Shown: in pieces, positions 1 to 36,353 of the stretch
Position numbering within the stretch: position 1 is the stretch's first letter
Layout of the letters: each line of letters begins with the position of its first letter
DNA from: a virus
Direction: 5' to 3' (one strand)
IMG/VR virus record: IMGVR_UViG_3300025669_000114
Coordinates: 1-36,353 of that record
DNA: 36,353 bases
Translations under genes and position numbers: made by a program
The notes under the pieces: model-generated
What the model was told of the DNA's origin: nothing
Seen by the model: the letters and a program-made list of their open reading frames with translations, nothing else
Databases searched by the model: none

Positions 1-199
1 TTTGATAATAAATCCCAGCCCTACTTTTTACTTGCTCTGTGTTCTTTTGATAATAATCCTTGTCTCTCTGTTTGTTCTTTTCTAAATGATTTAATCTTGA
101 TAGTCTTTTGCATTCCTTGACTTTCTCCGGATTTTTATCACGATATTCTTTTCTTTTTCTTAATATCTCCTCTTTGTTTTTTTGATAATACTCGCCCAT
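1..199 (-). CDS. Lysine-rich YYQKN-repeat protein, 3' part cut by window edge
   Basis: Starts at ATG 199 and is open to the left edge, giving 66 visible codons. The visible part is highly charged and contains the motif YYQKN twice (near residues 4 and 48). Such Tyr-Gln-Lys-Asn repeats are common in N-terminal regions of phage HNH or endonuclease VII-type nucleases and of small DNA-binding proteins, so a nuclease domain may follow outside the window. That is inference; no catalytic residue is visible here. It is the last gene of the leftward accessory operon. Confidence 0.6.
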   Translation of the reverse strand, partial: MGEYYQKNKEEILRKRKEYRDKNPEKVKECKRLSRLNHLEKNKQRDKDYYQKNTEQVKSRAGIYYQ

Positions 200-219
200 G
201 TGAAACCCACGGAATAAAA

Positions 220-312
220 CTATTTAAATGTTTCTTTCGGGGATTTCCTTGGATTATCTTTGTATGGGACTATGTTCTCAATCTGTACGTATTCGATTTG
301 GAGTTTTTTCAT
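220..312 (-). CDS. 30-residue ParB/Srx-like N-terminal stub
   Basis: Start ATG 312 overlaps the stop of the upstream zinc-ribbon gene (ATGA), which supports translation. The peptide carries I-E-N-I-V-P-Y-K-D-N-P-R-K, which resembles the first strand and loop of ParB/sulfiredoxin-like nuclease domains (typically ...L.PYPNNPRK...). It then ends at TAG 220-222, and no continuation of a ParB fold is seen in other frames. It may be a decayed or truncated ParB-like gene, or a small functional peptide. Confidence 0.45.
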   Translation of the reverse strand: MKKLQIEYVQIENIVPYKDNPRKSPKETFK

Positions 313-440
313 TTCTTCTTCACCTTCTGAGTTTCTAATTGTTTTCTTGGATAGCACGTTGGACATTTCCCTTGATTATTTTGAGTCCAGAAATACCAAA
401 GCCTGCACTTATCACATTTAAATCTTCCTTTCTTCATCAT
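309..440 (-). CDS. Small zinc-ribbon protein (43 aa)
   Basis: Too short for a usual ORF cutoff. ATG 440 (or the adjacent ATG 437) overlaps the upstream stop, and its own stop overlaps the next ATG. It has two CxxC knuckles, CDKC near residue 9 and CPTC near residue 26, separated by an aromatic stretch (LWYFW); this is a rubredoxin-like zinc ribbon. The C-terminus is lysine-rich. Likely a small nucleic-acid or protein adaptor; specific function unknown. Confidence 0.65.
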   Translation of the reverse strand: MMKKGRFKCDKCRLWYFWTQNNQGKCPTCYPRKQLETQKVKKK

Positions 441-571
441 CTCTTTTTTGGATTTCTATCCCTAATCTGTTTAGCTGTGATTATTTCTCCGCAATCTTTG
501 CAATGTCTTTTTGGTGATGACTTCTTTCCGAATGGGAAGTTTCTCTTTATTCTTTTGCAATTACAACTCAT
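437..571 (-). CDS. Small zinc-binding protein (44 aa)
   Basis: ATG 571 overlaps the TGA of the preceding membrane-protein gene (ATGA). The protein begins MSCNCKR and has CKDC near residues 24-27, so four cysteines could bind one zinc. The rest is strongly basic. It is one of a chain of short zinc-binding proteins in this accessory operon. Function unknown; a nucleic-acid-binding role is inferred from charge and cysteine pattern. Confidence 0.6.
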   Translation of the reverse strand: MSCNCKRIKRNFPFGKKSSPKRHCKDCGEIITAKQIRDRNPKKR

Positions 572-726
572 CGTGTTATCACCCTAACGATTTTCTTTGG
601 CATTGGTTGGACTATTGTTTTTGGTGCAGGTTTCCAAAACATCTTATACAAAATACTTATTCCTAATGCGAATAATAGCCATGTAGCCATTTCCCAGAAT
701 ACTTGTTCGGCTGCGTAATCCATCAT
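568..726 (-). CDS. Single-span membrane protein (52 aa)
   Basis: The start at ATG 726 (tandem ATG) overlaps the TGA of the upstream winged-helix gene. A longer reading upstream in this frame would run inside that gene and is low-complexity basic, so it is rejected. One hydrophobic helix spans about residues 13-29 and is followed by a Pro/Lys-rich basic tail, predicting N-out/C-in topology. Function unknown. Confidence 0.6.
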   Translation of the reverse strand: MMDYAAEQVFWEMATWLLFALGISILYKMFWKPAPKTIVQPMPKKIVRVITR

Positions 727-971
727 ATTAAACTCTTGATTGCGTTTAGATGTTCTTGGAGTTTTAGTCCTTTGTTTGTTAGTTTGATTATCATTTTTCT
801 TCCGTCTTTTGTTTTTGTTAAGAGTTTGCATTCTTCTAGCCTATTCATGATTTTCGTGGCGTGTGCGATTGTGGTGTGTGATTCTTTCACAACTTTTGCC
901 AAATAGTTGTTTTTTTCTGATATTGCCATTATGACCTTTGGGGGTACTCCTGGCAATAAGTTTAGTTTCAT
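723..971 (-). CDS. Winged-helix (MarR-like) DNA-binding protein, 82 aa
   Basis: Compact wHTH: a helix around NNYLAKVVKESHTT, a recognition helix around HATKIMNRLEECKLL, and a wing with TKDGRKMIIKLTNKG, followed by a C-terminal helix. It is half the length of normal MarR proteins, typical of archaeal and viral minimal winged helices. ATG 971 overlaps the upstream stop. Likely a viral transcription regulator; target unknown. Confidence 0.7.
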   Translation of the reverse strand: MKLNLLPGVPPKVIMAISEKNNYLAKVVKESHTTIAHATKIMNRLEECKLLTKTKDGRKMIIKLTNKGLKLQEHLNAIKSLI

Positions 972-1705
972 AGGTCTTCCTCCGAGTCTTTGAAATCATC
1001 TGGGTTCCATCCTTCTGGTCTTGCCATTCCGTTAGATTCACGATATGCTTTTATTTTGTCAACTTGGAAAAATGCTCCGTGTTTATCTGCAATTGCTCCT
1101 CTTAGTTCTTCATCAGTCATCTCCATATATTTGTCTTGGATTAATTCGACTACTTCTTCTGACATTCCTTTTCGTTTTGTTTTTTCCCGTTCCTTTAATC
1201 TTATCATTTCTGGGGTTATTACTTCGATTGTTTCGACTGGTTCTGCGAGTTCCTTCATTTTAGCTTCGATTTCTTCTTCTCCTTTTGGTTTTGTTTTTTT
1301 GTCTCTCTTAATTCCTTCTCTAGATAACCTAACAGCAATGGAGATTTCAGAAACATTATGACCAAATTCTAGTCTCAACATTTCTTGTATTTCTTTATTG
1401 GATTTTCTATTTATGACTTCTCTCATTCTATCTAAAATTTCTTTAGTATATTTTGTCATTTTTCTTGGGATGTGTGAATTTATTTTATTCTTCTTAGTGT
1501 ATTTTCTCTTTTCTCTTTTTGGGAGTTGTTTTGGTTCCTCGACAATATCATCGACTACTTCCTCGATTTCTTCTTCCATATACTCTATATCCAAATCTAT
1601 TATTTCTGGCTTATAACTTAACATTAAGAATCCGTCCTCTTTCAGTAGTTTGTATGCCTTTCCGATTTCTTCTGGTGGCATTCCTTCGAATATTATTAAC
1701 TTCAT
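968..1705 (-). CDS. Charged protein with basic linker and HTH-like segment (245 aa)
   Basis: First gene after the conserved GC-rich leader element at 1702-1733, with ribosome site AAAGGA. It has a short N-terminal domain, an acidic stretch (about residues 40-58), a Lys/Arg-rich linker with KREKRKYTKKN, and a helical segment at about residues 90-135 (NKEIQEMLRLEFG...ISIAVRLSREGI) that looks helix-turn-helix-like. A second helical region follows, and the C-terminus is acidic. I do not recognise the family; DNA-binding is inferred. Confidence 0.6.
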   Translation of the reverse strand: MKLIIFEGMPPEEIGKAYKLLKEDGFLMLSYKPEIIDLDIEYMEEEIEEVVDDIVEEPKQLPKREKRKYTKKNKINSHIPRKMTKYTKEILDRMREVINRKSNKEIQEMLRLEFGHNVSEISIAVRLSREGIKRDKKTKPKGEEEIEAKMKELAEPVETIEVITPEMIRLKEREKTKRKGMSEEVVELIQDKYMEMTDEELRGAIADKHGAFFQVDKIKAYRESNGMARPEGWNPDDFKDSEEDL

Positions 1706-1733
1706 TGTTTTTCCTTTTGCGTACCGCGCCCGG
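1702..1733 (-). promoter_or_regulatory. GC-rich leader element, copy 1
   Basis: About 33 nt immediately upstream of and including an ATG. It contains CCGGGCGCGG, then ACGCAAAAGGA and the start codon. It is repeated at 7205-7237 with only two differences. In both places an A/T-only tract that is T-rich on the coding strand, probably the terminator of the upstream gene, precedes it. A regulatory or transcript-start role is inferred from conservation and position. Confidence 0.5.
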
Positions 1734-1759
1734 ACTAAAAAATAAAATAAAATTAGTTT
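1734..1759 (-). terminator. T-rich terminator tract
   Basis: On the transcribed minus strand this is a run of T-rich sequence just after the stop of the coiled-coil gene and before the leader element. Archaeal terminators are commonly T-rich tracts downstream of genes. No hairpin is evident. Confidence 0.35.
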
Positions 1760-1765
1760 TTGAAA

Positions 1766-2212
1766 TCAAAGTTTTAACCTAGTTCCGATTTCTTCCTTGA
1801 TTTCTTTGATTTCCTTGTTAACTATTTTGAGTCTTTCCTCTGTTGCTTCGATTTCTTTTTTGGATTTCTCTGCTTCGTCTATCTTTGCAATCAATTGTAA
1901 GTCCTCTTTTAGCTTTTCTAACTCTGGAGTCATTTCTGCTGTTGTTAGGCTGTTTTTTAGATCAACAAGATGTTTATCGTGATATTCTTTCTCTTTGTTT
2001 AATCCGCTGTATGCCAACTTGATTCCTTCTTCAGTGTATTCGACTTCCATGCTAGACTTTACTGTTGAAACGAGTTGAGCCTCTTTGACTTCTTCTCCTT
2101 CCTTAGTTTCTTCTGTTCGGTTCTCTGTAGTGTTAGACTTTTTCTGCAATAGGATTTTCTTCCTGTCATCGTATGTTAACTTGGATGTTTCTTCAATGTT
2201 CTTCTGTACCAT
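1766..2212 (-). CDS. Coiled-coil protein (148 aa)
   Basis: The start is ATG 2212, chosen because GGGAGGTGA lies 4 nt upstream; an upstream in-frame start would run further into the preceding gene. The N-terminal third is Glu/Lys/Thr-rich and probably disordered. About residues 70-148 form heptad-rich helices dominated by Glu, Lys, Ile and Leu, a long coiled coil. No enzymatic motif. The strong ribosome site suggests abundant product. Function unknown. Confidence 0.65.
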   Translation of the reverse strand: MVQKNIEETSKLTYDDRKKILLQKKSNTTENRTEETKEGEEVKEAQLVSTVKSSMEVEYTEEGIKLAYSGLNKEKEYHDKHLVDLKNSLTTAEMTPELEKLKEDLQLIAKIDEAEKSKKEIEATEERLKIVNKEIKEIKEEIGTRLKL

Positions 2213-2573
2213 TTTCACCTCCCTTCTCAGTAGTTTCAATCTTAATTATTGCGTCTGCGTGGATTATTGATGGATTAATTGATTCAATGAATTCTGTTAG
2301 TGTTCGTTTGTTTTCTTTGTGGTTTTTTAGGATTTGTTTTAGCAATTTGACTTGGGTTTGTCCGTATTCAGTTAGTGTGATTATCATGCATTTGCCTCGG
2401 TTCCAGTCTGATTCTGTTTTATCTACTACTCCTTCTCTTTGTAATCTGGATACTAATGTTGAGACGTTGCTTATTGCCATGTCTGTTCGTTTTGCTAACT
2501 CGGATATATTTCTTGGCTTCTTTGAAATTTCAAATAAAAAGTTCATGTTCTTCTGGTTGATTATTTCTAACAT
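2193..2573 (-). CDS. MarR-family winged-helix regulator (126 aa)
   Basis: Helices, recognition helix and wing can be read: ISELAKRTDMAISNVSTLVSRL, then LQREGVVDKT, a wing with CMIITLTEYG, and an effector/dimerisation helix. Close to normal MarR length. Overlaps the upstream Tad2-like gene stop by a few bases. The 3' end encodes the ribosome site of the next gene (residues EKGGEN). A DNA-binding repressor role is expected from the family. Confidence 0.75.
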   Translation of the reverse strand: MLEIINQKNMNFLFEISKKPRNISELAKRTDMAISNVSTLVSRLQREGVVDKTESDWNRGKCMIITLTEYGQTQVKLLKQILKNHKENKRTLTEFIESINPSIIHADAIIKIETTEKGGENGTEEH

Positions 2574-2980
2574 AGTTTCTCTCCGAAGATTTTGATTGCT
2601 TCTTGTTTAACCATATTTAAAATATTATTTCTACTTGTTGGTCCTCTTATTGGAGCGTCGCATGTATTCTTCGAATCTTCTAAACAATTAAGTAATTTTT
2701 TGACAGCTTCTTTAACATCTTTCTCTGCGTATCCTGGATCACCTGGTCCTGTAAAACAACAATTACTCCATTCCTTATCACTCAAACTTTTTTCTTTTTT
2801 CCAGATTTCCCAATCGTATGATTCGGTTTGCTTAATGTGTACAGTTGCGTTTGTTCCGTCATGACACAGTATTCTCTCATATCCGTCTTTGCTCATCTTC
2901 CAAAAGTGTTCTGCTTCCCAGTTTGGTCTTGTGATTTTACCACCATTCCTTAAAACAATCACCGCTTTTTCCCAGTTCAT
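2567..2980 (-). CDS. Tad2-like (DUF2829) protein, candidate anti-Thoeris sponge
   Basis: Start ATG 2980 is preceded by GGAG in the 3' end of the upstream gene. The N-terminus (MNWEKAVIVLRNGGKITRPNW) matches the DUF2829 opening pattern M-N-x-x-E-A-x-x-x-L-x-x-G-x-x-V-x-R-x-x-W. A DWE motif (residues 55-57, YDWEIW) matches the family's end. Known Tad2 proteins bind and sequester cyclic-nucleotide signals of Thoeris defence. About 75 extra C-terminal residues with several cysteines are not typical of the short family and may be a second domain. Family call moderate; function inferred. Confidence 0.55.
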   Translation of the reverse strand: MNWEKAVIVLRNGGKITRPNWEAEHFWKMSKDGYERILCHDGTNATVHIKQTESYDWEIWKKEKSLSDKEWSNCCFTGPGDPGYAEKDVKEAVKKLLNCLEDSKNTCDAPIRGPTSRNNILNMVKQEAIKIFGEKLC

Positions 2981-2981
2981 T

Positions 2982-3101
2982 CTAAATAACTCCAAAATAT
3001 TGTAACAATTTAATTATAACCCAACCAAAAAAACCAATTATACAGAATGTCAAAATACCCACAAACCCCATCCAGTAATTCATAGCTTTTTCAACATTCA
3101 T
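2982..3101 (-). CDS. Single-span membrane micro-protein (39 aa)
   Basis: ATG 3101 overlaps the upstream TGA (ATGA), and the stop lies 2 nt before the next start. After a short polar N-terminus with two Met-Asn pairs, about residues 12-33 are a hydrophobic helix rich in Ile, Phe, Gly and Trp. The gene order regulator, membrane peptide, Tad2-like is reminiscent of an early host-takeover operon. Function unknown. Confidence 0.6.
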   Translation of the reverse strand: MNVEKAMNYWMGFVGILTFCIIGFFGWVIIKLLQYFGVI

Positions 3102-3292
3102 TTTAACTTGACTCTCCTGTCTTTATTGGTTCTGATGTTTAGCATTGTGATAGCCAACTTAACCGAATGACAATCTACTCCGACACTCTTTACGATTTGA
3201 GATATGAATACTGGCTCAGTTTGATTTTTTAGAAATTGTCGGACTTTGTCGAGGGTTGCAACGTTGATATTTTTCCTCTCAGATTTCACCAT
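3098..3292 (-). CDS. Minimal winged-helix protein (64 aa), leaderless
   Basis: ATG 3292 lies about 25 nt below a TATA box (3313-3321), so the transcript is predicted to begin at or near the start codon. The sequence reads as wHTH: LDKVRQFLKNQ, VFISQIVKSVGVD (helix-turn), CHSVKLAITMLNI (recognition helix), and a short basic wing. First gene of the leftmost operon and controlled by the shared extended promoter. Probable transcription factor. Confidence 0.65.
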   Translation of the reverse strand: MVKSERKNINVATLDKVRQFLKNQTEPVFISQIVKSVGVDCHSVKLAITMLNIRTNKDRRVKLK

Positions 3293-3295
3293 GAA

Positions 3296-3323
3296 TATAA
3301 GTGTCTATTTCCCTTTATAAAGT
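3296..3323 (-). promoter_or_regulatory. Extended early promoter, copy 1
   Basis: Minus strand reads TTTATAAAGGG, then AAATAGAC, then TTATATT, ending a few bases before ATG 3292. The same block occurs at 9770-9800, 10361-10391 and 31664-31696. The TATA box at about -25 from the start codon fits an archaeal promoter for a leaderless mRNA. Confidence 0.65.
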
Positions 3324-3674
3324 TTATGTTTTATCTCTATATTTTTTCACTTGGTTTTTTATTAGTGTATCGTAGTATTTTGTCTTTGGGATTGTGGTTT
3401 TGTATTTTCTTTCGAAGGCTTGTCTAAAATAATCCTCTGTTCCTGAGTCATCTACCAGAACTATATTACCGGTTTCGAATAACGCTTTTTTCCCTTGCAT
3501 TGTCCAGTAAATAAAATAATCTTTTTTTCCTTTTGGGTTTCCAAAATATGTTATTCCTTCTGTTAGGCAAATGTATTCGTTTTGTAGCATACTGATAAGT
3601 TTAGAGTTTTCAAATACTTGTTCATTTTGGATGGATGTAGAATTTTGTTTTTTGTTTTTTGTTTTCTTAGCCAT
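3324..3674 (-). CDS. Hypothetical basic protein (116 aa), leaderless
   Basis: ATG 3674 is preferred over ATG 3683 because a TATA-like ATTTAAATAA sits about 27 nt upstream. The N-terminus is Lys/Asn/Gln-rich. The middle (YICLTEGITYFGNPKGKKDY...) is predicted beta-rich, and the C-terminus is helical and basic. No family recognised. It is a one-gene unit placed between two operons. Confidence 0.55.
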   Translation of the reverse strand: MAKKTKNKKQNSTSIQNEQVFENSKLISMLQNEYICLTEGITYFGNPKGKKDYFIYWTMQGKKALFETGNIVLVDDSGTEDYFRQAFERKYKTTIPKTKYYDTLIKNQVKKYRDKT

Positions 3675-3695
3675 TATAATCATAAGTTGTTTTTT

Positions 3696-3707
3696 TATTT
3701 AAATCTT
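3696..3707 (-). promoter_or_regulatory. TATA box for the 116-residue gene
   Basis: ATTTAAATAAA on the minus strand, centred about 27 nt above ATG 3674. This spacing predicts a leaderless transcript. It lacks the AATAGAC extension of the shared early promoter. Confidence 0.45.
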
Positions 3708-3821
3708 ATTATACCGAAAGACAAGGACTCATTCATATATGCCTTACGAAATCATCGCCCGAATCCACACAAAGAGATGTGAACTCAAAAGATTTTTGTT
3801 TTGCAGCCCATATAGGGATAT

Positions 3822-4376
3822 TTAGTCTTTCGATTTTAAGAACCTGTGATATTTTACTGTAAAATCTTCGTACTCTATATGAACACGATTCTTTATTTTA
3901 TGCTTGGATGCAATTAGTATCTTGCTGAAGATTTTGTTTTCTAGTAGCCAAACACATTTCTCTTTTTCTTCACGATCCAACTCACCATTCATCTTACTTT
4001 CGACACCGATTATTCTGTGATTTTCTGTGGAGATGTTTCCCATTCTTGCATAACATAGTGAACACGCCATTGGTCTGAATGCTATAAAGTCTGGGAATCC
4101 TGCGCCCATCATCATTGGTCTTCCTGGTCCTGCCCACTTGGCTTTGGCTTTTACAAGTGCTGGAAACCTTGGAGCTGCTTTTGTCCATGTTCCATCCTTT
4201 AACTTTTTAGTCATTGGAACTACATCCATAAGAATTCTATCTCTAGGTAACTCAACATTGTTCGACCACTTGTCAACTATCCAACCCTCTTTTTCTAAAT
4301 CAGCCCGGACCCGAGTCTCAAATGCGCCACCCTGAGCCCTTGATTTCTTTCCACGTTTTACTTTTACTTCATCCAT
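3822..4376 (-). CDS. PD-(D/E)XK nuclease, Hjc/VRR-NUC-like (184 aa)
   Basis: The start (GGAFETRVRADLEKEGWIVDKW) matches the opening helix of archaeal Holliday-junction resolvases and related nucleases. GFPDFIAF near residues 93-100 supplies the catalytic Asp, and GVESKMNG near 124-131 supplies the E-x-K pair. Between them lies a ~45-residue insertion (about 45-90) rich in Lys, Pro and Trp and a short cysteine pair (CSLC). Likely acts on branched DNA in viral replication or packaging. Last gene of its operon. Confidence 0.7.
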   Translation of the reverse strand: MDEVKVKRGKKSRAQGGAFETRVRADLEKEGWIVDKWSNNVELPRDRILMDVVPMTKKLKDGTWTKAAPRFPALVKAKAKWAGPGRPMMMGAGFPDFIAFRPMACSLCYARMGNISTENHRIIGVESKMNGELDREEKEKCVWLLENKIFSKILIASKHKIKNRVHIEYEDFTVKYHRFLKSKD

Positions 4377-4548
4377 CTCGTAATCTCCTTCTTACTGGTT
4401 CCATTAGTTTTCTTTGTTCTTTTCTGTGTTTAAATTTTGCTGTTTTACCCCAACACTCGTTGCATTTGAAGTGATGGTCTGTGACTTTCTTTCCACAACT
4501 ACATTTTTCTATTAATGGTTTTACTCTTTCCATCTTGTATCCTTTCAT
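4369..4548 (-). CDS. Small zinc-binding basic protein (59 aa)
   Basis: ATG 4548 overlaps the stop of the upstream zinc-ribbon frame (ATGA), and the 3' end overlaps the nuclease gene start by 8 nt. CSCG (near residue 15) plus HH and CNEC form one zinc site. The C-terminus is rich in Arg/Lys. Probably nucleic-acid binding. Confidence 0.6.
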   Translation of the reverse strand: MKGYKMERVKPLIEKCSCGKKVTDHHFKCNECWGKTAKFKHRKEQRKLMEPVRRRLRDG

Positions 4549-4643
4549 TTTGCTCCACATTTGCATTTCCAGACTGGGATTCCGTAAACCCAATCAAAGT
4601 CTATTCCTGGGGTTCCGCAATGTGGGCATTCTTGCTGCTCCAC
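4545..4643 (-). CDS. GTG-start zinc-ribbon peptide (32 aa), possibly the end of a frameshifted gene
   Basis: Reads (M)EQQECPHCGTPG...WKCKCGAK: a classic zinc ribbon with CPHC and CKC. GTG 4643 has GAGAGG upstream. It lies in another frame inside the 3' part of the 45-residue gene 4594-4731, and its TGA overlaps the next ATG. The strong protein-like character and coupling support expression. The in-frame codons just upstream (E-E-I) follow a TGA, so it could also be the second half of a gene broken by or joined through a frameshift. Confidence 0.5.
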   Translation of the reverse strand: MEQQECPHCGTPGIDFDWVYGIPVWKCKCGAK

Positions 4644-4731
4644 GATTTCCTCTCAACAATCTTGATACTGGGTGTCCTTCTCTCCCTTCTGGGTATGAAG
4701 TCACTTTCACCTTCTTTTTGAATCCAAACAT
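4594..4731 (-). CDS. Short basic protein (45 aa), overlaps a zinc-ribbon frame
   Basis: ATG 4731 has a perfect archaeal-type site GGAGGTGA 4 nt upstream, so initiation here is very likely. It begins MFGFKKKVKVTSYPEGREG. The last ~20 residues are low-complexity (Arg, Asn, Pro), overlap the zinc-ribbon frame and look like the wrong frame of it. Either two overlapping genes or one gene needing a +1 shift near codon 26. Confidence 0.5.
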   Translation of the reverse strand: MFGFKKKVKVTSYPEGREGHPVSRLLRGNRGAARMPTLRNPRNRL

Positions 4732-5018
4732 TTTTCACCTCCGGTTTTATTTAGTTTTGATTGATTTTCTTTAAGACTCATGAGACTAATTCGATTTTCA
4801 ATATTATATTTTGCTGCCATCAAACCTCTTAAATTGAATAAATCAAGGATCTTATGAAATTCATCTATCTTTTTATAAAATTCCTGGCAATAAAGATTCC
4901 AAGAAAGTGAAAATCCAAACTCTTCAAGTTCATAAAATTCGTTTGGATATTGCTCCAAAATACATATAGTTGTTTCCTCTGCAAATCTCAAAAATATTTC
5001 TCGCATATTATACTTCAT
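4707..5018 (-). CDS. Hypothetical acidic/aromatic helical protein (103 aa)
   Basis: ATG 5018 overlaps the stop of the SWIM-HNH gene. Rich in Phe, Tyr, Leu and Glu, predicted all-helical (about residues 5-70). The C-terminal tail KTGGEKCLDSKRR encodes the ribosome site of the next gene. No recognised family. Confidence 0.6.
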   Translation of the reverse strand: MKYNMREIFLRFAEETTICILEQYPNEFYELEEFGFSLSWNLYCQEFYKKIDEFHKILDLFNLRGLMAAKYNIENRISLMSLKENQSKLNKTGGEKCLDSKRR

Positions 5019-5503
5019 TTCTTTGCTCCTGGGCTATTATGCCACTTTTGGAAGGTCACGATTTTATGATGTTCTTTGCATAGCCCGATGCAATTATCTT
5101 CGTTGTATTTTCCCCCGTTGGTTCTTGGAATCTTCCTGTGAATCTCATCAATCTTATTTTGGCATGGTCCACTCCAAATCGGCATCTCACACATTCCGCC
5201 TGACCTCTCCATGATTGTTCTTCTTAACTCTGCGCTGCATCTGTCTGACCCCTTCATTTCCTTTGGAGATTTTAGTGTGTACCCCTGTTTGATTAATGCA
5301 TCCACGACTGGTTTCAAGTGCTTGCATGGTTCTGCATAAAATTTCTTATCTGAGAATACTCCGTTGTGTTTGATTCTTCGATTCACAAAATTCCAGCAAG
5401 TGCAATCTAAAAAATAAATTGTCTTCGTCTCATCAATCATCTTAACTACACAATCATAAATCTCTCCCCTTGAACCTTTGGCTGTCCAAATCAAACTTCT
5501 CAT
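5015..5503 (-). CDS. SWIM zinc finger + HNH endonuclease fusion (162 aa)
   Basis: The N-terminal part has a SWIM-type pattern: DCTCWNF (CxC, residues 33-35) and later EPCKHL (CxH, about 58-60). The C-terminal part is an HNH nuclease: RSGGMCEMP, CQNKIDEIHRKIPRTNGG, DNCIGLCKEHH, with a metal-binding Cys pair and the catalytic His in EIHRKIP. It may be a DNA-targeting nuclease acting on host DNA or serving as a mobile endonuclease. SWIM and HNH in one short protein is unusual. Coupled by ATGA to neighbours. Confidence 0.7.
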   Translation of the reverse strand: MRSLIWTAKGSRGEIYDCVVKMIDETKTIYFLDCTCWNFVNRRIKHNGVFSDKKFYAEPCKHLKPVVDALIKQGYTLKSPKEMKGSDRCSAELRRTIMERSGGMCEMPIWSGPCQNKIDEIHRKIPRTNGGKYNEDNCIGLCKEHHKIVTFQKWHNSPGAKK

Positions 5504-5799
5504 AACAACTCCTCTTCTTTCAAAATAATCATAATCTCACAAAAAATCCCAAACACCACATACAGCACTAACAATGGATATCCAATAATCTCATTAAGGT
5601 TCTGCGCAAACTCACACATTTCTGTTGGGCACCCTTTTTCTGCGATTGTTACAAAATTTGGGAAGTGTGAAAAATATTCAACATGACTCTCAACTCCGTA
5701 TCCTGAATAAATTGCTACATGGACTTGCTCATGCATAACCCCCAATCCAATTGCTCCCAAAAAAAACACAACCATAAATATTGATGATAATCTTATCAT
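5500..5799 (-). CDS. Membrane protein with HExxH metalloprotease-like motif (99 aa)
   Basis: Two hydrophobic helices at about residues 4-21 and 72-92. Just after the first comes HEQVH (residues 23-27), the HExxH zinc-binding motif. The loop has two cysteines (CPTEMC) and a possible third ligand (Asn/Glu around NLNEIIGYP). It could be a minimal membrane-embedded metalloprotease or an inactive relative. Ends with Glu-rich cytoplasmic tail. Family not recognised; motif seen directly, activity inferred. Confidence 0.6.
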   Translation of the reverse strand: MIRLSSIFMVVFFLGAIGLGVMHEQVHVAIYSGYGVESHVEYFSHFPNFVTIAEKGCPTEMCEFAQNLNEIIGYPLLVLYVVFGIFCEIMIILKEEELL

Positions 5800-5996
5800 G
5801 CTATCTCTCCTATTCTAGAATTGAATTTTGGTGCTGGTGTTGCGTAAACTTGCATAAAATAATCTGTCATCATTTTTCTTGCATTAACTCTCTTCAAAAA
5901 AGATTCTCCATCTCTACTAAAAATTTCTAATCTAGGATCATCAAACATTCCGTAGTGCATCTGGATTAAGTTTCCGCAAGCCGATTCGCCTCTCAC
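5796..5996 (-). CDS. Hypothetical protein (66 aa), GTG start
   Basis: Starts with GTG 5996 overlapping the upstream TGA (GTGA). Mixed alpha/beta composition, with single Cys near the start and several Met and Phe. No motif recognised. Included because of its position in an unbroken overlap chain. Confidence 0.55.
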   Translation of the reverse strand: MRGESACGNLIQMHYGMFDDPRLEIFSRDGESFLKRVNARKMMTDYFMQVYATPAPKFNSRIGEIA

Positions 5997-6253
5997 TTTA
6001 AATCCTCCTGGGTGAGATTAAAAAAATTTATGAATCCAATCATTTCTCCCAAATTAGCCCAATCAATTGAGTTCATATTTTCTTTCTTTCTATGATGTCT
6101 AGTAACCATTCCATCAAATCCTATATCAAAACTAAATCCACCAGTATTTTTCGACTTAACCCATTTTATTGCTTCGGCCTTAAGTTCATGTATCAAAACA
6201 TAATTCCTTCTTCTTCCACAAATCTCTTTTTGAATTTCTCTTAAGGTTTTCAT
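5993..6253 (-). CDS. Hypothetical protein (86 aa)
   Basis: ATG 6253 overlaps the upstream stop. Begins with a helix (MKTLREIQKEI) and Arg-rich CGRRRN, then GFSFDIGFDGMVTRHHRKKEN in a likely beta region, and ends FNLTQEDLK. No family recognised. Basic middle may contact nucleic acid. Confidence 0.55.
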   Translation of the reverse strand: MKTLREIQKEICGRRRNYVLIHELKAEAIKWVKSKNTGGFSFDIGFDGMVTRHHRKKENMNSIDWANLGEMIGFINFFNLTQEDLK

Positions 6254-6588
6254 ATCAAACCCTCCTCATCGATTCCAGCTTCATCAGTATCCACTTCTTT
6301 TGGTTCTTCAACACTCTCACATTCTTCTTCTGGTTCTCCATCCCTTTGCTTTTGTAGGAGTCTGTCGATTTCATTACTTGCTTCTTGTTTTGACATTGAT
6401 GAGTCTGCCTTTCCGCCGAGCTTCTTTATGTAGCCTAGTTGTCCTGGGGTTGAGGTTCCTGTCATTGGCTTCTTCTTCTCATTATATCCTTGTTTGTTTG
6501 GGATTGAAATTCTTGACATCTTCTCCTCTAGGACTTCGATTCTCTTTAGTGCGCTTGCAAGTGCTTCTTCATATATTTTGTTATTCAT
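6250..6588 (-). CDS. DUF3072-like motif protein with acidic tail (112 aa)
   Basis: An N-terminal coiled coil (about residues 3-25) is followed by the segment TPGQLGYIKKLGGKADSSMS and KQEASNEIDRLL (about 48-79). This resembles the DUF3072-type motif (TPxQ...Y...L...KxEASxxIDxL) often found at ends of phage replication or nuclease-associated proteins. The tail is strongly acidic (EEECESVEEPKEVDTDE), like SSB-type tails that bind partners. Partner unknown. Confidence 0.6.
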   Translation of the reverse strand: MNNKIYEEALASALKRIEVLEEKMSRISIPNKQGYNEKKKPMTGTSTPGQLGYIKKLGGKADSSMSKQEASNEIDRLLQKQRDGEPEEECESVEEPKEVDTDEAGIDEEGLI

Positions 6589-6790
6589 TTGTCACCTCGG
6601 CTTTTTCATGTAATGCGAACAATTCTTTTTTAACTAATAATAACGCTTGATGAGATTTAACAAATATCTTCATTTCAATATCAAGATTAATATCATTACT
6701 TGTTTCTTTCTTTTCTAAAATTTCTTGTATTATATCAAAATAAGCTCCTATATGTTTATTAAAAACCTTTTCTATCTGTTCTATTTTCAT
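6581..6790 (-). CDS. Helical protein with FALHE tail (69 aa)
   Basis: Predicted all-helical and charged. The C-terminus ELFALHEKAEVTNE resembles the ends of the next two upstream genes (MFALHEDQLNVKE and DFAVYTDDALNVKG). Overlaps the downstream ATG by 8 nt. No family recognised. Confidence 0.55.
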   Translation of the reverse strand: MKIEQIEKVFNKHIGAYFDIIQEILEKKETSNDINLDIEMKIFVKSHQALLLVKKELFALHEKAEVTNE

Positions 6791-7065
6791 TCAGATACCT
6801 CTTTGACATTTAACTGGTCTTCATGTAGTGCGAACATCTCTTTCCAGTCTTCAAATAATCGATTAAACATTTCTCTGTCTTGAAAATATAAATAATCTCC
6901 TTGTTTTCTTTTTCTAGCATGATAAACTCCATTACCCATATTCCTATCCATTTCTCTTTGGACAAAATCTTTAGGTAATGCGTGTAATCTTTTTTGTTCT
7001 TGTTTTACTCTTTGCTCATGTCTTACGTTCAACACTTCTCTAAACATCTTCTTTGTTAATTTCAT
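6787..7065 (-). CDS. Basic helical protein with FALHE tail (92 aa)
   Basis: Rich in Arg, Lys, Gln and His over residues 1-60, likely helical and possibly nucleic-acid binding; then DYLYFQDREMFNRLFEDW and the tail MFALHEDQLNVKEVSE, shared in pattern with its two neighbours. ATGA-coupled at both ends. Function unknown. Confidence 0.55.
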   Translation of the reverse strand: MKLTKKMFREVLNVRHEQRVKQEQKRLHALPKDFVQREMDRNMGNGVYHARKRKQGDYLYFQDREMFNRLFEDWKEMFALHEDQLNVKEVSE

Positions 7066-7208
7066 TGTGATTCTCCTTTGACATTTAAGGCGTCGTCGGT
7101 ATAGACTGCGAAGTCTTCTTGACTCTCTGGTGCTAATGCTCTACAAGTTTGTGCTGGTAAACTTGCCGCTTCTTTTACTTCTTCTACAAATTCTTTATGT
7201 GTTTTCAT
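7062..7208 (-). CDS. Small acidic protein (48 aa), first gene after leader copy 2
   Basis: ATG 7208 sits at the end of the conserved leader element with AAAGGAG upstream. Residues 1-15 are helical; the C-terminus DFAVYTDDALNVKG matches the tail of the next gene, and 13 bases (TTAAATGTCAAAG) are identical between the two 3' ends. Stop overlaps the next ATG. Possibly a short binding-peptide carrier. Confidence 0.55.
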   Translation of the reverse strand: MKTHKEFVEEVKEAASLPAQTCRALAPESQEDFAVYTDDALNVKGESQ

Positions 7209-7237
7209 TGTTTCTCCTTTTGCGTTCCGCGCCCGGA
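7205..7237 (-). promoter_or_regulatory. GC-rich leader element, copy 2
   Basis: Second copy of the block at 1702-1733 with two mismatches, again ending in AAAGGA(G)AAACA-ATG. CCGGGCGCGG stands out in an AT-rich genome. An A/T tract precedes it (7238-7262). Confidence 0.5.
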
Positions 7238-7262
7238 TAATAAAAAAATAAAAAAAAGTTAT
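7238..7262 (-). terminator. T-rich terminator tract
   Basis: Only A and T on the transcribed strand apart from one base, directly after the 62-residue gene. Same arrangement as at 1734-1759: T-rich tract, GC-rich element, next gene. Confidence 0.35.
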
Positions 7263-7268
7263 TATTAT

Positions 7269-7457
7269 TTATTCGATTTTCTCTCCGTATCTAGCTTGGC
7301 ATATTAGTTCGAGTTCTATCATCTTATCTAGGGCTTTGTCTGGGTTATCGTTGTAGACTTTGATTTCCCAATTATAGCCTTTGGTGTTTCGTACAACCTT
7401 TACGCTACTTCGTTGTTCTGCGGTGAAGTTTTGTGAGTTCTCTATTTCTTCTGCCAT
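7269..7457 (-). CDS. Small beta-strand protein (62 aa), recombination-cluster partner
   Basis: ATG 7457 abuts the stop of the upstream gene (TAATG). After ~18 polar residues the segment VKVVRNTKGYNWEIKVYNDNP is predicted beta hairpin, followed by a helix (DKALDKMIELELICQARYG). This K-G-Y-N-W-E-I-K pattern occurs in small phage proteins next to recombination genes. It was probably the direct downstream neighbour of the annealing-protein gene before the endonuclease inserted. Function unknown. Confidence 0.6.
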   Translation of the reverse strand: MAEEIENSQNFTAEQRSSVKVVRNTKGYNWEIKVYNDNPDKALDKMIELELICQARYGEKIE

Positions 7458-7981
7458 TATTCTTTTGGAACCTCAGAAGTTTCTTCGACTGATACTTTTG
7501 CGTTGTTTGTTGCGAACCTTAATGCTCTAGCTATTGCTCTTGTTTGATACCACTCTTTATGGTTTTTTCTTAATTTCATTTCTTCTTTACTGTGACAACT
7601 CTTACATAATGTTATTAAATTATTTAATGAATTGTCGAAACTAAATAAAAAAGGGACTTTATGATGTACGTGAAATGCTTCTTTACTATTCCTCATTAAT
7701 CTTTTACAGTGTTGACATGTATAATTATCTCTTGAATAGATTAAAAGTCTTATATTACTCCAATCATCACCATATCTATCTGGACTTCTTATTTTACTTC
7801 TTCCATCAACATAATTCCAAGGTCTTTGTCCTTTTTTGAACTCATATTTAGGATGTTTTCCTTTCGCATATTGATTTCCTTTAGGAAATTTATTTGTAAC
7901 TATTCCATTTGGATAATGTTTCAAATATTCTTTTCCAGTAAGTCCTTTATTCCATGGTATTGTTCCTTTTTTTGGTGCCAT
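7457..7981 (-). CDS. HNH homing endonuclease with NUMOD3-like repeats and captured target C-terminus (174 aa)
   Basis: Start ATG 7981 lies 2 nt after the stop of the annealing-protein gene; the longer reading would extend into that gene. Residues ~3-13 (KKGTIPWNKGL) and ~59-68 (KKGQRPWNYV) are NUMOD3-type DNA-binding repeats. HNH core: CQHC, HVHHKVPF, N-L-I-T-L-C-K-S-C-H. The last ~30 residues (from RAIARALRFATNNAKVS) match the C-terminus of the upstream protein, but the DNA is recoded. This is a homing endonuclease inserted near the end of its host gene. Confidence 0.8.
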   Translation of the reverse strand: MAPKKGTIPWNKGLTGKEYLKHYPNGIVTNKFPKGNQYAKGKHPKYEFKKGQRPWNYVDGRSKIRSPDRYGDDWSNIRLLIYSRDNYTCQHCKRLMRNSKEAFHVHHKVPFLFSFDNSLNNLITLCKSCHSKEEMKLRKNHKEWYQTRAIARALRFATNNAKVSVEETSEVPKE

Positions 7982-7982
7982 A

Positions 7983-8552
7983 TTATTGTGTGGTTTCTTC
8001 CTCAGATACTTTAGCATTGTTAGTAGCAAATCTTAATGCACGACATATAGCCCTGCTCTCCGCCATTCTCATGAAGTGTGGTTTAATCATATCTGAACCG
8101 ATTCCTTCTGCGTCTCCGTGTCCTGTGAATACAGTTGTTCTTCTTTCTAGGAAATTGTCTTCATTCTTTTCCCAGTTTTCTACGCTTACACACGCGCTGA
8201 AAATTGCTTGTTTCTTTTCGTAGTCCATTGAAACTAATTCAGTCTTTATGTTGAACATTCCTTTGAACTTTTCGTGAGCTGCGTCTAATAAATCTTCGAA
8301 GTTTGTCATATCGTCAAATTTGCTATTCTCTTTTTCTGGAGCTTTTTCAATCAGTTTTAAACTACCTACTACTCCGTTGTTATATTCGAACTCGATTGTG
8401 TTCCCTTTTGAGACTACATTCTTGATGAGTTCTTCTAAAACTTCAGCTTCTCCATACACATTATACCACTTGTCTTCAGATATAAATCCTATTGAACCTT
8501 CTTTGACTTTTTTAGCATTTACACCATCAATCTTTTTAGTTATTGTTTCCAT
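7983..8552 (-). CDS. Putative ssDNA-annealing/recombination protein (189 aa)
   Basis: Strong site GGGAGGT before ATG 8552. The N-terminal ~55 residues look beta-rich (GFISEDKWYNVYGEAE...). The C-terminal half has the pattern K-P-H-F-M-R-M-A-E-S-R-A-I-C-R-A-L-R-F-A. An A-E-T-R-A-I-A-R-A-L-R-like helix is recurrent in phage single-strand-annealing and archaeal Rad52-like proteins, so this assignment is by motif only. The C-terminus ends shortly after, where the homing endonuclease begins. Expected to act in viral replication or recombination. Confidence 0.5.
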   Translation of the reverse strand: METITKKIDGVNAKKVKEGSIGFISEDKWYNVYGEAEVLEELIKNVVSKGNTIEFEYNNGVVGSLKLIEKAPEKENSKFDDMTNFEDLLDAAHEKFKGMFNIKTELVSMDYEKKQAIFSACVSVENWEKNEDNFLERRTTVFTGHGDAEGIGSDMIKPHFMRMAESRAICRALRFATNNAKVSEEETTQ

Positions 8553-8748
8553 GTTTACCTCCCTTCTCAGTAATTTTAAGCGGGCTAGGAGAATCCGATG
8601 AAGAATTCTGCCCGCCCTTTCCGTTGCCGGAAATTATGAATTGTTTTTTGACATCATTAATTAAAAAGCTGATGTTGATTTCGTTTCTGAACTTTCTTTG
8701 GCTTGTTTTGTGGTTGTCGCAAGTGTTTATTAATTGTTGTGCGTTCAT
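8536..8748 (-). CDS. Hypothetical polar protein (70 aa)
   Basis: ATG 8748 overlaps the upstream TGA. Polar, with a short beta-like segment (NINISFLIND...QFIIS) and a Gly/Ser/Pro-rich end. Its last codons (EKGGKHG) encode the ribosome site of the annealing gene, nearly identical in DNA to the site at 2209-2231. Function unknown. Confidence 0.5.
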   Translation of the reverse strand: MNAQQLINTCDNHKTSQRKFRNEINISFLINDVKKQFIISGNGKGGQNSSSDSPSPLKITEKGGKHGNNN

Positions 8749-8915
8749 TTTGATTCGATTAGCCCCCTTTTTTCTAGGTCTGCGATTCTCTTGTAATCGT
8801 GTGGGTTGACTTGGTTTCTTGGTCTGATGTGTCCTGGCAAACCGTTGTTACATTTCTCACAAGTTCCGTCTGGTTCAGAAAAACAACAATGGTCATCGCA
8901 GTATTTCCAGTTCAT
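8745..8915 (-). CDS. Small Cys-rich zinc-binding protein (56 aa)
   Basis: ATG 8915 has AAGGAG upstream and overlaps the previous stop. The first half contains CDDHCC and CEKC, enough ligands for one zinc site. The second half is a basic helix (YKRIADLEKRGLIESK). Likely a small adaptor. Missed by length cutoffs. Confidence 0.55.
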   Translation of the reverse strand: MNWKYCDDHCCFSEPDGTCEKCNNGLPGHIRPRNQVNPHDYKRIADLEKRGLIESK

Positions 8916-9022
8916 AGTATTCTCCTTAATTTTAATAACTCAACTTCTTTTGCGCAGGTTAGTCCTTCTGTTTGTCGTTCTGTTTGGAGCCTGTCTATTC
9001 TTTCTTGTATTTCTTGATTCAT
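8912..9022 (-). CDS. Short helical protein (36 aa)
   Basis: ATG 9022 overlaps the upstream stop; GGAGG lies 5-9 nt before. One amphipathic helix rich in Gln, Glu and Arg. Its end encodes the ribosome site of the next gene. Supported mainly by ATGA coupling at both ends. Confidence 0.45.
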   Translation of the reverse strand: MNQEIQERIDRLQTERQTEGLTCAKEVELLKLRRIL

Positions 9023-9180
9023 AGGTCGCCTCCGTTAAGATTCCAGCTTTGTTCTCCGGCCAATAATTCTTTTTCTTCACTTTGGATCCCCATTCTTTTC
9101 TTCATCTCTTCCGTGTGGCCTTTTGGTAATAATCCCCTGTCTTCGTCGAATTGGCATTGTTCAATAAAATCGTTAATCAT
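9019..9180 (-). CDS. Short acidic protein (53 aa)
   Basis: ATG 9180 overlaps the end of the upstream gene by 8 nt; TGA overlaps the next ATG. Acidic and helical, with one Cys. The C-terminus WNLNGGDL encodes the next gene's ribosome site. No family recognised. Confidence 0.5.
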   Translation of the reverse strand: MINDFIEQCQFDEDRGLLPKGHTEEMKKRMGIQSEEKELLAGEQSWNLNGGDL

Positions 9181-9337
9181 GAATTATACCCCTTCCAAAA
9201 CATCCTCTTGCTTGGTGTTCCATTATAAATTCTATTAAATCTTCCTTACTGCATTCTTCTAGTTCCTGTTCAAAGTCTGACGTTTTTTGTAACTTCATAT
9301 TATAAAAGTCTGATACTGCATCAATAACTTGTCTCAT
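9173..9337 (-). CDS. Short protein (54 aa) with two Cys and one His
   Basis: ATG 9337 overlaps the TGA of the membrane-protein gene, with GGAGG upstream. Helical; residues EECSKEDLIEFIMEHQARGCFG resemble short zinc- or partner-binding helices but no full zinc motif is visible. Part of the overlap chain. Confidence 0.5.
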   Translation of the reverse strand: MRQVIDAVSDFYNMKLQKTSDFEQELEECSKEDLIEFIMEHQARGCFGRGIIHD

Positions 9338-9612
9338 GCTAGCCTCCGTGCTTTCCTATAAAACCAGTAACTTATTTCCTTTGCATAAAAGTTGATTGTG
9401 TTTAGTAATTTCTTGTAGTCGATTCCCATTAATGCGCATCCTAGCATAATTGTCCAGATAGAGCCAGAGATTGGATTCCAGATTGTTGCTACTCCATATC
9501 CTATTAAAATTAATCCTGATATTTTCTTAAGAAGTGTGATTGGTTTGTATACTTTGATTTGCTCGAAGTATTGAATCCTTTCTCTTGCTTGTTCTAGTGT
9601 GATTGTTTTCAT
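9334..9612 (-). CDS. Two-span membrane protein (92 aa)
   Basis: Start ATG 9612 is chosen because AAGGAG precedes it and it overlaps the upstream TGA. An N-terminal amphipathic helix is followed by hydrophobic stretches at about residues 30-44 and 51-64 and a basic tail (YRKARRLA). Membrane anchoring of an early complex is possible. Function unknown. Confidence 0.6.
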   Translation of the reverse strand: MKTITLEQARERIQYFEQIKVYKPITLLKKISGLILIGYGVATIWNPISGSIWTIMLGCALMGIDYKKLLNTINFYAKEISYWFYRKARRLA

Positions 9613-9758
9613 TCTGTATAACTCCTTGTGCAATCACATCCGCGATGACCATAAAACTTCTTTCCGCATTTTCCGCATCTCCATATCTCTGGACTCATTC
9701 CTTCCATGGTTAATCTTTCGTCTTCAAATTCTTGTTTGTTTGTTTCTGTTGTTTTCAT
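9609..9758 (-). CDS. Small zinc-ribbon protein (49 aa), first gene of its operon
   Basis: ATG 9758 follows the extended promoter at 9770-9800 with a leader of roughly 10 nt that still holds AGGAG. After an acidic N-terminus come CGKC and CDC with a His between, a single zinc-binding unit. Stop overlaps the next ATG. It heads a ~6 kb chain of overlapping small genes. Confidence 0.6.
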   Translation of the reverse strand: MKTTETNKQEFEDERLTMEGMSPEIWRCGKCGKKFYGHRGCDCTRSYTE

Positions 9759-9769
9759 CGTTTTCTCCT

Positions 9770-9800
9770 AAAATATACACGTCTATTCCCTTTATAAAAC
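9770..9800 (-). promoter_or_regulatory. Extended early promoter, copy 2
   Basis: Minus strand reads TTTATAAAGGG, AATAGACGTGTATATTTT, then AGGAG and ATG 9758. The TATA centre is about 36 nt above the start codon, so this copy gives a short leader, unlike copies 1 and 3. Confidence 0.65.
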
Positions 9801-9841
9801 CTTCTATTATTTTATAACCACATAAATATGCTCAAATTCAG

Positions 9842-9880
9842 TTTATCGTCGGTGAAAAATAAAATAAAGTCCTGACTAAA
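9842..9880 (-). terminator. T-rich terminator tract
   Basis: Two T-rich runs on the transcribed strand around the end of gene 9876-10067, upstream of the next promoter. Fits an archaeal intergenic terminator. Confidence 0.35.
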
Positions 9881-10067
9881 AAAATGCTTTCAATTCTGCT
9901 TGTGTTTCTCTGGGTGTTTCTCTTTCAATTGGTTTGTTTTGTATTCCATTATCTATGATAAAAACATCCAGATATATCTCTGGTGTCATAGAATTTCTTA
10001 AGAAATAGGAGTTTATATTTGTTGTTACTGAATAATATAACCTTAATATCTCAGTAGTTCTCTGCAA
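9876..10067 (-). CDS. Hypothetical protein (up to 63 aa), start uncertain
   Basis: The longest reading starts with TTG 10067 inside the preceding gene; ATG 9989 would give 37 residues. No clear ribosome site for either. The C-terminal part is polar (KPIERETPRETQAELKAFF). No family recognised. Confidence 0.35.
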   Translation of the reverse strand: MQRTTEILRLYYSVTTNINSYFLRNSMTPEIYLDVFIIDNGIQNKPIERETPRETQAELKAFF

Positions 10068-10357
10068 AATTTAAAGGAGTCCTGGATTGTTTTGCTTGCC
10101 AAACACATCTGATTAAATTTATTAAAATAATTCTCTTTGGTTCTATTGGATAGAATTGCTATAATGTAATTGTTTGGTTTGTTGAGTTTTTGGAGTCTGG
10201 TAAATCTCATCATGTTTTCAAATTGTTTTAATTCTTTGTACTCTCTTGAGGTAGTCCATCTGTAGTTTTTTTGTGCGTCTGAAGCTAAATAACTATCAAA
10301 CCTTATGCTCCTCATAAACTCTTCTTTAGTCATCGGTTGTCTTTTTTTTATCTCCAT
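10043..10357 (-). CDS. Basic helical protein (104 aa), leaderless
   Basis: ATG 10357 is chosen because the extended promoter (10361-10391) ends right above it; the longer frame would translate through the promoter. Rich in Lys, Arg, Asn and aromatic residues, predicted helical. No recognised domain; nucleic-acid binding is plausible. Confidence 0.55.
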   Translation of the reverse strand: MEIKKRQPMTKEEFMRSIRFDSYLASDAQKNYRWTTSREYKELKQFENMMRFTRLQKLNKPNNYIIAILSNRTKENYFNKFNQMCLASKTIQDSFKFCRELLRY

Positions 10358-10360
10358 CTT

Positions 10361-10391
10361 TAAAATATACACGTCTATTACCTTTTTAAAA
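10361..10391 (-). promoter_or_regulatory. Extended early promoter, copy 3
   Basis: TTTTTAAAAAGG, then TAATAGACGTGTATATTTT and ATG 10357. Shares the 14 nt ATAGACGTGTATAT with copy 2. It overlaps the last codons of the ribbon-helix-helix gene. Confidence 0.6.
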
Positions 10392-10637
10392 GTTTCTAAA
10401 TCTACCAATTTTCCTCAATAAATGTTTCATCTCCTCAAAATGTTCTCCTAATAATCTACAAAAAAATCCTTTTCTTGTGAATAAATAATCATAATAAAAT
10501 TCTAATGCTTTACTGGTAACGTTACTTAATTCTCGGCAGGCCCTCTTATTATCCATCCATTTGTATAATTCACTGTTGACTCTGACCTTAATCACCATCT
10601 CTACTCTACTCGAACCCGTTTTTGTTTTTGTTTTCAA
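10386..10637 (-). CDS. Ribbon-helix-helix-type regulator (83 aa), leaderless
   Basis: A basic N-terminus, a short beta strand (VEMVIKVRVN), then helix A (SELYKWMDNKRAC) and helix B (NVTSKALEFYYDYLF), the layout of archaeal RHH regulators; a basic C-terminal helix follows. A TATA box at 10659-10669 is about 27 nt above ATG 10637. A perfect palindrome GTAACGTTAC lies in the gene and a second at 10701-10710, possible operators. Confidence 0.65.
   Translation of the reverse strand: MKTKTKTGSSRVEMVIKVRVNSELYKWMDNKRACRELSNVTSKALEFYYDYLFTRKGFFCRLLGEHFEEMKHLLRKIGRFRNF
10516..10525. repeat. Palindrome GTAACGTTAC, copy 1
   Basis: Perfect 10-bp palindrome inside the RHH gene. The second copy is 185 bp away at 10701-10710. 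With flanking bases they form a 12-nt inverted pair. A candidate operator, inferred only from symmetry and location. Confidence 0.4.
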
Positions 10638-10658
10638 ATTAAGTTTAAGGAAATTCTC

Positions 10659-10669
10659 TCTTTATAAAA
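10659..10669 (-). promoter_or_regulatory. TATA box of the RHH gene
   Basis: TTTATAAAGAG on the minus strand, centred about 27 nt above ATG 10637, predicting a leaderless transcript. Confidence 0.55.
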
Positions 10670-10678
10670 AAAAGAAAA

Positions 10679-10828
10679 TCAGTCTTTTCCTCCGCAGATA
10701 GTAACGTTACCTTTACCAAGGCATAAAGACGAGAAGCAATCATAAGTGCTAAGAAACATCGAACTGACACTGAGCCATCCGTAACGTCCTGATTGTTTAG
10801 TTAAAATGTCATTTTTTTTAGGCGGCAT
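10679..10828 (-). CDS. Cys/Ser-rich small protein (49 aa), leaderless candidate
   Basis: ATG 10828 is 25-27 nt below a TATA-like GTTTTAAAAAG (10850-10860). The longer frame would begin inside the terminator hairpin and is rejected. Begins MPPKKNDILTKQSG; three cysteines in the second half. No family recognised; coding status rests on promoter spacing. Confidence 0.4.
   Translation of the reverse strand: MPPKKNDILTKQSGRYGWLSVSSMFLSTYDCFSSLCLGKGNVTICGGKD
10701..10710. repeat. Palindrome GTAACGTTAC, copy 2
   Basis: Same perfect palindrome as at 10516-10525, about 35 bp upstream of the RHH gene's TATA box. This position suits autoregulation by the RHH protein, but no binding evidence exists. 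Confidence 0.4.
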
Positions 10829-10849
10829 AACCAAACTAAGAAAGTCTTT

Positions 10850-10860
10850 CTTTTTAAAAC
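10850..10860 (-). promoter_or_regulatory. TATA-like box for the 49-residue gene
   Basis: GTTTTAAAAAG on the minus strand at the expected distance from ATG 10828. Confidence 0.4.
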
Positions 10861-10865
10861 CTTCT

Positions 10866-10908
10866 AAAAAAAAATAATGGCCCACATGCCGATCAGAGAA
10901 CGTGGGCC
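10866..10908 (-). terminator. Hairpin plus T-tract terminator
   Basis: GGCCCAC (minus 10908-10902) pairs with GTGGGCC (10885-10879), a perfect 7-bp GC-rich stem, followed within a few bases by a run of nine T. It could end the late transcript or a short RNA started from the TATA box at 10995-11005. Confidence 0.6.
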
Positions 10909-10974
10909 TTGTGGTGAATCAGCCGCTTAAAGAATCATCACCCCAATAAAAATAAATCGTTGAGGAAATATTTT
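10866..10974 (-). ncRNA. Candidate ~100 nt small RNA
   Basis: Bounded by the TATA box TTTATATAGGG (10995-11005) above and the hairpin terminator below, with no ORF of note. A second stem (GGTGA at 10942-10938 with TCACC at 10917-10913) precedes the terminator. It may instead be the 3' untranslated end of the late operon. Confidence 0.35.
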
Positions 10975-10994
10975 ATAATAAACAATAGGTTTTA

Positions 10995-11005
10995 CCCTAT
11001 ATAAA
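10995..11005 (-). promoter_or_regulatory. TATA box downstream of the late operon
   Basis: TTTATATAGGG on the minus strand just after the holin-like gene. Predicted start near 10974, giving the short RNA unit above. Confidence 0.35.
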
Positions 11006-11007
11006 CC

Positions 11008-11217
11008 TTACTTCCTGTTAATAAAAGGAAGATCCCGGATTCCTAGAACTGCAGTTACTGCTCCAATTTCTACTGTTAATGCAGATACTCCAGTCATTAA
11101 ATCAATGCTTCCTGTTAGTAATCCTCCGATTGTTGCGAGTACTGGTCCTATTGCTATTAACAAAGTTCCAATTTTAGTTTTACTCTGATACCATTTCTTT
11201 ACTATTTCTTTTGCCAT
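11008..11217 (-). CDS. Holin-like two-span membrane protein (69 aa)
   Basis: Start ATG 11217 chosen for GGAGG 5 nt upstream. A basic amphipathic start (KKWYQSKTKIG) is followed by hydrophobic segments at about residues 15-31 and 40-57 and a short basic tail. The opening W-x-Q-S-K-T before a membrane helix is common in putative phage holins. Last gene of the late operon, next to the phospholipase-like gene. Holin role is inferred. Confidence 0.5.
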   Translation of the reverse strand: MAKEIVKKWYQSKTKIGTLLIAIGPVLATIGGLLTGSIDLMTGVSALTVEIGAVTAVLGIRDLPFINRK

Positions 11218-11230
11218 GTTTCCTCCTAGT

Positions 11231-11500
11231 TTAGTTAACTGTCCAAAATCTTTCACTAAATAATCTCACTGCATAATAATAAATCCTGCTAACTATCCAA
11301 CCATAAAACTTCTTATCAGCAACTACAAATTTATTATAAATGCTATCTCTGAAGTCTTGGTCTGCTTTTAGCCTTGTTTTTCTGTTTGCTACTTCGTTCC
11401 TGTACTGCCTGTCATGAAGATAACAAGAATAATTAAACTTAACACCAAATAGTTCCTCCGGGGAAAGTGTGCAATAATCCTCGTTCTTATCGTATTCCAT
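11231..11500 (-). CDS. Phospholipase-A2-like protein (89 aa)
   Basis: ATG 11500 abuts the upstream stop (TAATG). The segment FNYSCYLHDRQYRN followed by RLKADQDFRDSIY matches the PLA2-type active-site layout: C-x-x-H-D on one helix and x-A-D-x-x-F on the next, as seen in small bacterial and viral PLA2-like proteins. His-29/Asp-30 region would be catalytic. The N-terminus has CTLSPEELFG. Activity on archaeal ether lipids is doubtful, so substrate unknown. Confidence 0.5.
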   Translation of the reverse strand: MEYDKNEDYCTLSPEELFGVKFNYSCYLHDRQYRNEVANRKTRLKADQDFRDSIYNKFVVADKKFYGWIVSRIYYYAVRLFSERFWTVN

Positions 11501-11823
11501 TAGTCAGCATTCCTCATCTCTTTAATTAAACATAGGGTATTATTCTCTTCGTCATAAACATTAAAATTTTCCCGATCTATCCTGTGGCTTTGATTCGCTT
11601 CGATTGAGCAATTCTCATAAATTAAATATCTCATATTCTCTGCATCGAACAAAGAATCATATATTTGGACTTCTTCGAATGTTTGAAGGTCTGGAATGTC
11701 CTGGTCTGAAATAACTAAACCCTTAACCTTCTCAAATGTGATGTTTTTGTCATTTATCTGGAATCCTCCAATCCCGGCTAATAAAATCAATGCACTCATT
11801 CCGAACACTAATTTCTTATTCAT
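11500..11823 (-). CDS. Secreted or membrane-anchored small protein (107 aa)
   Basis: N-terminal signal/anchor (MNKKLVFGMSALILLAGIGG, about residues 5-20), then a polar domain with two Cys (residues ~72 and 97), predicted beta-rich. ATG 11823 overlaps the upstream stop. Lies in the lysis/tail-end cassette; might be an envelope or spanin-like factor, but no family is recognised. Confidence 0.55.
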   Translation of the reverse strand: MNKKLVFGMSALILLAGIGGFQINDKNITFEKVKGLVISDQDIPDLQTFEEVQIYDSLFDAENMRYLIYENCSIEANQSHRIDRENFNVYDEENNTLCLIKEMRNAD

Positions 11824-12116
11824 TCGATCTCCAGTGGGTTATAAATTTCCTTATTGTTTTCTTCCATGAATTTGATTGCCTTATTAAAATCTTTTTCCCT
11901 TTGTTCTAGATTTTTGGCATACTCACTTTTGTTTTCTAGTTTTTTAAAATCATCTAATAAATCCAAATTTCTCTTTAATATTGTTAACTCCACAATAGTC
12001 TCTTTCGGGATCTCTTTCATTCTAGCAATGTACTCTTCTGTGATTGCCTTAGCTTGTTTGACTCTAACCAATTCTTCTTTCAATTGATTAAGAGTCAGTT
12101 CTCTTGGTTGTTCCAT
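11820..12116 (-). CDS. Coiled-coil protein (98 aa)
   Basis: Nearly continuous helix with heptads (LTLNQLKEELVRVKQAK..., LKRNLDLLDDFKKLENK). Placed directly after tail-fibre genes, so it may be a small tail or fibre accessory or chaperone. No catalytic motif. Confidence 0.6.
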   Translation of the reverse strand: MEQPRELTLNQLKEELVRVKQAKAITEEYIARMKEIPKETIVELTILKRNLDLLDDFKKLENKSEYAKNLEQREKDFNKAIKFMEENNKEIYNPLEIE

Positions 12117-12117
12117 T

Positions 12118-12357
12118 TTATTCTTTAGTATCGATTTCTTTTCCGATTAAGTCCAATCCTTTAACTGGTGCAACTGCGTTTCCGTATTTCTTATTCATTA
12201 ATTCTTTTACTTCAAACAACCATAAAGGCTGCCCTGTGATTGGATCTGCTTTCTTCTGTGACAAAGAAATTCCTAAATCTTCCACACCATAGTCTGAATC
12301 AACTTTCACTCTCAGTTGTCCGCCAACTTCTTGAACGTCTAGTATTTTTATTTTCAT
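12118..12357 (-). CDS. Small beta-rich protein (79 aa)
   Basis: GGAGGTTAA before ATG 12357. Predicted beta strands (KIKILDVQEVGGQLRVKVDS), then DYGVEDLGISLSQKKADPITGQPLW and a short helix. Follows the tail hub/fibre gene; may be a tail-associated factor. Not recognised. Confidence 0.55.
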   Translation of the reverse strand: MKIKILDVQEVGGQLRVKVDSDYGVEDLGISLSQKKADPITGQPLWLFEVKELMNKKYGNAVAPVKGLDLIGKEIDTKE

Positions 12358-12368
12358 TTTTAACCTCC

Positions 12369-14564
12369 TTATGTGTCTAGCTCATGCTTACATTTAATTG
12401 TTCCCTGAATTAGATCTGCGCTTGCATTGTTGGTCAAAACTCTGGCCCTCCAAAATCCCGCCGCATCAGGATATGTTCCTCCATCACTCAAATCAACATC
12501 ATAGTCTATTATTTTTCCAGTTGTTAGAATTGAGTGTTTGTTTATCCAAGCAGTTCCATTCCAAAAATCTACATAAATGTTTACACTCGTTGCATTAACA
12601 CTTCCGGCATCAGAGATTCCATCTCCAATTGAAACGCTATGATTGTGACTAGCTGCTCCGTATGAACCGTCATCGTGACCATGACTTGCCGCTGAATATG
12701 AACCGTCATCGTGGTCATGATCTGCTGCATAATAACTCCCGTCATCGTGGTCATGACTATTTGCATAATATGAACCGTCATCGTGAGAATGTTTTGCTGT
12801 ATAAATTCCCAAGTAACAACTCAGACTTATTGCTCCTGTTTGTGGCCTAACCTGAATAAAAATATCATGAGTGCTTGAAGTAACGGTTCCAACTGGGATT
12901 TGTGTGACTTTTATCATTGAAGTATCCCTAAACCCATCACTATAAGTTCCCCAAACAGTTCCCCCAGAACCAACAGATCCTGGTTCAATATATCCATACA
13001 CTGAATCGTTCCCAATTCTAACTTGAATATCTTCATCTCCACCACTACTTCCCATAACCGTAAAATCTGCAAGCAATGTTTGATTGAGATAAGATGATCC
13101 TGGTCTGACTGTTGCTACGGTTGTCCAACTGCCAGAAGAACATGCCACAGTTGACATGCTATCCGTACCTACACTTGAATAATAATAAAAAGTTCCTGAA
13201 TCTCCAGAGACTCCTGGAGTTGTGTTCGATGATGATCCAGAGACTCCTGGTTGTGTGCTTGCAGAGGTCCCTGAGACTCCTGGCGCTGTGCTTGCGCTTG
13301 TTCCACTAACTGTTGGCGCAACATCTGTTTCGCTTGCACTTCCTACTCCTGATCTGAATGGATCCACATCATAATCTAATTTAAAAGAATTAACTCTCAA
13401 ATTTCCAGCTTCGTCTGTGATATCACTAGCTGAAAAATATGCTTTGACTCTCAATGGCGCTGAATTGTTTGCATTAATCATCTCACTAAAAGTTAAAATG
13501 TTTGTTGTTCCCTGCATATATGTTGAAGTGTCATTGGTTCCTTTTTGTAATTCTGCAAGATATTTCTCCATGCTTCTTTCTTTTTGTGAGTATTCTTTGT
13601 TTGTTACCTGCAATGTCAAAAATTCTTCACTTCCCCTGACTCCTCTTTCTAGTCCTACGATTCTTACTTCTTCGTTTGATAGGCCTTTTGTCTGAGCGTT
13701 CAAAGTCACAACATCCCCAGAAACCACATTTAAGTTTGGGTTGATAACATCAAATTGATAAACACTCACAGGATCCTTCCACTTGGCCACTAATTTGTCA
13801 GCCATGTTATTTGCTTGGTCCTGTGTAATAATTGAAGGATCAGTATAATCTTTTTGGATTGTTCCATAGGTTGCTTTGGAAGTTGCGTCTTGCCCGTACG
13901 CGCCTGTTGATTTTATTTGGTTATCTCCATCCCCTTTCCCAAAAACTCTCACGTCATTTGCTATTGGATACGATTTTCTGACTGTTAGATCTGTAATCTG
14001 TAACCGATCGTTTAATGTTGTCACGCTTGTTGAACTTCCTTTGTGATCTAAAATATCCACTTCCAAATTTGTATAATCGATTCCGATGTCTTGTGCTGTA
14101 CTTCTTATTAAATTTGAAAGTCCATTATAAAGACTCGATGATGATTCCAATTTTAAGTCAATGCTTGCTCCGGCTTCTATTGTTCCGGCACTAAGATATG
14201 AACTCTCTCCGATTATGGCCGCCGCAATTGTAGCACTTGCTTCTGATGTCCATGGGCTATCTGCGTATGCTCCGTTTTCTTTTCCTAGCCAAACCTCAAA
14301 ACCTTTCAAGTCTGCAGAGATTCCTCCGGCGTTTAAATAAGAAAGTGAATTGATTAATCCAACAAATTCCAAACTACCATTCCTATAAAAATAAACTTTC
14401 GAACCTATCTCAAATAATCCTCTTTTTGTTTGGCCTGTACCTGTGATTCTTAACTGGCCTTCATTCAATTCATTCAAATTGTCTACATAAGAGAACGCAC
14501 TGTCTGGAATAACTGTTCCGGCTAGTCCGCTTGTGTTTTCTACCTTTATAATATACTGGCTCAT
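12369..14564 (-). CDS. Tail hub/fibre protein with repeats (731 aa)
   Basis: The N-terminal ~330 residues resemble tail hub or baseplate proteins of siphoviruses (late-control gpD/Tal type): QLRITGTGQTKRGLFEIGSKVYFYRNG, ...VVSGDVVTL... Then a helical linker and a beta-rich fibre part, a flexible stretch of four 11-residue PGVSG-type repeats (about 411-458), a beta domain, a His-rich HxH repeat (about 592-640) and a C-terminal beta domain. The HxH array suggests a trimeric metal-bound needle. Probable receptor-binding or tail-tip protein. Confidence 0.7.
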   Translation of the reverse strand: MSQYIIKVENTSGLAGTVIPDSAFSYVDNLNELNEGQLRITGTGQTKRGLFEIGSKVYFYRNGSLEFVGLINSLSYLNAGGISADLKGFEVWLGKENGAYADSPWTSEASATIAAAIIGESSYLSAGTIEAGASIDLKLESSSSLYNGLSNLIRSTAQDIGIDYTNLEVDILDHKGSSTSVTTLNDRLQITDLTVRKSYPIANDVRVFGKGDGDNQIKSTGAYGQDATSKATYGTIQKDYTDPSIITQDQANNMADKLVAKWKDPVSVYQFDVINPNLNVVSGDVVTLNAQTKGLSNEEVRIVGLERGVRGSEEFLTLQVTNKEYSQKERSMEKYLAELQKGTNDTSTYMQGTTNILTFSEMINANNSAPLRVKAYFSASDITDEAGNLRVNSFKLDYDVDPFRSGVGSASETDVAPTVSGTSASTAPGVSGTSASTQPGVSGSSSNTTPGVSGDSGTFYYYSSVGTDSMSTVACSSGSWTTVATVRPGSSYLNQTLLADFTVMGSSGGDEDIQVRIGNDSVYGYIEPGSVGSGGTVWGTYSDGFRDTSMIKVTQIPVGTVTSSTHDIFIQVRPQTGAISLSCYLGIYTAKHSHDDGSYYANSHDHDDGSYYAADHDHDDGSYSAASHGHDDGSYGAASHNHSVSIGDGISDAGSVNATSVNIYVDFWNGTAWINKHSILTTGKIIDYDVDLSDGGTYPDAAGFWRARVLTNNASADLIQGTIKCKHELDT
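12635..12795 (-). repeat. 36-bp tandem repeat encoding HDHDDGSYYAAS units
   Basis: Four 12-residue units (H-x-H-D-D-G-S-Y-x-A-x-x) plus a terminal H-N-H inside the 731-residue tail protein. HxH motifs in T4 long tail fibre needles bind iron and hold three chains together. Confidence 0.75.
13195..13330 (-). repeat. 33-bp tandem repeat encoding PGVSGTSAST units
   Basis: Four units of 11 residues rich in Ser, Gly, Thr and Pro in the same tail protein; a flexible linker between hub and fibre parts is likely. Confidence 0.65.
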
Positions 14565-15343
14565 GCTGAATAACCGTTTCTGAATTTAATTGTATAAGCT
14601 GCATCTAAATTCGAGACTGTCATTGTTGATGTTGATAATCCTGCCGCCAATTGCAATAATCCCATTCCATCAGTTGTTTGAACTGCACTCGTTTGGGTTC
14701 CTTCGATTGTTGTGTAGTTGTATTCTGTCACGAAGATTCCATCTCCCGAGTCTGTCATATTTATAAATTTAATAATGATATCATCTGCAGTTGTCAAAGC
14801 AGATGCGGGAATTGTTACTTCGTTTCCTAATCCATCACTTACCACAACATCACTTGCTCCAGAGGTTACTGTTCCTGAAATTTCTTCGATGAAAGTTGTC
14901 ACATTTCCGCCATTTGTTTTATGTGCTTCTCCTTGAGTATAGGTTTGTTGAGTGTCTGAGAATAAGATTCCTATCACTGTTTGAAAGTTGGCAACATAAT
15001 CAATAAAATTTGTTTTTCCTCCTGAATGTGTTTTCTTGATTTGATTTCCTACACCCAAATAAAACTTATCACTTTCCCAGTATAATTTTTTTAACTTTTC
15101 GGATTCCGAGAAATGTTTGCTTAATGCCAGATAGTTTGTGTTTTTACTTGTTCCAAAAAAGTGTCCTGTTAATACGATCATCTTTGGACCAATTCCCCCA
15201 CCACTTACAAAATAATGAAACCTTTGGTAATCGACATTTGTCACAGTATAATTTGGGACTATCTCATCATCGAACGTGTTTGGGTTATTTGGGAAGTCAA
15301 ACTTGTCAGCTGTTCCTGAGTAGTTTTCGATTTTCATTACCAT
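14561..15343 (-). CDS. Distal-tail-like (Dit) protein (260 aa)
   Basis: ATG 15343 abuts the tape-measure stop. The position between tape measure and tail hub is where Dit sits in siphovirus genomes. The N-terminal half has IENYSGTADKFDFPNNPNTFDD... and GPKMIVLTGHFFG, a beta-rich domain; the C-terminal half is Thr/Ser/Gly-rich beta. Family assigned from synteny and composition rather than a signature. Confidence 0.55.
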   Translation of the reverse strand: MVMKIENYSGTADKFDFPNNPNTFDDEIVPNYTVTNVDYQRFHYFVSGGGIGPKMIVLTGHFFGTSKNTNYLALSKHFSESEKLKKLYWESDKFYLGVGNQIKKTHSGGKTNFIDYVANFQTVIGILFSDTQQTYTQGEAHKTNGGNVTTFIEEISGTVTSGASDVVVSDGLGNEVTIPASALTTADDIIIKFINMTDSGDGIFVTEYNYTTIEGTQTSAVQTTDGMGLLQLAAGLSTSTMTVSNLDAAYTIKFRNGYSA

Positions 15344-16197
15344 TATAAAAAATATTGAGCTTCGAGCTCTCCTCCATTTCTTGAATACATTTTCATCTGT
15401 TCCTGGAATTGTTGGTTTTTGTAATAATCACTATTATAATATTCTTGCATTTGTCGGTCTAGGAATCCTTGCCCATTTTCATCCTTGACATAGGTGTTGA
15501 TTAAAGGGCCCAACATCATTCCTCCTGCCGATGCTCCAGTTGCAAGTCCTCCGGTAACTCCTGCACTAACTGCTCCACCTCCAAATAAAAATGATTTTAA
15601 TGCTCCTGGTATCTTTGTAAACCATGAAATAGCCGAAGAGAAAAACCCTCCAATTTTTGTTGATACATTCTTTACAGCTGTTCCGATTGTTGACCATCCT
15701 CCCCATGTGGCCATTCCTTTAAACAATCCAAAAAATCCAGACCATGCACTATAAATCCAACCACCAACTTTTATCGCAACTGTTGCTATTCCTACTCCAA
15801 CCACACTCTTTGTAATTCCTGCAAATATGTCAGGGTGTTCATTTGCCCAATTAGATAATTTGTTTAAACCATCTGCAGCCGCATCGAAAACTGGCGCCAA
15901 TGCTTCTCCTGCACTCATCTTTAATTTTAATAATGATAGATTGATTCTCGCCATTGAACCTGCAACTGCCGGCGTATCTTTTACCCATGCTGTTAATGCC
16001 GCGGTTCCTGCAACTGCCAAAGTCCCGAATATTGTTGTCATTCTTTTTCCTTGTGCTGCAATCCTCTCAAAATCAGATCCTACCGATTTCCCAGAATTAG
16101 AAATGTCTTTAAGTCCAGTATCTATTCTTTTGATTCCCCGTTCAATCTCTGCAGTTTGAATGGATCCTCCAATTTGTAAATTTCCAATTTCTACCAT
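15343..16197 (-). CDS. Short tape-measure-like protein (284 aa)
   Basis: Directly follows the tail-chaperone frameshift pair, the classical place for the tape measure. The N-terminal helices (about 1-60), Ala/Gly-rich hydrophobic segments (about 55-70, 127-165 and 200-235, with GGWIYSAWSGFFGLFKG) and amphipathic helices fit a tape measure. At 284 residues it is far shorter than most (usually over 600), predicting a very short tail. Start ATG is 1 nt after the chaperone stop. Confidence 0.65.
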   Translation of the reverse strand: MVEIGNLQIGGSIQTAEIERGIKRIDTGLKDISNSGKSVGSDFERIAAQGKRMTTIFGTLAVAGTAALTAWVKDTPAVAGSMARINLSLLKLKMSAGEALAPVFDAAADGLNKLSNWANEHPDIFAGITKSVVGVGIATVAIKVGGWIYSAWSGFFGLFKGMATWGGWSTIGTAVKNVSTKIGGFFSSAISWFTKIPGALKSFLFGGGAVSAGVTGGLATGASAGGMMLGPLINTYVKDENGQGFLDRQMQEYYNSDYYKNQQFQEQMKMYSRNGGELEAQYFL

Positions 16198-16198
16198 T

Positions 16199-16794
16199 TT
16201 ATTTTTTCATTTTTGCGATTGTATCCTCAATCTCTCCTTCTCGGATTCTTTTGCTTTTGATTGCTTCGTCAAGGTCAACTATATCCTGGATATCCCTCAT
16301 CTGGCATTTCTTGAATTCTTCTGGCCCGATACCCTTTTCCCAAAACTTATGTTTAAGCCACATCAAGATTTCAGCTCTTCCCTCAATCGAGAATCCCTGT
16401 TTACTTGCTGTGTGAATCTTAAAAATTAGTTTTTTTTTACTTCACTTGACGGGTTGTCTATACCGTTTATCTTGATAATTATTTTATCAAAAGTTCCCGG
16501 TTTAAGTTTTGACAATAGTTTCCACTTTTCTTCATTGCTCAAATTTTTCCATTCTTTATTGATTCCAATAACCTTCTGAATCATTTCTTGGTTGTATGGG
16601 ACATCAACTAAATTCCTAATCTTGCATTCATTCAACTTCGCAAGATTTTGAACTGGTTTCCCGTCTACAATCTCAATATATTCATTAACCCAAGCATTTT
16701 CATTGCCTGCAGTTGTTGGCTTATATTTGAACTTTCGTTTTTCTATTTCAAACTCAACGACTTCCTCGTTTACAAAATCTTCTTCAAATTCCAT
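16199..16794 (-). CDS. Tail assembly chaperone GT fusion by -1 frameshift (198 aa)
   Basis: The zero frame (122 codons) ends GTA-AAA-AAA-AAC-TAA. The heptamer A-AAA-AAC is a textbook -1 slippery site. Slipping back one base reads CTA-ATT-TTT-AAG... and stays open for 76 codons, ending TAA 16199-16201, 1 nt before the tape-measure ATG. The extension contains MWLKHKFWEKGIGPEEFKK and an acidic/basic helical end, like GT extensions of other phages. Chaperones tail-tube and tape-measure assembly; absent from the virion in lambda. Confidence 0.75.
16426..16794 (-). CDS. Tail assembly chaperone G (122 aa, zero frame)
   Basis: ATG 16794 has AGGAGGT upstream. Residues 1-30 are acidic and hydrophobic (EEDFVNEEVVEFEIEKRKFKYKP), followed by helical segments; general shape as phage gpG-like chaperones. 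Lies between tail tube and tape measure. Terminates at the TAA right after the slippery heptamer. The main product; the fusion is the minor one. Confidence 0.7.
   Translation of the reverse strand: MEFEEDFVNEEVVEFEIEKRKFKYKPTTAGNENAWVNEYIEIVDGKPVQNLAKLNECKIRNLVDVPYNQEMIQKVIGINKEWKNLSNEEKWKLLSKLKPGTFDKIIIKINGIDNPSSEVKKN
16429..16435 (-). promoter_or_regulatory. -1 frameshift slippery heptamer A-AAA-AAC
   Basis: Within nine A and a C on the coding strand, in the correct phase with the zero frame and directly before TAA. The downstream open frame and synteny make accidental occurrence unlikely. Confidence 0.75.
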
Positions 16795-16809
16795 GTTTTA
16801 CCTCCTGGT

Positions 16810-17775
16810 TTAGTAATCTGTGAGTGCATCGTTCGCAACGATCGCAACTGATTTAATTGTTCCTACCACATCAACGTTTGTTATCCCGTCCAAGTTTGTT
16901 GGACTCGTTGCCTGTTGTAAGTATAAATCTGTAAACGTGAACGTTACGTCATCTGCTGGTCCAGTTCCTCGAATTAAAGCCAAGCTGTTTGTACCGGGTA
17001 CAACTACCTCATCTTCAAAATCGTCAAAGTAAGTATCATCTTTTTGATTTATGTTAAATCTGCAAGTGTATCTTCTTACTTTTGGAATTGGTTCTCCAAT
17101 CGATTGTGCCAGTGTTGAATTACAATATCTCGAATCTTCTTCATCGATTCCATTGTCAATCGTCAATTCTCCTGAATTAACTTCTGTGATTTCACTTCCT
17201 GCATAAGTTAACTTAGCCATTCTGAATTGGAATCCGTCAGCTACTTCTGCTGATATTGATGTTGTGCTTGTTCCGGCTACTGCCGATTTTGCAATACATT
17301 CAGCTGTCACTGTTACGAATCCTTCAGTCGGACCTGTTCCGGCCGCGAAGTTCATTGTCAAATTTGTTATAACACATCCTGTCAAAGTTATTACATGGTC
17401 TGTACTTCCTCGTTTTGCCCATTCTAATGTGAAAGATTTTACAACGTCTGTTGCTGTGAAAGTATGCACTGTTGGCGCTGTGCTTGTGTTCGACACAGTT
17501 CCATGAGCACAATATCTCAAAAACTTCCAATTTGTTGGTACAAACTCTAAAGAAAATTTATAAGTTTCTGGTCCCTTTTCCATCGAATCCATATCTCTTG
17601 AATCTGCACCTGCAGTCAATATCTCTTGCCAATTCTTTGAAAAGTCTGGAGTTATCTTCGTATTTTTACCAACGATATAACCATCATCTACCATCGTACT
17701 TGTTCCTAAAGTTGCCCATGTATCTTCTTCGCACATTGCGATTTGCTCTCTCTTACCAATCATATATTCTGTCAT
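16810..17775 (-). CDS. Major tail tube protein (321 aa)
   Basis: Beta-rich, with pattern typical of tail tubes: opening MTEYMIGKREQIAMCEEDTWATLG, KFSLEFVPTN, SFTLEWAKRG, RMAKLTYAGSEITEVNSGELTIDNGIDEE and a closing VTFTFTDLYLQ. Longer than many tail tube proteins (~200 aa), so an added Ig-like domain is likely. Located before the chaperone pair, the normal order. Strong ribosome site with GGAGGTTAA. Confidence 0.75.
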   Translation of the reverse strand: MTEYMIGKREQIAMCEEDTWATLGTSTMVDDGYIVGKNTKITPDFSKNWQEILTAGADSRDMDSMEKGPETYKFSLEFVPTNWKFLRYCAHGTVSNTSTAPTVHTFTATDVVKSFTLEWAKRGSTDHVITLTGCVITNLTMNFAAGTGPTEGFVTVTAECIAKSAVAGTSTTSISAEVADGFQFRMAKLTYAGSEITEVNSGELTIDNGIDEEDSRYCNSTLAQSIGEPIPKVRRYTCRFNINQKDDTYFDDFEDEVVVPGTNSLALIRGTGPADDVTFTFTDLYLQQATSPTNLDGITNVDVVGTIKSVAIVANDALTDY

Positions 17776-17795
17776 TATTTTTTAACCTCCATGAT

Positions 17796-18542
17796 TTAAT
17801 TGCTCTCCGACACGTTAATGCCTTTTAGTTCTACTTCAACTATCGAATGAAAACATTCCAATTCTGTGCTGAATCCCATGTCTCTCGGAATCCCTACTGG
17901 AGTGTAATTGTATAATTCTGGGTGCAAGTCGTTTTCGTATGATCTAAAAGCCGCCATCAATTGATGTGCCAAATATTCCGCAAGCTTATCTCCTTCGTAT
18001 TTTACTCCATCAATTGTTTGAGGTTGATTTTCTTTTGTCCAGATGTCTATTTGGAAATGGATCGCGCTTTCGATGTCTGAATTGTATTGTCCCATTCTTC
18101 CTCCGGATCCTCCAACCACTAACACGTTCATTCTTGGGAATGATGTTTTGCTTAGGGAGACTTTTGCCTTGTCCGGATAAATCCAATTTGTAGTTCCTCG
18201 CTTATAGGTAATATCCACGTTGTTTGTTCCGGCCGCAGTGTTTGAATAAAAAATAACCTTTTGGTTTTGCCAGTCAATCCAATAATCTTCATATTTTACT
18301 TGTGCAGTTCCATCAACCGTCACAGAAACAATACAGGACATCGTTCCAGCTGTTGGCGTCAATTGAAAATCTGTGCTTCCTCCATCGAACTCTTCTGTTT
18401 GTGAAGTTTCTGCTCTACTCCGGGGATCTGTCAATCTCCTTCTAAGAAAATCTACTATTACATTTTTGGGACTTATGAATACCATCTTTGGTTGTTTAAT
18501 GCCTCTTGGCAAATCATCCGAGTGGATAATATGATAATTCAA
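17796..18542 (-). CDS. Tail terminator/neck-type protein (248 aa)
   Basis: Between the gp10-like and tail tube genes, the place for the tail terminator. The N-terminus has PKNVIVDFLRRRLTDPRSR, a common opening of such proteins. A beta insert (about 48-120) contains VDGTAQVKYEDYWIDWQNQKVIFYS. The C-terminal part has HFQIDIWTKENQ and LAEYLAHQLMAAF, matching terminator-like ferredoxin folds. Assigned from order and motifs. Confidence 0.6.
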   Translation of the reverse strand: MNYHIIHSDDLPRGIKQPKMVFISPKNVIVDFLRRRLTDPRSRAETSQTEEFDGGSTDFQLTPTAGTMSCIVSVTVDGTAQVKYEDYWIDWQNQKVIFYSNTAAGTNNVDITYKRGTTNWIYPDKAKVSLSKTSFPRMNVLVVGGSGGRMGQYNSDIESAIHFQIDIWTKENQPQTIDGVKYEGDKLAEYLAHQLMAAFRSYENDLHPELYNYTPVGIPRDMGFSTELECFHSIVEVELKGINVSESN

Positions 18543-18562
18543 ACCTTATTAATTATTTAAAT

Positions 18563-18985
18563 CTACTTGCCTTTCTTCATAACTTGATTAAAATATCTAT
18601 CAACCCAAATTCCTTTCACTTGGTCAAGCGCCGGCCTAAAAAATGGCTGAGCTCTTGTTCCTGGGTGCATTACCTTTTTAGAAAAGATTGTTTTTCCATC
18701 AGATTTGAATTTTAAGGCCTTCTTCGCATTTGGTCTTATGATATGAGGACTTGTTCCGAACTCAACATCTGGCGCATATTCTACATCATCATAAAGTAAA
18801 TAATTATTAAATCCCATGGTTGTTGGGTTTATCTTGATTCCATTCCACAATCTTCCCTTATCGACAGGACAATTAATGATCGCCAATTCTTGCATCTTCA
18901 ACATCGATTTAAATAAAACCTTTCTTAACTGGTCAATCGTCAATCCCTTGTCTATCTTGCTTTGGATATTAAAATTTATTTTCAT
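18563..18985 (-). CDS. HK97 gp10-like neck protein (140 aa)
   Basis: Start ATG 18985 overlaps the upstream stop. Key motifs: CPVDKGRLWNGIK, YAPDVEFGTSPHIIRPN, and HPGTRAQPFFRPALD, the hallmarks of the HK97 gp10 family of head-tail connector or tail-completion proteins. Virion assembly role at the head-tail joint. Confidence 0.8.
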   Translation of the reverse strand: MKINFNIQSKIDKGLTIDQLRKVLFKSMLKMQELAIINCPVDKGRLWNGIKINPTTMGFNNYLLYDDVEYAPDVEFGTSPHIIRPNAKKALKFKSDGKTIFSKKVMHPGTRAQPFFRPALDQVKGIWVDRYFNQVMKKGK

Positions 18986-19386
18986 TGGGTTAGTCCTATC
19001 TTTTTCAATACTGCTGTCCGGAAGATTTCTTTTGATTTTGCTTTTCTCCCACCGACAATTTGTTCTATCCTCCACCAAAAATTATTCTTATCCAGAATCA
19101 TATCTCCTGCTTGAACTATCATATCTCCATGCCCTGTGATTGATTCTGGATACTCATTATAAAAAAATCCTTTCACGTTCCCGGTGATTGCCAAACCCAT
19201 CTCATGAATCTGACGGTCCTTCTTTGTGATATCTTGCATAACAAAAAATATCGTATAACCGGATTGTGCGATTGATTTTGTGTCACCCATGCTTCCGATG
19301 TTTTCTGTTTCTTTAATTAGACTTCCTTGCATCCCATGTGTCTTAATTATCCCATGGAAGTCCTCTCTCATTGATTCGTAGCTCAT
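18982..19386 (-). CDS. Head-tail closure/stopper-like neck protein (134 aa)
   Basis: Predicted alpha/beta: MSYESMREDFHGIIKTHG, TIFFVMQDITKKDRQIHEMG, GFFYNEYPESITGHGDMIVQAGD, FWWRIEQI, IFRTAVLKKIGLTQ. It lies just before the gp10-like gene where stopper proteins are found. Its sequence is closely repeated in the C-terminal 130 residues of the adjacent giant fibre protein, a tandem duplication. ATG 19386 overlaps the fibre gene's stop. Confidence 0.65.
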   Translation of the reverse strand: MSYESMREDFHGIIKTHGMQGSLIKETENIGSMGDTKSIAQSGYTIFFVMQDITKKDRQIHEMGLAITGNVKGFFYNEYPESITGHGDMIVQAGDMILDKNNFWWRIEQIVGGRKAKSKEIFRTAVLKKIGLTQ

Positions 19387-22300
19387 TGGTCTAACTCCAA
19401 CTTTTTAATTATTGCACTCTTGAATATTTCTGATCCATCCATTTCTCTTTCTCCGTTGATTGTCTCAATCCTCCAATATTCTTCGTCATCGTCTTTTATA
19501 ACATCTCCCACCTGTGCGCTTACAACACCATTTCCTGTGATTGAGTCCGGATACTCGTGGAATAAGAAAATCCTTGCTTCTCCTGTAAAAGCAGAGCCCA
19601 TATCTCTCAATTGTCTATCTTCTCTTAAAATATCCTGAATAGACATGTATATCGCGTAGGATGCCTCCGATACGGCTGTCACAGCTCCAGTGGTGTCTTT
19701 TGTTTCAGTTTGCCTGATAAGTGTTGCCTCTATTCCTTCTTCTGTTATAATGGCTTGTATGTCCGTTCTGGCCGATGCAACTCTGAAACTATTAAACACG
19801 ATATTCAAGAAGAAATCATCAAAGTTGAAATCCTCAGTTAACATCTTAATAAAATTAAAAGTGCTGCCATCATCCAAACTTAATGACTCCAATAATTCTA
19901 AAAATCTTATCTTCAAAACTTCTAGATCATCACTCAAATTTGTTATCTCAGATATGATCCTTCCGATTGTAAAGTTCTTTGTGTCTGTTAAATTCAAACC
20001 TTCAACCAATTCCTTAATTATTTTGTGGATATCTCCATCTGATAAATTCAAAACATCGGATAGTGATTTGATTGTTTGCTTGGTTACGACATCCCCCATT
20101 GTTTGGGATTCACTCAATATCTTTGTTATCGATCTTGTCAAGCTATCTCCTAGTTCGAATGTGTCTATTAGGATTCTTGATGTTGCTTTTACTACTGATG
20201 CGTTCAAATTCATCTCTTCTGAATATTCTCTTGCCAAATCCCAAATTTTCGAATACTCGTCTGATGTACTTATTGATTCAGTAAGTAATTTTAAAATCCA
20301 TTTGTCTGCCTGCAAATCATCACTAAAATTATAAGATTCAATTAGCTCTCTCAATAATGTATTTACTTCATCATCCGTTAAACCGAACGCCTCACTCAGA
20401 ATTCTTGTGAATGCTATCGAATCTCCATCTGTGATTGAAAAGATTTCGTTTAAAGTTCTTCTAACATCCCACGTTCTAGAATAATATTCCACCAAATTAA
20501 AACTCTCAATCATTGTTTTCAGTAACGTTGCGATTGTTGTCACATCATCAGTCATGTTCATTGTCTCAGAATATTCCCGATTCAAACTCACTGTTTTTGT
20601 CAATTCATCTAATAAACTCAAACTCTCAGATAAACTTCTAAACATCGATTTTAAAACCTCATCTGATAAACTCAAACTTTCAGAGTATTCTCTTTCCAAA
20701 GTCCAAATCTTTGAATACTCATCCAATAAATTTGTAACATCTGTTAATGATTTGTTTATTTGAAATGTTTTTGAATCAGTCAATCCGATTTCTTCTCCTG
20801 GGAAGTTCAAACCCCATGTGATCGTTTGTTGATTTGTCAAAGTGGTTGTTTCCGAGAAGGTCCTATTTATGCTCAATTGTCTTAATACTTCAGCACTTAC
20901 TCCAATCGATTCGTTAAGGACTTTTATAATATTTGAAAAATCCCCATCGGAAAGGTTCAATATTTCTGTGATGTTCTTATCAATTAAAAAAGACTTTGCA
21001 TCTGATAAACTCAAACTCTCCTCGATATTCTTATTCATCAAAAATGATTTCAAATCTGATAAATCAAATGTTTCATTAATGTTTCTGTTCATGGAAAACG
21101 TTTTTAAATCTGATAAATTAAAAGTTTCATACTTTTCTGTTTGAGTTCCCTTATTTGTTACGTCTGATAAGTTAAAACTATTTTGGATGTTATGATCAAT
21201 AAAAAATGATTTCAAATCTGATAAATTGAAAGTTTCTTGATTTAATTTGTTTATTGATGATGTTTTCAAGTCTGACAAACTTAAACTATCATCGATGTTT
21301 CTGTTCATAGAAAATATTTCTAAATCTGATAAATTGAAGCTTTCTCCTGGAAAAAGAAAAACTAACGAGATAAGTTGCTCATTTGTCAAATTTGTTGTTT
21401 CTGAAAGAATTATAACTTTTTGGATTTGTCTGAATAAATCCGCACTTAATCCAAATGATTCACTAAATGTTTTTAGGATATTTGCGAAGTCTCCATCGGA
21501 AATGTTTAAAGTTTCTTGAATGTTTTTGTTAATCAGAAATGATTTCAAATCTGATAAATTGAAAGTTTCTTGAATGTTTTTGTCAATCAAGAATGTTTTT
21601 AGATCTGACAAATTGAAGCTCTCATCGATGTTTCTGTTCATAGAAATTGCTTTCAAATCTGATAAACTAAAATTTTCAAGTATTGATTTTATTCCTTGTT
21701 TTGAAATATCTCCGGATAAAGAAAAACTATCAGAGTATTCTCTTTCAAAATCAATCCTACGACTAAAATTTGAAGATAAACTAAAACTCTCAGGAATATT
21801 TCTATTTGAAGATAATGATTTTAAATCATTAAAATTAAATTCTTCCGTATATGTTTCATCATATTCTGTTCCTCCAGCTACTACGGTGAACGTTCCATCC
21901 TCCGTAAATGTATGAACGGTGTTATCCCCGTCTGTCGTCTTTGTTCCACCTGTACAAGTTCCAAAGTTCGCTGTTACATAGGAAATAATAACAACACCAC
22001 TTCCACCATTACCAGCTGTATAACCACTAGTACGAACACCTCCGCCACCGCCACCTGTGTTGGCTGTACCTGAAGTTGCGTTTGAGTTTGCAATACCACC
22101 TGCACCACCGCCTCCGGTTCCTCCTGCTCCAGCAGTAGAGTCACCACCTCCACCGCCACCTCCGCCATAAGTTACCGGACTTCCGGTTATAGAATTTGCT
22201 GTCCCATCTCCACCATCTCCGCCTGCTCCAGAACCAACAGCCCCGACTTCACTTGAACCTCCACCGCCACCGCCATTATTCCCATTTGGGTCTCCTCCAT

Positions 22301-22634
22301 CATATCCCTGTCCAACGGTTCCGCTACCACCGACTTTGGTGTAACATCCTCCACCACCAGAACCACCATCTTGACCATCTATATAAGCAGAAGAATTGTA
22401 AGCACCACCACCTCCACCACCAGTTGCTGTGATTGTACTAAACACAGAATCTTCTCCATCTCCGCCAATATCATCATTAGCAGCAGCACCACCATCTCCA
22501 ACAGTTATAGAATATGCTTGTGGCGTTACTGTAAGAATTGCATCATATAATAAACCACCTGCACCTCCTCCTCCGCCTACCCATCCTCCGCCTGCACCTC
22601 CGCCGGCAACAACAAGAGCCTTAACTGTTACCAT
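19383..22634 (-). CDS. Giant neck-anchored fibre/adhesin (1083 aa)
   Basis: Three parts. Residues 1 to ~245: Gly-rich domain (many GGGG runs, ITVGDGGAA, VVIISYVT), like glycine-rich adhesin tips of phage fibres. About 260-945: around 36 repeats of 18-20 residues with core [ST]-[FL]-x-L-[ST]-D, a long rod. About 950-1083: a copy of the neck protein encoded just downstream (shared ILREDRQLRDMG / ITKKDRQIHEMG, HEYPDSITGNG / NEYPESITGHG, IFKSAIIKKL / IFRTAVLKKI). A fibre anchored at the neck with a receptor-binding N-terminus is inferred. Confidence 0.7.
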   Translation of the reverse strand: MVTVKALVVAGGGAGGGWVGGGGGAGGLLYDAILTVTPQAYSITVGDGGAAANDDIGGDGEDSVFSTITATGGGGGGAYNSSAYIDGQDGGSGGGGCYTKVGGSGTVGQGYDGGDPNGNNGGGGGGSSEVGAVGSGAGGDGGDGTANSITGSPVTYGGGGGGGGDSTAGAGGTGGGGAGGIANSNATSGTANTGGGGGGVRTSGYTAGNGGSGVVIISYVTANFGTCTGGTKTTDGDNTVHTFTEDGTFTVVAGGTEYDETYTEEFNFNDLKSLSSNRNIPESFSLSSNFSRRIDFEREYSDSFSLSGDISKQGIKSILENFSLSDLKAISMNRNIDESFNLSDLKTFLIDKNIQETFNLSDLKSFLINKNIQETLNISDGDFANILKTFSESFGLSADLFRQIQKVIILSETTNLTNEQLISLVFLFPGESFNLSDLEIFSMNRNIDDSLSLSDLKTSSINKLNQETFNLSDLKSFFIDHNIQNSFNLSDVTNKGTQTEKYETFNLSDLKTFSMNRNINETFDLSDLKSFLMNKNIEESLSLSDAKSFLIDKNITEILNLSDGDFSNIIKVLNESIGVSAEVLRQLSINRTFSETTTLTNQQTITWGLNFPGEEIGLTDSKTFQINKSLTDVTNLLDEYSKIWTLEREYSESLSLSDEVLKSMFRSLSESLSLLDELTKTVSLNREYSETMNMTDDVTTIATLLKTMIESFNLVEYYSRTWDVRRTLNEIFSITDGDSIAFTRILSEAFGLTDDEVNTLLRELIESYNFSDDLQADKWILKLLTESISTSDEYSKIWDLAREYSEEMNLNASVVKATSRILIDTFELGDSLTRSITKILSESQTMGDVVTKQTIKSLSDVLNLSDGDIHKIIKELVEGLNLTDTKNFTIGRIISEITNLSDDLEVLKIRFLELLESLSLDDGSTFNFIKMLTEDFNFDDFFLNIVFNSFRVASARTDIQAIITEEGIEATLIRQTETKDTTGAVTAVSEASYAIYMSIQDILREDRQLRDMGSAFTGEARIFLFHEYPDSITGNGVVSAQVGDVIKDDDEEYWRIETINGEREMDGSEIFKSAIIKKLELDQ
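19800..21860 (-). repeat. ~36 degenerate 54-60 bp repeats encoding LSD units
   Basis: Units such as ETFNLSDLKSFLINKNIQ recur every 18-20 codons. A larger block of about ten units is itself duplicated: SDGDFANILKTFSESFGLSA and SDGDFSNIIKVLNESIGVSA are followed by TTNLTNEQ/TTTLTNQQ and FPGE in each. Confidence 0.75.
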
Positions 22635-22708
22635 AATCTCATCCTATCCCATAATTTATCAATAAAAGAATTCTGAGGGAAAAAGAAATGCCAAATTTTA
22701 CGTATCAT
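22628..22708 (-). CDS. Aromatic/basic micro-protein (26 aa), tentative
   Basis: ATG 22708 overlaps the stop of the LamG gene (ATGA), and its TAA overlaps the fibre start. Reads MIRKIWHFFFPQ...RMRLW: an amphipathic, Trp-rich helix. May only be a translational coupling relay between two structural genes. Confidence 0.35.
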   Translation of the reverse strand: MIRKIWHFFFPQNSFIDKLWDRMRLW

Positions 22709-23379
22709 CCAAACCTCACATCAAAAATCTTAATAGGTACTGGATCTTCTGTGAATGGATAAGCCAAACCATCTCCACCATTTCTTAATAAAGTTACCTC
22801 GTCAGAAGTCAAACTTTTATTCCAGATTCCTACTTCATCAATCAATCCGTCCCATAATCCTGTGGTTGAACCTATAAAAATATCTTGTGCTAGAGTGAAT
22901 CCACTGTCTATATCACTCCACGTCACAGTTGAAACCCCATTAACATATAAAATAGCACTTGCCCCATTTATAACAGCAACTATATGTGTCCATTCATTAC
23001 TCGCTGTTGCTTGTCCAGTTCCTTCTCCAATTCCATGCGTAGCAATACCAAAATCCCATTTAGATGAATAATTTCCAATATAAAATCTATGGTCTGATGT
23101 TGCTGATGCCCATATTGCTCCATACTTATCTGATGTATAATCTGTTGGTTTGGCCCAAAATGAAACACTAAACCCAGAATAAAGTGTCGTCCCACTTCCA
23201 AAATTCAAATCTATATTATCATTGGTTCCATCAAAACCAATCGAAGTTCCTATCTTTCCACTTTGAGAATATAAAGCTCCGGTGTATGTCCCGTCGTTGC
23301 TTCCGTGTGCATCTATAATTGAACCACTAGCCTCATCCAATTTATAGTAACTAATTAAACCATCAATTAACGCCATCAT
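22705..23379 (-). CDS. LamG/concanavalin-like domain protein (223-224 aa)
   Basis: Clear LamG jelly-roll signature: ISYYKLDEASGSIIDAHGSNDG, FDGTNDNIDLNFG, FSVSFWAKPTD, EWTHIVAVING, ILYVNGV, IFIGSTTGLWDGLIDEVGIWNKSLTSDEV. This fold binds glycans or proteins. Located between the glycosyltransferase and the giant fibre, so a virion adhesin or decoration is likely. Two ATGs (23379, 23376); either may be used. Confidence 0.8.
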   Translation of the reverse strand: MMALIDGLISYYKLDEASGSIIDAHGSNDGTYTGALYSQSGKIGTSIGFDGTNDNIDLNFGSGTTLYSGFSVSFWAKPTDYTSDKYGAIWASATSDHRFYIGNYSSKWDFGIATHGIGEGTGQATASNEWTHIVAVINGASAILYVNGVSTVTWSDIDSGFTLAQDIFIGSTTGLWDGLIDEVGIWNKSLTSDEVTLLRNGGDGLAYPFTEDPVPIKIFDVRFG

Positions 23380-24665
23380 TCCTCCATTAAAGACATAATT
23401 TTTTTATTCTTTTCTTCGGATCCTTTGAAGTGGCCTGGATGGATATCTTCTGCTCCGAATGAAACTGTGGCCATAATTTTTCCCCCTGGTTTCAAAAGAC
23501 TTTTTATCAAAGCAATTGTTTCGTCGAATTTGTCGTCTGGGATATGTTCCAAAACATCAAAGCATAAAATTATATCATACTTATTTTTAAAATCCTTATG
23601 AATCGGCATCGGAATCACTTTAATCTTTTGACGCCTCTTTGTAAATCTATGAGAAATAAAATCTAATGATTTTTTATTGTAATCACAAGCTGAAACAATA
23701 TATTTTTCTTTTGCTAACATGTACGACACTTGACCTGCTCCACTTCCGAAGTCTAGTATCTCTGTTCCTCTGTCAGGGAATTGTTGTTTTATCCCCTCAA
23801 CCAATTTCTTATCATAATTTCTTCGTCCCTTAAAATGCCACTCTAAATGATCATAAATTTCAAAGTTATTGTTTTTGTAATATTCCAGGACTTGTTCTGA
23901 GTCTGTGAAGTCCACCTTGTCCATTTCTTCTTTTCTTAATTCGAACCTCTTGACAAATCGTCTCAAAACTTCTTCTCTGGGTACCTTTTCAAATTTAACT
24001 AAATCCTCAATCATTTCTTCTCGATCGTCTTTGTCGATTTTTAATTGTTCTTTGTACATCATAAAATGCGCAGGTCCTACCTCCGCGCCAAAATGCTCAC
24101 AGACAACTCCTGTGTTTAAAAAAATCTTATGCCCTTTCTCAACGGCTTCATCACAAAAATATAAATCCTCTGCGATTTGGTATTTGATTCCGTCCTTCTC
24201 TCTCCATTCTAATTTAAAATAAGGAAATTCCATCCCTTCAAATATTTTGGTTTTGATTAAACAACATCCCATCCCGACTCCCTGGACTTCCATTATTTGA
24301 TTAAACTCAAAATCTTCTAGAAAACAATGCTTATCTCCTTCTTTCATTCTTGCCACTGGCAAGTAGGGTTTACCCTTACTAAAATAAAGGCCAGATGCAA
24401 TATCCACATCCATTGCCAATAAAGTATCAAGTGCTCCGCTTGGGATGATTGTGTCTGAGTCGATAAATAAAATATAATCACAATTATCTTTAAGGGCCAT
24501 TCTTACAAGTTCGTTTCGTGCCTTGTCAACTATAGTGGAGTTCTGCAAATAAATCTGGACATCGTATCTTTCCTGTTGATAAAATTCACTAATACGATTA
24601 ATGAAATTAACAAAGAAACTTGCTGGAACTACGTTGTATAAAGGCACACATATTCCAATTTTCAT
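23376..24665 (-). CDS. Glycosyltransferase (GT-A) + SAM methyltransferase fusion (429 aa)
   Basis: Residues 1 to ~205: GT-A glycosyltransferase with KIGICVPLYN, KARNELVRMAL, FIDSDT (DxD-type metal site) and the later EDLYFC and VCEHFG. Residues ~280-429: class I methyltransferase with motif I EILDFGSGAGQVSYMLA, acidic CDYN and motif IILCFDVLEHIPDD. A helical linker joins them. Likely glycosylates and methylates a virion protein or sugar. Embedded among structural genes. Stop overlaps the LamG start. Confidence 0.8.
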   Translation of the reverse strand: MKIGICVPLYNVVPASFFVNFINRISEFYQQERYDVQIYLQNSTIVDKARNELVRMALKDNCDYILFIDSDTIIPSGALDTLLAMDVDIASGLYFSKGKPYLPVARMKEGDKHCFLEDFEFNQIMEVQGVGMGCCLIKTKIFEGMEFPYFKLEWREKDGIKYQIAEDLYFCDEAVEKGHKIFLNTGVVCEHFGAEVGPAHFMMYKEQLKIDKDDREEMIEDLVKFEKVPREEVLRRFVKRFELRKEEMDKVDFTDSEQVLEYYKNNNFEIYDHLEWHFKGRRNYDKKLVEGIKQQFPDRGTEILDFGSGAGQVSYMLAKEKYIVSACDYNKKSLDFISHRFTKRRQKIKVIPMPIHKDFKNKYDIILCFDVLEHIPDDKFDETIALIKSLLKPGGKIMATVSFGAEDIHPGHFKGSEEKNKKIMSLMEE

Positions 24666-24678
24666 TGTTCTAGGTTAA

Positions 24679-25164
24679 TTACGCAACAGTTACTTTCCAA
24701 GTAATTTGTAAGGTGTCACCATCTGCTACATTGATCGCACTGAATGTCTGTCTACACAACATTGTTCCTTCGCTTGATGCGTTCAAAACTGCTGATTCTG
24801 TCACTGCTACTGATCCAGTAACTGTAAAAGACTTTAGGAATTGTGCTGTATCATCTGTCACATTTTCTGTCACTGATGTACCAGTTCCGGCTGCTCTTGC
24901 CAAACCATTTTCAGTTTCTTCAGTTTCCAAAGTTGTATCAGTTGCCGTTGCAGTTGTTGTTCCTGTACCTACTGCGATGTAATCGAATGCTGTATAAGAT
25001 CCTGCTTGGTCTGTGTTGAACAATCCTGCTACTTCTTTAAACCCTAAATTCATCAATGCGTTTGGAGTATTTACAGTTTCCATCAAATTTCCAACATTGT
25101 CAAAATGCTCTATTTTAATAAATCCCTGTAGCTGAGCTCCCTCACTTTTTAAATTTTGTTTCAT
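24679..25164 (-). CDS. Beta-rich virion structural protein (161 aa)
   Basis: GGGAGGTTAA before ATG 25164. Contains FIKIEHFDNVGNLMET, FDYIAVGTGTTTA, TVTGSVAVTESAVLNAS and LQITWKVTVA: Thr/Ala/Gly-rich strands like phage head- or tail-decoration proteins of this type. Function in virion surface inferred. Confidence 0.55.
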   Translation of the reverse strand: MKQNLKSEGAQLQGFIKIEHFDNVGNLMETVNTPNALMNLGFKEVAGLFNTDQAGSYTAFDYIAVGTGTTTATATDTTLETEETENGLARAAGTGTSVTENVTDDTAQFLKSFTVTGSVAVTESAVLNASSEGTMLCRQTFSAINVADGDTLQITWKVTVA

Positions 25165-25292
25165 TTATTTAACCTCCCATGATTTAGTTGATTATGAAAT
25201 ACCTGAACATCACATGTGTCGCTTAATCCTACCCTTTCCAGAGTGCCTGGCTTTCTTCCTGCTACTTTGTTTAATCTTTTTAGAATATTCAT
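25161..25292 (-). CDS. Small basic protein (43 aa)
   Basis: ATG 25292 and TGA 25161 overlap neighbours by the ATGA pattern. Sequence begins MNILKRLNKVAGRKPG and ends with codons forming the next ribosome site. No family recognised. Confidence 0.45.
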   Translation of the reverse strand: MNILKRLNKVAGRKPGTLERVGLSDTCDVQVFHNQLNHGRLNK

Positions 25293-25327
25293 AATTTTTT
25301 CTTTGTTATTTGAGATTTGGGATTCAT
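25289..25327 (-). CDS. 12-residue relay ORF, tentative
   Basis: MNPKSQITKKKL, with ATGA overlaps at both ends linking genes 25324-25470 and 25161-25292. Either a translational relay or the sign that these two genes were once one. Confidence 0.25.
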   Translation of the reverse strand: MNPKSQITKKKL

Positions 25328-25470
25328 CCATTGTTTTTGGACTCTTTTAATTCTTTTTTCTTAAGGGAATCAATTTCAACAATTCTTCCGGCAATCTTGG
25401 ATCTTGAAACTTTTAAGTCTTGTTTGATTTTTCCGTTCTTATCTCTCAAAACGATATCCATTCCTGCCAT
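25324..25470 (-). CDS. Small basic protein (48 aa)
   Basis: ATG 25470 in a short gap after the adaptor gene. Predicted beta hairpin (DIVLRDKNGKIKQDLKVS) then a basic helix (KKKELKESKNNG). Not recognised; may be a small virion or assembly factor. Confidence 0.45.
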   Translation of the reverse strand: MAGMDIVLRDKNGKIKQDLKVSRSKIAGRIVEIDSLKKKELKESKNNG

Positions 25471-25507
25471 GTTACTTTTTAGTTCCCATTATATTTAAAT
25501 ATTGTTA

Positions 25508-26329
25508 TCAAATAATATAAGGCCGAATGCTTATTCTAGACATTATTTGGTCTCTCTCCTTTATTAGTTGATTAGCCGCTTCACGCCATTGTGTGTAAGG
25601 TTCACCCTTTTGTATATGCAATTCTCCCAATGTATAACCTGTGTTATCACTATAGGATTGTCCAATAATTCTTGCAACCAATGCAATACCACAAACGATA
25701 TTCATTAACTTTGTGAAGTTGATGTCTATCTCTAGTTTCACGATCGTGCTTCCGGCTTCATGTGTTTCTACGAATTGGTCAATTGTTAATATCCCGGTTG
25801 CTACTGTCGATACCTGCGCGACTTCTCTGTGTCCATCCATTCCAAAAATTTCAACCCAGTCATCCTCTGTGAAATCAGTTGAGCTAGAAACTGCCACTGA
25901 GATAGCTGTCCCGGCAACCTCATCTTCAGAGGATGATGTGCTGATTGTATCTGAATGAATAACGCTTCCATATAAATATTTCACAACTACTGAATTCTTT
26001 TTATTTGCGAATGTTGGTGATGTTGCTCCGGATCCTAAAAAAATAAAACCTGACTCTTTGTAAACTTCCAAGTTCACTGGATCCTCTGTTTCCCCATCAA
26101 TCTTAATTTCCCTAACTGCCAATACTGGATTCTTCTCCAGGAGATGTCTATTCGTTCCGTCCCCATCATTTATCTCGATTCTTTCTGTTGGTACGAATAC
26201 TGTGTTGAACATTCTTGGGACTTGTTTTTCTACTTCTGCTATTGTGGCCTCAACATCCACATCATTAATCTCTGCGACTTTGATTCCGCACGTTCGCCTA
26301 ACACTTGCAACATCTACATAAGTTCCCAT
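25508..26329 (-). CDS. Head-tail adaptor-like protein (273 aa)
   Basis: Helical N-terminus (YVDVASVRRTCGI..., IEATIAEVEKQVPRMFNTVF) followed by a beta insert (about 50-190) and C-terminal helices (LMNIVCGIALVARIIG, QWREAANQLIKERDQI), the plan of gp6/gp15-type connectors with an inserted domain. Its place after the capsid genes and before neck genes supports this. Exact family uncertain. Confidence 0.6.
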   Translation of the reverse strand: MGTYVDVASVRRTCGIKVAEINDVDVEATIAEVEKQVPRMFNTVFVPTERIEINDGDGTNRHLLEKNPVLAVREIKIDGETEDPVNLEVYKESGFIFLGSGATSPTFANKKNSVVVKYLYGSVIHSDTISTSSSEDEVAGTAISVAVSSSTDFTEDDWVEIFGMDGHREVAQVSTVATGILTIDQFVETHEAGSTIVKLEIDINFTKLMNIVCGIALVARIIGQSYSDNTGYTLGELHIQKGEPYTQWREAANQLIKERDQIMSRISIRPYII

Positions 26330-26568
26330 TATCTACTTAGCCCCCATACGATTACTCCTGTCAATAAACTTGCTCCGAAAACCAATATAATTGTCGCCCA
26401 TGCTGGCAATCTGCTAGATAAATGATTATAGAGTTTTGTGTTTGTGCTCTTCAAATCAATAAATTCGCCTCTTATCTCTGTCCTAAATTCTTTAAAATCA
26501 TTAGAAACATTCTCAATCATATTCCTAGAAACCTTCCCAAAAGAGCAACCTCCGTTTTCCTTAGCCAT
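26329..26568 (-). CDS. Small protein with C-terminal membrane helix (79 aa)
   Basis: Residues ~12-50 form an amphipathic coiled coil (FKEFRTEIRGEFIDLKSTNTKLYNHL), followed by a hydrophobic helix at about 56-76 ending WGLSR. The layout resembles XhlA-type small phage proteins, but position among head genes is unusual. Function unknown. Confidence 0.55.
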   Translation of the reverse strand: MAKENGGCSFGKVSRNMIENVSNDFKEFRTEIRGEFIDLKSTNTKLYNHLSSRLPAWATIILVFGASLLTGVIVWGLSR

Positions 26569-26938
26569 ATATTTTCACCAATAAATTTTCATAATCATCC
26601 CTAAACGGCAAACTGCCCCCTAATGCAATTACTTCAATCAGCTTTTCTTTGGTTCCCCATTCGACTATATCCTTCGCAGTCTTTTTCCCGATTCCGTTAA
26701 TCGAACATAATTCCTTAAAAAATAAATCGTCAGGCGTATATTGCACTTCTTCAATCTGTTTTGTTTCTACTACCTGGTTCCCTATTTGTCCTTCAGTAGT
26801 TTTAACGGAGAATCCATAAGAAATTCCTAACTCTCTTGATAGTTCTATACTTTCCCCTGTATTTATTGTGGCCCAATAGCAATCGTTTGCTTTCCCAATA
26901 CGAATCTTAACTGGCCCACCATTATTGGTGAATTCCAT
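26561..26938 (-). CDS. Helix-hairpin-helix domain protein (125 aa)
   Basis: N-terminal beta strands (VKIRIGKANDCYWATINTG), then LFFKELCSINGIGKKTAKDIVEWG (about 72-95), a clear HhH motif with G-I-G-K-K-T-A that binds DNA backbone or mediates assembly. HhH proteins of this sort recur between capsid and connector genes of tailed viruses. Confidence 0.65.
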   Translation of the reverse strand: MEFTNNGGPVKIRIGKANDCYWATINTGESIELSRELGISYGFSVKTTEGQIGNQVVETKQIEEVQYTPDDLFFKELCSINGIGKKTAKDIVEWGTKEKLIEVIALGGSLPFRDDYENLLVKIYG

Positions 26939-26939
26939 T

Positions 26940-27314
26940 TTATTCCTCGACCATCAAATACACTGATACCGTTTCTGTGGCTGTACCAGATGCTAATGAT
27001 AATTTAACTCTTCCGTAAACCGTAAACGGTTCATACACTTTTAACGCTGTATACGATAGAACTGTCTCTGCTCCAGTATATGTGCAGACTGGTGTTCTCG
27101 GATAATAAGTCGCGTCTGTGTTTGCTGCTGCTAGATCTAGGATTTTTTGGTCAGATGCCTCTCCGTCCGAATCTAGGTCAACAGTACAAGTATGTGTAGG
27201 ATAGTCAACTCCAACAGCGATAACTCTGCCTCTTATAGGTACGCTATAAGCTGAGGCTGTAGTCGCGCCTGCTGCTATTGTTGCCGATATTTTGTACTTT
27301 GTTATTTTTGACAT
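26940..27314 (-). CDS. Beta-rich capsid decoration-like protein (124 aa)
   Basis: Ala/Thr/Val-rich strands: ISATIAAGATTASAYSVPIRGRVIAVGV, TCTVDLDSDG, VYGRVKLSLASGTATETVSVYLMVEE. Such jelly-roll or Ig-like proteins next to the major capsid gene usually decorate heads. GGAG before ATG 27314. Confidence 0.5.
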   Translation of the reverse strand: MSKITKYKISATIAAGATTASAYSVPIRGRVIAVGVDYPTHTCTVDLDSDGEASDQKILDLAAANTDATYYPRTPVCTYTGAETVLSYTALKVYEPFTVYGRVKLSLASGTATETVSVYLMVEE

Positions 27315-27339
27315 GTTTGTTTCTCCATTTAGTTGGTTT

Positions 27340-27407
27340 TAAGTCCCTCGACCTCTTGTTTTCCTGAAACAAGAAAAAATAATAAAAAATAAAAAATAAA
27401 ATTATAT
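27340..27407 (-). terminator. T-rich tract and small hairpin
   Basis: Downstream of gene 27408-27686 the minus strand has several T-rich runs, then CTTGTTT-CAGGA-AAACAAG, a 7-bp stem. May attenuate or terminate transcription between structural genes. Confidence 0.4.
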
Positions 27408-27686
27408 TTATTCAACTCTTGTAAGGTTGTTTGCTAGTGCAATTTTTTCTGGAATTGTTACAATATCGCCTGGCTTAACTGTCATCCAATTAATGTTTCT
27501 TCCATCAACTTCTTTAATCTTAATACCCTTTCCGGTATTATTCTTAAATCGTTGTGGTTTTACTTCAACTGGGTTTGCCTTGATTGGTTTCTTTGCTTCA
27601 ACTGGCTTGACTTCTTCGGGTGCTACTTCAACAGATTTCTCTGGTGCTTTGACATCCTCGACTTTTTTGTTCGTGTTTTTTTCCAT
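27408..27686 (-). CDS. Lys/Pro/Val-rich protein (92 aa)
   Basis: ATG 27686 directly follows the upstream stop (TAATATG). Residues 1-50 are repetitive Lys/Val/Pro/Glu (VEVAPEEVKPVEAKK), likely extended; residues 50-92 look beta-rich (GIKIKEVDGRNINWMTVKPGDIVTIPEK), as in phage head-associated small proteins. Function inferred only from position. Confidence 0.5.
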   Translation of the reverse strand: MEKNTNKKVEDVKAPEKSVEVAPEEVKPVEAKKPIKANPVEVKPQRFKNNTGKGIKIKEVDGRNINWMTVKPGDIVTIPEKIALANNLTRVE

Positions 27687-27687
27687 A

Positions 27688-28011
27688 TTATTTGTTTTGT
27701 ACAAACTTTTCATATAAGCTGAAATGCTTATCTCCAAGTTTTTTACTGTTATCAAGCGCTATTAATTGCTTGACTATAATATCTACCGCAGCTTCCCCAA
27801 ATTCAAAATCAATCTCTTGGTTTCCCTTTTCGTTCCAGGTAATTTGTTTATCATTTTGTTTGATATCAAATAATTTGAACTCCTCGTCTTTTACGCCGAG
27901 ATTAAGTTTTAATTCTCTGATAACTCTCAATGTTACAAAATTCCCTTCTGCCGGAAGAATCTCCATTAAGTTGATTCTTTCGCTTAGAGCTAATTTATAT
28001 TTGGTTTTCAT
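27688..28011 (-). CDS. Hypothetical alpha/beta protein (107 aa)
   Basis: Begins MKTKYKLALSERINLMEILPAEGNF and continues with helices and strands. The pattern -YKLxLxERxxLxxILPxxGNFxTLxxI- is seen in small phage proteins near head genes. No defined function. Confidence 0.55.
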   Translation of the reverse strand: MKTKYKLALSERINLMEILPAEGNFVTLRVIRELKLNLGVKDEEFKLFDIKQNDKQITWNEKGNQEIDFEFGEAAVDIIVKQLIALDNSKKLGDKHFSLYEKFVQNK

Positions 28012-28021
28012 ACGATAAAAA

Positions 28022-28678
28022 TTATGACGCAGTAAGCATTATATAGTATGGTGTTGAACCTACTACGATTCTCGCTTTATGCGAAAATTTAGTTTCGTCA
28101 TCATCGGCTACTATCATATTTCCTGATGCTACAGTGTGTCCTTGTATTGACAATAAGTTTACGTCATCATCTACATCTGCAATTCCATTCGCGTTTCCGC
28201 TATTTGTAATTTGGATATAAGATAAATTAGTTACTCCGTCTGGATCACTTGCTGCTCCATCTGAATATATTTCTGCCATTAAAGGCGATAAGTTTCCACC
28301 TGTCCAACCAGCGTCATCTGGAATATGCAATGTATTTCTACTTGCTACTCCTAATCCGCTAAGTTCTCCGCTATCAGCAAAGTTTAACGATATGTGTGCT
28401 CCATGAGCAGTTCCACATGCTACATCGTTTATTGTCGTGAATATTCGTGCAGCTTCTCCACCTGCTCCAGCTCCGCTTAAATAAAGTCTTAAATACATTG
28501 CTCGATTGTCACCGCTTGTCGCAGTTGTTTCGAGATAATATTGTAAGAATTTAATGTTTGCAGCTGATGTTGTTATTGGCACAGAACTTGTTCCTGCCAA
28601 TACCATTGGTGAAGATGATGTAAGTCCGTTAGCTCCGCTGTGATTTATCTTTCCAGATATTTCTCCAAATCTTGTCAT
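28022..28678 (-). CDS. Virion structural protein (218 aa)
   Basis: Gly/Ala/Ser-rich beta composition: FGEISGKINHSGANG, FLQYYLETTATSGDNRAMYLRLYLSGAG, ISLNFADSGELSGLG, TPYYIMLTAS. The frame is long and the position after the capsid gene is typical of head surface or head-fibre proteins. Family not recognised. Confidence 0.55.
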   Translation of the reverse strand: MTRFGEISGKINHSGANGLTSSSPMVLAGTSSVPITTSAANIKFLQYYLETTATSGDNRAMYLRLYLSGAGAGGEAARIFTTINDVACGTAHGAHISLNFADSGELSGLGVASRNTLHIPDDAGWTGGNLSPLMAEIYSDGAASDPDGVTNLSYIQITNSGNANGIADVDDDVNLLSIQGHTVASGNMIVADDDETKFSHKARIVVGSTPYYIMLTAS

Positions 28679-28699
28679 TTTAATTTAATAAAATAACAA

Positions 28700-28993
28700 C
28701 TATTTACAACGAAGTACGATGGTCTTTGCTCCAGTATTTGAACCGCCAAGTGTAACTACTAAAACTCCTGAACTTACTACCGTTGTTGGTGCTTCTGATA
28801 CAACTACGCTTCCTGTTGTAGTCTGATCATAAACGTCAATAGATAATAGTTTTGTTGCTCCGTAATCATTCAAGTCGATTTGAACTGTGTCAGTTCCACC
28901 TATTACAGTGGCTGCCAATTCCCACATTAATACCTTAACTCCTGCGTTTGGGGATTCCTGTGTAACTGTTCCTACTTCTCCTAATGCTGTCAT
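28700..28993 (-). CDS. Small capsid decoration-like protein (97 aa)
   Basis: All-beta and rich in Val, Thr and Gly: KVLMWELAATVIGGTDTVQIDLNDYG, GVLVVTLGGSNTGAKTIVLRCK. Directly follows the capsid gene after a T-rich gap, with GGAGG before ATG 28993. Probably abundant on the head. Confidence 0.5.
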   Translation of the reverse strand: MTALGEVGTVTQESPNAGVKVLMWELAATVIGGTDTVQIDLNDYGATKLLSIDVYDQTTTGSVVVSEAPTTVVSSGVLVVTLGGSNTGAKTIVLRCK

Positions 28994-29049
28994 TATTTTT
29001 CCTCCATTTTGTATTTAGTTGTTTTTGTCCTTATCGTGGACGATTCGCC

Positions 29050-29109
29050 TTACAATTTGTCGCCAGTAAGATGACGAAATATTTAAAAAAAAATAAATAA
29101 ATTATTGAT
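29050..29109 (-). terminator. T-rich terminator after major capsid gene
   Basis: Right after the capsid stop, the minus strand reads long A/T with T-runs, then a weak stem. Fits partial termination that sets high capsid mRNA. Confidence 0.4.
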
Positions 29110-30210
29110 TTACAATATGTTGTCGATAAAACTGTTGAAAGCCGGATTTTTCATCACTAGACACTGGTACTGCTTCAAATAAAACTTATCCGAATCGTTG
29201 GTTTTACCCATTGCTTCGTATGTCGTATCTTGTAGTACACGCATCTCGATGTAATCTGTATCAAGGAAGTAAATCTGTTTTGCACCTGAAGTGTTGCTCA
29301 AATATTGTGATGGGATCAACGGTACTGGTCCGACCATAGTTTGAAGTAATACCGCAGATGGAACACCGAATGGCAAAACACCTGAAGGTACGTCACTTGG
29401 AGAATACCGGAACGTGTCCAATATAATCTTTCGAACGTCTCTTACAGCTGAACTTGACCCAATTGCGATTTTAACGTTTCCGCTATCATCGAATGAATAT
29501 TGTACCGCTGTTTCAATGTCATCGTATGTCAATGCTGCGCCGTCCAAATCTTTAACATTTGTTGTTCCCTGTAACTTTACGATACCAGAGAACTCAGTTG
29601 CGTCAGTGGATGCGTCACCATTTACGATTAAACTTTCTTCCAATTCCTTTAATGCTCTTGCTGCAGTTAAGACTCTTAATTGCATAGCGTTAGAGGATGC
29701 AACGTTTCCGAATGCACTTCCACCTAACCCTGAACCAGTACCCTGGAAACCTTCCAATACGAACGCAGGCTGTGCGCTTCGTGCTGGACCAGTAACTCGA
29801 CCAACTGAATAAAGGAATTTTATTGGCGTAGAGTAACGATCAATAGTATCGTTAGTCTCTGCGAATGCCGCGTCTTCGTACGCAGTAAAAGCAGCCCCTT
29901 TTGCAGTAATCTCGTTCCAATCAGCATACATTCCCAAGTTCGTAACTCGAGGAATCAACTCAACCAAAGGTGTTCTCTTCCTAGTCTGATCAATCAGCAT
30001 AGGAGATAAATAAACCGGAATCATTGCATATCCTGCAGTTCCTGGTCCACCTTGTGTTGTGTCAGTGGCTTTCATGTTCGCGTCAGCTCGCATGTCTGAA
30101 CCACTTACTGGGTCCCAATATTTGGTTTTGCTCTTAAGATTAGCGAACGATTGGTAGTAGGCGTCCTGGAAGTCCAGTCCGTCCATATTGCCTGTGAATG
30201 CTTTTCCCAT
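29110..30210 (-). CDS. Major capsid protein, HK97 fold (366 aa)
   Basis: Predicted N-arm, then TPLVELIPRVTNLGMYADWNEITAKGAAFTAYEDAAFAE (E-loop/P-domain start), VGRVTGPAR, LRVLTAARALKELEESLIVNGDAST (spine helix), AVRDVRKIILDT, GVPSAVLLQTMVGPVPLIPS and a last strand. Length and gene order (protease then capsid) fit HK97-type major capsid proteins. No signal for a separate delta domain; a scaffold is attached to the protease. Confidence 0.8.
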   Translation of the reverse strand: MGKAFTGNMDGLDFQDAYYQSFANLKSKTKYWDPVSGSDMRADANMKATDTTQGGPGTAGYAMIPVYLSPMLIDQTRKRTPLVELIPRVTNLGMYADWNEITAKGAAFTAYEDAAFAETNDTIDRYSTPIKFLYSVGRVTGPARSAQPAFVLEGFQGTGSGLGGSAFGNVASSNAMQLRVLTAARALKELEESLIVNGDASTDATEFSGIVKLQGTTNVKDLDGAALTYDDIETAVQYSFDDSGNVKIAIGSSSAVRDVRKIILDTFRYSPSDVPSGVLPFGVPSAVLLQTMVGPVPLIPSQYLSNTSGAKQIYFLDTDYIEMRVLQDTTYEAMGKTNDSDKFYLKQYQCLVMKNPAFNSFIDNIL

Positions 30211-30211
30211 T

Positions 30212-31207
30212 TTAGCAAAGCTCTAAAGGATCAACAGATTTTAAATCAGCTTCTTCTGCTTTTTTCTTATCTTTATCTGGTTCATTGTTGCTCAAGGACT
30301 TATGTACTGGTGTTTTCAAAGCTAATGTAATCTTTGCAAGTTCGCTTTTCATTTCTGATTGAGCTTCCTTCATAGCTACATTGTCTTTTGCTACAACGTC
30401 GTACTTTTCGTTCATGGACTTCAATTCACTTGATATAGATTTTAGCATTTCAACTGATTTTGCTTCAACGTCTTCAGAATCGTTCTGACTTTCGTCGTTA
30501 GATTCGTCTTCGTTTTCTTTGTCTGTCATCTTAGAATTTTTTGTGTGTAATTTAGTTATATCTTCCGTTTTATCGGTTGAATGTGATTTGACTTCTAGCT
30601 GTCCTTCTACGCTTGGGTCTAAGTCTTTTCTTTTCTTGTATTCTTCTAGAGCGTCCATTGACTTTGTTGAAATTTCTACCATCTGGGCTTTGGTGTTGCA
30701 TGGGTTTCCTGTCATTGCTACGTTCAATAAAATAACATCGTTCAACATTCGAATAGCCTTGCCTTCTCTTTGTTCGTAGGATATGTCGGTTGGTAAAAAT
30801 GCAACTGAGAAAGCATCTAGGTATTTTTCCACTAAGTTTCCCTTGATTGATTTGTAGTTTGGATTGTGTCTGTTTATTTCACACTTGACACTTGTTGAGT
30901 ATCTTCCTTCTCCTAAATCTTTAACGGTAGCGTCGATTATCTTTCCGGCTGGAATCTTGGTCTTGTTAATTTCTTTCTCTTCGTGTGAATCTCCTTTAAA
31001 CGCTTCGTGCTCCAAATCTAATTTCATATTACGATCTAATATCTGAGTTTGCATGCTTTCCTGACAGGCTTTAGTCATTATGTCATTTACGAAGTCTATG
31101 TCGTTTGTAGAAATATCCCCCTCGACAAATAGGTGCTCTTCTCCCTTCAGATTAACTATATTTACGTTCAAGGGAGTTGTAAATGTGAAACTTGCTTCTT
31201 GATTCAT
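30212..31207 (-). CDS. Prohead protease with scaffold-like tail (331 aa)
   Basis: Protease part ~1-190: LDLEHEAF (catalytic His), PAGKI, KYLDAFSVAFLPTD (catalytic Ser) and LLNVAMTGNPCN (cf. ..SLVxxPANP), as in S78/U35 proteases. Residues ~225-330 are acidic, Lys/Glu-rich coiled coil, a scaffold module. A TATA box (31229-31238) about 26 nt upstream predicts a leaderless start at ATG 31207. Cleaves scaffold and capsid N-termini during head maturation. Confidence 0.8.
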   Translation of the reverse strand: MNQEASFTFTTPLNVNIVNLKGEEHLFVEGDISTNDIDFVNDIMTKACQESMQTQILDRNMKLDLEHEAFKGDSHEEKEINKTKIPAGKIIDATVKDLGEGRYSTSVKCEINRHNPNYKSIKGNLVEKYLDAFSVAFLPTDISYEQREGKAIRMLNDVILLNVAMTGNPCNTKAQMVEISTKSMDALEEYKKRKDLDPSVEGQLEVKSHSTDKTEDITKLHTKNSKMTDKENEDESNDESQNDSEDVEAKSVEMLKSISSELKSMNEKYDVVAKDNVAMKEAQSEMKSELAKITLALKTPVHKSLSNNEPDKDKKKAEEADLKSVDPLELC

Positions 31208-31228
31208 GATTTGTTTAAATCAAAATAT

Positions 31229-31238
31229 GTTATAAACC
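31229..31238 (-). promoter_or_regulatory. TATA box of the protease-capsid unit
   Basis: GGTTTATAAC on the minus strand, centred about 26 nt above ATG 31207, giving a leaderless mRNA for the protease and capsid genes. Confidence 0.55.
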
Positions 31239-31359
31239 TACTTTCAAAAATTTAGAAGGATTATTCTAATAATAATATGGCCCATATCCACATCCAAAGT
31301 ATTAATACACATGGTGTTCCTATTCCTAATATTATTCCAGCTGTTATCTTTTCATGATT

Positions 31360-31667
31360 ATAAAATGTGGTTCAGGCTTACACCCCTATATTTGAGCCTC
31401 CCGCACAAAAGCTAGGATAGGGCTTTCCCACATTCCCAGTCTTTCCCGGTGTCAAGATAGGCAACCTATCCGAACGCTCTTGGTAGAACCAAAGCAAACG
31501 GCAGGATTCGAACCTGCAAGCTCCTGCCTTCTCCACAGTGACTCGGAAGCGGTTTATAGCTTCGGGGTATGTCTTCAGGGTTTAACGCTCGTCTGCTCTC
31601 TTAGTCTGTAGCCTTTGAGTATGAACATGGGGGAAACGGGTCTGTTCCTGCCCCATGAGTATGAATA
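31360..31667 (-). ncRNA. Structured RNA with tRNA-like T-arm, own promoter
   Basis: No protein-coding frame. The predicted 5' end is ~27 nt below the extended promoter. Elements: stem CATGGGG/CCCCATG (31657-31651 with 31632-31626); AGAGCAGACG/CGTTTGCTTT, a 10-bp helix with two G-U pairs (31599-31590 with 31500-31491), enclosing GCAGG-TTCGAAT-CCTGC (31517-31501), a perfect T-arm; hairpin GATAGG-TTG-CCTATC; AATGTGG/CCACATT closing the 3' domain. No D-loop GG, so not a normal tRNA, and no RNase P, SRP or tmRNA signature found. Confidence 0.55.
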
Positions 31668-31696
31668 AATATAACAGTCTATTCGCCTTTTTAAAA
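31664..31696 (-). promoter_or_regulatory. Extended early promoter, copy 4 (RNA gene)
   Basis: CTTTTTAAAAAGGCGAATAGAC followed by TGTTATATT; same architecture as the three early promoters, here before the structured RNA inside the late region. Confidence 0.6.
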
Positions 31697-31703
31697 GTTT
31701 CTA

Positions 31704-31979
31704 CTAGAACCCTACAACTCGTTTCTTATCTTTAGTATATGATAGTTCTCCGGTTTTTTTGTCCCTATAATATTTCACTATGTGGTCAAGAAGATATGAG
31801 TTTGTTTCTTTGACGTACTTGTTATGAGATTTAATCATACTGACATATAACCCAACATATTTGACTATCTCCTTGTCTTTTGGTTTTAGGTTTTCCTGGA
31901 GTATTTTTAAATCTTCATTCAAATTACCTCCGATTCTATTGACTTCGTGAATACTAATTTCTTCTAGACTTTCTTTCAT
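31704..31979 (-). CDS. Hypothetical helical protein (91 aa)
   Basis: ATG 31979 lies 26 nt inside the end of the protease gene. Predicted mainly helical, with charged N-terminus and YYRDKKTGELSYTKDKKRVVGF at the end. Not recognised. The structured-RNA promoter follows immediately. Confidence 0.55.
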   Translation of the reverse strand: MKESLEEISIHEVNRIGGNLNEDLKILQENLKPKDKEIVKYVGLYVSMIKSHNKYVKETNSYLLDHIVKYYRDKKTGELSYTKDKKRVVGF

Positions 31980-32709
31980 GTATCGGTTTTGTAACGACTC
32001 CTTTTAATCGTTCAATTTCATCTAAGTACAACCCAATCTTATTAATATATCCAAATCTGTTCGCTGCGTCATATCTTCCCAGTCCTATTAATTCACCTTT
32101 ATCGTTTAATACAGGGCTTCCAGAATCTCCACCAAATAAACTAAAGTCAACTCCAAACACATGTTCTCTATCTCCGAGTTTATCAGTCATTCCGTCTAAG
32201 TCTGAAACATAACCGTGTCTTATGTTAGTTCCTTGTAGTGCTGGATTTCCAACGATATAAATTTTATCTCCGTATTTGACATCACTTCTATTTGGTATTG
32301 CTGGAAGGTTTTTATATACTCTACCTTTTGATTTTGCTATAAGTACATCTGTATGAAAATTCTCATACATTATTTCAAACGGCACTTCTCCAATCTTCAT
32401 TTCTTTATTTGTTATATCAATTTCAATATCCATCATTCCGAATGGTGTCTTTGTTTTTATCTGTTCTAATGATTGGCAGATATGAGCAGTTGTGATATAA
32501 TAATCATTAACAAAAAATCCAACACCACCCTGTTTTCGTTTTCCTTCTACTGAGTCTGCTGTGTAATTAGCAATGTGAATATCTTTTGGCATGTTATAAA
32601 TTTTTTCTTCTATGTCTTTTTGGCTGTTTTGTTCTAAGTATTCTAATCCTTGAGTTAATGTTAATCCAGACATACCCAACCACAATAAAAATTCTCTTCT
32701 ATTTATCAT
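31954..32709 (-). CDS. Tat-exported trypsin-like serine protease (251 aa)
   Basis: ATG 32709 is chosen for GGAGAG upstream. The N-terminus MINRREFLLWLGMSGLTL has the twin-arginine motif R-R-E-F-L and a hydrophobic stretch. Catalytic triad of chymotrypsin-fold proteases: YYITTAHICQ (His ~76), ENFHTDVLIAK (Asp ~121) and FSLFGGDSGSPVLND (Ser ~200). A serine protease of HtrA/trypsin type acting outside the cell membrane or in the virion is predicted. Unusual among head genes. Confidence 0.7.
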   Translation of the reverse strand: MINRREFLLWLGMSGLTLTQGLEYLEQNSQKDIEEKIYNMPKDIHIANYTADSVEGKRKQGGVGFFVNDYYITTAHICQSLEQIKTKTPFGMMDIEIDITNKEMKIGEVPFEIMYENFHTDVLIAKSKGRVYKNLPAIPNRSDVKYGDKIYIVGNPALQGTNIRHGYVSDLDGMTDKLGDREHVFGVDFSLFGGDSGSPVLNDKGELIGLGRYDAANRFGYINKIGLYLDEIERLKGVVTKPIHERKSRRN

Positions 32710-32941
32710 TTTGCCACTCTCCAATCCTTTCCATATAATGAGCATAAGTTCCAGATACTTCGAATGGTTTTGTTACAACTTCAAAATCATCAAACCAAAT
32801 ATAATCAAAAGCATTTCTTAAAAACATTCTTTGGTCACCATCCATCCATATCTTATAAATAGGTATCATCTTAATTGGATGAGTCTTTTCAGCTTTCTTA
32901 ACGTTGTAAAGCATAGCTTCTATATTTTGATTTTTTCTCAT
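32699..32941 (-). CDS. Hypothetical aromatic protein (80 aa)
   Basis: ATG 32941 abuts the phosphoesterase stop. Contains WMDGDQRMFLRNAFDYIWFDDFEVV, rich in Trp, Phe and Asp. No family recognised. Overlaps the next gene by about 11 nt. Confidence 0.55.
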   Translation of the reverse strand: MRKNQNIEAMLYNVKKAEKTHPIKMIPIYKIWMDGDQRMFLRNAFDYIWFDDFEVVTKPFEVSGTYAHYMERIGEWQNDK

Positions 32942-33792
32942 TATAAACTTACTCTGATTCTTTTTTCAAGTCCAGACAACTTCAGCTTAGGTGAACCTTT
33001 TCTGGCTGGCTCCATACTCATTATGTGCGCGTAACCACCCCAGTGATCTAAATAACTTCCAGTAATAATGTAATGCTTTTGATGTTCTTCAATGTTCTTT
33101 GTGCTCTTGTTAACTTTGTAGTAATTCTGAGTATGATGACTTAATTGATGTAAGTGTCCTTGTGCATAAACATCCACGTCAATCATGTTTGCTAGTTTGA
33201 TTGTGTTTGCTATTTTGGTATGAGGTAGTCTTGCTCCACTAGAACCGTGTGTTGTATAAAGTGTATAGCTTTGTTTTCCTACTCTTAATATGTGTGCGGC
33301 TCCAACTCCCAAATAAGGAATTTTTAACATCTGTGCGAATATTTTGGATAGATTTACCCCGGATGAATTGTGTACTCTTGCTTCATGGTTTCCGATGTGG
33401 TTTCCGATTATCAATCCTGCGTCTGCCATGGGTTTGTATAATTCAACACACTTTTCTAGTTGTTCTTGGACTATCTCGTTTTGTTCGTAGACTCCTGCAC
33501 CCACACTTGTTTTTGTGGCAGTTTCCATTTCGTCTCCCATTAAGATAATTGGAATATTATTATCGTAGCACCAGTCTAAATTCTTTCTGTGAGTCTTTTC
33601 ATCGTAGAACTTTGAACCTATGTGCTCGTCACCCATTAGAACTATTGTTTGTTTGTCCACATCGAATTTAGTAACATTTACCTTTCTGCCCATATTGTCT
33701 CTTACAGCAGCGTTTTCCCATGCTTGCTTTTCTTTAACCTTTTTACCTATTGCTAGGTCTTTGGCTATTTGGCTTTTTGGTGTGTTTCCCAT
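32941..33792 (-). CDS. Calcineurin-like metallophosphoesterase (283 aa)
   Basis: All five metal motifs are readable: GDEHIGS (D-x-H type), MGDEME, GNHIGNHE, YTTHGSSG and GHLHQ (about residues 54, 86, 128-134, 177 and 208). Substrate could be DNA, nucleotides or phosphoproteins. It sits between portal-MuF and the protease, so it might be injected, a virion component, or host-modifying. Confidence 0.75.
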   Translation of the reverse strand: MGNTPKSQIAKDLAIGKKVKEKQAWENAAVRDNMGRKVNVTKFDVDKQTIVLMGDEHIGSKFYDEKTHRKNLDWCYDNNIPIILMGDEMETATKTSVGAGVYEQNEIVQEQLEKCVELYKPMADAGLIIGNHIGNHEARVHNSSGVNLSKIFAQMLKIPYLGVGAAHILRVGKQSYTLYTTHGSSGARLPHTKIANTIKLANMIDVDVYAQGHLHQLSHHTQNYYKVNKSTKNIEEHQKHYIITGSYLDHWGGYAHIMSMEPARKGSPKLKLSGLEKRIRVSL

Positions 33793-33793
33793 T

Positions 33794-36139
33794 TTATTCT
33801 TCTTCGATGAATATCATCGTACTTCTACAATTTACATGACTAGGTGGAGATTGACCTTCCCAACCACTACTTGAATCTTTGAAGTTGTCGTCTAATCCTA
33901 TTGTTTGGCCGTCTAGTCTCTTACATAATTCTGAGGTTCGGTCGTCCTCGTGTGTTAACCATTGCTTTTTGTAATCCATACCGCTTGACTTCATTGCCAA
34001 TAACCTTCCGTTGTTTTCTGCTCGGTTTGTTTCTGTTCTGGCAATCATGCTTGCTCGGTTGTTTCCTACGTTGAATACTTTAGTCACTCGTTTCTTTAGT
34101 TTTGTGATTCCTTCTCCGTTGATTATTCCTCTAGATAACTCGGCCCTCAAATCATTTGCTACTTCTTCGGTCATCTCCTTAATGTTCTCGAATGTTTGGT
34201 CTTGGAGGAACTCTACGGCTTTGTTGTTTACTGGTAAATTCTGGCCGATTTGTTTTTCTGATTTGTCCCATCCAAAGTTAAACTCCATACTGATAACTTC
34301 ATTGACTATCTTTTTGAATGAGAAGATTTCGAATATCTTTTTGATAATGCCGGGTATATCATCTATTCCTTTAATCTGCAATAGTGTTTCTGGTTTGTTT
34401 TGGTCATCTAGTAATTCGAACACCTTTGTTTTGTTCTTTCTTAGTAGGTCTAAAATTCTTTTCTTTAGCTTCTTTTCGGAGTTGCCCGTCTCTTCGTTTG
34501 ATACGAGTACGGTTGGGGAGTCTGTTGTTTGGGCTTTCTTAATATCCTTTGGTTTATCGCCCTTTGCTGGTTTGCCTGTCATTTTGTCTCGAGTGTCTTG
34601 GCTATCTCTGTTGATTTTGTCTGATGCGCTTTGTAGTGGATTGTCTGTTAAAATATCTCGGTCGGCTGTTTGCTGTCTGTCGCTTCGCATTGAGCCTGTT
34701 TCATCGCCGCCTTCAAGTGCATCTAGTCCTTCCGCATTTCTAATCTCATTGACTGTTTTTAGGTCTGCGTCGGTTTGTAATTTGTAAAGTCCCCACTTCT
34801 TTGTTTCCTCATCAATATCGAAAATCTTGTATTTGTATCTTATTCCCTCAACTCCGAACTCCGGGATGATTTCTGTGTTTACGTGGTATTCGATTAGTCT
34901 TAGTAATGGATAAATGATTCTTTTCTTTGCAACAGAAGTTTGAACTATTTGGTTGGCGCTTCCCTTTGCGTCCTCCGTAAATCCCAACTCTGTTGCAGTT
35001 ATACCAAAGGCTCCCCAGACTAATTTGCTCCACCATTTTTGACTTTCGATTAATTCTAATTCTTGGTTTGTGAATCCTATTCTCTCGAACTTTGGCATCT
35101 TGTTGACCATTGGTAATTTGTGGTTTGCTCTCTTCCAGTTGCCTAGCGTATCTTGAACCCTTTGTTGTTGAATCCACTGTGTTCCAAACGCCTTCAAATC
35201 CTCAGCATTCATCCCTTCTAATCCCAAGACTCCTGGAGGGATTGAATTGTCGTTGAAATATTCCAATTGACTCTCCACTGCATAAATTAGTGTCTGAACT
35301 GTTTTTGCCAAAACCTCCATAGATGAACGTCCGTATAAATTGTCTGTTCGTACTTTCTTTTCTAACCACACTATTTCTCGCCTTCCGAACGGAATTGGTC
35401 TGGCACCTGTGTTGAATCCATATTGAAAATATGCGCCTTCTTCTTGGGCTTCGACTGCATCCATTTCCATTTGAATGGCTGGATAGTCCATCTGTTGGGT
35501 TTGTTCTGCGCCTTCTCCTAAAATATTCTTCATTAAAATTAAGTCTGCTCTGGTTGTATAAAAACCATAAGGATCAGGATTCTTTGTGAAGGCCATTCCG
35601 TCTCTAGCGCAAATTTCTACCATTTCGCCAAACATATTAAACACCTTAACAATGATTCCCGAGTTAAGTTCCAGTAAATCTGGCAACATCATTCGAACAA
35701 TCATCTCCCAACTTTCTTTGTTTGTATTTGGATTATGGAAGAACTCTTGAATACGCTCGACATCGCTTTCTTTGCCTGGTACTTCATTGCCGGCACGATC
35801 CTCTGCGACTATTTCCCACTCAACTGAACACACCTCATCTATAATTGCCGTCACACACATATCAACATAAATACTCGCTGCTAATTGTCTATAGTAATTA
35901 AGGTCTTTGTATCTAGGATAACCAAACGGTGCCTTATAGAAGAAGTTTGGAATATATGCTTTTGGGAGTCCGTCTCTTGTCTCCTCATAAACAGTCACAG
36001 CATTTTCACCTTTTGGTGCTTGAATTTGTTGGGCTTTGTTGTACGGTCCTGGCGTACGTCTGCCTAACGGTTGCAGAACTGATTCACTGCCGATTTCCCA
36101 GGGGCAGTTTGAAAATATCGACGCTGATTTTCTTTCCAT
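33794..36139 (-). CDS. Portal-MuF fusion protein (781 aa)
   Basis: Portal domain, about 1-500: KAYIPNFFYKAPFGYPRYKDL, AASIYVDMCVTAIIDEV, GRSSMEVLAKTVQTLIYAVESQLEY, AKGSANQIVQTSVAKKRIIYPLLRL. A charged linker (~500-560) follows. C-terminal MuF-like head-morphogenesis domain, about 670-781: MIARTETNRAENNG, KQWLTHEDDRTSELCKRLDGQTI and PPSHVNCRSTMIF, the family signature. Forms the DNA-entry vertex. No clear ribosome site; two TATA boxes lie upstream at 36206-36238. Confidence 0.85.
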   Translation of the reverse strand: MERKSASIFSNCPWEIGSESVLQPLGRRTPGPYNKAQQIQAPKGENAVTVYEETRDGLPKAYIPNFFYKAPFGYPRYKDLNYYRQLAASIYVDMCVTAIIDEVCSVEWEIVAEDRAGNEVPGKESDVERIQEFFHNPNTNKESWEMIVRMMLPDLLELNSGIIVKVFNMFGEMVEICARDGMAFTKNPDPYGFYTTRADLILMKNILGEGAEQTQQMDYPAIQMEMDAVEAQEEGAYFQYGFNTGARPIPFGRREIVWLEKKVRTDNLYGRSSMEVLAKTVQTLIYAVESQLEYFNDNSIPPGVLGLEGMNAEDLKAFGTQWIQQQRVQDTLGNWKRANHKLPMVNKMPKFERIGFTNQELELIESQKWWSKLVWGAFGITATELGFTEDAKGSANQIVQTSVAKKRIIYPLLRLIEYHVNTEIIPEFGVEGIRYKYKIFDIDEETKKWGLYKLQTDADLKTVNEIRNAEGLDALEGGDETGSMRSDRQQTADRDILTDNPLQSASDKINRDSQDTRDKMTGKPAKGDKPKDIKKAQTTDSPTVLVSNEETGNSEKKLKKRILDLLRKNKTKVFELLDDQNKPETLLQIKGIDDIPGIIKKIFEIFSFKKIVNEVISMEFNFGWDKSEKQIGQNLPVNNKAVEFLQDQTFENIKEMTEEVANDLRAELSRGIINGEGITKLKKRVTKVFNVGNNRASMIARTETNRAENNGRLLAMKSSGMDYKKQWLTHEDDRTSELCKRLDGQTIGLDDNFKDSSSGWEGQSPPSHVNCRSTMIFIEEE

Positions 36140-36149
36140 AAATGTGAGG

Positions 36150-36203
36150 TTAAGATGGGCAATCTTGATGAAGTTCTATTTGACTGTATTTCTTAGTCTT
36201 CAT
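36150..36203 (-). CDS. 17-residue leader peptide, tentative
   Basis: ATG 36203 lies about 28 nt below TATA TTTATATTAAA (36228-36238). MKTKKYSQIELHQDCPS ends 10 nt before the portal ATG. Might be a leaderless peptide coupling portal translation, or spurious. Confidence 0.25.
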   Translation of the reverse strand: MKTKKYSQIELHQDCPS

Positions 36204-36205
36204 AA

Positions 36206-36238
36206 TTTTATAAACGTTGTTGTCATTTAATATAAACT
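36206..36238 (-). promoter_or_regulatory. Tandem TATA boxes of the late operon
   Basis: TTTATAAAATT (36206-36215) and TTTATATTAAA (36228-36238) on the minus strand. One would start the mRNA near 36205, the other near 36184, 45 nt above the portal ATG. Late promoter inferred from position. Confidence 0.5.
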
Positions 36239-36251
36239 ATTATTCTAGAAA

Positions 36252-36353
36252 TTAAAGGTTTTTTCTAAAAACTTTCCACCGATACTTAGTATTACAAGAT
36301 TTGCACCTTATACTTCTCTGGGCAATTTCTTTATTGCAATCAATACAGTAATT
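36252..36353 (-). CDS. C-terminal zinc-ribbon end of a gene cut by the window
   Basis: Open from the right edge to TAA 36252-36254. Visible residues NYCIDCNKEIAQRSIRCKSC then NTKYRWKVFRKNL: two CxxC pairs in a zinc ribbon, as at the end or middle of homing endonucleases and other virus nucleases. The gene starts outside the window. Confidence 0.55.
   Translation of the reverse strand, partial: NYCIDCNKEIAQRSIRCKSCNTKYRWKVFRKNL

Follow-up and report, generated by a model that had tools for sequence, protein, structure and literature searches.

The stretch of DNA analysed here (the window) comprises 36,353 bases of a virus record. The two genes under study lie on its minus strand, where a gene for a protein of 1083 amino acids (the fibre protein) is followed directly by a gene for a protein of 134 amino acids (Table 1). 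Both open reading frames sit at the coordinates given in the initial annotation; they are separate and continuous, and no programmed frameshift lies behind the extension of the larger protein. The smaller gene has the PHROG_442 adaptor upstream and the PHROG_5 gp10-like gene downstream, an order that is kept in relatives.

Table 1. Features of the locus, with positions in the window and the basis of each assignment.
Feature	Position	Strand	Basis
Probable tail tube protein	16810..17775	-	position only; without PHROG profile match
Probable tail terminator	17796..18542	-	position only; without profile match (Pfam, PHROG)
gp10-like neck / tail completion protein	18563..18985	-	PHROG_5, E 1.6e-15
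Bare stopper (head-closure) protein, 134 aa	18982..19386	-	AlphaFold model, structural matches, PHROG_161 Hc1 in relatives
Fibre stop / bare stopper start, 4-base overlap ATGA	19383..19386	-	sequence
Whole fibre protein, 1083 aa: Gly-rich tip, repeat shaft, C-terminal stopper anchor (proposed)	19383..22634	-	ORF, Pfam, alignment
Second stopper domain, fibre protein residues 954-1083	19386..19775	-	41% identity to bare stopper
Fibre repeat shaft, residues 264-950	19785..21845	-	period 18; weak PHROG_12240 match (function-unknown PHROG)
Tip-module tail, 45 residues, residues 210-254	21873..22007	-	80% identical to L047 fibre
Gly-rich tip domain PF21722, residues 4-219	21978..22625	-	Pfam E 3.1e-20
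Rest of accessory cassette between adaptor and stopper	22705..25164	-	Pfam and PHROG matches
Accessory cassette members: LamG protein, glycosyltransferase/methyltransferase-like protein, 161-aa fibre-like protein	22705..25164	-	
Head-tail adaptor	25508..26329	-	PHROG_442, E 1.7e-7

The initial annotation had proposed that the 134-residue gene is repeated as the end of its upstream neighbour, and alignment bears this out: residues 5-134 of the small protein align without a gap to residues 954-1083 of the large one, with 53 of 130 positions identical (41%) and 85 of 130 similar (E 6e-36). The three shared segments on which the proposal was based (DRQIHEMG/DRQLRDMG, EYPESITGHG/EYPDSITGNG and IFRTAVLKKI/IFKSAIIKKL) were correctly read, and a tblastn search with the small protein recovers the second copy at 19386-19775 (E 3.8e-33). 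A chance or low-complexity match can be ruled out: the shared part is the non-repetitive C-terminus, the E value is 6e-36 and the pair is conserved.

An AlphaFold model of the bare copy (pLDDT 73.5; 17 relatives in the alignment) predicts a beta-barrel with an N-terminal helix. When this model was compared to the PDB with VIA-align, the best 36 rows were all phage neck, connector or stopper entries, with Z scores from 11.5 to 6.1; they include phiCD508 (11.5), T1 (10.7), Chi and T4 gp14 (10.0 each), phage 812 (9.9), lambda (9.1) and SPP1 gp16 (8.5). XkdH and SF1141, which are also among the structural matches, are listed as stoppers (PMC9701221). Pfam and PHROGs scans gave no convincing family for the window's 134-aa protein, a profile search of PDB sequences returned no stopper, and tblastn of the stopper and of the fibre repeats against cultured phages gave no match. 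PHROG_161 (head closure Hc1) is matched by 11 of the 30 family members (best E 7.8e-6), the window copy not being among them. The link to known stoppers rests on structure and on relatives. The neck identity assigned in the initial annotation is supported by the stopper fold of the model, by the adaptor and gp10-like gene order, and by PHROG_161 in those 11 relatives; predicted fold and gene position mark the 134-aa product as a head-closure (stopper) protein of the neck. The stopper fold of the fused copy rests on its sequence homology to the bare copy.

One motif, TKKDRQIHEMG, is among the best conserved parts of the stopper family. It lies between two strands in the model of the bare copy, and the DRQIHEMG region is predicted, in a model of moderate confidence, as a short helix. 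The position of the motif would correspond to that of the SPP1 gp16 loop that folds into the tunnel helix.

The fibre protein has three parts. The Gly-rich, adhesin-like start described in the initial annotation corresponds to a Pfam Gly_rich_2 match (residues 4-219, E 3.1e-20), and is followed, after a short tail, by a shaft of about 37 units, mostly of 18-20 residues, that extends over residues 264-950 with a strongest period of 18. The number of about 36 LSD repeats given earlier is correct, but the motif is looser than its name: a literal LSD occurs in 15 units and the pattern [LIMVF][ST][DE] in 33. An AlphaFold model of the C-terminal part is of low confidence, for the shaft and the stopper domain alike. 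No BppU-like collar domain is present at the N-terminus, which is Gly-rich instead (a PHROG scan gave no such match), and the start of the protein is not signal-like.

Among relatives the tip is swapped while the stopper end is kept: the tip is Gly-rich in the window and LamG in L007 and L006. In its 45-residue tail, the Gly-rich module of the window shares 80% identity with the fibre of L047, a virus whose stopper is only 32% identical to that of the window. Similar tip-module tails are found in many other viral fibre ORFs, in none of which is there a stopper domain of this family. Module exchange of this sort is the usual behaviour of receptor-binding modules; the fibre tip is an adhesin-type module that would bind the host.

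A search of metagenomes for the same fusion shows that it recurs, both in relatives from separate metagenomes and on a contig of a Nanoarchaeota MAG (L042). In L003 (both proteins the same as in the window), L004/L005 (89%), L006, L007/L008 and L042, a repeat-bearing protein with a stopper C-terminus is followed directly by a bare stopper. An assembly chimera is ruled out, since junctions of this kind are seen on separate metagenome contigs as well as on a GenBank MAG contig. The ATGA overlap between the fibre stop and the bare start is also found in L006, L007 and L042, and is replaced by TAATG in L004/L005, so that every adjacent pair examined has overlapping stop and start codons: an arrangement that suggests coupled translation. 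In L021 both copies are present but apart, the bare copy after the adaptor and the fused copy before the gp10-like gene.

Bare and fused copies fall into separate clades of a maximum-likelihood tree (bare 98/99; fused 95/91, or 95/69 with L021), and the pair is therefore old. The two clades run across four lineages, which rules out a recent duplication private to the window virus. Probably the fibre fusion arose once, and its association with a bare partner should then be read as one event rather than many; AU tests do not distinguish between a shared and a separate duplication for the L021 pair. Both copies are under purifying selection (window vs. L004: dN/dS about 0.05 and 0.09). In an alignment of ten sequences (A1), bare and fused copies agree at 35 invariant positions, which are distributed over the full length of the protein; neither copy, then, seems to have lost one face. 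The two classes differ consistently at nine positions, and they carry opposite charges at positions 100 (K/D) and 115 (K/E). These swaps are compatible with an interface between bare and fused subunits, although two positions make for weak evidence.

Stoppers that occur singly provide a comparison. Whole-record searches found a single stopper in ten records that also hold the adaptor (L016, L018, L020, L025, L027, L029, L030, L036, L041 and L047), and in nine of the ten it carries an N-terminal extension of 15-93 residues, which in several is a domain of 85-95 residues. The exception is L047, where the single stopper has no extension; we count this case against the main explanation given below. 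Readthrough of the stop codon, which would join the L047 fibre to its adaptor, is ruled out by a TAA stop and a spacer between the two. Among extensions whose two ends are known, the very long ones are confined to viruses with a bare partner (L012, whose stopper has at least 158 extra residues, is cut at its 5' end). The pattern, which is not statistical proof, is what would be expected if a bare partner gave steric relief to a long arm, not every ring position being able to bear a large one. Two further arrangements involve duplicated stoppers: in L028 an extended gene is followed in tandem by a bare one, and in L043 a single chain of 293 aa contains both stopper domains.

We consider it probable that the fibre protein is a receptor fibre anchored at the neck through its C-terminal stopper domain, which would share the ring with bare subunits. 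For anchoring at the neck, sequence and predicted fold give good inferential support; that the ring is mixed – the arrangement we favour over stacked rings – is less certain. According to this hypothesis, fused copies would occupy some positions of the stopper ring under the adaptor, with bare 134-aa copies in the others, since not every position could bear an arm of 950 residues; the simplest arrangement would be a 3+3 alternation. Both kinds of stopper would bind under the adaptor ring after DNA packaging, the arms would point outwards from the neck, and the host surface would first be touched by their tips, after which the tail would deliver the DNA; the host is probably a DPANN archaeon. 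An N-terminal arm on a stopper is plausible in light of known structures: the termini of the phage 812 stopper interact with external decoration proteins, which in turn probably attach the neck whiskers (PMC12886913), and T4 gp14, the 812 stopper and a P1 connector protein align to our model only after an N-terminal extension of 37-89 residues. A fuller version of the proposal, which we offer tentatively and as somewhat doubtful, makes the neck ring a hetero-hexamer in which decorated and bare stopper paralogues are combined, probably 3+3, and the genome seal doubles as the arm mount, with such pairs having evolved repeatedly in DPANN viruses and with first contact made from the neck.

The long divergence of the two copies into separate clades, and their consistent difference at nine positions, would also be expected if bare stoppers formed a hexamer of their own and the fused copies a separate ring or collar layer, with the fibres on their own ring and a longer neck. 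The two-domain chain of L043 fits either arrangement: three chains would make a six-domain ring, and a chain could equally span two layers. Stacked rings, though the main rival, are nevertheless unlikely in our estimation, given that the two copies have conserved positions in common throughout their length and neither seems to have lost a face, and that one stopper hexamer is described for the neck of phage 812 (PMC12886913) and six copies of the hexameric gp16 for SPP1 (PMC9701221). 

Less probable again is a virion whose stoppers are all bare or, by chance, include a few fused ones, the fibre being an optional accessory like the FN3 domain of SPP1. Precedents exist, in that SPP1 virions with gp17.1 only stay infectious (PMC7666168) and the neck fibres of TP901-1 are described as non-essential (PMC4493119); here, however, no close relative lacks the pair, and purifying selection acts on the fused stopper domain. 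That same selection, together with retention of the conserved residues of the family, speaks against the stopper end being a leftover on a protein that is not a virion fibre but is set free or exposed at the surface of the infected cell. Giant neighbour proteins of the same cassette in relatives do begin with apparent signal peptides or membrane helices, but the fused protein has no signal-like start, and we regard this last explanation as very improbable.

The initial annotation knew of no described system built in this way. Neck whiskers as such are known (T4, XM1, lactococcal phages, phage 812), but a search of the open-access literature found neither a stopper that itself anchors a fibre nor paired decorated and bare stoppers. 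Known stoppers (SPP1 gp16, lambda gpFII, T4 gp14, PHROG_161 Hc1) share the predicted beta-barrel fold and the gene position, but the virus described here has a pair of paralogues, of which one forms the end of a 950-residue fibre. T4 wac fibritin, XM1 gp40 and the whiskers of phage 812 extend from the neck, as proposed here, but there the neck carries its fibre or spike as a protein in its own right, whereas here a single polypeptide would be both stopper and fibre. The neck passage structure of lactococcal 936 and P335 phages is likewise a large modular neck protein with a carbohydrate-binding tip; its BppU-like anchor is N-terminal and its tips C-terminal, whereas the anchor proposed here is the C-terminal stopper. 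A parallel for a ring protein that is both bare and extended is the mosaic tail tube of SPP1 (gp17.1/gp17.1*), where decorated subunits arise by frameshift at 3:1 (PMC7666168). In SPP1 the extension is a C-terminal FN3 domain on the tail tube, whereas here gene duplication would place an N-terminal fibre on the neck.

Stoppers are a core part of the DNA gate of long-tailed viruses. If one of two ring paralogues carries a receptor fibre, then host contact would be mechanically coupled to the genome-releasing gate, and the way in which a binding signal might travel to the neck could be tested directly. The system would also show that part of a symmetric ring can be decorated through gene duplication rather than frameshifting, and would provide a sequence signature by which to find the adsorption proteins of viruses that infect uncultured DPANN archaea.

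The host is likely to be a DPANN archaeon, though this is not proven. L042 lies in the Nanoarchaeota MAG on a contig of 7.1 kb and L043 in another archaeal MAG on a contig of 4.0 kb, both short enough that they could be mis-binned; L052, another match, belongs to a genome of the same phylum as L042. A PHROG_161 search of 371 genomes of that phylum gave no match, but neither did the control genomes, so this negative carries no information. Host contact away from the tail tip has a precedent in the haloarchaeal tailed virus HFTV1, 50-70% of whose particles touch the cell with their heads (PMC9973310). Its head turrets, which sit on capsid hexamers whereas the fibre described here would sit on the neck, carry a deacetylase-like domain (PMC12494034). 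A deacetylase domain is also found in the cassette of L018, where a LamG and polysaccharide deacetylase protein is encoded directly upstream of the stopper.

The two-domain stopper (head-closure neck protein) of L043, a contig in an archaeal MAG, goes back to an independent duplication. In L047, a distant relative, the adaptor-like gene directly downstream of the fibre gene has an additional N-terminal region: in this lineage it is as if the decorated part were the adaptor.

Between adaptor and stopper, many relatives encode giant proteins whose N-terminus looks like a signal peptide or a membrane helix, an odd start for virion components; such proteins are absent from the window lineage. The neck cassette of window and relatives alike includes a protein of two enzyme-like parts.

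The gp10-like neck gene of the related record L022 is apparently interrupted by a split intein, its two ORFs being joined by an ATGA overlap, and HNH-like genes are inserted at differing sites in the neck-tail module of relatives. The repeats of the window's YQBQ-like tail protein are possibly metal binding.

Coordinates of features in the window and related records (L-numbers)
Feature	Location	Description
Double stopper	L043:2316-3197	single 293-aa chain, two joined domains
Fibre	L047:4168-7905	LamG, Gly-rich repeats
Giant proteins, apparent signal/helix start	L016:2627-5998, L018:1561-4107, L020:1543-7974, L006:1701-5708, L021:3425-7120	
Further such proteins	L027, L029, L030, L036	
Two-part protein	window:23376-24665	glycosyltransferase-like (N-terminal), methyltransferase (C-terminal)
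gp10-like gene, first ORF	within L022:1337-2685	N-terminal gp10 part, intein start
gp10-like gene, second ORF	within L022:1337-2685	endonuclease-like stretch, intein end, C-terminal gp10 part
HNH-like genes	L004:4697-5260, L012:2149-2751, L019:2339-2944, L030:9719-10177	
YQBQ-like tail protein	window:12369-14564	run of HDHDDGSY repeats
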